A DNA stretch of 48,524 bases from a virus. The stretch spans positions 1 through 48,524 of IMG/VR virus record IMGVR_UViG_3300034196_000075. One strand, 5' to 3'. Under the pieces are notes generated by a model. The model had not been told where the DNA came from. It saw nothing but the letters and a program-made list of their open reading frames with translations, and made no database searches. The position numbers and the translations under genes are program-made. Shown piece by piece: positions 1 to 48,524 of the stretch (the first letter of the stretch is position 1; each line of letters starts with the position of its first letter).

Positions 1-117
1 GGCGCACGCCAGCGTATGTCCGGTGATGAAGCCAAAGACGACACCACCCAATACAAGCAATTGATCCGCCAGATGATCTCCGAACTGGAAGATGTACTGG
101 TGGTTTTGAAAAAGTGA
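1..117 (+). CDS. MerR-family transcriptional regulator, C-terminal fragment
   Basis: The reading frame is open from base 1 to a TGA at 115-117 and encodes the last 38 residues, ending VLVVLKK. The peptide ([10 protein letters not shown]..., then [19 protein letters not shown]) matches my memory of the C-terminus of the small MerR-like regulator found after pheT-ihfA and before tRNA-Pro in pseudomonads. MerR proteins bind promoter DNA through an N-terminal winged helix, which here lies outside the window; only the C-terminal helix is visible. The tRNA-Pro that follows supports the assignment. The name rests on recall, not a search. Confidence 0.7.
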
Positions 118-135
118 AACAAGCCTTTAAAATAC

Positions 136-164
136 TTCCACATTTCAAATGCTTGCGGTATATT
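136..164 (+). promoter_or_regulatory. putative sigma70 promoter of tRNA-Pro
   Basis: A -35-like TTCCAC (136-141) is followed after exactly 17 bp by a good -10 TATATT (159-164), about 44 bp before the mature tRNA 5' end. A 7-bp inverted repeat (CGCTTCG 171-177, CGAAGCG 181-187) lies in the presumed pre-tRNA leader. The -35 is weak, so the call is tentative. Confidence 0.45.
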
Positions 165-207
165 CCTGATCGCTTCGTTACGAAGCGAACCCAGTTTCAC
201 GCCTAGT

Positions 208-284
208 CGGGGCGTAGCGCAGTCCGGTAGCGCACTAGCATGGGGTGCTAGGGGTCGAGTGTTCGAATCACTCCGTCCCGACCA
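208..284 (+). tRNA. tRNA-Pro, anticodon GGG
   Basis: This is a 77-nt cloverleaf. The acceptor CGGGGCG (208-214) pairs with CGTCCCG (274-280), with one G-T wobble. The anticodon stem CTAGC/GCTAG encloses the loop ATGGGGT, giving anticodon GGG, which reads CCC proline codons. The T arm contains GTTCGAATC, and the CCA end is encoded (282-284). The gene is the prophage integration site: everything from base 237 (the anticodon stem) to the 3' end is shared with attR, so the 3' part now present is the phage-borne copy that keeps the tRNA functional. Confidence 0.95.
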
Positions 285-285
285 T
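237..285. repeat. attL core, 49 bp
   Basis: It is identical to 42038-42086. It runs from the anticodon stem of tRNA-Pro through the CCA plus one T. The flanks diverge immediately outside (T versus C on the left, A versus T on the right), which defines the crossover identity block. Confidence 0.95.
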
Positions 286-300
286 ATATTTCAATGACTT

Positions 301-330
301 AGCCCAACTTTAGCGAGTTGGGCTTTTTCA
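301..330 (+). terminator. rho-independent terminator after tRNA-Pro (phage-supplied)
   Basis: AGCCCAAC (301-308) pairs perfectly with GTTGGGCT (317-324), followed by a T run. It lies inside the prophage boundary, so it replaces the host tRNA terminator that is now beyond attR (42100-42129). Confidence 0.8.
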
Positions 331-331
331 T

Positions 332-344
332 GCGTAGGGACTTT
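332..344 (+). repeat. left arm-type repeat candidate
   Basis: The 13-mer GCGTAGGGACTTT recurs exactly at 41901-41913, inside the right prophage end. A related GGGAnTTTTGCGGGG is at 337-351 here and at 41931-41945 on the right. Repeats near both ends of a tyrosine-integrase prophage are typical of arm-type integrase or excisionase binding sites. The role is inferred. Confidence 0.4.
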
Positions 345-352
345 TGCGGGGG

Positions 353-1549
353 TCATCCCGTTTTTCTCCTCAAGATTGTCAGCGCCGGCCCGCGAGAGTC
401 GGTTGCAGATACTTTGTTCGCAGCCTCAATCAGATGCTGCAGCTCCGGGGTAGAATAGTGGCTCGTAATGCTGCCGTTCTTATGCCCCAACAACGCTTTG
501 CGATCTTCCTCTGTCACGCTTGCTGCACGTAGCCTTCTGCCAAAGGTGTGTTTCAAGTCGTGAATCCTGATCGATCTGAACCCAGGGTGTGCTGGCGCCT
601 GGTGGGTCTTTTCCCACTTGTCCGCTGCGCGCACCCTGGCTTTCTTCCAGGCCGAGTCATTCATGCGATGCATTGCCGTTGGTCCGAACTGATCTGGTTG
701 CCCGTACGGGAACACCAGGTCTTTGTGCAGGCCGCGCTGCTTGTCGATGATCGACATGGCCACCTTGTTCAGGATCACCAAGCGTTCATCGCCATTCTTC
801 ACCCCAGCTTTCTCACTTCGCCCGCCGAACCCGGCAGGTATCAGAAACACGCTGGTGTTCAGCGCCGGCACGCGTATCTCCCAATCCCACCGCAATTTGC
901 AGACTTCCTGTTCCCGGCACCCGGTGTTCACTTTGTAGAGGGCCATCCTCAAAAGGTGGTCCGGCAGCTCGGCGAACAGCATTGACTGCTCATCCCATGA
1001 CAGCGGGTAAGGTTTCCTGCTGGACTTCTTTTCTTCCATCATTGATATCATCGGCACGCTTTCCAGCCACGGCCGCTTTTCTGCATCCCGCCACTTGCGA
1101 TGGCACAGGTTCAAGATCCTGACGACTCGTTGTAGGGCGATGTTCACCGTCCTGTTCGATACGCCTGGCTTGACCTTTCCCTGTGCTGTCTTGGTCGGCT
1201 TCTGCCGATCACGCACAAACGGCGCCAGGGTGCCGTCATCGATGTGCGTGATTGGCAGATCGCCGAGGTACGGGTCGAGCTGCTCAATATGTGAAGCGGA
1301 AAGCCCGATTGATGCTTGGTCTTTGAACTCCACCAGGAACCGCGTGGCAGCCTCACGCCAGGTTCGCACCTGGCGCACGCCGTAAACCTTCTCCTGGCGC
1401 AGCTTTTCCAGCCGATGAATCAAGTACTGCTCGGCTTCTTCCCTCTCGCTTGTTCCAGTGCTTTCTTGAAGTCGGCAACCTCTGACGACTTTGTCGATGT
1501 GCCAAATCCCGTTCCTCTCGTAGAGGCCCGACATTGTTTTTCGCGCCAT
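353..1549 (-). CDS. int: tyrosine-recombinase phage integrase
   Basis: This 398-aa protein catalyses recombination between phage and tRNA att sites. It has an N-terminal arm-binding region (GLYERNGIWHIDK near residue 8), a central SAM-like domain, and a C-terminal catalytic domain with TGCREQEV (box I Arg), HDLKHTF (H330) and a late SHYSTPEL carrying Tyr365 as the probable nucleophile. The usual HxxR is HxxK here (K333). The start at 1549 has a clear AAGGAG upstream. The gene ends about 68 bp from attL and points toward the tRNA, the usual arrangement for tRNA-targeting integrases. It overlaps the HTH gene upstream by 130 bp in another frame. Confidence 0.95.
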   Translation of the reverse strand: MARKTMSGLYERNGIWHIDKVVRGCRLQESTGTSEREEAEQYLIHRLEKLRQEKVYGVRQVRTWREAATRFLVEFKDQASIGLSASHIEQLDPYLGDLPITHIDDGTLAPFVRDRQKPTKTAQGKVKPGVSNRTVNIALQRVVRILNLCHRKWRDAEKRPWLESVPMISMMEEKKSSRKPYPLSWDEQSMLFAELPDHLLRMALYKVNTGCREQEVCKLRWDWEIRVPALNTSVFLIPAGFGGRSEKAGVKNGDERLVILNKVAMSIIDKQRGLHKDLVFPYGQPDQFGPTAMHRMNDSAWKKARVRAADKWEKTHQAPAHPGFRSIRIHDLKHTFGRRLRAASVTEEDRKALLGHKNGSITSHYSTPELQHLIEAANKVSATDSRGPALTILRRKTG

Positions 1550-1821
1550 TGTTTTGCTCCTTGGCGCCCACTGCGGGGCGGATTGTTGTCCTGATCGGTC
1601 TGTTTTTCAATCGCCATGGCTTCGACGTAGGCGTCTGCCCACTGGTCCAGCTCGTGGCGGTCAAAGCCAACGCCCTGTTTTCCAATGGGGAATTCACGGA
1701 CGTGAGGGCGGACGGTGTTTTTGAAAACCTCTCGGCACATGCCGAGATATGCGGGTGCTGCCGAAGCGCGGATGAAACGCGGCGCGGTCTCTAGGACCGT
1801 CGCCAGCTTTGTGTTGGCCAT
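1420..1821 (-). CDS. HTH/excisionase-like DNA-binding protein
   Basis: A 133-aa protein starts at MANTKL, with GAGGT about 9 nt upstream; the frame is open further upstream but without a comparable site. Residues 20-65 (AAPAYLGMCREVFKNTVRP..., then GVGFDRHELDQWADAYVEA) look like a small winged-helix/AlpA-MerR-type domain, in which a wing residue group is followed by an 'R-x-E-L-D-x-W' helix, as in excisionase-like proteins. The C-terminal third is low complexity and overlaps the integrase start. The position directly upstream of int suggests control of integration/excision direction. It could also be a regulator of int. Confidence 0.65.
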   Translation of the reverse strand: MANTKLATVLETAPRFIRASAAPAYLGMCREVFKNTVRPHVREFPIGKQGVGFDRHELDQWADAYVEAMAIEKQTDQDNNPPRSGRQGAKQWREKQCRASTRGTGFGTSTKSSEVADFKKALEQARGKKPSST

Positions 1822-2004
1822 AGAAATACCTCGCCAGGCCGTCGCCGGCTGGTGCTGTTTAGAGTGGTTAGGTGTTGAGTTGGGGCGGTCTCGGCTGTGC
1901 AGATAGCTGGCGCCAGAGGCCATCGGGAATTGAAAACTGGCTAACTTTCTTTAAATCTGTGCCGATCGTTTAGTAAACTTCAGCGATCGCTACGGAGTGC
2001 GTTG

Positions 2005-2142
2005 ATGAAGTTGCTAAGTTTTTTTGTAGATCCATGGTTTTGGGTTGGTGTACCTGCTTTGGTCCTTGGTTTGTTTTTTACATGGCCAACCCTGCTTGGG
2101 CTTGGCGCCTCGCTGCTTGTTTGTTCATTTGTCAGCAGGTAA
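2005..2142 (+). CDS. 45-aa membrane peptide, unknown function
   Basis: A short ORF starts MKLLSFFVDPWFWVG and is almost wholly hydrophobic, with one or two potential membrane spans (about residues 11-26 and 29-43). GGAG lies about 8 nt upstream of the ATG. It is followed 12 nt later by a second small gene with a strong AAAGGAG site, so the two form a rightward mini-operon between leftward int and the leftward early operon. No family is recognised. Confidence 0.5.
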   Translation: MKLLSFFVDPWFWVGVPALVLGLFFTWPTLLGLGASLLVCSFVSR

Positions 2143-2154
2143 AGGAGAGTTTCT

Positions 2155-2352
2155 ATGAGTGCCTACTGGAATGAAGTAGCGGGTTTAGTCCGGCAAGTCG
2201 CGAGTGCTGGCAGACGCTTGGAAGACTTTCTGCAGCGTGTCCCTGATCCCTGGAAGGCGGCTGATAAGAAAGAGTTTTCCGCTCTGCATGCTGATCTTTT
2301 ACAGGCCCAGGAAGCCTATTCAGCATTTGAGCATTCCAAGCTCGATTTTTGA
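2155..2352 (+). CDS. 65-aa hypothetical protein
   Basis: A small, probably helical soluble protein (MSAYWNEVAG..., charged, one Pro-rich turn RVPDPW). It has a strong Shine-Dalgarno AAAGGAG 8 nt before the ATG. It runs opposite to its large neighbours and converges on the end of the early leftward operon (stop at 2386). It probably shares a transcript with the 45-aa membrane peptide. Function unknown. Confidence 0.6.
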   Translation: MSAYWNEVAGLVRQVASAGRRLEDFLQRVPDPWKAADKKEFSALHADLLQAQEAYSAFEHSKLDF

Positions 2353-2385
2353 GTCTGCTCACCTGCAGTAGGCGGGGAGTTGGGT

Positions 2386-3036
2386 TCAGTACGGTACGCA
2401 CTCAGCGCAGTTTGCGGTCCAGCCCTTGGAGCCGCAGCCAGTGCAGACGTGTTCATCCTTGGCGGGCTCTGCTGGCTTGAACGACACATCCAAGTTCACC
2501 GGCTTGAGCGGCAATTTGCACCGCGCCTTGATTTCGTCCGCCATATGCTGGCTCAGTCCCCAGCCCACGCATTGCTGGGCGGTTTTGTCCAGCACGCGAA
2601 GGCGTGAAGGTCTTGAAGAGCGTACGTTTTCACAGTTGAAGAACCACCATGTGTCGCTCATGGATTGGGGAACTGCGAGCTGGTAGGTGATGCCCAGGGC
2701 CGCCATAAACTCACATGCGCGGATCGGCATTCCGCATATGTCGAGGATTAGATGCGGGCCCTCCTTCGGCTCTGCTGGCTTGAGTGCGCCCAGGAACACG
2801 CGCATATCAGCCAGCACCTGGTCATGCTCCAGGTCGTTCGGCTCAACGTCTTCGTGAAACTCAATCTCGGTATCGAAGTTGGCAACGATGCGTTGGATCA
2901 GCGACGTCGCAGTGTCGGCTCGCTCATCCGCTGCGGTCAGCAGGGCTTGCAGGGCGTCGATCTTGGATTGCAGTGTTGTGCGTTCACCCTCGCCAGCAGT
3001 GAACCCACGGTTGTAGTCAAAATCTCTCTGGCTCAT
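2386..3036 (-). CDS. hypothetical phage protein with C-terminal zinc-knuckle-like Cys cluster
   Basis: A 216-aa protein starting MSQRDFDYN; GGGAGA lies upstream, and the ATG overlaps the preceding stop as TGATG, so the start is well supported. The N-terminal part is helical (residues 1-60). The C-terminus holds CTGCGSKGWTANCAEC, two CxxC-type pairs that may bind zinc. It is the last gene of the leftward early operon; no clear terminator is visible after it. The family is not recognised. Confidence 0.7.
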   Translation of the reverse strand: MSQRDFDYNRGFTAGEGERTTLQSKIDALQALLTAADERADTATSLIQRIVANFDTEIEFHEDVEPNDLEHDQVLADMRVFLGALKPAEPKEGPHLILDICGMPIRACEFMAALGITYQLAVPQSMSDTWWFFNCENVRSSRPSRLRVLDKTAQQCVGWGLSQHMADEIKARCKLPLKPVNLDVSFKPAEPAKDEHVCTGCGSKGWTANCAECVPY

Positions 3037-3206
3037 CACTCTTTCTCCCGCGCGCGCAGCTCGGCCATTTCCGCCTGCCGGGCCTTGCTGCATTTGTCGT
3101 GGTTGCCGTGGGCGCGGGAGTGCCCGCACTTGTCACAGAAGGTTTGCAAATCCAGCGGGCGCATGGGAGCGCCGCGAATCTTGGTGGTGCGGCGTAGGGC
3201 GGTCAT
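3036..3206 (-). CDS. 56-aa Cys/His-rich small protein
   Basis: The ORF MTALRRTTKIRG... encodes CDKCGHSRAHGNHDKC, a CxxC-(x)7-HxxxC pattern consistent with a small zinc-binding fold. The start overlaps the upstream gene by 4 nt (ATGA) and the stop overlaps the downstream start by 1 nt (TGATG). Both are hallmarks of translational coupling and support a real gene despite its size. Function unknown. Confidence 0.65.
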   Translation of the reverse strand: MTALRRTTKIRGAPMRPLDLQTFCDKCGHSRAHGNHDKCSKARQAEMAELRAREKE

Positions 3207-3634
3207 GACGGCAGGGCTTTTAGCGCTGACTTACCCAGCATGCGCAGTGATCGGCGAGCGCGCCCCAGTTCCTGGCGTACGTCGCGGCGCTCTTGAATCA
3301 CCCGCCAGGCCGCATAGCAGTGTTCACAGCCGGTGTCTTCATCGGCCAGGAAGTCTTGCTGCTCGTCTCGATCCAGAAGTTGAGGGCTACCGTAATCGCC
3401 CTCGACCGTTTCGTTGAAGGCTTCCCACAAGTGGGTTTTGACCAGCATCTTTTCGTCGTACAGGTCTTTAGAGTCCTGGGCGCTGATGTTCCAGTCATTG
3501 GCCTTCTTCATCACCGGGCATTCCGCCAGGTGCGCGCCGATCTGATTTTTCATCTGGCCGACCTGTTGCAACAGGCGCTCATGGTTGGCCAGGGCTGTGA
3601 TGACTCGGGTTTCAAACGGGATGGCCTGTTTCAT
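3203..3634 (-). CDS. hypothetical phage protein
   Basis: A 143-aa mostly helical protein (MKQAIPFETRV...). A TGCEHCYAAWRVIQERR segment near residue 103 has a CxxC pair preceding a basic helix, reminiscent of small phage proteins of unknown role. Four-nucleotide overlaps at both ends place it inside the leftward operon. No catalytic motif is visible. Confidence 0.7.
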   Translation of the reverse strand: MKQAIPFETRVITALANHERLLQQVGQMKNQIGAHLAECPVMKKANDWNISAQDSKDLYDEKMLVKTHLWEAFNETVEGDYGSPQLLDRDEQQDFLADEDTGCEHCYAAWRVIQERRDVRQELGRARRSLRMLGKSALKALPS

Positions 3635-3942
3635 GCCGCCTCCTTCAACAAATCAATGACCTTCTTGATACCGCTGGCCACGCTGGACGGCTGGGCCACG
3701 GCGTACCGGGTCAAGTCGGCTATGGCCTTGGTGCGTGTCGGTTCGCGCCGGATGGAAGGGCCCAGGGCCCGCACAAACTCAAGGGCGTACCGCTTGCCCT
3801 CCAGTTCCATGACGCGGTTGATGGGGCCGGTGATTACCAGGTCGGGCAGTGGCTCGTTGGCCAGGACGGGCGGGAGAAGTTTGGAGGCGCGCGCGGGCGC
3901 CTGGCGGGCACGGTCAAGCGCCTGCTGTGCAAGTGAGTTCAT
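3631..3942 (-). CDS. hypothetical phage protein
   Basis: 103 aa, MNSLAQQALDRARQAPARA..., with a basic Ala-rich N-terminus and no recognised domain. It overlaps the next gene by 4 nt. It lies 22 nt downstream of the PAPS-reductase-like gene, in the same transcript by spacing. Function unknown. Confidence 0.65.
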   Translation of the reverse strand: MNSLAQQALDRARQAPARASKLLPPVLANEPLPDLVITGPINRVMELEGKRYALEFVRALGPSIRREPTRTKAIADLTRYAVAQPSSVASGIKKVIDLLKEAA

Positions 3943-3964
3943 TGGAGTACTCCGGGTAGAAGTG

Positions 3965-4717
3965 CTAGGCCGAGAGCTCGACCAGCGGTATACGGCTCAT
4001 GTGCATGGTGTAGCCGGTACGCTGCTCAAGGGCCGCGTACTGGTTGAGCAGTTCGGGGTTGTGAGCTGCGCCGGTGCGCAAATCCTTCTTGCTGGCCATG
4101 ATGCAAAACACGCAGCTCAGGCGGTCATTGCCCAACGCATAGGCGTAGTGCGGCTTCTGGCCGGCCTGCATGATCGTGTCGAAAATGTCGACGGTGGACA
4201 TTTCGTGAACGGGCAACCACTCGTACCAGGTGTTAACGCTGTTGCTGATGCCCATCTGGCTGAATTCTCTGCGCTTGGCACGGCCAGGCGACTCCTGTGC
4301 GCGCAGGCCGAGGCAGTTAACAATCGTCTTGTAGCCATTGGCCTTGGCATAACGACGAACCTCGCGCTGGATCGGGCCGCGCTTGAGGTCGCTTGTGCAT
4401 TGGCGGGTCGTCGCAGATGGCCAGCTCGGCACCTCGGGGCGGCCCTCAAAGCGGCGCTCTACCATTTCCAGCAGGGTCTTGGTGGCGGTGGCCACGATGA
4501 AGGGCAGTCCGGCAGCAGCCGCCTGATCACGGGCCAGCTCCATCGCACCAGGCCACTCCATCGCGCCAAGCGAGGCATGAACGACAAGCAACTGATTAGG
4601 CGGCACAAATTCAAGTAGCTTTATCAGCTGTGCCTGGGAATCTTTGCCTCCGGAATGATTGGCTACGAACAACGCTCCTGATGCAATCAACTCCCCGACT
4701 GTTGGAATTGTGGTCAT
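3965..4717 (-). CDS. PAPS-reductase/DndC-like PP-loop protein
   Basis: A 250-aa protein starting MTTIPTVGEL (a longer frame upstream lacks support). Near residue 20 the motif HSGGKDSQ is the PP-loop pyrophosphatase signature, which binds ATP or PAPS and activates sulfate or an acyl group. Further conserved-looking pieces are RQCTSDLKRGPI, GLRAQESPGRAKRR and CVFCIMASKKDL; the three Cys could hold Fe-S or zinc as in DndC-type enzymes. Such genes are common in phage early regions; roles in DNA phosphorothioation, sulfur metabolism or counter-defence have been proposed for relatives. There are no dnd partner genes here, so the substrate is unknown. Confidence 0.8.
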   Translation of the reverse strand: MTTIPTVGELIASGALFVANHSGGKDSQAQLIKLLEFVPPNQLLVVHASLGAMEWPGAMELARDQAAAAGLPFIVATATKTLLEMVERRFEGRPEVPSWPSATTRQCTSDLKRGPIQREVRRYAKANGYKTIVNCLGLRAQESPGRAKRREFSQMGISNSVNTWYEWLPVHEMSTVDIFDTIMQAGQKPHYAYALGNDRLSCVFCIMASKKDLRTGAAHNPELLNQYAALEQRTGYTMHMSRIPLVELSA

Positions 4718-4755
4718 GGGCACCTCAAGGGCGCCCACGCGGGGCGCCAGCAGAA

Positions 4756-5367
4756 TTAAGCCACCTGAGCAGGTGGGTTCATGGCGAAATAGATGCGGGC
4801 GCAAGCTTCGGTGTCGGCCCGCGCGCGATGGCCACCTACCAGTTCTTCGCCAGTGAAGTGCAGCAGGGCCTCGGCAACCGAAGGCTGCTTGAACTGGCGC
4901 CCACGTCCGGCAGCGACCATGCGTTCGGTCGGCGGGCATTTGACGATGTTGGTGGAGGCCTGGCAGGTGCAGTACTTCGGGCCATCCTTGAATTCGTCGG
5001 CGGTGGCGTCATCCATGAAGCGCTTCAAACCGATGCGCAAGATGCGATCATCGAACGACACGTTGTGCGCAACCCGCAGCCCGGCCTGCGCCATGATGCT
5101 CATGAAGCCGGCGACCGCTTCGGCTTCGGGAATACCCTGCTCCAGGGCCATTTCGGTTGTGATGCCGTGGATCGCTGCGACGTTGTCGGGAATGACCCAG
5201 CCGTCGGGCTTCACCATCGCTTCGAACGAGTCCACCAGCACGCCGTCAGGCGTGTAGAGCAGGGCGCAAATATCGACGATGTGCGGTTGGTCGGGGTGTT
5301 CGCTGGGCGACTTGAACAGCGGAAGGCCGGTGGTTTCGGTATCGAAGAAGCAAATCAGATCGGACAT
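4756..5367 (-). CDS. DnaQ-like 3'-5' exonuclease (DEDDh)
   Basis: A 203-aa protein with the three exonuclease motifs in order: FFDTETTGLP (Exo I, D9/E11), HNVSFDDRIL around residue 100 (Exo II), and HRARADTEA near residue 182 (Exo III with the His of DEDDh). It hydrolyses 3' ends of DNA or RNA using two metal ions. No polymerase gene is present, so it probably works in recombination or nucleotide salvage, or trims ends for the RecT system. It lies in the leftward recombination operon between the FtsK-gamma gene and the PP-loop gene. Confidence 0.88.
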   Translation of the reverse strand: MSDLICFFDTETTGLPLFKSPSEHPDQPHIVDICALLYTPDGVLVDSFEAMVKPDGWVIPDNVAAIHGITTEMALEQGIPEAEAVAGFMSIMAQAGLRVAHNVSFDDRILRIGLKRFMDDATADEFKDGPKYCTCQASTNIVKCPPTERMVAAGRGRQFKQPSVAEALLHFTGEELVGGHRARADTEACARIYFAMNPPAQVA

Positions 5368-5384
5368 GGCGGTTTTCCTTTGGG

Positions 5385-5410
5385 CAAAACAAAGGCGCCC
5401 GTAGGCGCCT
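5385..5410 (-). terminator. hairpin with U-rich tail between operon genes
   Basis: Read on the minus strand, AGGCGCC and GGCGCCT form a 7-bp stem around a TACG tetraloop, followed by TTTGTTTT. It lies after the FtsK-gamma gene. The tail is imperfect, so it may be a weak terminator or attenuator. A related GGCGCC hairpin without a U run lies at about 4730-4747. Confidence 0.5.
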
Positions 5411-5429
5411 GGTGGTGTTGAGGATGGGG

Positions 5430-6497
5430 TTAGGTCACGTCGGCCAGGGTGGCGATGACCCTGTAGCTGTGATCCATGGCGGTTTCGCCTTCTGATTCCA
5501 GCGCGATCACTTCGTTATCGAGCAAGCGGATCAGCAGGGATGCGGCTTTGTCGCTATCAATCGCCAGTCGGCTCTGAATCCAGTGGGCCTTGAACGCCTT
5601 GCTGTTGGACTTGAGCACGATCAGCTGGGCCGCGTCGTCGTAGGTGAACTCGCCGAACTCTTTGTCCAGATCGGAGCCGGTGCTTGCAGCGCCACCCGTG
5701 CGCTCGGCAAGTTCAGCGGCGGTGCCCAGCGGGTGCTGGCCATCCGGCTCGTCTGGTCCGGTTGGCGTTGTAAGCACCGGCCGCAGCACCTCGCGCGCGC
5801 CGTTGGAGTTCATCGCAGAAACAATACCGGTCTGCTCCATGCCTTCAAGCATCCGCGCAGCACGGTTGTATCCGATCTTCAACTTGCGCTGAATCGCCGA
5901 AATGCTTGGGCGGCGGGACTCGATGACGAACACCACAGCATCGCTGTACAGCGGATCCTCGCCATCCGGGACGTTGTCGTCATAACTTGCGAGCTCGTCG
6001 GCGCCGTTGCCGCCGGCGTGGAGCAGGCTGCCGGTTAGGTCGCTGACGTGCAGGGGAAGGTCTGGCTGGTCACGGTCCGGCTGGATGAAGTCCAGACCGT
6101 CGCCATAGTCGTCCGGTGCCATCACCAATAGGCAAAGGTGGCCAGCGCTGTCGATCAGGTCATGACGGTTTGGGTCTTTCGCGTCAACGATCGATGTCAG
6201 CGTCAACTGCTTGGAGTTGAATTTGACCTCCTTCATCATCATCGGGATGGTGGTCACGTTGCGTGAGCTGATGATTGCAATGGCAGTCATTACCGCGTCT
6301 TCGGCGGCTTCGGTCAGGCGGTCAATGACTTCCTGTTGCTGGCCTTCGTTCAGCTTGCCGTATGGCGAGTGCAAGTTTTTCAGTTCGAACAGCCCGGCGT
6401 TGACCAGGTCATGCACCAGCAGTTCGTGAGCAAGCATCGACGGCGGAGTATCCAGCAGCTTGGCCCGCTCAATGATGCCTTTGTGTTCAGTTTTCAT
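5430..6497 (-). CDS. phage protein with FtsK-gamma-like winged-helix domain(s)
   Basis: A 355-aa protein. Residues about 181-240 (DPLYSDAVVFVIESRR, then QRKLKIGYNRAARMLEGMEQ and NSNGAREVL) closely match the gamma winged helix at the C-terminus of the DNA translocase FtsK, which reads KOPS sequences and activates XerD. A second, more divergent winged-helix-like unit spans about 286-350 (FTYDDAAQLIVLKSN...). There is no Walker motif, so it is not a translocase. The N-terminal 150 residues are a separate unknown domain. It lies among recombination genes. It may bind KOPS-like sites or act on XerD, but that is inference. Confidence 0.8.
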   Translation of the reverse strand: MKTEHKGIIERAKLLDTPPSMLAHELLVHDLVNAGLFELKNLHSPYGKLNEGQQQEVIDRLTEAAEDAVMTAIAIISSRNVTTIPMMMKEVKFNSKQLTLTSIVDAKDPNRHDLIDSAGHLCLLVMAPDDYGDGLDFIQPDRDQPDLPLHVSDLTGSLLHAGGNGADELASYDDNVPDGEDPLYSDAVVFVIESRRPSISAIQRKLKIGYNRAARMLEGMEQTGIVSAMNSNGAREVLRPVLTTPTGPDEPDGQHPLGTAAELAERTGGAASTGSDLDKEFGEFTYDDAAQLIVLKSNSKAFKAHWIQSRLAIDSDKAASLLIRLLDNEVIALESEGETAMDHSYRVIATLADVT

Positions 6498-6506
6498 AGT
6501 TGACCC

Positions 6507-6707
6507 TCAGTGCTTAGCGATGCGCTCAAGCTTCGATTGTTGAGCGGGGCTCAGATTGGTATGCGCTCCGTACCGCTTGAAGCTGGCGCGCATGTTCTCG
6601 ACGAATTCCAGCTCCCAGGCGCCGCTGGCATGCATTTCGGCGGCGACCAGGATGGAAGCGAACTCCTCGACACTGTCGTAGATGTCGAGGATGGACTGAG
6701 CAGCCAT
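6507..6707 (-). CDS. 66-aa hypothetical protein
   Basis: A small acidic-then-basic helical protein (MAAQSILDIYDSVEEFAS...). It lies 2 nt after the YqaJ-family gene and 9 nt before the FtsK-gamma gene, so it is co-transcribed. No domain is recognised. Confidence 0.6.
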   Translation of the reverse strand: MAAQSILDIYDSVEEFASILVAAEMHASGAWELEFVENMRASFKRYGAHTNLSPAQQSKLERIAKH

Positions 6708-6709
6708 GA

Positions 6710-8356
6710 TCAGGCTGCGGCCAGGTTGGCCTGTACTGCCTGGATGTGGTTGACCAGGGCGGTACAGATTCGCGGGAAGTCGCTTTCGCGGTACAGCGTT
6801 GCACCACGCTCGCGGGCGGCCGCTTCGAAGCCCAGCGAACTCATGAAGCTGGCCGACACGACGAAGCCAAGGCGGTCGCTCAGGTCTCCCAGTTTGAAGA
6901 GCCGGCCATCGTCGGCGGGCTGCTGAACTGCTGCAGCCGTCTTGATCGGCGTGGCGGCGACCGGCGCCGGCTCTTCCGCGACTTTCACAGGCTGCTCAAC
7001 AACCGGTTCCGCTGCCTGCTTTTGCTGCTGCTGGGCTGCGAGCTGCTGCGCCTTTTCTTCTTCCTGGCGCTTGAGCTCTTCCTGCTGCTGGTTGTACTCG
7101 TTGATTCGGACCTTGATCAGCGCCACCAGGTCATCGTTGGCCTTAAGGGCCAGATCCTGGAAGTCCTGGAACAGGAACTTGTGGTCAGCTGCCAGCTCGT
7201 TAAGGCTGGCTTGGTTGACTCGGATACCGTCGGCGATCCGGCTGGCCTCGATCTTGGCGCGGGCCAGTTCGGCGTCTGCCGCTTCACGCAGGCTTGAAAT
7301 CGACTTCTTGCCCTTGATGGCGCCTGCAAAGTCGGAAGCCACACGCGGCATGCGGATACGGCCACCCAGCGTGGCGTTGATCTGGTCGATGTGATCCTGC
7401 AGGGCCTTGGCCGCATCCATGACGATATCGCTGCGGATCATGTCCTTGCGCGCCTTGACCAGCTTTTCCAGTTCCAGGCGCTTGCGCCGGGTCTCGGCCG
7501 CGATGTCATCAATCGCCTTGAACAGCACGTCGATGCTCTCGGTTTGGCTCAGGGCGTGTTCTTTGGCTGCCTTGAGCTTGTCCTCGACTTCGCCGCACCA
7601 CTTGACCGTGGCGTCAGCGTCGGCGAAGTCCTGGTCAGTTTTCAGCTCGGTGCTGATGTTGCTGATAACGGTCAGGGCGTGCGACTTGAAGGCGTCCAAG
7701 TTGCTGGCGGTGACCATGCCCGTAACGTCGATGCGCAGCGCGGGCAACTGATCAGGGGCGGCGCCGATTGCCTCGACCTTGGTTTCCTGCGGGACGAATT
7801 CGCCCAGGTCTTGTTCGAACTGAGCCCATCCGGCGATCAGCTCTTCACGGCGCCCAGGAACAGGCGTGTATTCCATGCTGACGTACTTGTCGCGGGTGCC
7901 ATCGGAACAGACGAAAAGCACGCGTTCGGCGCCGCTGACCAGCAATTGCTGCTCAAGCTGCCAGTAGTAGTGCGGATCCAGCTCGCGGGCGCGGATCTGC
8001 GCGACTAGCTTCTCGTTCCACAGTTTGTGTTCGAACAGAACGTCACCCAGCATCGTGGCGCCGTCCATCGAGGCCAGCAGGTTGCCGCTGGTGCCGACGA
8101 TTGGATACAGCTCTTCGCCGATATCTTCCTCGGCCAGGGGGCGCGCCATTTCCTCGGTGGCGTGGCCACGGTCGAACGCGGCCTGTTGTTGCGGGGTGAC
8201 GTCCGGAACGATGCCGGTTTTTTTCATCGCCAGCAGATCGTTGCGGGTCTGGAACTTCGAAGCGCCCTTCATCGCGGGCGCCTCCGAAGCGGTGAAGTGG
8301 CTTGCGCGAAGGGCCAGCCATTCCGGCGTGCCCTGTTGGACGTTATGCACTTTCAT
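6710..8356 (-). CDS. YqaJ-family recombination exonuclease with long C-terminal extension
   Basis: A 548-aa protein starting MKVHNVQQGTPEWLALRAS; this start overlaps the RecT stop by 14 nt and fits the family N-terminus, while the longer open frame does not. The YqaJ/lambda-Exo fold occupies about residues 1-205 with RGHATEEMA, SMDGATML and FEHKLW as probable metal-binding motifs. It is expected to resect double-stranded DNA ends 5'-3' to load RecT. The following ~340 residues contain long helices (a DUF1351-like segment by appearance) and a Gln/Glu-rich coiled coil (about residues 435-465), then a small C-terminal domain. The fused extension makes it unusually long for the family. Confidence 0.88.
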   Translation of the reverse strand: MKVHNVQQGTPEWLALRASHFTASEAPAMKGASKFQTRNDLLAMKKTGIVPDVTPQQQAAFDRGHATEEMARPLAEEDIGEELYPIVGTSGNLLASMDGATMLGDVLFEHKLWNEKLVAQIRARELDPHYYWQLEQQLLVSGAERVLFVCSDGTRDKYVSMEYTPVPGRREELIAGWAQFEQDLGEFVPQETKVEAIGAAPDQLPALRIDVTGMVTASNLDAFKSHALTVISNISTELKTDQDFADADATVKWCGEVEDKLKAAKEHALSQTESIDVLFKAIDDIAAETRRKRLELEKLVKARKDMIRSDIVMDAAKALQDHIDQINATLGGRIRMPRVASDFAGAIKGKKSISSLREAADAELARAKIEASRIADGIRVNQASLNELAADHKFLFQDFQDLALKANDDLVALIKVRINEYNQQQEELKRQEEEKAQQLAAQQQQKQAAEPVVEQPVKVAEEPAPVAATPIKTAAAVQQPADDGRLFKLGDLSDRLGFVVSASFMSSLGFEAAARERGATLYRESDFPRICTALVNHIQAVQANLAAA

Positions 8357-9104
8357 TGGTGGCTTCTCCTTCGATTGGGGCCAGGGCGCGAATGCGCTCT
8401 TCCTGCTCCGGGGTGAGGGTGTATTTGCTGACGATTTTGGAAATGATGTGGTCGGGGTTGGTCCCACCGGACGCAATCAGTCCGCGCCACTTTTCCGCGC
8501 TTTCATCCAGCTTGCTGTCCGGGTAGACCTGCAGCGCCTTGGGCTCTTCGGCCTTGCGTGCATGGGTCTGGTTGAGTTCGCGCTCGACAGGGATGTCCTG
8601 AACCTCTTCGGCCATCGGCATGCCGCGTAGCACGTCGGGGAACACGTCGCGCAGGGCGAACGACCGGGCCCGCATTTGGCGCATACGTTTCGGGTACTGA
8701 GCCCATGGGCCTTGCTTGCCCTTGAGGCCGGCCTGCTGGGCGTCGGTCATGCTGAACGTGCGGGTCTGTTCGTCTTCGCCGACACGCTTCACCCGGCAGG
8801 AAGCCGTCTCGCCGTCGTCGGTCTCGTAAACGTACTCACACAGCGGCGAGCTGCGCACCAGGGCGATTACCGCGTCACCCCAGAGCGATGGGCGCCCGTT
8901 GATGACCGCGATGCTTTGCATGGCCTGCATGGGCTGCAGGCCCAGCTCCATACCCCACTGCACGGCCACCAGGATGTTGGCGGGTTTTTTCTGGAAGTCC
9001 TTCGGGACGATATCGGAGTTGGCGAGGTAGTCGGCGAACTTCAACGCCTCGTCGAGGTTCTGCGGCGCCAGGCTGAACGTTGGCTTGATGGCTAATTCGG
9101 ACAC
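8343..9104 (-). CDS. recT: RecT-family single-strand annealing protein
   Basis: A 253-aa protein with the RecT core: LAPQNLDEALKFADYLANS, KKPANILVAVQWGMELGLQP, QSIAVINGRPSLWGDAVIAL and KRMRQMRARSFALRDVFPD. It anneals complementary single strands and promotes strand invasion together with the adjacent YqaJ exonuclease, whose start it overlaps. The pair forms the phage recombination module, comparable to RecE/RecT or lambda Exo/Beta. The C-terminal tail is acidic, typical for the family. Confidence 0.93.
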   Translation of the reverse strand: MSELAIKPTFSLAPQNLDEALKFADYLANSDIVPKDFQKKPANILVAVQWGMELGLQPMQAMQSIAVINGRPSLWGDAVIALVRSSPLCEYVYETDDGETASCRVKRVGEDEQTRTFSMTDAQQAGLKGKQGPWAQYPKRMRQMRARSFALRDVFPDVLRGMPMAEEVQDIPVERELNQTHARKAEEPKALQVYPDSKLDESAEKWRGLIASGGTNPDHIISKIVSKYTLTPEQEERIRALAPIEGEATNESA

Positions 9105-9152
9105 AAGAGTTTCCTTGCCGCGACGTGCGCAGCATTGAGGGGGTTTAAGGGG

Positions 9153-9272
9153 TTATTTAGTAATGAACCCGCCGATAGCGGGGCCCAGTAGAACGATGGC
9201 GAGGAAGGTCAGGCCAACGATGGCCGAGGTCCAGCGGATGGCGCGCCGCCGGTCACGCTGGCGGGTGGTCAT
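9153..9272 (-). CDS. 39-aa single-span membrane peptide
   Basis: The ORF MTTRQRDRRRAIRWTSAIVG... has a strongly basic N-terminus followed by one hydrophobic span (about residues 15-37), suggesting an inner-membrane protein with N-in topology. It overlaps the upstream gene by 4 nt (ATGA). Function unknown. Confidence 0.55.
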   Translation of the reverse strand: MTTRQRDRRRAIRWTSAIVGLTFLAIVLLGPAIGGFITK

Positions 9273-9523
9273 GGGATGCACCGGTCGCTGCGCCCGCAGT
9301 AGCTGTAATTTGGATCAAACTCGCGGGCGTCGCAGTCGAACACGTAGCTGCAGCCGCACGACCTGCACTCGGCTTCCCACACGTTACCAATGCGCTGCAA
9401 GCCTTCTGGCTCACGACCTTGTGCGGCCTCGTTTCGGTAGTTCCGCTCTATCCGGCTGTGGCGCTTTGCCTCAGCTGCACGTATGCGGCCTGTGTCCGTG
9501 GCGTCGAACCTGTGATATCTCAT
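9269..9523 (-). CDS. 84-aa Cys-rich putative zinc-binding protein
   Basis: MRYHRFDATDTGRIRAAEAK... with AECRSCGCSYVFDCDAREF and a further YCGRSDRC near the C-terminus, a zinc-ribbon-like spacing. ATGA overlaps at both ends show tight coupling in the leftward operon. The N-terminus is basic. It may bind nucleic acid; no specific family is recognised. Confidence 0.65.
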   Translation of the reverse strand: MRYHRFDATDTGRIRAAEAKRHSRIERNYRNEAAQGREPEGLQRIGNVWEAECRSCGCSYVFDCDAREFDPNYSYCGRSDRCIP

Positions 9524-9672
9524 GACACCCTCGCAATCAGCATGCCGCGCCGTGTGTGTTCCAAGCGGACAGGTTTAGGTAGGTCAGCGACCATAAAAAA
9601 GCCCTGAGCGATCAGGGCTTTGGCAATGGCGGTGTGGCTGGTGGCGATAACCGCCACGCATTTACTATTCAT
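9520..9672 (-). CDS. 50-aa small protein whose code contains a terminator
   Basis: The ORF starts MNSKCVAVIATSHTAIAKAL; the longer frame upstream is unsupported because the neighbouring gene's stop lies only 8 nt inside this start. The stop overlaps the next start by 4 nt. Codons for the middle (AKALIAQGFF) are also a perfect rho-independent terminator (9595-9621). I believe similar peptides occur in other Pseudomonas prophages, which would argue that both readings are kept, but that is recall. Confidence 0.55.
   Translation of the reverse strand: MNSKCVAVIATSHTAIAKALIAQGFFMVADLPKPVRLEHTRRGMLIARVS
9595..9621 (-). terminator. intrinsic terminator inside a coding sequence
   Basis: On the minus strand AAAGCCCTGA pairs perfectly with TCAGGGCTTT (10 bp) around a TCGC loop, followed by six T. 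This is a textbook terminator within the 50-aa gene. It lies about 980 nt downstream of PL and upstream of recT. Full expression of the operon would need read-through or antitermination. Confidence 0.75.
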
Positions 9673-9811
9673 AACGGCGCTCCAGCATGATTTGGCGTTC
9701 GTCTGAGCGGTAATCGCCAACGGGTTCAGGTTCGTAGTCGATATCGGGGTCAACATCGATCGGTTCGTCTGGCTCGTCCGGTGGTTCAAGCCACATGTCA
9801 TAGGCGCTCAT
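9665..9811 (-). CDS. 48-aa acidic hypothetical protein
   Basis: MSAYDMWLEPPDEPDEPIDV...: very rich in Asp, Glu and Pro until the basic C-terminus (DERQIMLERRYE). It starts inside the stop of the upstream gene (4-nt overlap). Strongly acidic small phage proteins can be DNA mimics or host-enzyme inhibitors, but nothing specific is seen. Confidence 0.55.
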   Translation of the reverse strand: MSAYDMWLEPPDEPDEPIDVDPDIDYEPEPVGDYRSDERQIMLERRYE

Positions 9812-10050
9812 GCCGCCGACAACCGCTGTTCGCGAATCTCTTTCGCTGTGCGGTTGAGGCGCACGCTCTTGATGCTGGCATTCAGTCGGGCGAAGTCGTG
9901 GTGCCCAATGTCGCCACGGATCAGCGCGTAGCTCGCCATCCCTTCGGCATAGGCCAAGCAAATTTCCGCCTGGTCCTTGCAGCAGGCCGGCCACTTCTTT
10001 GCCGACTCAAGCTGTTCATCGAACATCTCTCTTGCGTGTTTATCGAACAT
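9808..10050 (-). CDS. 80-aa hypothetical protein
   Basis: MFDKHAREMFDEQLESAKKW..., with GGAGG about 8 nt upstream deciding this start. It contains WPACCKDQAEICLAYAEGM and a basic C-terminal helix ending RTAKEIREQRLSAA. A 7-bp inverted repeat (CTGCCCA/TGGGCAG, 10082-10105) lies upstream. The family is not recognised. Confidence 0.6.
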   Translation of the reverse strand: MFDKHAREMFDEQLESAKKWPACCKDQAEICLAYAEGMASYALIRGDIGHHDFARLNASIKSVRLNRTAKEIREQRLSAA

Positions 10051-10117
10051 GGCGGGCCTCCAGGGGCGGTAATTGCATCCGTCTGCCCACTCGGGGGAAT
10101 GGGCAGAGGTGATGTTT

Positions 10118-10393
10118 TCAAGCGGCGCTGGCAATCCCACTCGGCGAGTTGCGCAGAGGTGCGCGCCAGTTTTTGTCGAAATCAGCCATCGCCGCTTCCG
10201 GGGTGTCGCCGAATCCCGCAACACCTGATTGCAGGTCGCCGCCGAACAGGGCGCAGTACTGATTGCCGTCGATGCTCAGGGAAGGACGAAACACGGCAGA
10301 AGGTCGGGTGTAGGCGGCGTTAATGTCGGTAGCTGTTTGCGTTACGTGCATAACAAACATGTGGGATGCGTAGGCGCTTTCTCGATCGTTCAT
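10118..10393 (-). CDS. 91-aa hypothetical protein, first gene of the leftward operon
   Basis: MNDRESAYASHMFVMHVTQT...: the middle (FGGDLQSGVAGFGDTPEAAMADFDKNW) looks like a HicB-type antitoxin-fold fragment, in which a G-x-G-x-T/S-x-x-E-A-x-x-x-F/L pattern is common. No HicA partner is adjacent. GGAG lies upstream of the chosen ATG. It is the first gene after the PL promoter and its leader hairpin. Function unknown; the HicB-fold resemblance is weak. Confidence 0.6.
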   Translation of the reverse strand: MNDRESAYASHMFVMHVTQTATDINAAYTRPSAVFRPSLSIDGNQYCALFGGDLQSGVAGFGDTPEAAMADFDKNWRAPLRNSPSGIASAA

Positions 10394-10491
10394 GGGTTGT
10401 TGCTCCGGTTGTTTTCCCAATGCACCCGTCGCCAGGTGCATCAGTGAAAATTTCCGTTGTCTTGCACGCCGACGTACCGAGGTCTATACGG

Positions 10492-10525
10492 CGCATCAGG
10501 GTGGGAGTCGCCCACGCCCGATGCG
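10492..10525 (-). other. strong leader hairpin of the leftward operon
   Basis: CGCATC (10492-10497) pairs with GATGCG (10520-10525) and GTGGG (10501-10505) with CCCAC (10511-10515) around a 5-nt loop. There is no U run on the minus strand, so it is not a simple terminator. It lies about 70-100 nt into the PL transcript, before the first gene. Its position is where a nut/put-type antitermination element would sit. Inferred role only. Confidence 0.5.
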
Positions 10526-10569
10526 TCAAAGCCTTTCCCGGTCGACGCTTTGTTGCGGCTGGTTGTTAA

Positions 10570-10644
10570 AGAGCGGTTCGCGTATTGCTGCGATGTGCGA
10601 ACAATACGAAAACGGATTGATGCAGTCAATACGTAAATGCATTG
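10570..10644 (-). promoter_or_regulatory. PL-like promoter with repressor operators (OL)
   Basis: On the minus strand, -35 TTGACT (plus 10624-10629) and -10 TATTGT (plus 10601-10606) are 17 bp apart. The 18-mer CAATACGTAAATGCATTG (10627-10644) overlaps the -35 and is identical to one at PR (12509-12526). A variant, CAATACGAAAACGGATTG (10602-10619), covers the -10, and a half-site CGTATTG ends at 10587. Repressor binding would block the recombination operon. This is the clearest promoter in the window. Confidence 0.8.
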
Positions 10645-10659
10645 ATTTTTCTCCGGACG

Positions 10660-10684
10660 AAAAAAAGCCCGCTCAGTGGCGGGC
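10660..10684 (-). terminator. terminator of the lysogeny operon
   Basis: On the minus strand GCCCGC and GCGGGC form a 6-bp stem around CACTGA, followed by seven T. It lies 20 bp downstream of the stop at 10705. The same element with its 3' flank recurs almost exactly at 38036-38060. Confidence 0.85.
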
Positions 10685-10704
10685 CTATTTGTGCTATCGA
10701 CGAT

Positions 10705-11007
10705 TCACTCGCGGCGCATGCCTGGCGATTTTCCGTAAATGGCTTCGTATTTTTTAACCTTGTCGAAACAGGTCAGATTGGTAGTTGTTTTAACTTCATC
10801 GTGGACAGGATTGTTGCTGGGGATTCCCCAGCATAGATCGATGTCTCGTTCCGCCATTTCTTGATCGGACATCGGGCCGGATAGCCATGCAATGAAGATC
10901 CCCGCGGCGACCAGGGCAACGATCAAAAGGACGGTTCGCGGCCACTTTGGTTTTGCCTCTGGGTCTGTGGTCTTTTCGTTGCTACGAGGTGTGTTGCGAT
11001 CCTTCAT
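10705..11007 (-). CDS. 100-aa single-span membrane protein, lysogeny operon
   Basis: MKDRNTPRSNEKT..., with AAGGAA upstream. A charged N-terminus (1-24) is followed by one membrane span (about 26-45, PRTVLLIVALVAAGIFIAWL). A probably periplasmic tail with two Cys (DLCWGIPS, NLTCFDKV) could form a disulfide. It lies 98 bp after the two-span protein and just before a terminator, so it should be expressed with the repressor in the lysogen. Superinfection exclusion or lysogenic conversion is a reasonable guess from context, not from homology. Confidence 0.6.
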   Translation of the reverse strand: MKDRNTPRSNEKTTDPEAKPKWPRTVLLIVALVAAGIFIAWLSGPMSDQEMAERDIDLCWGIPSNNPVHDEVKTTTNLTCFDKVKKYEAIYGKSPGMRRE

Positions 11008-11104
11008 TTTGATTCCTTGAATAGCGTGGTTTGCATTTTTTTCGGTTCCGTCTGCCACAGTCTCAAAGCCCGCTCTACGTCGGGTCAATTTTTTCGAGGT
11101 CTAG

Positions 11105-11758
11105 TTAAAAGCGCCGCCTTACCTTCCAGGCACCATTGCTCCACGACGGCTCAAGCTCGGCGCACAGAAAGAAGGTAGGAGTGCCGGAATTCTCGATGGA
11201 CGGCCCAATCATCGCCGCGCAGAGCTTTCCTGCAATATCAGTCGGAACGGAATCGCTCAGAAATCCTGCTATGGACTTTTTCGGGCCGTCGGCTGAGGGG
11301 ATGTTGATCACAGCAAATGCCCCCGTTTCCTTCGATTGGCTCGTTGCAACAACCAAGCAGGGGGTCAGTTCGTTTTCAACAAGTGAGATATCCATGTATT
11401 CACAGATGTACGCAAGTGCGGCCGCGCCATCCTTAAAGTGGAGCTGTACGGGTGGTGGCGAACTGGGCAACTCAACCTTGCTTCCTGATTTAATCCATTT
11501 GATCAGCCGGTAAGTGAATTTGTCATACAAGAAAGATGAAAGCAGGCCGACTACCGTTATCCATGTTCCATAGCTAGCTGCTGGATAGTCCCTAAAGCTA
11601 TGCCGCTCAAAAAAGGCAGACGCAATCCAGTTTTCAAAAAATCTACTTAAGCTGTAAGCATCTTCAGATATTTGGTACATACCAACAATTAAGGTTAATA
11701 ACCCAGTAATAAATACAAGGAAGCCCACCCTTTTAAGTGGCGTATTGAGCTCTTTCAT
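11105..11758 (-). CDS. two-span membrane protein coupled to the repressor
   Basis: A 217-aa protein, MKELNTPLKRVGFLV..., with membrane spans at about 11-29 and 63-82, separated by an external loop, and a soluble C-terminal domain (about 95-217) of no recognised family. Its ATG shares one base with the repressor's TAA (TAATG), so it is translationally coupled and made in lysogeny. The sequence is more A/T-rich than the phage core, suggesting separate acquisition. A role in superinfection exclusion is inferred. Confidence 0.7.
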   Translation of the reverse strand: MKELNTPLKRVGFLVFITGLLTLIVGMYQISEDAYSLSRFFENWIASAFFERHSFRDYPAASYGTWITVVGLLSSFLYDKFTYRLIKWIKSGSKVELPSSPPPVQLHFKDGAAALAYICEYMDISLVENELTPCLVVATSQSKETGAFAVINIPSADGPKKSIAGFLSDSVPTDIAGKLCAAMIGPSIENSGTPTFFLCAELEPSWSNGAWKVRRRF

Positions 11759-12435
11759 TACAGCTTCCTTGAGTTCCAGGCCAGCAGCACGCGCGCGTGA
11801 ATGCGCAGCATGTCAAGTTCGGCGCCCCTTATGTCGTAAGGCGGGAAGGCGTCGTTGTCGGAAATCATCCGGATCATTTTCGGCAGCCGCTGCAAGCGCT
11901 TGATGTACAGAACTCCATCCAGCGAAAACAGGTAGACACCGTCTACCACAACCTCATTCACACCTTTATCGATGATGAGCGGGTCGCCACTGGTAAAGGT
12001 CTTTTCCATGCTTTCACCGAAGCCAGTCACCACAGCCAAGTTTTCCGCCCTGCTGTAGTTGACGCCCTGTTCCCGCAGGTACTCCTGGCGGACAGTGATG
12101 TTTCGGATCGTCTCGATATAGTCGCTTGGTACAACCTGCCCTGGTCCCATAGATCCCACCACGTCGTATTGAGGGATGTCGATATCGCCCTTCGCCTTGC
12201 CCGCGAAGTTCGCCAAAACAACATTTGATCCTTTGTCGCCGCCACGCCAAAGCCAATCGGTGGTCACGCCCAGAGCCTTGGCTATCTTGTCGATATTGTC
12301 CTGACGAGGGTTTTTTGAGTCGCCGGTAATGATCCGGTGAATGGTTGGCTGATTGACGCCAGAGCGCCGCCCCAGCTCGCCCTCCGACAAGCCCAGGCGC
12401 TCCATTTCCGCAGCAAGTCTTTCGCCAATCTTCAT
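11758..12435 (-). CDS. CI/C2-like phage repressor (HTH + S24 peptidase)
   Basis: A 225-aa protein starting MKIGERLAAEMERLG; a TTG 12 nt upstream would lie in an operator and is less likely. Residues about 5-65 form an HTH (SEGELGRRSGVNQPTIHRI). Residues about 95-220 form a LexA/S24 domain with GFGESMEKTF (probable Ser nucleophile) and YIKRLQRL (probable Lys). A possible autocleavage region is GSMGPGQVVP. RecA-stimulated self-cleavage would give SOS induction. It represses PR and PL through the CAATACGT...ATTG operators. Two membrane-protein genes follow on the same transcript. Confidence 0.93.
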   Translation of the reverse strand: MKIGERLAAEMERLGLSEGELGRRSGVNQPTIHRIITGDSKNPRQDNIDKIAKALGVTTDWLWRGGDKGSNVVLANFAGKAKGDIDIPQYDVVGSMGPGQVVPSDYIETIRNITVRQEYLREQGVNYSRAENLAVVTGFGESMEKTFTSGDPLIIDKGVNEVVVDGVYLFSLDGVLYIKRLQRLPKMIRMISDNDAFPPYDIRGAELDMLRIHARVLLAWNSRKL

Positions 12436-12444
12436 ACAAACACC

Positions 12445-12526
12445 CAATAAGAAAACGTATTAAAAAAGGAGTCTATTGCGGCATCCAATGCGCTTGCGTA
12501 TCATCGACCAATACGTAAATGCATTG
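12445..12526. promoter_or_regulatory. PR/PRM switch region with three operators (OR)
   Basis: Three related 18-mers lie between the repressor and the Cro-like gene: CAATAAGAAAACGTATTA (12445-12462), CAATGCGCTTGCGTATCA (12486-12503) and CAATACGTAAATGCATTG (12509-12526). A rightward promoter is visible: TTGCGG (12476-12481), 17 bp, TATCAT (12499-12504), with the second operator on its -10 and the third at the probable start. A leftward PRM is less clear (TTGGAT, 18 bp, TTTAAT on the minus strand). The layout mimics lambda OR1-3. Confidence 0.75.
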
Positions 12527-12536
12527 GTGAGCCAGA

Positions 12537-12725
12537 ATGACCATTCAGAAAATGCTTGCAGACCTTGCCGGCTGGGGCTTTTCCCAGGCAGCAATCGCCA
12601 AAAAAGCCGGCACAACCCAGCCAACAATCCACCGCGCCAGTAAGGGCGCAGGTATCGGCTACAACGCCGGTAAAGCGATTGAGGCCATGCACAAAGAGGC
12701 GGAAGCCTCCCAGTCGGTGGCCTGA
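12537..12725 (+). CDS. Cro-like HTH regulator
   Basis: A 62-aa protein with a helix-turn-helix (WGFSQAAIAKKAGTTQPTIHR) and a C-terminal dimer-type tail. It is the first gene from PR, diverging from the repressor, and begins 10 bp after the third operator. It probably binds the same operators and turns the repressor promoter off in lytic growth. No strong Shine-Dalgarno is visible. Confidence 0.85.
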   Translation: MTIQKMLADLAGWGFSQAAIAKKAGTTQPTIHRASKGAGIGYNAGKAIEAMHKEAEASQSVA

Positions 12726-12727
12726 CC

Positions 12728-13039
12728 ATGTCGACGACCTCATTAGGCCAAGAAGGCGATGAAACTGCACGGGAGACGGAAACCCTGATCTTGCAGCGGG
12801 TTTTGTCTGTCGGTCAGAAAGAGATAGCCCGTGAAACCGGGTTGAGTGAGTCGACCGTTTCCAGGTGGAACGATGGTGAGTACGCAAGATGGGCCCAGGT
12901 GCTTTCGTTCCTGGGGCTGCGTGTGGTTCCCCAGTCGGCCATTGTCGTGACGCCTGCATACCTGCACTCGCTGGAAACCCTGGCTGAAATCGGGTTGAAG
13001 GCCGAGAAAAAGCGGCCCGGCCCGCTGGGGTGGGACTGA
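12728..13039 (+). CDS. CII-like transcriptional activator
   Basis: A 103-aa protein resembling lambda CII: LILQRVLSVGQKEIARETGLSESTVSRW is the HTH, followed by a helix implicated in tetramerisation (WAQVLSFLGLRVV). CII proteins activate repressor-establishment and int promoters. It lies 2 nt after the Cro-like gene and is followed closely by replication genes, as in lambda. Confidence 0.85.
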   Translation: MSTTSLGQEGDETARETETLILQRVLSVGQKEIARETGLSESTVSRWNDGEYARWAQVLSFLGLRVVPQSAIVVTPAYLHSLETLAEIGLKAEKKRPGPLGWD

Positions 13040-13041
13040 CC

Positions 13042-13821
13042 ATGGCCGCGCTCCCATACATGCAGCTGTACGTCGCCGACTACCTGGCCGACACCATGCA
13101 CCTGACCACAGAAGAGCATGGCGCCTACCTGTTGCTGATCTTCAACTACTGGCAGACCGGAAAACCCATACCAGTGCCCCGACTGGCCCGTATTACGCGG
13201 CTTTCGAACGAGCGTTGGACGGACGTTGAACGGTCGTTGGGTGAGTTCTTCAACGAGCGTGATGACGAGTGGGTTCACGACCGAATCGAACGAGATTTGG
13301 AAGCCGTCCGTGCAACACAAGAACAGCGAATTGCAGCAGGAAAGGCGTCCGCCGAGGCTCGTAAGCAGTCCGCAAAGTCCCGCCCTAAAGCCTCCAGCAA
13401 CGCTCGTTCAACGCCCGTTGAAATTCCGTTGAACGAAAACGCAACGAATAAAGAAGAGAAGAGAGAAGAAGAGATAAGGCAAACACCCCCTTTATCCCCC
13501 CTTGCTGAAAACCCGGCTCCAGCACCAGAGCCAAAACCCAAGCGCAAATCCCGCTTGCCGGAACCCTTCAACGTCACCGGCGACATGCGCAAGTGGGCGG
13601 CTGACCGTGCACCCGCCGTGCACCTGGTCAACGAAACCGAGAAGTTCGTGAACTACTGGCGTGGCAACGGCAGCACCAAGGCCGACTGGATCGCCACTTG
13701 GCGTAACTGGCTGCTCAAGGCCCAGGAAGACGCAAACCGCCGCGTTACCGCACCACACCGCACCAGCAACCCCCCATTGGACATGTCCAGCACTGACTGG
13801 GCACTGGAGCCGATCCTATGA
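13042..13821 (+). CDS. replication protein, DUF1376/O-like
   Basis: A 259-aa protein starting MAALPYMQLYVADYLADTMH. Residues 1-90 match DUF1376 (hallmark HLTTEEHGAYLLLIFNYW). A charged, Pro/Lys-rich linker (about 95-180) follows, then a C-terminal helical domain (PFNVTGDMRKWAADRAP, then FVNYWRGNGSTKADW and ATWRNWLLKA) of the DnaT/phage replication type. It probably binds the origin or DnaC-like loader. The stop overlaps the next start by 4 nt. The A/G-rich linker codes (about 13440-13490) may contain the origin, as in lambda O, but no iterons are obvious. Confidence 0.82.
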   Translation: MAALPYMQLYVADYLADTMHLTTEEHGAYLLLIFNYWQTGKPIPVPRLARITRLSNERWTDVERSLGEFFNERDDEWVHDRIERDLEAVRATQEQRIAAGKASAEARKQSAKSRPKASSNARSTPVEIPLNENATNKEEKREEEIRQTPPLSPLAENPAPAPEPKPKRKSRLPEPFNVTGDMRKWAADRAPAVHLVNETEKFVNYWRGNGSTKADWIATWRNWLLKAQEDANRRVTAPHRTSNPPLDMSSTDWALEPIL

Positions 13822-14537
13822 AGCGCGTGTCGGAAATCACCAAGGGCCTCAACCCGCAGCACGCATTGGATCAAATCCCAATGCCAGCGCCGATCAAGAT
13901 TGACCAGCAAACCGCCGAATACGTGAACACGGTGTTCGACAAGCTCCAGGGTATTTACCCGGCGTGGCGCCAGGCCTGGACCGACGACGCGGCCCTGAAA
14001 AACGCCAAGCGCGAGTGGATCGCCGGATTCATCCAGGGGGGAATCAACTCCGACGCGCAACTGGCCTACGGATTCCAGCACGCCCGCCAGGACAAGAGCC
14101 CATTCCTGCCGAAAGTCGGCCAGTTCGTTGCCTGGTGCAAGCCAACCCCGGAAAGCATGGGATTGCCCTGTGAGGCCCAAGCCTGGGACGAAGCACGCGC
14201 AGGCAAGTACAGCCACCCTGCTGTGCGCATTGCAGCCGAAGCCACCAGCACGTTCGACCTGCACTCGGGATCGAGCAACGACAAGGCCCTGCGCCAGCGC
14301 TTCGAACGCAACTACGCCATCGTCATGCGCCGTGCACAGACCGGCCAGCCGCTGGAAGGACGGATCGCCAAAGGCCTGGGCCACGACAGCATGCGGCCCC
14401 GGGAACAGATCCAGTTGGAACACTCCCGCAAGGTCGCCGACGAGCTGGTCGCCACCCTCGAAATTCCAAAAGACCCCAAATCGTGCCGCGCACTGCTGCT
14501 GGCAAAACTCGGCATCCGGAGAGACGAACATGCATGA
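13818..14537 (+). CDS. lambda P-like replication protein (helicase recruiter)
   Basis: 239 aa, MKRVSEITKGLNPQHALDQIP..., with the typical P-family core TVFDKLQGIYPAWRQAWTDD..., then REWIAGFIQGGI and KVGQFVAWCKP. P-type proteins capture host DnaB and bring it to the O-bound origin. It overlaps the O-like gene by 4 nt and RusA by 8 nt. Confidence 0.85.
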   Translation: MKRVSEITKGLNPQHALDQIPMPAPIKIDQQTAEYVNTVFDKLQGIYPAWRQAWTDDAALKNAKREWIAGFIQGGINSDAQLAYGFQHARQDKSPFLPKVGQFVAWCKPTPESMGLPCEAQAWDEARAGKYSHPAVRIAAEATSTFDLHSGSSNDKALRQRFERNYAIVMRRAQTGQPLEGRIAKGLGHDSMRPREQIQLEHSRKVADELVATLEIPKDPKSCRALLLAKLGIRRDEHA

Positions 14538-14964
14538 CCTCAAGCCCGTTTCGTTCTTCGTGCCAGGCGAGCCGCAAGGCAAGGGCCGCGCCCGTATCGG
14601 CAAGGTCGGGAACTTCGCCCGCATGTACACGCCAGCCAAGACTGTGGCCTACGAAGGGCTGATCGCGCTCGCCGCGCAGGATGTGATGCAAGGCCGTGCC
14701 CTGATCGAAGGCCCGGTGATGATCGAGCTGCGCATTGTCCACTCGATCCCTCAATCCAAGTCGAAAAAGTGGAAGGCCCAGGCACTGGCAGGCGAAATCC
14801 CATGCACGAAAAAGCCAGATGCCGACAACGTCTTCAAGGCCGTCTGTGACGCTCTTAACGGCGTTGTGTTCAAGGATGACGTGCAGGTTACGGATGGATC
14901 GTTTAGACGGCGCTGGGGAGCTATCCCGGGCGTTCACGTACGAGTTGTGCCGCTGTGCCTGTGA
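14530..14964 (+). CDS. rusA: RusA-family Holliday-junction endonuclease
   Basis: 144 aa with FVPGEPQGKGRAR near the N-terminus, KKPDADNVFKAVCDALNG (the conserved Asp cluster that holds Mg2+) and FKDDVQVTDG. It resolves Holliday junctions made during recombination-dependent replication, supplying the branch-clearing step for the RecT system. The start overlaps the P gene by 8 nt. Confidence 0.92.
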   Translation: MHDLKPVSFFVPGEPQGKGRARIGKVGNFARMYTPAKTVAYEGLIALAAQDVMQGRALIEGPVMIELRIVHSIPQSKSKKWKAQALAGEIPCTKKPDADNVFKAVCDALNGVVFKDDVQVTDGSFRRRWGAIPGVHVRVVPLCL

Positions 14965-15004
14965 TTGACCAGCAATACGCGAAAATACGCAATGAGGGGG
15001 ATTT

Positions 15005-15634
15005 ATGAGACTGATCAGCGCACGGCAAGCATGGCACGATTGCTACTACACGCCCTGGGACAGCGTCATGCACCACGGGCTGGAGGGAGCAAAGCTCGGG
15101 AAGCGCGGCTACGTGCCGAACGAAACGCGCCCTGATCGCTGGGAGAATCTGGGCAGATGCGCCCATATGGCCGTTGCAGGCCGGGTGCAGAACGCCATTG
15201 CGAGCCTGCCGCTGGAGTACCAGGCCTTCGGGCACCACCTGTACGCCCCGGTGATCACCACCGAACAGTCGAATGCGTGGGACGATGCCGCCCACGGACT
15301 GCTGGCCGGTGGCGTTGATCTGGCGCTACGTGAGCGCGGCGAGAAACGGCGGTGCCTGGACTACAGCCGGGAATACTACGTCGCCCGGGGCGTCCTGGTG
15401 CGATACCGGCATATGGTGCAGGGTGGCATGGGAGCCAACCCCGACCCGATGGCAAACTCGTGGGTGTTCCGCGGCTGGTTGGCTGATCACCATGGCGTTA
15501 TCCTTGACCGGCGCAACTGGACACGCGACTGGGGCTGGCTGATTCAGCTGGTGTTTGAAATAGCTGGCACGATGGATAGGAAGTGCTTGGCTCCAGTTGG
15601 GAAATTACTTGGCGAACAAATGGAGGCGGCTTAG
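15005..15634 (+). CDS. hypothetical protein in the antiterminator-Q position
   Basis: A 209-aa protein, MRLISARQAWHDCYYTPWDS..., preceded by GAGGGGG. It is Trp/His/Arg-rich with no recognised catalytic motif or Cys cluster. In lambdoid phages the gene between rusA and the lysis genes usually encodes late antiterminator Q; here position alone suggests such a role. It overlaps the next gene's GTG by one base. Confidence 0.7.
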   Translation: MRLISARQAWHDCYYTPWDSVMHHGLEGAKLGKRGYVPNETRPDRWENLGRCAHMAVAGRVQNAIASLPLEYQAFGHHLYAPVITTEQSNAWDDAAHGLLAGGVDLALRERGEKRRCLDYSREYYVARGVLVRYRHMVQGGMGANPDPMANSWVFRGWLADHHGVILDRRNWTRDWGWLIQLVFEIAGTMDRKCLAPVGKLLGEQMEAA

Positions 15635-16563
15635 TGGGTATGGAGTTTGACATTGTCAAAAATGTTAGGGGTGAGTTTCTAAAACTCATAAGTGAAATAT
15701 CTAAGCAGCAGTCGCGCATAGATACTAAGTGGCAATTTGACTTGATGGAATGGGAGCAATCAATAAAACGATGGGGGGGCGACCTTGATGCTGAAACAGA
15801 CCCATTCGTCATCAGTACCAAAAGTTACGTCGATCTTAGAACTCAAAAAAATGAACGTTATAGCGATGGGCTATCCGTGTTTGTGGATAAGCGCGACATG
15901 CTCCTCAGCGTAAAAAACCGGCGATATCAGTGGTTGCTAGCCGAAGCGTACGAGTTCTTTGAGGATGCGATAGAAAAGTTGTATGCCGCGGCGGGATACC
16001 TTGATCGAGACTTTTGGCCCTTGTCTGATTTTGGACACGAAAGGCTGTCCACAATGGAAAATCTTGGATTCGACGACTTTCAAAAAAAGGCTGTCAAAAA
16101 GAGAGATACTCCCAAAAGTATATTGGCAGTTTTTAAAAATAGAATTCCTAGTCTAGAAAGTGCAGACCCAGAGCTGGTATATGGCGCGCCCGTTGGGTTT
16201 CTCGTTGTGCTTGTGGAAAAGCTGAGACATTTAATTGTGCATTCAAACGGCCGAACCGATAGGCTGGATGAGTTTTGCAGCAAGGTATTTCAAGATGCAG
16301 GGATTAGTTCAAAAGGCAAGGATGCAGATTTAGAACTTTATATCCGTAAACTTTTTGCAGAGACTCCGATTGGCGACTACCAAATTCATCTGCTAGAGCC
16401 AGAACTCGATAGCACCGAACTGGAGCTCCCGGAGGATACCTTTATTATAAGGCAAGGATTTCTGGACGATTTACTCTCGGTAATGATGTCTTATGTCGCA
16501 TTACTGGCAGATACTTTACTCGAGCATTTAGAGCGGTCTGCATACTCTAGATCAGGTGCTTGA
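15634..16563 (+). CDS. A/T-rich moron with HEPN-like RX4H motif
   Basis: A 310-aa protein starting at GTG 15634: GGAGG lies 7 nt upstream, whereas ATG 15640 is 13 nt away. It is mostly helical. RHLIVH at residues 198-203, in a VEKLRHLIVHSNGRTD context, fits the RX4-6H signature of HEPN RNases, where Arg and His form the active site in a dimer. The upstream helices (LLAEAYEFFEDAIEKLYAA) would supply the first HEPN helices. Codon use is visibly A/T-rich compared with both neighbours, indicating a separate origin. HEPN proteins are common in abortive infection, so a prophage-borne anti-phage role is plausible but unproven. Confidence 0.65.
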   Translation: MGMEFDIVKNVRGEFLKLISEISKQQSRIDTKWQFDLMEWEQSIKRWGGDLDAETDPFVISTKSYVDLRTQKNERYSDGLSVFVDKRDMLLSVKNRRYQWLLAEAYEFFEDAIEKLYAAAGYLDRDFWPLSDFGHERLSTMENLGFDDFQKKAVKKRDTPKSILAVFKNRIPSLESADPELVYGAPVGFLVVLVEKLRHLIVHSNGRTDRLDEFCSKVFQDAGISSKGKDADLELYIRKLFAETPIGDYQIHLLEPELDSTELELPEDTFIIRQGFLDDLLSVMMSYVALLADTLLEHLERSAYSRSGA

Positions 16564-16623
16564 CAGGTTTGTGCCAGTTCTGACATGATTTTTCCACGGT
16601 GTGAAGTCGCACCCGATACTTAG

Positions 16624-16647
16624 AAACCCGCCAAGTGCGGGTTTTTT
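16624..16647 (+). terminator. terminator after the HEPN-like gene
   Basis: AAACCCGC (16624-16631) pairs with GCGGGTTT (16637-16644), followed by more T. It separates the moron from the lysis genes and may be a target of late antitermination. Confidence 0.8.
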
Positions 16648-16668
16648 GTTGGCTGGAAATCATCCCTG

Positions 16669-16695
16669 AGCCCTGGCATTTGCCGGGGCTTTTTC
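16669..16695 (+). terminator. second terminator-like hairpin before the holin
   Basis: AGCCCTGGCA and TGCCGGGGCT pair with one mismatch-type G-T, followed by five T. It is tandem with the previous element, so two stops guard the lysis and late operon. Confidence 0.7.
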
Positions 16696-16711
16696 GTTTC
16701 TGGAGGCCCTC

Positions 16712-17014
16712 ATGGCAGCCCCAGGTAGGAGTTCGAACAACATGGCCAACCCGACACCGGAAGGGATCGTAGAGGTGGTGGGAGCGTCAATTGCCAACAA
16801 AGGCATGGCGGTCGGTGCCGTTACTGGCGCTGTTGGCTGGCTGTCCCAGGTCAATTGGATCGGTATTGCTGGCGTGGTTGTGGCAGTGGTGGGCTTGCTT
16901 GTCAGCACCTACTTCCAGATTCGCCGTGATCGCCGGGAGGCAGCCGAGAGCGCGGCACGCACGGCCGAGAGCGCAGCCCGCGTCAAAGCCTTGCAGGACA
17001 AGTGCGAGATATGA
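16712..17014 (+). CDS. holin-like protein with two possible starts
   Basis: A 100-aa protein with GGAGG upstream of the first ATG. A hydrophobic region spans about residues 32-69 (one or two spans, the stronger at 50-68), followed by a charged, Ala/Arg/Glu-rich C-terminus. A second in-frame Met (residue 11) follows the basic peptide AAPGRSSNN and has AGGAG about 12 nt upstream. Holins open or depolarise the inner membrane to time lysis. The endolysin start overlaps the stop by 4 nt. Confidence 0.75.
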   Translation: MAAPGRSSNNMANPTPEGIVEVVGASIANKGMAVGAVTGAVGWLSQVNWIGIAGVVVAVVGLLVSTYFQIRRDRREAAESAARTAESAARVKALQDKCEI

Positions 17015-17526
17015 ACGCCCAGTTACGGCAGCGCATCGCGGTCAGCATGCTGAGCCTGAGCGCCGCCGGCTTCGCCACCTGGCAGGCGAGCGAGGGTTTC
17101 ACCCCTGTCGCGGTCATCCCCACAAAGGGCGACGTGCCAACCATCGGCCACGGCTCCACCCGTTATGAAGACGGCTCGCCAGTCCGCATGGGCGACACGA
17201 TCACACCGGCCCGCGCCGAAGTCCTGGCCCGCAACCTCAACGGCCAGGCTGAACAGCAGTTCGCCGCGTCCATCCCGGGCGTGAAGCTGTACCAGGACGA
17301 ATTCGATATCTACATGGACTTCGTCGGCCAGTACGGCATTGGCACCTGGCGCAAGGGCTCGCCCCGCAAGAGCCTGCTGGCCGGCAACTACGTTCAGGCC
17401 TGCAATGACCTACTCAAGTATCGCTATGCCGCTGGCTTCGACTGCTCGACACCGGGCAACAAGCGCTGCGCTGGCGTATGGACTCGCCAACTGGAGCGTC
17501 ATGCCAAGTGCATGGCCGCCCAATGA
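17011..17526 (+). CDS. endolysin, GH24 lysozyme with signal-anchor-type N-terminus
   Basis: A 171-aa protein. Residues about 10-25 (IAVSMLSLSAAGFATW) form a weakly hydrophobic Gly/Ala-rich segment typical of SAR endolysins. Glu28 in ASEGFTP is the probable catalytic acid, and PTIGHGST carries the conserved Thr. The Asp expected nine residues after Glu is replaced, with an Asp nearby in TKGDVPTIG. It hydrolyses peptidoglycan in the periplasm. ATGA overlaps with both neighbours show a compact lysis operon. Confidence 0.9.
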   Translation: MNAQLRQRIAVSMLSLSAAGFATWQASEGFTPVAVIPTKGDVPTIGHGSTRYEDGSPVRMGDTITPARAEVLARNLNGQAEQQFAASIPGVKLYQDEFDIYMDFVGQYGIGTWRKGSPRKSLLAGNYVQACNDLLKYRYAAGFDCSTPGNKRCAGVWTRQLERHAKCMAAQ

Positions 17527-17780
17527 ATCAACCTATCACCGAGGCTATCGCCGTGAATGAACCCCAAGCACTGACCCCGTATCAGCAGAGCATCGTTGCT
17601 GAGCAAACCCAACTCGCCGACAGCATCAAGCAGTTGGAAGACTTCCTGGGCACCAACGAGTGGTGCCACCTGGGCCAGGACGAACACAACCGCATCGTCT
17701 TCAAGCTCGGCTCTATGCGCGAGACGCTGAAGGTGATCGATAAGCAGGTCGAGGCGTTCAACGCGCCGCCGGCTGAGTAA
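17523..17780 (+). CDS. 85-aa conserved phage protein (crAss001_48/DUF7681-like)
   Basis: The core LTPYQQSIVAEQTQLADSIK, then DFLGTNEW and LGSMRETLKVIDKQVEAF, matches a small helical hairpin family common in lambdoid prophages, recognised here by the 'PYQQ-V-E...L...I..L..F' pattern. Its function is unknown to me. It sits between endolysin and Rz, overlapping the endolysin stop by 4 nt. Confidence 0.65.
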   Translation: MNQPITEAIAVNEPQALTPYQQSIVAEQTQLADSIKQLEDFLGTNEWCHLGQDEHNRIVFKLGSMRETLKVIDKQVEAFNAPPAE

Positions 17781-17791
17781 GGAGTTTCGCC

Positions 17792-18259
17792 ATGACCCGC
17801 TACCTGATCGCCGCACTCGTTGGCTGTCTGTTGGTGATTTATGGCGGTTGGAGTCACATCCAGGGACAGGCCAAGGATCTGGCCATTGCGAAGGATCGCA
17901 ATTCCACCCTTGAGCGTGCTGCCGCGTCACGGCGCAACACCCAGCGCCTGCTGGCCCAGCTCGACACCGAACACACAAAGGCCCTGACCGATGCGCAGAC
18001 CACTAACAACCAGCTTCGTGCTGCTGTCGCTACTGGCGCTCGCCGGCTGTCCGTCAAGGCCACCTGTCCCGTTGTGCGAACCGCCACCACCGCCACCCGC
18101 CTGGATGATGCAGAAGCGCGAGCCGAACTTGACCCAGCGGCTGCTGAACGAATTGTCGCCATCCCAGCCGATGGTGACGAAGCCATCGTCGCCTTGACCG
18201 GGCTGCAGGACTACATCAACACCGTCTGCCTGGGCGGTACCAATCAAAAGGGGCAGTGA
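17792..18259 (+). CDS. Rz-like i-spanin
   Basis: 155 aa: an N-terminal inner-membrane span (residues 4-20, YLIAALVGCLLVIYGGW) and a long periplasmic helix (about 25-95), the layout of lambda Rz. It spans the periplasm with Rz1 and fuses inner and outer membranes in the last step of lysis. The Rz1 gene is nested inside it in another frame. Confidence 0.88.
   Translation: MTRYLIAALVGCLLVIYGGWSHIQGQAKDLAIAKDRNSTLERAAASRRNTQRLLAQLDTEHTKALTDAQTTNNQLRAAVATGARRLSVKATCPVVRTATTATRLDDAEARAELDPAAAERIVAIPADGDEAIVALTGLQDYINTVCLGGTNQKGQ
17991..18197 (+). CDS. Rz1-like o-spanin lipoprotein, nested in Rz
   Basis: A 68-aa protein in the +1 frame within Rz. It has a signal peptide with lipobox LLALAGC (lipidated Cys near residue 19), then a Pro-rich mature part (VPLCEPPPPPPAW). 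This is the classical embedded o-spanin. The mature peptide is anchored in the outer membrane and binds the Rz C-terminus. Confidence 0.88.
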   Translation: MRRPLTTSFVLLSLLALAGCPSRPPVPLCEPPPPPPAWMMQKREPNLTQRLLNELSPSQPMVTKPSSP

Positions 18260-18263
18260 CTCG

Positions 18264-18800
18264 ATGGCCGTCCTTACCCCGAAGCAACAGGCGTTTGTTC
18301 TGGAGTTCCTGGTTGACCTGAACGCCAGCCAGGCGGCAATCAGGGCAGGGTATGCGCGCAAGGGCGTCAACGCTGCGTCCTACTCGTTGATGCAGCGCCC
18401 GCACATTGCAGCCGCGATCAAGGCAGCCATGGAGGCACGCAGCCAGCGGACCAAGGTTGACGCCGACTACGTGCTGCACCGGCTCACTGAAATTGATCAG
18501 ATGGACCTGTTGGACATTCTCGACGACGACATGTCGATCAAGCCGCTCTCCAAATGGCCAAAGGTCTGGCGTCAGTCGCTGTCGGCGTTCGATATCGCCG
18601 AAATGTTCGATGGCGTCGGCAAGGAACGCGACCTGGTCGGCCTGATGAAAAAGATCAAGTGGCCGGACAAGGTCAAGAACCTGGAGTTGCTGGGCAAGCA
18701 CGTCAACGTCAACGCCTTCCGGGATCAGGTGGCGGTAAACGTCACCCACACCCTTTCCGAGCGGATGGCTAAAGCCCGTGAACGCGCCAGCAGAGGTTGA
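18264..18800 (+). CDS. terminase small subunit
   Basis: A 178-aa protein of the terminase_2 type: LTPKQQAFVLEFLVDLNASQ, then AIRAGYARKGVNAASYSLMQ is the DNA-binding helical domain. Small subunits recognise the packaging site and stimulate the large subunit. The stop lies 23 nt inside the start of the large subunit. Confidence 0.9.
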   Translation: MAVLTPKQQAFVLEFLVDLNASQAAIRAGYARKGVNAASYSLMQRPHIAAAIKAAMEARSQRTKVDADYVLHRLTEIDQMDLLDILDDDMSIKPLSKWPKVWRQSLSAFDIAEMFDGVGKERDLVGLMKKIKWPDKVKNLELLGKHVNVNAFRDQVAVNVTHTLSERMAKARERASRG

Positions 18801-20289
18801 CCAGGAACAGCAGCTGGTCGAGGACATTCTTTCATTCTCGCAAGACCCGCTTGGTTACGTCTGGTACGCGTTCCCGTGGGGCGAGCCAGGCACCGAGCTG
18901 GCGAACAAGCACGGGCCCAGGCCCTGGCAGATTGAAGTCCTCGACTCAATCGGCAAGAAGCTACGCGCCGGCGCCAAGGATCTGGGCGAGGTTATCCACG
19001 AAGCCACGGCCAGCGGTCACGGCATCGGCAAGTCTGCCCTGGTGTCCTGGCTCATTAAGTGGTGTGTCGACACCTGCGTAGATGCGCGCGGCGTTGTCAC
19101 AGCGAACACCGAAACCCAGCTCAGGACCAAGACCTGGCCCGAGGTGGCGAAGTGGAACCGGCTTTCCATCACGTCGCATTGGTTCCGTATCACGGCCACG
19201 GCGCTGATCAGCACCGATCCGGAACACGAAAAGAACTGGCGCGTGGACGCGGTGCCCTGGTCGGAAAGCAATACCGAGGCATTCGCCGGCCTGCACAACG
19301 AAGGCAAACGCCTGCTCCTGGTGTTCGACGAGGCGTCAGCCATCGCCGACCTGGTGTGGGAAGTGGCCGAGGGTGCGCTGACCGACGAGAACACCGAAAT
19401 CATTTGGGCTGCATTCGGTAACCCAACCAAGACCACCGGCCGGTTCCGGGCGTGTTTCACCCGGTACAAGCACCGCTGGGCGCACCGCCAGGTTGATAGC
19501 CGGACGGTCGAAGGCACCAACAAAACGCAAATCGCCAAGTGGCAGGCGGACTACGGCGAGGACAGCGACTTCTTCCGTATCCGTGTGCGCGGCATGTTCC
19601 CGAGGGCTTCTGAATTGCAACTGATCCCAACTGATTGGGTGGCGGAAGCCATGAAGCGCGAGGCCGTGTATGGCATGGACGATGCCCTGGTCTGCGGCAT
19701 CGACATTGCCCGGGGCGGTATCGACAACAACGTCATCCGGTTCCGGCGCGGCCTTGATGCTCGATCGATACCGGCGATCAGGATCCCAGGCAGCGAAACC
19801 CGCGACACCACGCTGTTCATCGCCAAGGTTTGCACCGTGGTGCAGGAAAAGCGCCCTGACGCGGTGTTTGTGGACTCGACAGGCGTTGGCGGGCCAGTTG
19901 CCGACCAGTTGCGCCGGCTCATGCCTGGCGTGGTGATCATCGACGTGAACTTCGCCAGCGCAGCGCCAGACCGGCACTACGCCAACATGCGCACCTACAT
20001 GTGGTGGCAGATGCGCGAAGCCATCCGCGCGGGCCTGGCCATCGAGAAAAACGCCGAACTTGAGGCTGAATTGACTTCGCCCGAGTACTCCCACAACGGC
20101 AGCGACCAGATCGCGCTGGAAAAGAAGGACGCCATCAAGAAGCGCCTGGGCATATCCCCGGACGACGGTGACGCCCTGGCCCTCACGTTCACCATGCCGG
20201 TGATGAAAAGCCAATACAGCAACTACAGCGGGGCCGGAGACAGCAACAACGGCCTTGAATCCGAATACGATCCTTACGCGAGAAACTGA
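18778..20289 (+). CDS. terminase large subunit
   Basis: A 503-aa protein starting at GTG 18778. The ATPase domain has Walker A GHGIGKS (about residues 80-86) and Walker B LLLVFDEAS (about 180-187). The C-terminal RNase-H-like nuclease has VCGIDIARGG (about 305), FVDSTGVGGPVAD and DDGDALALTF. It cuts concatemeric DNA and pumps it into the prohead through the portal. Context and motifs are consistent with podoviruses of the BPP-1 type. Confidence 0.95.
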   Translation: MNAPAEVDQEQQLVEDILSFSQDPLGYVWYAFPWGEPGTELANKHGPRPWQIEVLDSIGKKLRAGAKDLGEVIHEATASGHGIGKSALVSWLIKWCVDTCVDARGVVTANTETQLRTKTWPEVAKWNRLSITSHWFRITATALISTDPEHEKNWRVDAVPWSESNTEAFAGLHNEGKRLLLVFDEASAIADLVWEVAEGALTDENTEIIWAAFGNPTKTTGRFRACFTRYKHRWAHRQVDSRTVEGTNKTQIAKWQADYGEDSDFFRIRVRGMFPRASELQLIPTDWVAEAMKREAVYGMDDALVCGIDIARGGIDNNVIRFRRGLDARSIPAIRIPGSETRDTTLFIAKVCTVVQEKRPDAVFVDSTGVGGPVADQLRRLMPGVVIIDVNFASAAPDRHYANMRTYMWWQMREAIRAGLAIEKNAELEAELTSPEYSHNGSDQIALEKKDAIKKRLGISPDDGDALALTFTMPVMKSQYSNYSGAGDSNNGLESEYDPYARN

Positions 20290-20290
20290 C

Positions 20291-20641
20291 ATGTGCGGAA
20301 AGAGCATCAAGAACCTGGTCAACAAGGTGGTCAAGCTCGACCCCTTGCGTGGCGGTGACGTAATCCTTGAAGGCATGGGCCTGCCGAACATGTTTGGCGA
20401 GAACACCGGCATGTTCAACAAGGCAGAGCGCGAGAAGGCCGCAGCTGAAGCGGCGTCTGGCTCTGGTACTTCGGCCAACCCAGCCGCCCCGACCACCTCC
20501 AGCGACTCAGTACAGGCCGCTGTCGAGGCCGAACGCAAGCGCCGCCTGGCCCAATCCGGCCAAAACGGCACCATCTTGACCGGCTCGTCTGGCGTGCTTG
20601 GCAATGCCAACACCAGCCAGAAAACGCTGTTGGGGGTGTAA
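20291..20641 (+). CDS. small phage virion-region protein
   Basis: 116 aa, MCGKSIKNLVNKVVKLDPLRGG..., ending in RRLAQSGQNGTILTGSSG, then a Lys-Thr-Leu-Leu-Gly terminus. A short protein with this 'R-R-x-A-x-S-G-x-x-x-T-I-L-T' tail commonly sits between terminase and portal in T7-tailed podoviruses. Its role is unknown. Confidence 0.7.
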   Translation: MCGKSIKNLVNKVVKLDPLRGGDVILEGMGLPNMFGENTGMFNKAEREKAAAEAASGSGTSANPAAPTTSSDSVQAAVEAERKRRLAQSGQNGTILTGSSGVLGNANTSQKTLLGV

Positions 20642-20642
20642 C

Positions 20643-22337
20643 TTGGCCGACTCCCTGCGCGAACGCTGCGAGAAGCGCTACACCGCTCTCAAGAGCGAGC
20701 GCGACAGCAACTGGTTGCCTGAGTGGAAGGAACTGGGCGAATTCATCAGCCCGCGCTCTGGCCGCTGGAACAATACCGACACCAACGACGGCAAGCGCCG
20801 CGATCAGAAGATCATCAACCCGCAGGCCACGTTTGCGGCCCGCACGCTGGGCGCCGGGATGCACACCGGCATGACCAACCCATCGTCGCCTTGGGTGAAG
20901 TTCGGTACGCCTGACCCTGGCCTTATGAATTACGCCCCGGTCAAGGCCTGGCTGTTTGCTGCTGAAACTGCCATGCGCGAAGTCATGGCCAGGTCGAACC
21001 TTTACAGCGTGCTGCCCAACCGCTACAGCGAAGAAGGCATATTCGGCACCGCGCCCATGGTGGTGATGCCGGATGACAGCGACTTACTGCGTTCCTACCC
21101 GCTGGCCGTCGGCAGCTACATGCTGGCCAACAACAGCCGCAACCAGGTGGACACGCTCTATCGCGACTTCCGCATGACTGCGCGCCAGATGGAACAGCAG
21201 TTCGGCAAGGACAAGATGGACACCGCGTCCAGGAACCTGTTGAGCAGCAAGCCAGATGCCTGGGTTGATATCTGCCACGGAATCGAACCCAACGACACCC
21301 GCGAGAAGGGGCGCAAGGACAACACCAACATGCCGTTCCGCTCTGTGTACTGGGAGAAGGGCGGTGACAAGGATTCGATGCTGCGTGAATCCGGGTTCAA
21401 GGTGTTCCCGGTCATGGCGCCGCGCTGGGATGTGCTGGGCGAGGACGTGTATGGCACTGGCCCTGGCTCAATGTGCATTGGCACCACCAAGGCCATTCAG
21501 TTGATGGAGCGCCGCAAGGCCGAACTGTTGGAGAAGGGCGTGCGCCCGCCAATGGGCGCCCCGGTCAGCCTCAAGAATCAGCGCGCCTCGATCCTGCCGG
21601 GCAGTATCACTTACCTCAACGATATGCAGGTAGGTGCCAAGTTCGCCCCGCTGTATGAGGTTCAGCCGGCCTGGCTTGGCCAACTGCGTGGCGAGATTGA
21701 AGCCGACAGCTCGATCATCGACACCGCGTTCTTTGTCGACCTGTTCCTCATGATCAGCCAGATGGACAGCGTCCGGACGGCCTACGAGATTGCCACCCGC
21801 AAGGAAGAAAAGCTGCTGATGCTGGGCCCGGTGCTCGAGCGTCAGACCGACGATCTGCTTGATCCGCTGGTGGATATGTACTTCAACCAGATGCTGGAAC
21901 AGTCCATTCCGCGCTGGACCGGCATGCTGCCTGGTGCGCCATTGCTGCCGCCGCCACCCCAAGAGCTGGCCAACATGGACTTGCGCATTGAGTTCACCAG
22001 CATCCTGGCCCAGGCCCAGAAAGCCATTGGTGTATCCAGCATTGAACGCGCTATCGGGTTCGCCGGCACTGTGGCCAACGTGACCCAAAGCACTGAGGCA
22101 CTGGACCTGCTCGACTCCGACGAAGCTATGCGCCAGTACTTTGAACTGATCGGCGTGCCTCCGACCCTGGTGCGGGCTGACGACATGGTCGCGCAGATCC
22201 GCGATCAGCGTTCCCAGCAGATGCAAGCCCAGCAGATGCAACAGGAACTCGGCAGCGCCATCCAGGGCGCCCAGTTGTTGAGCCAGACCGACACAGGCGG
22301 GGATAACGCCCTGACCGCGCTTGCGGGGGCTATGTGA
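20643..22337 (+). CDS. portal (head-tail connector) protein
   Basis: A 564-aa protein with a TTG start at 20643, preceded by a G-rich GGGGGTG. The frame contains an ATG upstream (20598) inside the previous gene, without support. Features of the podoviral head-tail connector family are ERCEKRYTALKSERDSN, FISPRSGRW, LGAGMHTGMTNPSSPW and NRYSEEGIFGTAP. A dodecameric ring at the capsid vertex holds the DNA channel. The C-terminus is Gln/Met-rich. Confidence 0.93.
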   Translation: MADSLRERCEKRYTALKSERDSNWLPEWKELGEFISPRSGRWNNTDTNDGKRRDQKIINPQATFAARTLGAGMHTGMTNPSSPWVKFGTPDPGLMNYAPVKAWLFAAETAMREVMARSNLYSVLPNRYSEEGIFGTAPMVVMPDDSDLLRSYPLAVGSYMLANNSRNQVDTLYRDFRMTARQMEQQFGKDKMDTASRNLLSSKPDAWVDICHGIEPNDTREKGRKDNTNMPFRSVYWEKGGDKDSMLRESGFKVFPVMAPRWDVLGEDVYGTGPGSMCIGTTKAIQLMERRKAELLEKGVRPPMGAPVSLKNQRASILPGSITYLNDMQVGAKFAPLYEVQPAWLGQLRGEIEADSSIIDTAFFVDLFLMISQMDSVRTAYEIATRKEEKLLMLGPVLERQTDDLLDPLVDMYFNQMLEQSIPRWTGMLPGAPLLPPPPQELANMDLRIEFTSILAQAQKAIGVSSIERAIGFAGTVANVTQSTEALDLLDSDEAMRQYFELIGVPPTLVRADDMVAQIRDQRSQQMQAQQMQQELGSAIQGAQLLSQTDTGGDNALTALAGAM

Positions 22338-22639
22338 TGGACGACCAGCCAGGCCAGAAGCCGACCGAACAGGAATTGCAGGACATAGCCGACTTCAAGT
22401 GGCTGATGGGTGACAGCCGAGGGCGCCGTTTCATGTGGCGAACCATGGGCCGTTGCCGAATTTTCCAGGGCTCAATAGGCCCCACGGATGCAATCACGAA
22501 CTTCAACGAAGGCCAACGCAATGTTGGCCTTTTTCTTTTGAGCCAGGTGAACAACCTGACCCCCGAGCTTTACGCCGTCATGGCTGCCGAGAACGTTGAG
22601 CAGCCTGCTGACGATCAACCCCAGGAGACAGATGAATGA
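22337..22639 (+). CDS. Bbp19-like phage protein
   Basis: A 100-aa protein resembling Bordetella phage BPP-1 Bbp19: DIADFKWLMGDSRGRRFMW, a middle NEGQRNVGLFLLSQV, then LTPELYAVMAAEN. It follows the portal with a 1-nt overlap and precedes the scaffold, as in BPP-1. Role unknown. Confidence 0.8.
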   Translation: MDDQPGQKPTEQELQDIADFKWLMGDSRGRRFMWRTMGRCRIFQGSIGPTDAITNFNEGQRNVGLFLLSQVNNLTPELYAVMAAENVEQPADDQPQETDE

Positions 22640-23373
22640 GCCCTTTGATGATGAAGCTGCTTGGCCGCGTGTACATGAGCGAGGTTGATGCTGGCGGTGG
22701 CGGTGGCGGCGGTGGTGAAGCTGATGCAGCTGCGGCGACTACTGCCGCCGATACGACCCAGGCCACCACCACGCTGACGCCTGCCACCACCACAGCTGCG
22801 ACCGAGGCAGCCACAACCGAAACCAAAACCCCGGACCAGATCCAGCAGGAAGCTGACGCAGCCAAGGACAAGGAAGACGGCAAGGACGCTGACGACAAGG
22901 ACAAACCTGCCGGCGCCCCAGAGGCCTACGAGGACTTCACCCTGCCCGAAGGCATGGAAATGGACGTCGAGGTTCTGGGTGCATTCAAGAACCTGGCCAA
23001 GGAACTGAACATTCCGCAGGCCAAGGCCCAGCAGTTGATCGACTTCCAAACCCAACTGGCGACCAAGCAGGCCGAGGAATACCAGGCCGCTGTAGCCAAG
23101 CAGTCCCAGGAGTGGGCTGCATCCATCAAGAACGACCCTGAAATCGGCGGCGAGAACTACGAAAAGAGCGTAGCCAGCGCCATCAAGGTCATTCAGTCCT
23201 TCGGCGACCCGGCATTGACCGAGCTGCTGAATCAATCCGGGCTGGGCAACCACCCGGCGCTGTTCAAGTTCTGCCACCGCATCAGTTCGGCTATCTCGGA
23301 AGACAAATTCGTCTTGCCTGGCAGCCAGGCCAATGCACCCAAAGAAATGACCATTGTTGACGCCTTCAGCTAA
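22636..23373 (+). CDS. putative capsid scaffold protein
   Basis: A 245-aa protein with an eight-Gly run near residue 20, a Thr/Ala-rich low-complexity stretch (30-65), an acidic linker, and a helical C-terminal half (LGAFKNLAKELNIPQAKAQQ...). This composition and the position directly before the major capsid gene are typical of scaffolds such as BPP-1 Bbp18. No protease motif is visible. Confidence 0.75.
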   Translation: MSPLMMKLLGRVYMSEVDAGGGGGGGGEADAAAATTAADTTQATTTLTPATTTAATEAATTETKTPDQIQQEADAAKDKEDGKDADDKDKPAGAPEAYEDFTLPEGMEMDVEVLGAFKNLAKELNIPQAKAQQLIDFQTQLATKQAEEYQAAVAKQSQEWAASIKNDPEIGGENYEKSVASAIKVIQSFGDPALTELLNQSGLGNHPALFKFCHRISSAISEDKFVLPGSQANAPKEMTIVDAFS

Positions 23374-23402
23374 GGCATTCATAAACCGTAGGAGATACAC
23401 AG

Positions 23403-24398
23403 ATGGGCATCCTTACCTCCACCATGCCGACCCTGATCGATAAGTTCAGCAGGGAAGACAGCACGAAAAAGGTCATGAAGATCGTTGAGCTGATGGCCAA
23501 GCGTAACGACATTCTTCAAGACGCCGAGTACCAGGAGTGCAACGACGGCTCCAAGCACAAGACCACCATGCGCTCGGGCATCCCTGAGCCGACCTGGCGC
23601 ATGTTCAACCAGGGCATTCAGCCAAGCAAATCAACCACCGTGCCAGTGCTGGATACCACCGGCATGATGGAAGACTACGGCCTGGTCGATAAGGCGCTGG
23701 CTGACCTCAGTGGCAATGCCGACGCTTTCCGCACCTCCGAAAACATGGCCAAGTTGCAGGGATTCAACAACAAGGCCGCCCGCTACATGATCTACGGCAA
23801 CACCCAGGCAGAGCCTCAGGCGTTCCTGGGCCTGGCACCGCGCTACAACGATAAGTCGGCAGAGTCGGGCGCCAACATCGTCGATGCCGGCGGCACTGGC
23901 TCCACCAACACTTCCATCTGGTTTGTGACCTGGGGCGAGATGTCTACCCACCTGCTGTATCCGAAAGGCAGCGTGGCGGGCTTCCAGCACAAGTTCCTGG
24001 GCCAGCAAACCGCCCGCGCCGAAAACGGTGGCGATTTCGAGGCGTACCGCGATCACTTCAAATGGGATATCGGTATGTCCGTTCGTGACTGGCGTGCAAA
24101 CGCTCGTATCGCGAACATCGATGTAACCCAGCTGACCCGCGATGGCGCGACCGGCGCGAACATCATCGATCTGATGATTGATGCTCTGTATCGCATCGAC
24201 AACCCGGAGCAGGGCGAGGGGCGGACCATCATCTATGCAAACCGCACGATCCAGTCGTGGTTGCACAAACAGGCGATGAACTCCAAAAACGTCAACCTCA
24301 CCCTGGGCGAGTACGGCGGCAAGAAGATCCCAGAGTTCCTGGGCATCCCAATCAAGCGCATCGACGCCATCCTCAACACAGAAGCCCGCGTGGTCTAA
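23403..24398 (+). CDS. major capsid protein
   Basis: A 331-aa protein with an AAGGAGAT-like site upstream. The start MGILTSTMPTLIDKFSRED, the motif YMIYGNTQAEPQAFLGLAPR and the C-terminal EYGGKKIPEFLGIPIKRIDA match BPP-1-type (Bbp17) and epsilon15-like capsid proteins of the HK97 fold. It forms the icosahedral shell. Confidence 0.9.
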   Translation: MGILTSTMPTLIDKFSREDSTKKVMKIVELMAKRNDILQDAEYQECNDGSKHKTTMRSGIPEPTWRMFNQGIQPSKSTTVPVLDTTGMMEDYGLVDKALADLSGNADAFRTSENMAKLQGFNNKAARYMIYGNTQAEPQAFLGLAPRYNDKSAESGANIVDAGGTGSTNTSIWFVTWGEMSTHLLYPKGSVAGFQHKFLGQQTARAENGGDFEAYRDHFKWDIGMSVRDWRANARIANIDVTQLTRDGATGANIIDLMIDALYRIDNPEQGEGRTIIYANRTIQSWLHKQAMNSKNVNLTLGEYGGKKIPEFLGIPIKRIDAILNTEARVV

Positions 24399-24435
24399 CG
24401 ACCGCGTGGCTTTCCCCTATTCAGGAGAGACCATC

Positions 24436-24828
24436 ATGCTTTTCGACGCAAAGCTGCTCATGTCGAACGCCCAGGCAATCACTGCCTCCGCAGCTTCGAC
24501 CGACGTTATCGACCGTGGCGACAACAAGGACGTAGGCCGCGCCGGTGACATTCCCCTGGTCATTCAGGTCGTTGAAGCGTTCAACACCCTGACCAGCCTC
24601 ACCATCGAGCTACAGACCGATGACAACTCTGGGTTCAGCACACCTCGGTCGCTGTATTCGGTGGTGGTTCCGCTGGCCGATCTGAAGCTGGGTTACCAAA
24701 CCCCAGTTATCACCCTGCCGCAGAAGACTGAACGTTTCCTGCGCCTCAACTACACCGTGACTGGCACCGCCCCAACACTGGGCAAGGTAACCGCCGGCAT
24801 CGTTGCCGGAGTGCAGACCAATGCCTAA
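24436..24828 (+). CDS. Bbp16-like head protein
   Basis: 130 aa, MLFDAKLLMSNAQAITASAA..., a beta-rich protein matching the small head protein encoded after the capsid gene in BPP-1-like phages (probably capsid decoration or stabilisation). AGGAGAGA lies upstream of the ATG. It overlaps the next gene by 8 nt. Confidence 0.8.
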   Translation: MLFDAKLLMSNAQAITASAASTDVIDRGDNKDVGRAGDIPLVIQVVEAFNTLTSLTIELQTDDNSGFSTPRSLYSVVVPLADLKLGYQTPVITLPQKTERFLRLNYTVTGTAPTLGKVTAGIVAGVQTNA

Positions 24829-25228
24829 GCGCTATGAAGTGCTGGAGCGGTCGTTTATCAACGGCCGGCTCTATGAGCCAGGTGAAACCGTGGTGCTGGA
24901 AATCGACAGCCCGGGCAGCAACTTGAAGATCGCGGGCGCGGCGAAGCCTGCGCAGGCCCCCACCATCCAGCAGAACGCTGATGATCTGGGCCTGGGTTAC
25001 GTTGCCGCCCGTGGCGCTGCTGGCAAGTTCGTGGTCAAGGACGACAAGGAACAGCGGGTTGGCGACTTCATCGGCAGCAAGGCGGAAGCGGAAGCGGAAG
25101 CCGCCCGACTGAATGCCGGCGGTCAGATCACGGCCCCCACCATCCAGCAGAACGTTGGCGGCGAGCAAGGCAGTGATGGCGGCGCCGGCCAGGACGACAC
25201 CGGCGGCAACGGACTGCCTGACGCCTGA
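24821..25228 (+). CDS. 135-aa head-region protein with internal repeat
   Basis: MPKRYEVLERSFINGRLYEP... starts inside the Bbp16-like stop. The sequence APTIQQN occurs twice (about residues 46 and 105) and is encoded by an exact 23-bp DNA repeat. Between the copies is a GKFVVKDDKEQRVGDFIGSK fold, and the C-terminus is Gly/Asp-rich. No function is recognised; it may be a minor head protein. Confidence 0.7.
   Translation: MPKRYEVLERSFINGRLYEPGETVVLEIDSPGSNLKIAGAAKPAQAPTIQQNADDLGLGYVAARGAAGKFVVKDDKEQRVGDFIGSKAEAEAEAARLNAGGQITAPTIQQNVGGEQGSDGGAGQDDTGGNGLPDA
24955..24977 (+). repeat. 23-bp direct repeat, copy 1 (copy 2 at 25132-25154)
   Basis: The 23 bp beginning GGCCCCCACC and ending AGCAGAACG are identical at 25132-25154. 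The spacing of 177 bp (59 codons) keeps both copies in frame, each encoding APTIQQN. An internal GGAAGC tandem run lies between them (25083-25100). Confidence 0.85.
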
Positions 25229-25247
25229 CCACCAGCGATAAACCCTC

Positions 25248-25275
25248 AGGGCCCTTCGGGGCCCTTTTCTTTTTC
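25248..25275 (+). terminator. terminator between head and tail genes
   Basis: AGGGCCC and GGGCCCT pair perfectly around a TTCG tetraloop, followed by a T-rich run. It lies between the head module and the tail-tube module and could reduce tail-gene expression relative to capsid. Confidence 0.85.
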
Positions 25276-25287
25276 TGAGGCTCCCGA

Positions 25288-25887
25288 ATGTCCAGCGATA
25301 TCGAAATCTGCAACCTCGCACTGTCGCGGGTGGCTGTAACCCAGGCGATTGCCTCGTTTACCGAGCGAAGCAAGGAAGCTGAACAGTGCCGCGTGCTTTA
25401 TTCCCATCTGCGCGAGCTGGTGTTGCAAGAGTTTCCCTGGCCATTCGCGGAATCGATCGTTGCTCTGGCTTCCCTTGGTAGCCCTGCACCTGGTTGGGCG
25501 TTCCGTTATCGGTATCCGGCCGACTGCCTGAAAATTCGCAACATCGTGCAGCCTGGGTTTCGTCGCGCACTGAACAGCGACATGGAAATCCCATATCAAA
25601 TTGGCTACGACGCTGGCGGGAGGGTGATTCACACCGACCAGCCAGAGGCGGCGTGCCGTTTCACCTTCAAGGTTGAGGACTCAACGTTCTTCGACCCACA
25701 GTTTGCCGATGCGCTGGCCTGGCGCCTGGCAATGGATCTGGCTTTGCCGCTGGCCTCCAAGCCCGACCTACAGCAGTTCGCCGCCCAGCAATACCAAATG
25801 GCCCTGACCCTGGCCGAGGGCTCGGCCTTCCAAGAGTCGCAGTCAGATCCAGAGCCTGAATCCGAATTTGTCACGGTGAGAGCATGA
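25288..25887 (+). CDS. tail tubular protein A-like (adaptor/gatekeeper)
   Basis: A 199-aa protein resembling T7 gp11: the N-terminal IEICNLALSRVAVTQAIASF, then RVLYSHLRELVLQEFPWPFA is the usual 'W/F-x-F' core, and the C-terminal helix (FADALAWRLAMDLALPLASK) is typical. It forms the ring between portal and nozzle. It overlaps the tubular B gene by 4 nt. Confidence 0.88.
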   Translation: MSSDIEICNLALSRVAVTQAIASFTERSKEAEQCRVLYSHLRELVLQEFPWPFAESIVALASLGSPAPGWAFRYRYPADCLKIRNIVQPGFRRALNSDMEIPYQIGYDAGGRVIHTDQPEAACRFTFKVEDSTFFDPQFADALAWRLAMDLALPLASKPDLQQFAAQQYQMALTLAEGSAFQESQSDPEPESEFVTVRA

Positions 25888-28226
25888 GCAGCGTTCTTCA
25901 GCCAACCTTCGCGGCTGGCGAACTGTCGCCGTCGGCCAGCGCCCGCACCGACATTGCCCGTTACTACACCGGGCTCAAGCTCTGCCGCAACTTCACGGTC
26001 ATGCCCTACGGTGGCGTGCGGAACCGGGCGGGCACAAAGTTCGTGTGCGAGGTCAAAGACTCGACCAAGCGTTGCCGCCTGATCCCGTTCCAGTTCAACG
26101 ACGTGCAGACTTACGTGTTGGCGTTCGGCGACCTGAACATGCGGGTTATCAAGGATGGTGGCCAGGTGCTTTATAGCGCCGGCCCGAGCGTTGGCCAGCC
26201 TTTCGACCTGGCGTTGCCGTACACCCAGAACGATCTGGACCTGTTGAATTTCACCCAGTCCGCCGACGTGATGACGTTCGCACAGCCCAGCTACAAACCC
26301 CGCGAACTTAGCCGTCTGGCACACGACAACTGGACCACGGCGGAAATCAGCCTGGCCCCGCGCATTGCAGCTCCGGCGTCGGCAACGGCTGTTTCTGCTG
26401 GTGGTGGCGGGGTTCAACAGGCTTGGCGCTATCAGGTGACCGCCGTCCTCGATGATGGCAACACCCTGGATGAATCACTGCCTGCGACGTCAAACAGCGT
26501 TATCAGCTTTGCAGATACGGCAGTCGCCACGATTACTTGGCCGGCAGTTGCTGGGGCCACTTATTACATCGTTTACAAGGACAACGCCGGCGCCGGGATC
26601 TACGGGTTCATCGGTCGTGCTACGGCCCTCACGTTCACTGACAACAACATCACCGCCGTCAAGACGGATACGCCGCCCAACGGCAATGACCCATTCGTGG
26701 GCACCGGTAACTATCCGGGTGCCGTGGGCTATTACCAGCAGCGCCTGGCGTTCGGTGGCAGCGACCTAAATCCACAAATGGTATGGATGAGCAAAACTGG
26801 CCTGTTTAAGAACTTTGGCTCTTCATTGCCAAGCAAAGATGACGACGCAATCACCGCCAGGCTGGTAAGTAGCAAAGTTAACCGCGTTCGGCACTTGACG
26901 GGGCTGCGCAAGTTGTTGGTGTTTACCTCGGGTAGTGAGTTCACAATCTCTGGTGGAGATTCTGGCCTATCTGCCAAAACCATTCAGTCGGTCACTGAAG
27001 GTTACGACGGATCATCGATCGTGCCGCCCGTGGTAGTGGGCAACAGCGCGGTGTACGTGCAGGCCAGGGGTAGCCGGGTGTCGTCGTTCGGCTACTCGCT
27101 CAATGCCGACGGGTTTGCCGCCGATGACCTGACCTTGTTCAGCGCCCACCTGTTCCGGGGCCGGGAGCTGACCAACGTTGCGTATCAGAAAATTCCTGAC
27201 TCCATCGTCTGGTATGTGCGTGATGACGGGATCTTGCTTGGGCTGACCTATCTGCCGGAACAACAACTGGTGGGCTGGCACTGGCACGATACTGACGGCT
27301 TCGTTGAGTCCATCGCCTGCGTTCCCGAGGGGCAGGAGGACGCGCTTTACATGGTGGTCCGTCGCACCATCAATGGCGTGCAGAAGCGCTATATCGAGCG
27401 GATGGCGTCACGCCAGATCACCAGCATTGAAGATGCTTTCTTTGTTGATTGCGGCCTGACCTATGACGGTCGCAACACTGACAGTGCCAAGACCTTCACC
27501 CTTTCCGGCGGCAGCACTTGGCTGTTTCCCGAGGTGGTGACCATGACCGCCGTGGGGCACGCGCCGTTCACGGTGGGCAGCGTTGGCTTCGACTACTCGC
27601 TCAAGCGCGAGACCATGGACGAAAACGGCGACCCAGTGACCGAGATTGTCCGGGTTGAAGTGGTGGGCTACACCAGCCCTAGCGTGGTCACCGTCAAGCT
27701 GCTGATCATATGCCCGGAATCTTTGCGTGCTGCCCCTGTTTCGACCTGGGCCCGCCAGGTTAAAACCCTATCAGGCCTGGGCCACCTGGAAGGCAAGACC
27801 GTTTCCATCCTGACCGACGGCAGCGTGCATCCGCAGCGCGTTGTCACCGGCGGATCGGTTGCGTTGCAGGAAGCCGCGGGCATTGCTCATGTCGGCCTTC
27901 AGTACTTCTCGGACATGGAAACCCTCGACCTTGAGCTTAAAAACGCCAATGAAACGGTCCAGGACAAGAAGATTGCAGTCACGTCGCTGACGGTGGTGGT
28001 CGAGGAATCGCGAGGCATTCTCGCGGGCACGAATAAAAACCAGCTGTACGAAGCCAAGACCAACCGCTACGAGTATGAGCCGCCTATTGAGCTGCTCACC
28101 GGCCAGGCACAAATCACCATCCCTAATACCTGGCAGAACAAGGGCCGGGTGTTCATCCGCCAGGCTGACCCGCTCCCGCTGTCCGTGCTGGCGGTGATTC
28201 CGGAGGTGACCATTGGTGGCCGCTGA
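25884..28226 (+). CDS. tail tubular protein B-like (nozzle)
   Basis: A 780-aa protein with the family N-terminus LQPTFAAGELSPSASARTD, then YTGLKLCRNFTVMPYGGVRNR and GTKFVCEVKD. FNDVQTYVLAFGDLNMRV and YYQQRLAFGGSDLNPQMVWM are further hallmarks of T7 gp12/Bbp14-like stabilisation proteins. It builds the short tail tube through which DNA leaves. The stop overlaps the next gene. Confidence 0.88.
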   Translation: MSSVLQPTFAAGELSPSASARTDIARYYTGLKLCRNFTVMPYGGVRNRAGTKFVCEVKDSTKRCRLIPFQFNDVQTYVLAFGDLNMRVIKDGGQVLYSAGPSVGQPFDLALPYTQNDLDLLNFTQSADVMTFAQPSYKPRELSRLAHDNWTTAEISLAPRIAAPASATAVSAGGGGVQQAWRYQVTAVLDDGNTLDESLPATSNSVISFADTAVATITWPAVAGATYYIVYKDNAGAGIYGFIGRATALTFTDNNITAVKTDTPPNGNDPFVGTGNYPGAVGYYQQRLAFGGSDLNPQMVWMSKTGLFKNFGSSLPSKDDDAITARLVSSKVNRVRHLTGLRKLLVFTSGSEFTISGGDSGLSAKTIQSVTEGYDGSSIVPPVVVGNSAVYVQARGSRVSSFGYSLNADGFAADDLTLFSAHLFRGRELTNVAYQKIPDSIVWYVRDDGILLGLTYLPEQQLVGWHWHDTDGFVESIACVPEGQEDALYMVVRRTINGVQKRYIERMASRQITSIEDAFFVDCGLTYDGRNTDSAKTFTLSGGSTWLFPEVVTMTAVGHAPFTVGSVGFDYSLKRETMDENGDPVTEIVRVEVVGYTSPSVVTVKLLIICPESLRAAPVSTWARQVKTLSGLGHLEGKTVSILTDGSVHPQRVVTGGSVALQEAAGIAHVGLQYFSDMETLDLELKNANETVQDKKIAVTSLTVVVEESRGILAGTNKNQLYEAKTNRYEYEPPIELLTGQAQITIPNTWQNKGRVFIRQADPLPLSVLAVIPEVTIGGR

Positions 28227-28680
28227 TGTTTTGCCCATTGAGCCCGAGGATATCGCCGTCATTTTGCGCGACGTGCGCCAGGCCGACATTGACGAAATCG
28301 TCGAGGGCCTCGGCGTCTCCCTGGAAAACGAGCTGGCAGATGGTATCGCCAGCAGCCTGAACGCCCGGAAGATCGTAGTGGATGGCCATATTGTCGCCAT
28401 CTTCGGTGACGCGGTGCACAGCGTTCTTGGCTCCATCGGCGTGCCCTGGCTGATCAGCACCGTTCACGTTGAGCAGCACGCCCGCGCATTCCTGAAGGTC
28501 TGCAAGCCGGAAGTCCAGGGGATGCTGACCCGCCACCGGCACCTATTCAACTATGTCGACGCCCGCAACACCGCTGCCATTCGCTGGCTGAAGTGGCTTG
28601 GCTTCGACTTTGGCGAGGCCGTCCCGTATGGGCCCAAGCGCCTGCCGTTCTACCCATTCACGCTGAATCGAGAGGAATAA
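28216..28680 (+). CDS. T7 gp13-like internal protein, GNAT-type fold
   Basis: 154 aa starting at GTG 28216 (TTG 28213 is also possible; GGAGGTGA lies just upstream and serves both). The pattern LRDVRQADIDEIVEGLG, then FLKVCKPEVQGMLTRHRHLF and ARNTAAIRWLKWLGFDFGEA resembles the DUF2833/gp13 family with an acetyltransferase-like fold. In T7 relatives it is needed for virion maturation. Enzymatic activity is unlikely to be certain from this sequence. Confidence 0.75.
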   Translation: MAADVLPIEPEDIAVILRDVRQADIDEIVEGLGVSLENELADGIASSLNARKIVVDGHIVAIFGDAVHSVLGSIGVPWLISTVHVEQHARAFLKVCKPEVQGMLTRHRHLFNYVDARNTAAIRWLKWLGFDFGEAVPYGPKRLPFYPFTLNREE

Positions 28681-28683
28681 CCC

Positions 28684-29235
28684 ATGTGCTGGATGGCAGC
28701 GATACCCATCGCTTTGAGCTTGGCCGGCGGCCTGATGCAGGCAAAGGGGCAGACCGATAACGCCAACTTTGAATCGGGCATGTTGAAACAGAACGCCATG
28801 TTCAAAGAGCAAACCGCCCAAGAGACCATCAACGCCGGCGCCACCTCGGCGGATTGGCAGCGTGTGCGCACTGGGCAAATGATCGGCACCCAGCGCAGCG
28901 TGCAGGCCGCCAACGGTATCGACGTGAACAGCGGCAGTTCCGCCCAGATCCAGGACGACACCGCCATGCTCGGTGAGCTGGACGCCCTGACGATCCAGAA
29001 CAACGCAGCGCGTGAGGCTTACGGCTACCGGGTGCAGGCACAGCAGGATAGGACCAACGCCAAGCAAACCGTCAAGAACGGCAAGACCGCTGCCATGGGT
29101 TCAATCCTGGGCGGCCTGGGCAATGCCTTTGGTTCGTTCGCCGGCGGCGGCGGATTTGGCGGGGCTGGCGCTGGTACCAAGGCCGCAATGTCGGGTGGTA
29201 CCAGTCGTTTAAATGCAAATCAGATGCTTGCGTAA
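28684..29235 (+). CDS. internal virion protein (gp14-like)
   Basis: A 183-aa protein with an N-terminal hydrophobic segment (PIALSLAGGLMQA), a long amphipathic helical middle with NAAREAYGYRVQAQQDRTNA, and a Gly/Ala-rich hydrophobic C-terminus (GSILGGLGNAFGSFAGGGGF). This matches the T7 gp14 style of ejection protein that enters the outer membrane during infection. Confidence 0.8.
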   Translation: MCWMAAIPIALSLAGGLMQAKGQTDNANFESGMLKQNAMFKEQTAQETINAGATSADWQRVRTGQMIGTQRSVQAANGIDVNSGSSAQIQDDTAMLGELDALTIQNNAAREAYGYRVQAQQDRTNAKQTVKNGKTAAMGSILGGLGNAFGSFAGGGGFGGAGAGTKAAMSGGTSRLNANQMLA

Positions 29236-29245
29236 GGGGTAGGTA

Positions 29246-31348
29246 ATGCCAAGAGTACCGACGTACGACACGGCGCAGGTCCAGCAGCAGCCAACCCGGC
29301 CCATTCAATTGCAGGGCGTTGCGCCGGATAACACCTCGATTGCCCGTGGCTTGCAGAGTTTCGAGCGTGGGGCGCAGATTCTGGCCGACAAGTCCCGCGA
29401 GCAAGCCGACACAGCGTCGATCATGAACGCTGATCGCAAGTTGACCGAGTGGCAGCAGAACACCATGTTCAACCCTGAGGGCGGCGTCTACACCCGAAAG
29501 GGTGGGCAGGCGCTGGATATCACCAATCAGACGTTGGCCCAGTTTGAAGACGCCCAGGCCAAGATCGCCGAAACGCTGACCAGCGAACAACAGAAGGCCC
29601 GGTACGCGCAGATCGTTGCAGGCCGCCGCAACTCGCTTTCCAACGAGCTGAACCGGTACGAGTTCACCCAGCGCGAGCAGCACTACGACGATACCGCCGA
29701 AGGTCAGCGCAAAAGCGCTATCCAGGGCGCCGCGCTGTACGCCGAGGATCCGCAGCAGTTGGCGTACTACCAAGCCAAGATGAATATCGTTGAAGGGTCT
29801 GAAGCGCAGCGCAAGGGGCTTCCTGCCGAACTGGCAGAACAGAAACGCCTGGAGGCAAACACCCGACTGAACGCGGCAGTCATTGAGCGACTGGCCGCGC
29901 GCGATCCCATGAGGGCCCGCGAGTACTTCACCAGCAACGCCATCAACATGACCGCCGATGCACAGATCAAGGCTGCCGAAATGCTCAAGCCGTTGATTGA
30001 CCGTCAGGTGGGCGTTAGCGTCGGCTCCAAGGCTGTCGAGGCCGTGAGCAGCCCAGATAACCGCCTGTTCGCCTCGATACTGCAGGCCGAAAGCGGTGGC
30101 AAGCAATTTGACCGCAGCGGCCAGCCGATGACCTCCAGTCGCGGTGCTATCGGTGCCGCCCAGATCATGCCCAGCACCGGGCCCGAGGCTGCCAAGCTGG
30201 CCGGCGTTGAATGGGACGAAAACCGTTTTCGCAATGATCCGGAATACAACCGGCAACTGGGCCAGGCCTATTTTCAGAAGCTGACCAACGACTTCAAGTC
30301 GCCGGCTCTGGCTGTGGCCGCGTACAACGCAGGCCCTGGCATAGTTAACGACTGGATCAACGGCACCAATGCCACGGGCAAGAACGCGGACAAGCTCAAG
30401 CTGGGCGACCCGCGTACCGGCGAAATCAGCCAGGCTGAATTCCTCGACAGGATCCCCTTCAAGGAAACCCGTGAATACACCCAGAAGGTGCTGGGCAAGG
30501 CTGTCCAGGCGCAAGAGCCGAGCTTTGGCGAAGTGGCCCAGGCCATTGATTCCCGCGATGACCTGACGGTTGATCAAAAGTCTATTGCCCTGCAAGCCGC
30601 AAAGCAGCGCATTGACTGGCAGGCCGAACAGCGCAAGCAGCAGGATGCCCAGAACCTTGAATCGGCATGGGATGTGGTGTTGCAGGGCGGTAGCTGGGAT
30701 TCGATCCCGGCCGCTACCTGGGCCGCGCTTCCCGCCGCTGGCCGCAAGCAGATCATGGAGTACAAGCCAGGCCGGCCAACTGACCAGGAGGTCTACTACC
30801 GCGCCCGCGACCTGATCGTAGGTGGCGAGGAACTGAACCTGCTGGGAATGCGCGGCAAGCTGTCCGACACCGACTTCCAGGAACTGACCAAGCTCCAGCA
30901 GGATCGCCGCGAGAAGGGCGCCGAATCCACGGCATCCATCGGTAGCAATGACACGATCTTCAAGGAAGCGTTGCGCGTGGCCGGCATCGATGCAACCGCC
31001 AAGGCCGGCAAGTCAGACGCCAAGGCAGTGGCCGCCGCACGCCGCTACGTCGATACGCAAATCCGTGCCTTGGAACAGGATCAGGGCAAGAAGGCCACGC
31101 CCGACCAGGTGCAGAAGGTCGTTGACCGGGCATTCATACAGGGCGAAGTGCCCGGCTCTGGGTTCCTTGGAATGTTCTCCACGCAGAAGCGTGCATTTGA
31201 ACGCCAGGACGGTGACCAGGTGATCGTCAGGGATATCAAGCAGATCCCGCCAGATGAGCACCAGCAGATTGTCGAGGCCATGAAGCGCCACGGCCAGAAG
31301 CCCAACGACGCCGACATCCTTCGTCTTTTCAATGAGGCAAACCAATGA
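29246..31348 (+). CDS. internal virion protein with lytic transglycosylase domain
   Basis: A 700-aa protein. The first ~265 residues are helical (ejection-protein core). The SLT domain spans about 272-375 with ILQAESGG (catalytic Glu282), SSRGAIGAAQIMPSTGPEAA and LAVAAYNAGPG. The remainder is helical. It is ejected with the DNA and cuts peptidoglycan to let the tail extension cross the periplasm. It overlaps the giant protein by 4 nt. Confidence 0.9.
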   Translation: MPRVPTYDTAQVQQQPTRPIQLQGVAPDNTSIARGLQSFERGAQILADKSREQADTASIMNADRKLTEWQQNTMFNPEGGVYTRKGGQALDITNQTLAQFEDAQAKIAETLTSEQQKARYAQIVAGRRNSLSNELNRYEFTQREQHYDDTAEGQRKSAIQGAALYAEDPQQLAYYQAKMNIVEGSEAQRKGLPAELAEQKRLEANTRLNAAVIERLAARDPMRAREYFTSNAINMTADAQIKAAEMLKPLIDRQVGVSVGSKAVEAVSSPDNRLFASILQAESGGKQFDRSGQPMTSSRGAIGAAQIMPSTGPEAAKLAGVEWDENRFRNDPEYNRQLGQAYFQKLTNDFKSPALAVAAYNAGPGIVNDWINGTNATGKNADKLKLGDPRTGEISQAEFLDRIPFKETREYTQKVLGKAVQAQEPSFGEVAQAIDSRDDLTVDQKSIALQAAKQRIDWQAEQRKQQDAQNLESAWDVVLQGGSWDSIPAATWAALPAAGRKQIMEYKPGRPTDQEVYYRARDLIVGGEELNLLGMRGKLSDTDFQELTKLQQDRREKGAESTASIGSNDTIFKEALRVAGIDATAKAGKSDAKAVAAARRYVDTQIRALEQDQGKKATPDQVQKVVDRAFIQGEVPGSGFLGMFSTQKRAFERQDGDQVIVRDIKQIPPDEHQQIVEAMKRHGQKPNDADILRLFNEANQ

Positions 31349-34300
31349 ATCGTTACGACGAATTGCTCTCCGGTACCGGCGAGCGGGGCGCCGCCGAGCC
31401 CAACAAATACGACGCAGCGATTCAGCGCCGGCGGGACCTGCCAAATCCGCGCACCGCCTTGAGCTATGTCGCCGACACCAACCCGGACGAGCAGGCCAAT
31501 ATCCAGCGCCTGGCTGAACTGACCGGGCTGCCGCCGGAAATGGTATCGCGTAACCGGCCGGAGATTGAGCGCAAGGCCAAGCTGGACGCTGTGGACTATG
31601 ATGCCTTGCTGAGTCGCGCCCCGGTCACCAACAAGTTTTTGACCGACCCGAACAATGCCGGCGTGGCGCATGACGATATCGACGTGCTGTCGAACGTTGA
31701 GGGAGCCTTCGACAGCTTCGTCAAGGAATCGGGGCAGCAGCACTCAACGGGTACCGGTGACGCTCTGTCCCGTGGTATTGGCCAGATCGGGTTGGTGGGC
31801 GAGGCTGCCGCCAACCTGCTGGACCGCTCGCTTTCGTCGGTCGGCGGCTTCTTCGTCAACATGCTGGCCCCGCAAAGCGCCCTTGATCGCAATGGCACGG
31901 ATGAACCGAACTACACCGGGCAAAGCGAAAACAACGTGGTCAGCGCCGTGGAGGGCTACATGGCCATGCCGCGTGACCAGCGTATCGCCTTCGCTGGCCA
32001 GGTGTTCGATCAGGCCCGGGCAGGCGGTGCAGGCTTTGGCAGCGCTGCGGCTGATACCGGCATGTATGCCTTGCGCAACCCTGGACTGATCGGCAGCGCT
32101 TTGACCGAAGCGTTGCCAAGCCTGTTGGTGGGCGGCGGTGCTGGTGGCATTGCCGCCCAGCCGGTGAAGAACTTTGCGGTCAGTCGCTTGGCCAGCACCT
32201 TTGCCCAACGGGCCGCCGAAAAAGCAATCGTGGTTGGTGGTGTGAACTTCGGCGCCGGCATTGCTGGCGGTGCTGGTGAGAACCTGGCCGAGGGCTACAA
32301 GAAAACCGGCGATATCGATCAGTCCTACGCCTACAGCCTCAAGCGCACCGTGGCAGAAGCCGCCGTAAACGCCCTGGGCGGCATGCTGCCCATTCCGTTT
32401 GCTGGCCGTGGCATTGGTGGGAAGCTGGGCAATATCGCTGTCGAGGGCACGGCCCAGGCTGCTGGTGGTGCTGGTGGTGCGCTTGCTGGTGCCGCCGCCG
32501 TCGGCGAGGAAGCGACCGGGGGCGAAATGTTCCTCAATGCCGCCTTGGGCCTGGCCACTGCGCCGCTTGACGTGGCCATGGCCAGCGCCAGTTCGGGCCG
32601 ACGGTACTGGCAGATCGAACAGGATCTTTCTGCCGTTCAGCGCCTGGGCGACATGGCCGAGAACTCCAAGATGTTCAAGCGCTCCCCAGCCCGTGCTGAA
32701 GCGTTGATCGCTCGCCTGAAAGAGCAGGCCGGCGGCACTGTGGAAAACATCCTGGTACCGGCCGAACAGTTCATGCGCTACTTCCAGGATAACAACCTAG
32801 ACCCTGAACAATTCGCCACGGCGGCCACTGGCAATGCTGGCGCCCTGGGCGAGGCGCTGACCTTGGGCGGCGATATCTCAATCCCGCTGGAAAAGTGGGC
32901 CTCGGTCATCGCAAAGGATGGTCACCACCGGGGGCTGGAGCAGGACATGCGTGCCACGCCTGACGCAATGACCATGCGCGAGCTGGCCGAATTCCAGAAG
33001 CGTGTGCCGGAAGAGCTGGACCGCCTGCGCGACCGGGTTGAACAGGACACCGTAGCGGCATCTGACCGCCGAGTGTTTGAGGATGTGCGCGGGCAGTTGC
33101 TGGGTATTGGTCGTGAGGCGCAGACCGCAGACCGCGAGGCCTCGCTATATCAGTCCGCTTTCCGTGCCCTGGGCGAACGCTCCGGGGTTGACCCTTTCGA
33201 GCTGTTCAACCAGTACCAGTTGCGTGTTGGTCGCGATATCCCCGAGGTGCTGCGCAGCCCGGCGAGTGCTGATCAGTTGGATTTGCTGCTGGACCGCCTG
33301 CGCGTGGGCGACATTCCAGACGACGCAACGATCAATGGCCCGTCGCTGATCGACTTCATTCGCGAGCGGGGCGGCATCAATGATGAAGGCGGCGAGCTGG
33401 CGGCCCGTGACGCCGATGTTGGGCGCCGTGGTTTCAACCGTATCGCCAGGAAGGGCGGGCGCAGCCTTGACGATATGGCCGCACAGGCAGCAGAGGCCGG
33501 CTACCTGGGCAACGTGATGAGCGCCACGCCTGACATGCTGCTGGCTTCGCTCGACAAGGAACTGCGCGGTCAGCGCCAGTCAGCCCCCGGCAACATCAAC
33601 CAGGAACAGCTGGACACCCGTACAACGCTGGACGAGCTGCAGCGCGCTATTGATCAATCAGGCCTAGACCTGGGCGCGATGGATAATGCCGCCGTCCGCA
33701 AGGCGTTGCTTGGTGAGGAAGCAAGCCGATATGCGCAGGACGCCAAGATACTCGAGGGGCCTGCGCGCCAGGCGAAAACCTTCAATGAGGCAAGGGCGGC
33801 CGTAAAGCAGTTCCAGGGCAAACCGCTGTCCAACGTATCGACCGGAATGGTTGCATCTGTATCGCGGAACAGCCTAGACAAGATGTTGAGCAGCAGTGCC
33901 GCGAAGAAGTCCACCAGCCCCGCCGAACACTCGCTGGCAGTGGCAAACATCGACGAGTTGTTCGCAAACGCAATACTTGGATGGAGTAAATCTGACCGTG
34001 CCGGCGACACCAACGTGGTTGCGGTGCACAGGATGTTTGCGCCCATGCGTACCGAGGACGGTGTGCGCCTGGTAAAGATCACGGTAAAGGGGATGGGGGT
34101 TGAATCTCAGGGGAACCGCATTTACACGGTTGAAGCATTGGACGTGGAAAAAGCAGGTCCGGTGCCAGAAATGGTTGACGCAGACACTGGGGGAGGCCCC
34201 AACCTGATTTCAACCGGCCCCACCGGACCTTTGGAAAGTCTAGTCCAGGACATTCAGCGACTCAATACAAAACTGGAGCAGGCGACAGGTGACGACTCTG

Positions 34301-37300
34301 GCCCGCGTGGGTTTATCCAGTTCGGTGATGACCGCAAGTTCAATATCAAGCTGACCGACAAGGCCAACCTTTCCACCTTCCTGCATGAAACCGGGCACTT
34401 CTATCTTGAAGTCATGGGTGATCTAGCTGCCCGTGCTGACGTGCCCGACCAGGTAAAACAGGACTATCAAACGATCCTCGACTGGTTTGGTGTGAACGAT
34501 CGATCGGCAATCAAGGTTGATCAGCACGAACAGTTCGCCCGTGGCTTTGAGGCGTATTTGCGCGAAGGCAAGGCGCCCAGCGCTGCACTGCAATCGGCGT
34601 TTTCCCGATTCAAGGCCTGGCTGACGCAGATTTACCGGGATGCAAGCCGCCTCAATGTTCAGCTCAATGACGAAGTGCGGCGCGTGTTCGACCGCCTGCT
34701 GGCCACCGACGATGAAATCGCTGTCGCCCAGGCCCCGTACCGCAACCTGTTCACCGATGCCCAGGCCGCCGGTATGTCGCCGGCCGAGTTCGACGCCTAC
34801 CGCGCTACCGCCGATAAGGCTGGCAAGGCTGCCGAGGAGCAGTTGACCGCCGAGGCGCTGCACGAACTGACCCGCGAGCAACAGAAGTGGTGGAAGGAAG
34901 CGCGCGGGGTGATGCAAGAAGCCGTGACCAAGGAAGTCGAGGCCCAGCCGGTTTACCGTGTACAGGATCTGCTGCGCAAAGGGCTGCAAACAGATGGCAC
35001 TGTCGGCGAGCCGGTAAAGCTTGCCCGTGGGCCGCTGGTGGAGCGGTACGGCAAGCCGGTAGTTTCCCGCCTACGCGGCATGACCGGCGATGAAGGGATC
35101 CACCCGGACCTGGTGGCCGAGCAGTTCGGCTACACGTCCGGCGATGAAATGGTACAGGCCCTGGTGGGCGCCCGTGGACGCAAGGAACTGATCCAGGCTG
35201 AAACCGATGCGCGGATGCGCGCCGAGTACGGCGACATGCTCAACGACGGCTCGCTGGCTGATCGTGCAATTGATGCAGTGCACAACGATGACCGGGCCCA
35301 GGTGGTTCGGGAAGAGTTGCGCGCCATTGATCGCTTGCGCCGCCAGGTGGAGAAAGTCCAAAGGGCCCAGGATGGCAATTCCCGCGCCCTGCGTAATGAC
35401 GCCTACAGCGCCATCCCGTCATTGAAGGATATTCGCGAAGTCGCCACCCAGGTGATCGCCGACAAGACCGTGCGTGATATCCAGCCGCACCTGTACCTGA
35501 ACGCCGAGCGCAAGGCCAACCGTGACGCCTTCAACTTTGCGACCAAGAACCGTTGGCAGGAGGCCGCCGAGGCCAAGCAGCGCGAGCTGCTTAACCACTA
35601 CCTGTACCGGGCAGCCACCGCCGCCCGCAAGGAAGAAGAAAAGATCTACACCTTCATGCGCCGCTTTGAAAAGCCGTCGACCCGGGAACGCATTGGCAAG
35701 GCTGGCGCCAGTTACCTGGAGCAGATCGAGGGCCTGCTTGATCAGTACGAATTCCGCAAGGTCAGTGGCCCACAGGTTGAGCGCCGCCGTAGCCTTGCCC
35801 AGTTTGTCGCCGAGCAGGAAGCCGCCGGCAACGTGGTCACCGTGCCGCAACACCTGATTGAGCAAAGCGCCAGGGTCAACTATCGCGATCTGACCTTTGA
35901 GGAACTGAACGGCGTGCGTGACGCGGTGGTGAACATCGAACACCTGGCCAAGCTGAAAAACAAACTGTTGAACAGCAAGTACAAGCGGGACTACGAGCAG
36001 GCCCGCAGTGACCTGATCCGCTCCCTCAATGACAACGTTCCAGTCGATGCCCGCAAGGTGGCGACCTCGGAAAGCAGCGAGACCACCGCCGACAAGGCAT
36101 TTGGTGCGCTGGCCGGGCTCGATGCCTCATTGACCCGCATGGAAAACGTGATCAACCGCCTGGATGGCAGGAACACCAGCGGCCCATGGCATGAGTTGGT
36201 GTGGAATCCGCTGGCCGAGGCCCAGGCCAATGAACGCACGCTGTTCAAAAATGGCATTCGATCCATCGTTGAGAAGTTCGCCGGCATGGATTCCAAGCGC
36301 CTGGCCGACCGCTTCTATATAGCCAGCGCTGGGAAGTCGTTCAACCGCCGTGAAATCTTGATGCACGCGCTCAACACCGGCAACGAGTCGAACCGTACCA
36401 AGCTGCTCAAGGGCAACAAGCTGAATGACGCTGCCCTGGCTGACATGCTGGGCCGCCTGGATAAACAGGACTGGGACCTGGTGCAGTCGGTGTGGGATTC
36501 CTTCGATACCCTCTGGCCAGACATTGCCGCCATGTACAAACGGCTGTCCGGGGTCGCACCGCCACGGATTGAGCCGAAACCCGTCAGCACTGCCTTCGGC
36601 GAATATCGCGGGGGATACTTCCCGATCATGTACGACCGCAAGCGGGCAGGGGCGCCGCCGGCGGCCGTGGGCGGCGAGTTGTTCAACGAGGGTTTCGAGG
36701 GGGCGCTACCGTCCAACGGGTTCACCAATCAGCGTAACGACAACGCCAGCGGGCCGTTGCTGCTGGATTTGAGCGCCATTCCCCAGCGCCTGGCCCAGCA
36801 CGTCCACGACCTGACGCACCGGGAAGCGCTGCAGGATGCCCACCGGCTGACCAAAGATCCCCAAATCAGGGCGGTGCTGCTCGACAAGCTCGGCCCGCGC
36901 GGCGCGGATTCGTTCCTGCCGTGGTTGAAGGCCATAGCCAACGACCGGAACCCACCGGAAACCGGCAACTTTAACCGGTTCCTGGACGCGGCCAGGACCA
37001 ACACGTCCATCGTGGGTCTGGGCCTTTCCAGCACAACCTTGCTGGCGCAGGTCGGCGGGCTGATTCCAGGGCTGCGCTACGTCAAGCCGAAGCTGTTGGC
37101 TCAAAGTCTGCTCGATGGCATCCGGTCGCCGGTCGAGACGTACCGGATGATTACCGATGCTTCGCCGGCAATGCGCCTGCGCTGGGACATGGAGGACGGT
37201 CGGCTGGCTTCAAGCATGGCCGACCTGATCGGCAAGAACGCATTTTTCCGCAAGCGTGACGACCTGGTGCGGTTTTCGTTCAACCTGCTGGGCTACCTGG

Positions 37301-38016
37301 ATCGCGGCATTTCCGGCGCAATCTGGATGGCCAGCTATCGCGAAGGGCTAGCTGCCGGCAAAGAGGCGGCCGCCGCCGCGCTCGATGGCGACAACGCGGT
37401 GCGCCTATCTCAGGGCGGCACCGGGGCAATGGATATTGCTGCTATCCAGCGCAAGGACCAGGGCGCGGCCATGCGCCTGCTGACCATGTTCTATACACCG
37501 TTCTCGGCCTACTACAACCAGAACCGCGACCTTATCTTTGAAGCCCGGCAAGGCTCCAGAACCGTGGCCAGTGCAGCCGCTACGATGCTGGCGATAGCTT
37601 TCTTCCAGGGCGTGGTGGGCGACCTGCTCACCGGCAAAGGCCCCGACGAAGACGAGAACACCGCCGCATGGATGGCAAAAAGCACGCTTGGGTTTGGGGT
37701 CTCAGGGTTCCCGGTCATCCGCGACACCATCGGCGCCGCACTCAGCGGTCATGCCGGATCGCTTTCGCCGGCATGGCAGGCCATCAACGCAGGGCGCCAG
37801 GCCGCTGGCGCGGTTACTGGATTGGTTACCGGCGATAAGGATGCAGGTGCAGCAGCCAAGTCTGTGGTCACCGCTGGCGGCTATCTGCTGGGCGTACCGA
37901 CAAAACCGTTAACCCGCCAGGGGTCGTACCTCTGGAATGTTGCCGTGGGCGAGGAAACCCCTGAAGACGCCGCCGAGTTCATTAAAGCCCTGTTGCACGG
38001 GGCCCCGAAAAAGTAA
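31345..38016 (+). CDS. giant ejection/polyvalent virion protein (2223 aa)
   Basis: The largest gene of the prophage. The N-terminal third has hydrophobic Gly/Ala stretches (about 230-400), the middle is helical, and the C-terminus (about 1850-2220) has further hydrophobic patches. HETGH at residues 1014-1018 (STFLHETGHFYLEVMGDLA) is a zincin-like HExxH-type motif. Upstream of it, near residue 890, lies AVHRMFAPMRTEDG, resembling nuclease- or ADP-ribosyl-like modules of large polyvalent proteins. Its position after the SLT protein makes it the counterpart of T7 gp16's core. Domain functions are inference. Confidence 0.8.
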   Translation: MNRYDELLSGTGERGAAEPNKYDAAIQRRRDLPNPRTALSYVADTNPDEQANIQRLAELTGLPPEMVSRNRPEIERKAKLDAVDYDALLSRAPVTNKFLTDPNNAGVAHDDIDVLSNVEGAFDSFVKESGQQHSTGTGDALSRGIGQIGLVGEAAANLLDRSLSSVGGFFVNMLAPQSALDRNGTDEPNYTGQSENNVVSAVEGYMAMPRDQRIAFAGQVFDQARAGGAGFGSAAADTGMYALRNPGLIGSALTEALPSLLVGGGAGGIAAQPVKNFAVSRLASTFAQRAAEKAIVVGGVNFGAGIAGGAGENLAEGYKKTGDIDQSYAYSLKRTVAEAAVNALGGMLPIPFAGRGIGGKLGNIAVEGTAQAAGGAGGALAGAAAVGEEATGGEMFLNAALGLATAPLDVAMASASSGRRYWQIEQDLSAVQRLGDMAENSKMFKRSPARAEALIARLKEQAGGTVENILVPAEQFMRYFQDNNLDPEQFATAATGNAGALGEALTLGGDISIPLEKWASVIAKDGHHRGLEQDMRATPDAMTMRELAEFQKRVPEELDRLRDRVEQDTVAASDRRVFEDVRGQLLGIGREAQTADREASLYQSAFRALGERSGVDPFELFNQYQLRVGRDIPEVLRSPASADQLDLLLDRLRVGDIPDDATINGPSLIDFIRERGGINDEGGELAARDADVGRRGFNRIARKGGRSLDDMAAQAAEAGYLGNVMSATPDMLLASLDKELRGQRQSAPGNINQEQLDTRTTLDELQRAIDQSGLDLGAMDNAAVRKALLGEEASRYAQDAKILEGPARQAKTFNEARAAVKQFQGKPLSNVSTGMVASVSRNSLDKMLSSSAAKKSTSPAEHSLAVANIDELFANAILGWSKSDRAGDTNVVAVHRMFAPMRTEDGVRLVKITVKGMGVESQGNRIYTVEALDVEKAGPVPEMVDADTGGGPNLISTGPTGPLESLVQDIQRLNTKLEQATGDDSGPRGFIQFGDDRKFNIKLTDKANLSTFLHETGHFYLEVMGDLAARADVPDQVKQDYQTILDWFGVNDRSAIKVDQHEQFARGFEAYLREGKAPSAALQSAFSRFKAWLTQIYRDASRLNVQLNDEVRRVFDRLLATDDEIAVAQAPYRNLFTDAQAAGMSPAEFDAYRATADKAGKAAEEQLTAEALHELTREQQKWWKEARGVMQEAVTKEVEAQPVYRVQDLLRKGLQTDGTVGEPVKLARGPLVERYGKPVVSRLRGMTGDEGIHPDLVAEQFGYTSGDEMVQALVGARGRKELIQAETDARMRAEYGDMLNDGSLADRAIDAVHNDDRAQVVREELRAIDRLRRQVEKVQRAQDGNSRALRNDAYSAIPSLKDIREVATQVIADKTVRDIQPHLYLNAERKANRDAFNFATKNRWQEAAEAKQRELLNHYLYRAATAARKEEEKIYTFMRRFEKPSTRERIGKAGASYLEQIEGLLDQYEFRKVSGPQVERRRSLAQFVAEQEAAGNVVTVPQHLIEQSARVNYRDLTFEELNGVRDAVVNIEHLAKLKNKLLNSKYKRDYEQARSDLIRSLNDNVPVDARKVATSESSETTADKAFGALAGLDASLTRMENVINRLDGRNTSGPWHELVWNPLAEAQANERTLFKNGIRSIVEKFAGMDSKRLADRFYIASAGKSFNRREILMHALNTGNESNRTKLLKGNKLNDAALADMLGRLDKQDWDLVQSVWDSFDTLWPDIAAMYKRLSGVAPPRIEPKPVSTAFGEYRGGYFPIMYDRKRAGAPPAAVGGELFNEGFEGALPSNGFTNQRNDNASGPLLLDLSAIPQRLAQHVHDLTHREALQDAHRLTKDPQIRAVLLDKLGPRGADSFLPWLKAIANDRNPPETGNFNRFLDAARTNTSIVGLGLSSTTLLAQVGGLIPGLRYVKPKLLAQSLLDGIRSPVETYRMITDASPAMRLRWDMEDGRLASSMADLIGKNAFFRKRDDLVRFSFNLLGYLDRGISGAIWMASYREGLAAGKEAAAAALDGDNAVRLSQGGTGAMDIAAIQRKDQGAAMRLLTMFYTPFSAYYNQNRDLIFEARQGSRTVASAAATMLAIAFFQGVVGDLLTGKGPDEDENTAAWMAKSTLGFGVSGFPVIRDTIGAALSGHAGSLSPAWQAINAGRQAAGAVTGLVTGDKDAGAAAKSVVTAGGYLLGVPTKPLTRQGSYLWNVAVGEETPEDAAEFIKALLHGAPKK

Positions 38017-38035
38017 GTCCGCAGCAGCCAACGAA

Positions 38036-38060
38036 GCCCGCCACTGAGCGGGCTTTTTTT
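38036..38060 (+). terminator. terminator before the tailspike
   Basis: GCCCGC pairs with GCGGGC around CACTGA, followed by seven T. It is nearly identical, with its flank CGTCC and GAGAAAA, to the lysogeny terminator at 10660-10684 on the other strand. Confidence 0.85.
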
Positions 38061-38085
38061 CGTCCCGAGAAAAGGAGTCACGACA

Positions 38086-40086
38086 GTGACCGTCAATACA
38101 ATTAGCAGCATTGCGGAGTTCGATACCAACGGGGTTACTACCAACTTCCCGTTCTACTTCAAGTTCTTGGCCAATGAGGACTTGGTCGTTACCTACGTTG
38201 ATCCGCTGGGCGTCAGCTCAACGCTGACCCTCGGCACGCACTACACCGTGAATGGCGCGGGCAATGACCAGGGCGGGAGCATCGTTACGACCTCGGCGCT
38301 GGCCGGCCCTGGCCAATTGGTTGTGTCCAGGGAAATGGAAGCTTTCCAGCAAACCAGCCTGCGCAACCAGGGCAAGTTTCTGGCGGAAGTCCACGAGGAT
38401 GTGTTCGACAAGCTGACCATGCTCATTCAACAGGGACTGGCCACGTTCACGCGGGCGCTCAAGCGGCCACTGGGGCGCGACTATTTCTTTGCTGAAAACC
38501 GCCGCATTACCAGCGTCAAAGACCCCGAGGAACCGCAGGACGCAGCAACTAAAAATTCCGTTGAGCAATATGTCGGCAGCGTGCTTGGCTCTATTCAGGG
38601 GCCAATCAACAACTCAGCCAACGTTCTGTACGTCCGGCCATCCGGTACGCCTGGCGTTGTCCAGGACCTGGCCACGGGCGAGGGCTATGACTACGTTGGG
38701 GCGACACTGCCAACCGGGGTGTTCTCCACGGTCAAAGGCTTCTTCAATTGGATCCTCGACCGGATCACGCTGAGTACTTCGGGCTCGGCCAGTATCGTCG
38801 CCGCCGTCGCCAAGGGCGGAAAGGTCGTTATCAAGAGCGGCGTGCACTACATGTCTGCGCCGGCAGTTTGTGATTACGGAGTTGATCCCGTCGTTGGATT
38901 CCCTGGCCATGCAAGCAAGCGCTACGACATTGAAGGCGAGTCCCCTGGTGGCAGCATCTTAAGCAACCAGCATTCGGACTTCGCTTTCAAGTTCTCCGGT
39001 TCTTCGCCAATGACCCAGAACTTCGGTGGGTTTGACCGGATTGGGAACCTGACCATTGTTGGTCCGAACGTTACCGCGCCGAACACAGATAATAGCGGCG
39101 GCGCCGGTATCGTGATAAGCAACAAGACACGCACAGAGGTTTACAACTACAACGCTCAAAACCTGACTCTTGCGATGGAGTTGAATGACGTAGTCACCAG
39201 TACCATTCGTAATTTCAACGCGGTCGGCTGTTATGCAGGCGTCCGTGGCGGCCCGACGCTTGGGATCACCGGCCCCAATGCGATGCATTGGACCAATACC
39301 CGTCTGGCGAATACGTGGGGTAATGCCATAGATATGGCGGTCGGTGCTTGTCTAACCTTCAATGGCATTACGCTTGAGGGTAACGGCACTCCAGGGTTTT
39401 CGCACACCGGGTTACTGCTAACTGCCAGGGCGGGCGACCTAGCAAGTGTCATAAATATTCTCGGGCTCTACACGGAACTTAACGCCGGGGTTGCTGACGT
39501 TTATGTCAACAACACTTCGGTCTATCCGGTCCTTGTAAATATTGACGGGTCAATGTTTGCGCGTGTTGATTCGGCTCGCTACGTCCTGAATCATATCCAA
39601 GCTGTTAGTTCTGGTGGCGGTAAAGTGACAGTGAATCTTGGTACCCCCTCAAGGTTTTTGTTTGGCTTCGGGTATGTGCCAAGCGCCGCCCGTCCTTTTT
39701 GGTCTGTTGGACCAAACTGCGAAGTCATCTGGAATGAGCACTGTTCCTTTGCTGAAACTACCTCGCTTGTGTACTGGCTGTGTCTGAACAGGTCTTACGA
39801 TTTCACCATTGCGGCAGACGGTACAATTCTCGCCGGCCCAGACGGTTTTGCATGTACGTCCTTAGGGAGTGGTCATTACAGACTTTACAGAACTACGGGG
39901 CTTGCCGAATTTGCAAAATTTGCGGACGACGTGGCCGTTAAGGTAACTCCAGGGGCTGGAGGATTTACTGCCTACGTCCCAACGAAGACTGCGTCAGCTA
40001 TTGATATCCAACTGCACAATGGCGGGGCGGCAGGGAACGCCAAGTTTGATATTTCAATCAAGCGTGTGAAAGGGCATTACGCATAG
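38086..40086 (+). CDS. tailspike/tail fibre protein
   Basis: A 666-aa protein with a GTG start preceded by AAAGGAG. Residues about 1-150 match the T7 gp17-type virion-binding N-terminus (EFDTNGVTTNFPFYFKF, the middle VVSREMEAFQQTSL, then DKLTMLIQQG). The rest is a beta-solenoid-like region (KVVIKSGVHYMS, GGAGIVISNKTRTEVYNYNA) suggesting a polysaccharide-binding or -degrading spike. Base composition shifts to more A/T after about 38900, consistent with module exchange. The host-range determinant is most likely here. Confidence 0.85.
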   Translation: MTVNTISSIAEFDTNGVTTNFPFYFKFLANEDLVVTYVDPLGVSSTLTLGTHYTVNGAGNDQGGSIVTTSALAGPGQLVVSREMEAFQQTSLRNQGKFLAEVHEDVFDKLTMLIQQGLATFTRALKRPLGRDYFFAENRRITSVKDPEEPQDAATKNSVEQYVGSVLGSIQGPINNSANVLYVRPSGTPGVVQDLATGEGYDYVGATLPTGVFSTVKGFFNWILDRITLSTSGSASIVAAVAKGGKVVIKSGVHYMSAPAVCDYGVDPVVGFPGHASKRYDIEGESPGGSILSNQHSDFAFKFSGSSPMTQNFGGFDRIGNLTIVGPNVTAPNTDNSGGAGIVISNKTRTEVYNYNAQNLTLAMELNDVVTSTIRNFNAVGCYAGVRGGPTLGITGPNAMHWTNTRLANTWGNAIDMAVGACLTFNGITLEGNGTPGFSHTGLLLTARAGDLASVINILGLYTELNAGVADVYVNNTSVYPVLVNIDGSMFARVDSARYVLNHIQAVSSGGGKVTVNLGTPSRFLFGFGYVPSAARPFWSVGPNCEVIWNEHCSFAETTSLVYWLCLNRSYDFTIAADGTILAGPDGFACTSLGSGHYRLYRTTGLAEFAKFADDVAVKVTPGAGGFTAYVPTKTASAIDIQLHNGGAAGNAKFDISIKRVKGHYA

Positions 40087-40095
40087 TTTGCGAGT

Positions 40096-40127
40096 GGGCC
40101 CAGGCTGAAATGCCAGGGCCCTTTTTT
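40096..40127 (+). terminator. terminator after the tailspike
   Basis: GGGCCC (40096-40101) pairs with GGGCCC (40116-40121), with an inner GGC/GCC pair, followed by six T. It separates convergent late and conversion genes. Confidence 0.8.
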
Positions 40128-40135
40128 GCGGGGCT

Positions 40136-41761
40136 TTATTCTTTCTCTATTACCGTGAACCTGAATGGGAACCCGGTGTTTTTTGCTTGAAGTATTTCAC
40201 CTTCCACGAACACGTTTAGCCGGTCATCGGTGATTGATGTGTTTGTGATTTTGCGTGTCGTCTTGTCGGCGAACTGAACGGTGTTCCCGATCTTGAAGGC
40301 AGCAACATTTTCAGGCGTGTTGTGCAGGAAGAACCCCGGCCACCGCCTTGCAATGCCGTTTGCCCAGTTAGGGTCGGTAACATAGTAGGACGTGTCTTCT
40401 TGCATGCATGTGACCGTTCCCGCCGAGGCCGTCACCATTTCTTTCGGAAACGATGCAGCCCAGCCTATCGGGTACAGAGCAACGGTGACATTCCCCGCAG
40501 CATCCGCAGGCAGCAGCGATGCCGAGCAAAGCTGATCCTGAAAACTCTCTGCGCCAGCGATTGATGTGCGGGTTGCCTTGCCTTCAAACAACCAGCCGAT
40601 GTTGGCCAGGTACAGCGCAGCGAACGAAGCCAGGCACAGTGCGCCCAGAACACGAACTGCCTTGCTGCCGCGCAGAGCCGATCCGGCGAGCACCAGGAAC
40701 GAGAAGGTAACGATTATGTTCAGCCCCATGAAGTAGCGGTCTGGGAATGTTCCCGCGTAACCCCCAAGAACTTCTGTCAGGTTTTTGCGCATGTACACGG
40801 TGAAGAATGCATAAATCACGTATGCAATTGCACACATGGAAATGAGGCTTTTGACCTCTCTGGACTTTTCCTTTGTCAGCAAGACGGCGAACAACGCTAG
40901 TAGTACTAGCGACAAAGCCACAACGATTGTGTCGGTGAGGTGGTTGTAGAAAGGGAATACGAACGGATATATGAAAGACCGCGCAAGGCTGACCTCGATC
41001 AGGCTTTCAAATCTAAAGTTACCGATCACGCCTTTGGCTGGTGAGGCAATCATTCTAAAAAAGATGAGAGCGCCAATGACAAGGCAGCCAGCCGTTACAG
41101 CGCCATACTTCTTGATCCACTTCTTGATATCACGATCAATCAGCGTGAAAACAGAAAATGCCAGGGTCAGCACCAGGCACACCGGGTTCGTTGAGGCGCA
41201 GAGCAGCAGGGCGATATCTGTGATTGGGGTCGCTTTGGCGCTTCTGCTTTTTGCGAACATCAGCAGCGTAGTGATGAACACAAAGTAGAACCCAATGTTC
41301 GATATCTTTCCGAACACCTCGCCCGAAGAGTCCCCCAGCGGGATCATCAGCGTGGCGAGAAACACCACCCAACGGATTGCTGTCGGCAGAAACCCTTTCG
41401 TGACGTAGTAGCAAAGGGCGCTTACTGAGGCGTAGAAAAAGTAGGACCAGAAAGATAGTGCTTGTGGGTAGCAGGCCAGCTTGTCACCACAGAAAACATC
41501 CGACACCAGGGTCGCCAAGTAAACGAACAGCAGGTTTCCCCAGACAAAGTAGTCTGTCTTGGCATTGACTATGGTGTACCACCAGCCCTTGGTCATGGCC
41601 GTCCCGAGCCATACCCCATCCTCTGTGTAGGCGATGTTGTTTGTCAGCGGCTCAAGGTTCCTGAGCGTCAGGACCAGCCCTGCAATAACTAGCATTGCGA
41701 TAACGCCAAGGACTGATACCGCCCTGGTGCTGGAAATTAAGTCTCTGTAGCGGCTCTGCAT
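40136..41761 (-). CDS. multi-pass membrane GT-C-like protein, probable seroconversion gene
   Basis: A 541-aa protein with GGAG upstream of the ATG. About ten or more membrane spans are visible (for example VLGVIAMLVIAGLVLTL, FWSYFFYASVSALCYYV, FIYPFVFPFYNHL). An acidic first external loop (AYTEDGVWLGTAMTKGWW) resembles the ED motif of GT-C glycosyltransferases. A C-terminal soluble domain follows residue ~430. It is A/T-rich and points away from the late operon, typical of a lysogenic conversion moron that modifies O antigen. GtrA/GtrB partners are absent. Confidence 0.65.
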   Translation of the reverse strand: MQSRYRDLISSTRAVSVLGVIAMLVIAGLVLTLRNLEPLTNNIAYTEDGVWLGTAMTKGWWYTIVNAKTDYFVWGNLLFVYLATLVSDVFCGDKLACYPQALSFWSYFFYASVSALCYYVTKGFLPTAIRWVVFLATLMIPLGDSSGEVFGKISNIGFYFVFITTLLMFAKSRSAKATPITDIALLLCASTNPVCLVLTLAFSVFTLIDRDIKKWIKKYGAVTAGCLVIGALIFFRMIASPAKGVIGNFRFESLIEVSLARSFIYPFVFPFYNHLTDTIVVALSLVLLALFAVLLTKEKSREVKSLISMCAIAYVIYAFFTVYMRKNLTEVLGGYAGTFPDRYFMGLNIIVTFSFLVLAGSALRGSKAVRVLGALCLASFAALYLANIGWLFEGKATRTSIAGAESFQDQLCSASLLPADAAGNVTVALYPIGWAASFPKEMVTASAGTVTCMQEDTSYYVTDPNWANGIARRWPGFFLHNTPENVAAFKIGNTVQFADKTTRKITNTSITDDRLNVFVEGEILQAKNTGFPFRFTVIEKE

Positions 41762-41900
41762 TTATGGCTCCATGTTGTGAAGAAAGTCCCTTGATTGGCT
41801 GCCAGGGCTTCGATTTTGATTTCGGCGGATTCTACAAGCGAACGATAGGGATGTCAGGGTTGATACGATTTAGGGGGGGATAGTTCGGCAGAACGCCGGG

Positions 41901-41945
41901 GCGTAGGGACTTTCTAACTGAAAGCCCGCAGGGAGTTTTGCGGGG
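41901..41945 (+). promoter_or_regulatory. right arm repeat region near attR
   Basis: It contains GCGTAGGGACTTT (41901-41913), identical to 332-344, and a related GGGAGTTTTGCGGGG (41931-41945) matching 337-351 with one change. The 41762-42037 stretch holds no gene otherwise. Probably integrase or excisionase arm sites. Confidence 0.4.
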
Positions 41946-42037
41946 ATTTGTGAAACCTTGCCATACCTTGTTAGACGTCGATTGCAGTGGGCGCCCACGT
42001 AAGGTGTTGCTATTTAAGGCTTTTCAGGACTCCCGCC

Positions 42038-42086
42038 AGCATGGGGTGCTAGGGGTCGAGTGTTCGAATCACTCCGTCCCGACCAT
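42038..42086. repeat. attR core, 49 bp
   Basis: It is identical to attL (237-285) but preceded by non-tRNA sequence, so it is only the 3' half of a tRNA-Pro. It marks the right end of the prophage. Confidence 0.95.
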
Positions 42087-42099
42087 TTTTTTAAAAAAT

Positions 42100-42129
42100 C
42101 CAATCACTTAGCGGTGGTTGGGTTTTTTT
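42100..42129 (+). terminator. original host tRNA terminator
   Basis: CCAATCAC (42100-42107) pairs with GTGGTTGG (42114-42121), with one G-T, followed by seven T. It lies right after attR, so it is the former host terminator of tRNA-Pro. The rest of 42130-42270 shows no gene. Confidence 0.75.
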
Positions 42130-42270
42130 ATGTCTGCTGATTTTGTGCGAAAGAAAAATTTGCCCCCACTTTTGGCCCTACTCAGAATCCTACATTTCCG
42201 TCGTGTGAGAATTTGAGGAAGTGGTGATGATTAGGATGGGGAGTGCTGAACATCCGGAGCGATGTGACAT

Positions 42271-42908
42271 TCAATCATCGACCTCCCTGATATCCAATGA
42301 GATGACTCCTTCGACTTGAGGCGTAGAACCAGGTTGCGGAAGCAGCTTCAGCACAGCGCGGGGAGGGTGCTTGCGCTTTTGGAGCCTCGCCCCAGCAACG
42401 GAGTTTATCTGGCGCCGAAGCTCGGGCAGGTCAATCGCCTCGGGTTCTCCGGGAAGCTCTATCGCATCGCCTGGGCTCGATGTGTCAGGAGGGTAGCCCT
42501 GATCAAGCTCAATGGAGCGTTCCTCTTCTAATTGGGCTTCTGGTCGTACTGGGGTAGGGGTCATGGCCCTGTGAGCCTCGACTTCCTGTGCGGCTAGCTC
42601 TAGAGAGTTGGAAGGTCCGATTTCTGACGCGGAAGGTTGTGCAGGTTCTCCCTCCAAAATATTGGCCACACTGATTGCGATCTGCTCGTTGCTTGGTCGC
42701 GTAATGATTGCAGCCAGCTGCTTTTGCGATAGGTGCGTTAGTTTTGCAGTCCGTGCTAAAGCACTCTTGAGCACTGTTTCGTACGCTTTTTCGATTTCAC
42801 GTTCTTTGGGTTCCGCGGGTGCCTGATGATGGCGGATATGTGCTTTTCGTGGAAGTCGATGGATTTCAGCGAGCGTTGGTTAATATAGAAAAACTCTAAT
42901 TCACGCAT
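42271..42908 (-). pseudogene. frameshifted hypothetical host gene
   Basis: The upstream frame MRELEFFYINQRSLKSIDFH..., then SAIIRHP, runs off into unlikely code. From about 42820 another frame continues sensibly as PAEPKEREIEKAYETVLKSA, then LARTAKLTHLSQKQLAAI to the stop at 42271. One extra base in the stretch around 42811-42822 would join them. The downstream frame alone has only a GTG start (42774) and is open 108 nt further upstream with no start codon. The family is not recognised; the C-terminal half is acidic and Pro-rich. Confidence 0.5.
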
Positions 42909-42936
42909 ACAGATTTTGGTGTTTACGCGATCAGTA

Positions 42937-42965
42937 GTGGAAGCAGGATAGCCTCCTGCTTCCAC
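42937..42965 (-). terminator. perfect 12-bp inverted repeat after tpsA
   Basis: GTGGAAGCAGGA (42937-42948) and TCCTGCTTCCAC (42954-42965) flank a 5-nt loop, directly downstream of the TpsA stop. There is no T run, so it may act as a 3'-end stabiliser or a weak terminator. Confidence 0.5.
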
Positions 42966-42979
42966 GAGTGGATTGCTAG

Positions 42980-45900
42980 TTAATGGGTTTGCTGATCAAT
43001 CCCGGCCTGTAACGCCTGGCTATCACTGTGCCCGCCGACCCTCAGCGGTCCAAGATTGAAGGCTTGATCCTTACGTATGGCGTCGTCCTGTTTCTGGGTC
43101 AATTCGTCCTTGGCGCCCAGCACCAGGTTAACCGGTGACTTCGACAGGTTCAGCCCGACATCCGCTCGGTAATCGCTGCCGGCCAACGTCGTTGCCGTGA
43201 CCTTGGAACCACCCAGGTCGACCTTGCCCTGGTCCGCGCTGATCCGGGCGCCAGTCAGGTGGGTTTCGCCACTCACCTGCAGGTTGACGCCTTGCGTGCG
43301 GATGCCCGACGCTTGAGTGACGCTGTCTTTCACCACATGGCTGACGTCCAGGTTCAACGTCGGGGTGTAGGACGTGTTGCCGCTCTTGTCGCCGAACAGC
43401 ACGTTTTCGGTGGTATTGGCCATCGAACTGCCGGTGGTGTTTTTGCCGTTGACGGCGTAGCTGTCAGTAGTTTTTGGCCAGGCTTTTTCCTTGAGGTCGG
43501 ACAGGCGAGTGCCCACGGCATCCTTCTTGTCCGCCAGGTAAGCCTTGGCTTTGTCCACGCTCGTACCGAAGGCGCCGCGGGGCTCGGGGTTCACGTCGTA
43601 GCTACCGCTGCGGGTGAGTTTTTCGCCCAGGCGTTCCTTGGCGTTGCCAACGCTGTTGACCACGCTGTCCTTGGCCGAGGCCAGGTGCTCGGTGCCCTTG
43701 TCCACGGCGTTCTCGAGCTTTTCGCGGTGCTTGTCAAACGCGCCCTCGGCCTTGGCTTGCACCTTGTCCTTGAGCGGGCCGCTGGCCTTGGCCAGTTTGT
43801 TGACCACGCCGGGCTGGTTTTTCTCGACATCAAGCTTGGCGTCGACGTTGACTTGGGTGCTGCTGACTTGATCTTTGCGGCTCTCGACGACGAGGTCGCC
43901 GCCGACATTGCCACTGACCTGATCGGCTTCAATTCGCGCGCCGGCCAGATGGGTGTCACCGGCACTGTTGATCACCACCTTATTCGCCTTGATCAGGCTG
44001 TCGTGCTGGGTGGTGCCTTGCAGGTGATCCACGTCGACCTTGGCCCGCGCATTGATGCCGTGCTGGGTCTTGGGGGTGTCATGTTCACCGGCGTCGGCCA
44101 GGGTGGTTTTGCCGCCGCTGCCGCCTGCGCCCAGGGTCACGCCCCAGCTGTTATGCGCCTGGGTCGATTGCGCCGACTCTTGCAGGATGCCGCCGTTTTG
44201 CGCATCCAGATTGACGCTGTCAGCCACCACCTGAGTGCCTTGCAGGTGGATCGCATCCGCCGCGTTGGCGCCGCTGGTGAGGCTCACCTTGCCGTTGCTG
44301 TGCAACTGCCCGCCGCTAACGCCTTGGTCGTTTTCGGCGACTTTGCCGATGTTGAAGTTGGCGCTCAGGCTGCCGGTGGTGCCGCTGCTTTCAGCGCTGC
44401 TGGTCTTGCCGGCACCGACCGTCAGGCCGCCGCCCAAGTTGCTGCCGCTGCTCACGTGCGTAGCGGTGGCTGCTTGCAGATTCAGCTTGCCGCCAGCGTT
44501 GAGGCTGATGTCACCGGTCTTCGCGGTGCTGCTGCCGACCTGAGTGCCCTGCAGAGTCATGTCGCCACCGCTGCTGAGCTGGATCGGGCCGTTGCCCTGC
44601 AGCGTCGCGACACGCGCCTGGCTGTCCTGGGTGTTCAGGCGCTTGTCGTCCAGTTGCACACCGGCACCGAGGCTGGCGTTCGTACCGTTGCTGCCCGGGG
44701 CCGTGCCCACGGTCATAGAACCGCTGCCGCGCAGGCTGTTACTGGTGTTGCTCTGGGTATCGTTGGCCTGGTTCAGCACCAATTCGCCACCGGCTTTGAG
44801 GTTGACGCCCGCCTGGCCGCCGTTGAACTGGCTGCCTTCATAACGCGCGTCGCCTTGGGTCTCGATGTTCACACCCTGGGCCCCGGCGTAGCTGCCGACT
44901 ACCGCCGTGCTGCTGGATTCGCGCACATCGCTGCTGCCGCCTGCGCCATTGCCGCGCACGTTCAAGTCTTCACCGGTGGTGGTGTAGACGCGCACGCCCA
45001 CTTTGGCGTCAACGCCTTGCTCGCTGCTGGTGTGGGTGTTGGCGGCCGCCGTGGCGAGGTGCTCGCCGGCATTGATCTTCAGCCCGCCCTCACTGGCGCG
45101 GTACTGGGTGCCTTCATCTTTCACGGTGTTGGCGACATTGACCTGCACCGTGCTACCGCTGAACTGGCTGACCACGGCGGTACTGTCCTGCTGTGTGCGG
45201 GTCTTGTTGGTATGGCCGACTTCCACATCGAGCCCGACATTCGGTTGCTCGAAGGCATCCAGCAGGCCGGGCTGATGGAATTTGGCCTGGGCCACGCCGT
45301 CGACGGCTTTTTCGATCGGCCGGGTGATGCCTTTGTATTCAACATTGGCGCCGACGTCGGCGGTCCAACCGTTCTCTTTGTGGGTGCCGGTCTCGGTGTT
45401 ATGCGCCGCCTGGTTATCGACCTGCGCCGCGTTGACCTGCAACTCAGAACCGGCCTTCACCTGCGCGCCCTGGCTGGTCAGGGTGTTGCCGGCGTTGATC
45501 GTCAGCGTGCCGGCCGACGCCACGCTGCTGGTTTGCGCGGTGGTTTTGTGGCTGGTGTCATTGCTGCTCTGGTGGCTGAACTGCGCACCATTGCCGGCTC
45601 GGTCCAGGCCGCCGGTGTAATACACGCCGCCAGCGGTGGTGGTGGTGTCGGTTTGGCTACGGGTGCTGTCATCGGTCGCCAACAGCTCGACGTTTTTGCC
45701 GCTCACGGTCGCATCGCCCTGGGTCGCCTTTAGCTCGGAACCCTTGATGCTCACGTCGCCACCGGCCGTGACGGCCAGGCTGCCGCCGCTGAGGCTGGAA
45801 GCTTGCTGCTGGGTGGTGTCGGTCTTGCTGGCGTGCTGCTGATCTGCATAGTTCACACCCGCGCGGTACTGACGCGTGCCGTCGGCGGTTTCCTTGGCGT

Positions 45901-47932
45901 AGCCATCGAAACCCCGCGTGTGAGTGCTGGTAGTGGTGTGAGAGGTGTTTTGAGCCGACGCGACTTTGATGTCACCCTTGGCATTCGCTTGCAGTTCGCC
46001 TGCCGCAGAGACCTTGGAGCCGCTGACGCTGATGTCCTTGGCGCTTTGCAGTTTGAGGTTGCTGTCCGAGCGCAGGTTGCTGGCGACGACGGTGCTGTCC
46101 TTGAGGTTCTTGCGGCTTTCATCCTTGGAGATACCAAAGAACTTGCTGTCGTTGCTGTAGCTATTGTCGTGGGAGGTGTCTTGCACGCCGTCGATCACCA
46201 GCGAGCCTTTGTCGCTGATGACGCTGGCCTGTTGGCCACCACGCGCCTGGCTGCCGCTGATGCGCACGTCGTCCGCCTTGACGATCAGCTTGCCATCGGC
46301 ATTGACCTTGCTGCCGGTGTTCAGGGTCTTGCCCTTATCGCCATCGCCGTTCTTGCCGAAGAAACTGCCGCCAGTCAGGTCGCCGGAGTAAGCGTTGTCG
46401 CTGCTGCTCTGGGTACGGCTGGCGCTGGTGATGTCGACTTGCCGAGCGGCCAATTGAATATCGCCCGCAGATTTCAGTTCGGCGCCTTGCAGTTGCAGTT
46501 TTTGCTGGCTGGTCAGTTCCAGGGCTTTGCCGGCCTTGAGGCTGCTGGTGACGCTGCGCTGTTCGCTGCTGGACTTGTCCCAGTTGGCTTTCCACAGGTG
46601 CTTGCGGTGGTTGCCCTGGTCGCGGGTTTCGTGGGTCTCGGTGGCGGCGCTCAGTTGCAGGTCGGCGCCGCTGTTGACGCGCAATGCGTCGCCTGCTTCG
46701 ACCTTGCTGGCCTTGATCTCGGTGTTGGCGCCGGACGACAGCGTGGCATTTTGTTGTGCGACGACGTTGTTGGCGTGCTGACGCGAGTCCTTGTCGGTGG
46801 TGGTGCGGTCATAGGTTTCGTAGGTGAACAGGAAGTTGCTGTTGTTCCACTGCTCACGTTTTTCCTGAAGTTTTTGGCTTTCCAGGCTGCTGAGGGTGAG
46901 GTTGCGGCCGGCGTCGAGCTTGACGTTGCGTCCGCCGACGTCGGTGGCGGCGAGGCTCAAGTCTTTGGCACTGTGCAAGTCGACATCGCCCTGGCGGCTC
47001 TGCACACCGGCGCGGGTGGCGTCGAGGCTGTTGGCGTGGACCTGGCCGCTGATATCGAGGTCGCCGGCCGAGCTGACCTTCACCCCATCACGGCCCTCGA
47101 CTTGCACCGCGCCCACGCGCACCCCGGCACCTTCGGCGGTGCTGATGATATTGATACGGCCGGCCTGCATTGCCCCGAACAGGCGGGCATCGATACGCTG
47201 GTCCTGGGTTTTGCTCGCCGGGTCGACCTGGCGCACCTGGGCGCTGGCGTAGTCGATCTGATTGCGGCCGACCGTGAGGTTCAATTGGTCACGCGCACTG
47301 AGGCGCCCCTCGCTGTCGATACGCGGCGCGATCAGGTTGATCGAACCCGCGCCGTTTTGCAGGCCCTGGCCCTGCACCGTCAGGTGGCCGCTTGCATCGC
47401 GAGTATTCAAGCCTTGCAGCTTGCCGTCGTTGAGCTCAGGGCGGCCCACTACGAGGTTGGCATTTGGGGTGTTGATGAAACTGCCGCCGTTGACGGAAAT
47501 GCCATTGGGGTTGGCCAGCACATAATCGGCAGCCCGGCCAAAAACCTCCTGAGCGCCGTTGATGGCTGAGGCGTTGCGGCTCACCACTTCGTTGAGGATC
47601 ACGCTCGCCGCCTGGCCCTGGAACTGCGGGTTGGCCGCCAGCTGCCCGGCGAGTTGCGATTGACCAGCCTGCAAGGCGTTGTTCAACACCACGCCCTGGC
47701 GGTCGACGTTGTAGTCCAGAAACTGGTTATGGGACAGGCCGCCGGCATTCGGCGCGACGATGTTGACGATGGGCACGCCGCCCTGGTTTTGCAGCTGCGG
47801 CGTACCGCCAGGCCCTTCGACGACGGTTAAGCCACCGGCCAGGACCAGCTGCGGCAGCAGGAACAGGCTGGCGATGGCCCAGCGCAGTTTGCCCTGGGGT
47901 GAAAGGTGAAATGTATGGGTGTCAGTCGGCAT
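42980..47932 (-). CDS. two-partner secretion exoprotein (TpsA, haemagglutinin-like)
   Basis: A 1650-aa protein: a signal region (about 14-33, KLRWAIASLFLLPQLVLAGG) and a TPS domain with GGLSHNQFLDYNV, then ANPNGISVNGG (NPNG about 141-144). A long beta-helix of degenerate repeats follows (SAGDL, GGDVSIKGSELKA, HLTGARI types). It is exported by Sec and then across the outer membrane by TpsB; a surface adhesin role is typical. No CdiA-type VENN motif, toxin domain or cdiI follows; the C-terminus ends in a charged tail. The gene lies downstream of TpsB on the same strand. Confidence 0.88.
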   Translation of the reverse strand: MPTDTHTFHLSPQGKLRWAIASLFLLPQLVLAGGLTVVEGPGGTPQLQNQGGVPIVNIVAPNAGGLSHNQFLDYNVDRQGVVLNNALQAGQSQLAGQLAANPQFQGQAASVILNEVVSRNASAINGAQEVFGRAADYVLANPNGISVNGGSFINTPNANLVVGRPELNDGKLQGLNTRDASGHLTVQGQGLQNGAGSINLIAPRIDSEGRLSARDQLNLTVGRNQIDYASAQVRQVDPASKTQDQRIDARLFGAMQAGRINIISTAEGAGVRVGAVQVEGRDGVKVSSAGDLDISGQVHANSLDATRAGVQSRQGDVDLHSAKDLSLAATDVGGRNVKLDAGRNLTLSSLESQKLQEKREQWNNSNFLFTYETYDRTTTDKDSRQHANNVVAQQNATLSSGANTEIKASKVEAGDALRVNSGADLQLSAATETHETRDQGNHRKHLWKANWDKSSSEQRSVTSSLKAGKALELTSQQKLQLQGAELKSAGDIQLAARQVDITSASRTQSSSDNAYSGDLTGGSFFGKNGDGDKGKTLNTGSKVNADGKLIVKADDVRISGSQARGGQQASVISDKGSLVIDGVQDTSHDNSYSNDSKFFGISKDESRKNLKDSTVVASNLRSDSNLKLQSAKDISVSGSKVSAAGELQANAKGDIKVASAQNTSHTTTSTHTRGFDGYAKETADGTRQYRAGVNYADQQHASKTDTTQQQASSLSGGSLAVTAGGDVSIKGSELKATQGDATVSGKNVELLATDDSTRSQTDTTTTAGGVYYTGGLDRAGNGAQFSHQSSNDTSHKTTAQTSSVASAGTLTINAGNTLTSQGAQVKAGSELQVNAAQVDNQAAHNTETGTHKENGWTADVGANVEYKGITRPIEKAVDGVAQAKFHQPGLLDAFEQPNVGLDVEVGHTNKTRTQQDSTAVVSQFSGSTVQVNVANTVKDEGTQYRASEGGLKINAGEHLATAAANTHTSSEQGVDAKVGVRVYTTTGEDLNVRGNGAGGSSDVRESSSTAVVGSYAGAQGVNIETQGDARYEGSQFNGGQAGVNLKAGGELVLNQANDTQSNTSNSLRGSGSMTVGTAPGSNGTNASLGAGVQLDDKRLNTQDSQARVATLQGNGPIQLSSGGDMTLQGTQVGSSTAKTGDISLNAGGKLNLQAATATHVSSGSNLGGGLTVGAGKTSSAESSGTTGSLSANFNIGKVAENDQGVSGGQLHSNGKVSLTSGANAADAIHLQGTQVVADSVNLDAQNGGILQESAQSTQAHNSWGVTLGAGGSGGKTTLADAGEHDTPKTQHGINARAKVDVDHLQGTTQHDSLIKANKVVINSAGDTHLAGARIEADQVSGNVGGDLVVESRKDQVSSTQVNVDAKLDVEKNQPGVVNKLAKASGPLKDKVQAKAEGAFDKHREKLENAVDKGTEHLASAKDSVVNSVGNAKERLGEKLTRSGSYDVNPEPRGAFGTSVDKAKAYLADKKDAVGTRLSDLKEKAWPKTTDSYAVNGKNTTGSSMANTTENVLFGDKSGNTSYTPTLNLDVSHVVKDSVTQASGIRTQGVNLQVSGETHLTGARISADQGKVDLGGSKVTATTLAGSDYRADVGLNLSKSPVNLVLGAKDELTQKQDDAIRKDQAFNLGPLRVGGHSDSQALQAGIDQQTH

Positions 47933-48036
47933 AAATAAATTCGCTCTGTGTTGGCTGATCCGCGACGTGCGTTGTTCGTTGCAACGCTGCTGTGGTGGTC
48001 AGGTACGGCGGTTAACTCAGGCTAAACAGGTGTTGC

Positions 48037-48524
48037 TCAAATCTGTACGCTAAGGCGCGTCAGCCAGACCTCCGGCTCCTGGCCAAACCCTGCGGGCGTG
48101 TTGAGGTTGCGCTGGTAATCGAGGTCCAGTTGCACGTTTTTCCAGCTGAGGTTGAGCCCGGCACTGGCACCGCTCAGGCGCTGGCTTTGAGCGCCGTGTT
48201 CGCGCTTGATCCAGCCGTTGTCCAGGCCCAGGCGCGGGGTGATTTTTACCGGCAGGTCGCTGGTGAGCGGCAGGCGCAAGGTGTTGCGCCATACCGCGCC
48301 GATGGCCCCGGACGTGATGTTTTCGCGGTAGCCACGCACCGCCGAATCGTCGGTGCCCAGCAGTTGTTCGATGGCAGGCAACGCATCCGGGCTGTATTGC
48401 GCCGACAGCTGGCTCTGCCACTGCCACGGTTGCCCCAGCCATTGGCCGTTGCGCCATTGGGTGAGGTTGGCGCGGTACTTATGGAATTGCGCCTGGGGCA
48501 GGTTTTTTTGCGTTTGGTCAGCAT
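48037..48524 (-). CDS. TpsB outer-membrane transporter, C-terminal part
   Basis: The frame is open to the window edge; about 162 residues are seen, including QYSPDALPAIEQLLGTDDSA, then VRGYRENITSG (the conserved loop L6 motif VRGY) and WLTRLSVQI at the end. This is the barrel of a ShlB/FhaC-family pore that secretes TpsA. It lies 104 bp upstream of tpsA, consistent with one operon. The POTRA domains lie outside the window. Confidence 0.88.
   Translation of the reverse strand, partial: ADQTQKNLPQAQFHKYRANLTQWRNGQWLGQPWQWQSQLSAQYSPDALPAIEQLLGTDDSAVRGYRENITSGAIGAVWRNTLRLPLTSDLPVKITPRLGLDNGWIKREHGAQSQRLSGASAGLNLSWKNVQLDLDYQRNLNTPAGFGQEPEVWLTRLSVQI

Follow-up and report, generated by a model that had tools for sequence, protein, structure and literature searches.

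What is the role of the A/T-rich gene that lies between the Q position and the lysis genes of a Pseudomonas prophage and encodes the string RHLIVH? The initial annotation had taken this string as the RX4H signature of a HEPN RNase and had read the gene as a single-gene defence moron. The sequence comparisons and structural model presented here support this view in part. The best reading available is that the gene probably encodes a HEPN RNase which, as a single-gene system, defends against phages by abortive infection; its family appears undescribed and would act on a known principle.

The prophage and the Q-to-holin interval

The window, meaning the whole stretch of DNA analysed (48,524 bp, IMG/VR record IMGVR_UViG_3300034196_000075), contains one complete Pseudomonas prophage of about 41.85 kb in tRNA-Pro. 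Its ends are marked by a repeat pair, and its head and tail genes match those of Pseudomonas phage UFJF_PfDIW6 (92% for the terminase large subunit and 99% for the capsid). The features that define the prophage are the following:

237–285, plus strand: attL, 49-bp direct repeat overlapping tRNA-Pro (GGG)
353–1549: integrase-like ORF, assigned by inspection
11761–12435, minus strand: CI-type repressor homologue, 96% identity to CI of phage UFJF_PfDIW6
42038–42086, plus strand: attR, second copy of the 49-bp repeat

At the right prophage end, a 541-aa ORF with a hydrophobic N-terminus (40136–41761, minus strand) adjoins the tail spike gene; we take it to resemble serotype-converting glycosyltransferases. 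Beyond attR lies a 1650-aa ORF (42980–47932, minus strand), the start of which presumably resembles that of a secreted host protein of the filamentous haemagglutinin type.

The gene under study and its neighbours are arranged as follows:

15005–15634, plus strand: Q-slot gene, 209 aa, PHROG 3373 (no PHROG function); 88% identical relative in L037, 73–76% in others
15622–15636, plus strand: ribosome-binding-like GGAGG (15622–15626), inside the Q-slot gene, and TAGTG overlap
15634–16563, stop included, plus strand: HEPN-like gene, 309 aa, PHROG 35492 family; GTG start at 15634, TGA stop at 16563
16560–16589, plus strand: putative late promoter, TTGACA-N18-CATGAT, with TGn before the -10 box
16622–16646, plus strand: terminator hairpin 1 of the late promoter unit, -13.4 kcal/mol
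16668–16691, plus strand: terminator hairpin 2 of the late promoter unit; the surrounding 37-base stretch folds at -19.5 kcal/mol
16712–17014, plus strand: holin (PHROG 4237)
17002–17526, plus strand: endolysin (PHROG 7)

The reading frame carrying RHLIVH behind a GTG start was confirmed, with a length of 309 residues plus the stop codon where 310 had been counted. Its GC content is 0.44 as compared with 0.59 for the whole window, most of the flanking 500-bp windows ranging from 0.57 to 0.65; the A/T-rich character described earlier amid GC-rich phage genes is thus borne out, and the lysis genes expected downstream were identified by PHROG as holin and endolysin. The TAG stop of the Q-slot gene (15632–15634) overlaps the GTG start (15634–15636), which gives the TAGTG sequence, and a sigma-70-like promoter was not detected in the 300 bp preceding the HEPN-like gene. 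At the other end, the TGA stop codon lies within the -35 box of the late promoter. The two terminators that had been noted behind the gene do exist as hairpins, but they belong to the late unit, since both sit between the late promoter and the holin and are retained in relatives devoid of the HEPN-like gene.

Comparison of the locus across related prophages, as had been proposed, revealed a variable cargo slot. The interval between the Q-slot gene and the holin varies from 151 to 1260 bp in related phages and is occupied by unrelated cargo, for the most part of no assigned function, or by none; the HEPN-like gene was absent from all related intervals examined. The term moron therefore fits the foreign composition of the gene, its absence from close relatives and the variability of its slot, but not in the strict sense of a gene with its own promoter and terminator. 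Twelve relatives (L037–L039, L041–L044, L050, L054, L057, L061 and L062) carry a promoter-like TTGAC 151–161 bp before the holin. As in the window, the TGA of this box closes the frame of the preceding gene in ten of them, the exceptions being L044 and L061, and the overlap is missing from relatives whose promoter sequence differs (L052, L053, L067, L077 and L090); these counts describe chosen examples and not a survey. A more daring view, which we hold to be rather doubtful, is that the interval from Q to the late promoter acts as a docking site for one gene, where the TGA of the -35 box serves as the stop codon of either the Q-slot gene or the cargo gene. The HEPN RNase would here be translationally coupled to the Q-slot gene, so that it would also be made early in lytic growth and act against co-infecting phages rather than only guard the lysogen.

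Expression and distribution of the family

The overlap of the GTG and TAG codons together with the lack of a visible promoter implies that expression of the HEPN-like gene may follow the early lytic operon. Judged from this arrangement, the lysogen may keep the gene silent, and such silence would fit poorly with lysogen protection. An alternative is that the HEPN RNase serves the lytic programme of the phage itself, being expressed together with the Q-slot gene as part of the early operon and degrading host or competitor RNA or excluding co-infecting phages. The ribosome-binding-like site inside the Q-slot gene speaks in its favour as do the TAGTG overlap and the missing promoter, and the location of the gene upstream of the late promoter, which leaves it outside the late transcript, is also compatible with it. 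Nevertheless we regard this alternative as unlikely: the HEPN-like gene is missing from related phages that share its flanking genes, which indicates that it is dispensable; relatives of the gene stand alone on the opposite strand in phage-plasmids, and one relative is found in a chromosomal defence island.

These relatives were obtained by tblastn on phage and plasmid records followed by alignment-based scans of viral contigs and genomes; single-protein searches of viral and genome contigs gave no relative. By tblastn, 58 plasmid records and two phage records were found to carry a family member. The plasmid records that were opened correspond to SSU5-like phage-plasmids of about 110 kb (Klebsiella, Escherichia and Citrobacter) and to one ICE-like element of Pseudomonas veronii, and the remaining ones have the same size and hosts as the opened SSU5-like records. 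Further members came from the alignment-based scans, on viral contigs as well as in genomes of Undibacterium, Collimonas, Pseudomonas and Granulosicoccus, in a Treponema MAG and in a Nitrospira MAG. The Nitrospira copy (L031:2281-3184) is on a short contig and is broken into two frames, owing to either a frameshift or a sequencing error. The family is rare and patchy, with members in 3 of 400 Pseudomonas genomes and in 2 of 246 genomes of another family. All 18 aligned members matched PHROG 35492 (best E value 3.1e-211; 2.3e-20 for the window protein), an entry for which no function is given and to which the HEPN reading is added by the present analysis. No model for the family was found in Pfam, NCBIfam or PADLOC. 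PADLOC-DB 2.0.0 yielded no system match, and its two weak single-member matches were taken as chance, as were matches to talin and to the halogenase CmlS and the PAS and pAgo matches of single members.

The contexts of the family gene are diverse. It adjoins a phage integrase in L028, lies between a P2-like tail completion gene and baseplate genes in L018 and next to a tail gene in L033, and precedes the holin and endolysin of an unrelated phage in L026. The chromosomal copy of Pseudomonas pisciculturae (L029) resides in a defence island together with a PD-T7-1 homologue (646 bits), a Cap4-nuclease/nSTAND protein and an LmuB-like protein. In SSU5-like phage-plasmids, where the gene is by itself on the strand opposite to its neighbours, comparison of L123, L124, L126 and L127 with L010 and L001 showed that the site between grxA and tRNA-Ser holds variable cargo: the family gene, AbiGi and its partner, a DUF4263/SduA-like nuclease, a 438-aa gene of no assigned function, or none. 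The adjacent tRNA genes had suggested tRNA as the target; this idea was dropped because these tRNAs also occur where other cargo, or none, takes the place of the gene. Closely related pairs of contexts excepted, no neighbour was conserved across contexts, and the family gene thus appears to act alone. The earlier proposal of a single-gene prophage defence finds some support in this association of the relatives with mobile elements and with defence genes, from which a defence activity of the family itself may be surmised.

Conservation, predicted fold and HEPN membership

Since 0.30 RX4H strings are expected per shuffled protein, RHLIVH at residues 198 to 203, the sole RX4H of the window protein, is not significant as a string alone. 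Its weight comes from conservation. Among 25 representatives of less than 90% mutual identity, which are 18–31% identical to the window protein, residues R198, H199, V202, H203, G206 and E107 are invariant (25/25), so that the conservation of the Arg and His in homologues, on which the HEPN assignment had been made to depend, was verified. Close family pairs are under purifying selection, with dN/dS values of 0.22/1.97, 0.13/1.45, 0.12/0.63 and 0.30/1.09 for the four pairs with resolvable dS. Three parts of the protein can be distinguished:

15634–15879, plus strand: N-terminal module, residues 1–82, with a long helix (6–47) and a beta hairpin (57–82)
15880–16002, plus strand: conserved acidic helix, residues 83–123, with YQWLLAEAYEFFEDAIEKLYA; equivalent of helix 2 in the numbering assigned here
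16225–16242, plus strand: R198-H-L-I-V-H203, the RX4H motif, at the end of helix 187–204

The acidic helix, with E107 invariant and E104 and E110 nearly so, and the motif region have mean pairwise identities of 48% and 46%, respectively, as compared with 18% for residues 1–82. This fast-evolving N-terminal module is a candidate sensor or regulatory part.

An AlphaFold2 model computed from 18 sequences (pLDDT 85, pTM 0.82) predicts a helical protein composed of helix 6–47, hairpin 57–82, helix 83–123, an insert (124–186), helix 187–204 ending in the motif and helix 276–307. In the published description of HEPN RNases, the RX4-6H motif closes a helix, the helix before it bears acidic residues, and an insert separates the two; the residue after the Arg is polar, mostly N, D or H, and helix 2 carries a conserved acidic residue, typically within Ex3[KR] (PMC3710099). 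The family resembles the superfamily in its invariant R198 and H203, in H199 behind the Arg, in the location of the motif at a helix end, and in the upstream acidic helix and the insert. It differs from it by its own signature, YQWLL-EAYE-FED, and its own N-terminal module, and Ex3[KR] is not conserved in helix 83–123 although E104, E107 and E110 are. The predicted layout hence fits the published description except for Ex3[KR].

Direct comparisons gave a different picture. Foldseek searches of the PDB with the whole protein and with residues 84–309 returned no solved HEPN structure among the matches listed, and none with an E value of 0.001 or below; the four-helix bundle, which had been named as the hallmark to look for, was therefore not recovered by this search. 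Pfam gave nothing for the window protein, and the families listed for other members included no HEPN model other than DUF3644, in one member and with an E value of 2.9. In hhalign comparisons with Pseudomonas members of PF18739, PF18735 and PF18737, at most the motif was aligned, with no significance; these comparisons carry no weight, as the reversed-alignment control outscored the true alignment in two of the three families. Because HEPN families are divergent and poorly conserved outside the motif (PMC3710099), missing profile similarity is weak evidence against membership. The HEPN-like label given earlier thus keeps its motif, its conserved Arg and His and its predicted helical context, but not a fold or profile match to a solved HEPN or to the three Pfam families. 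HEPN membership is likely and not proven: the layout fits, but Foldseek and hhalign gave no significant match.

The missing match and the strong conservation of the aromatic residues W100, Y117 and W128 would also be explained by a helical family outside HEPN, in which the conserved RHxIVH is a structural or ligand-binding motif and the protein has an unrelated role. Such a family is, in our estimation, quite improbable, given that the motif, its spacing, the residue after the Arg, the helix-end position, the acidic helix and the insert all agree with the HEPN description, and that conservation beyond the motif is weak in HEPN families anyway.

Proposed mechanism and nearest known systems

For an abortive-infection HEPN RNase, the data would be accommodated by the following scheme. 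The product, of about 35 kDa, would be a self-contained and normally inactive HEPN-type endoribonuclease carried as exchangeable cargo of temperate phages. A product of an incoming phage or plasmid would be sensed by the N-terminal module (residues 1–82), or would gate it. Once triggered, the C-terminal domain (residues 83–309), which we infer to be an RNase and probably dimeric, would use R198 and H203, assisted by H199 and the acidic helix E104–D111, to cut RNA without metal. Translation would then stop and the infected cell would no longer support the invader, an outcome of the abortive infection or superinfection exclusion type. Toxin-antitoxin modules often contain HEPN toxins (PMC3710099) and family members occur on plasmid-like elements, but a role as the toxin in an element-stabilising toxin-antitoxin pair, be it HEPN-MNT-like or with an RNA antitoxin, is very improbable here, as no neighbour gene is common to the contexts and hence no MNT or other antitoxin partner gene is evident.

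Among experimentally studied systems, the closest analogues as regards size, layout and carrier are Tha-1 and Tha-2 of Staphylococcus aureus prophages, non-specific RNases that produce an Abi-like response (PMC11087260). Like the product of the window gene, Tha is one protein of about 300 residues encoded by a temperate phage, with a C-terminal HEPN RX4H (R265NSIMH270) and an N-terminal part of no known family; the two differ in that no sequence or profile similarity links them. Whereas Tha sits in the cI operon with the antisense inhibitor gene ith, the HEPN-like gene lies directly behind the Q-slot gene, with no evident inhibitor gene. AbiG, composed of AbiGi and an adjacent 403-aa gene, uses the same cargo site of SSU5-like phage-plasmids, but consists of two genes and belongs to an unrelated protein family.

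If the abortive-infection reading is true, PHROG 35492 would become a predicted single-gene HEPN defence family common to prophages of Pseudomonas and of other proteobacteria and to SSU5-like phage-plasmids from E. coli and Klebsiella. It would offer clear catalytic residues and a diverging N-terminus as a possible sensor, and would point to two cargo sites in which to seek defence genes, from Q to the late promoter in phages and from grxA to the tRNA in phage-plasmids. Literature searches under open licence, by accessions and by phage-plasmid plus HEPN, gave nothing, and no experiment was found on the window gene or on any single family member. At the level of a whole element, K. pneumoniae cured of the SSU5-like phage-plasmid Kp1604 p2 was 1–2 logs more sensitive to three phages, and the authors suspected a restriction-modification system on p2 (PMC8969562). 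This plasmid is the record behind L007 and carries a family member, which is one among many candidates including the restriction-modification system.

Exchangeable cargo sites of temperate phages are likewise known from the defence hotspots of P2-like phages and P4-like satellites (PMC9122126); the window differs from them in phage type and in the position of its site before the late promoter. Two cargo genes occupy the window's site in related phages, L044:5654-6571 (305 aa) and L046:5682-6614 (310 aa). Neither has a Pfam match, PADLOC gave at most a weak one (L046, E value 0.003), and both genes are candidates for further defence or exclusion genes.
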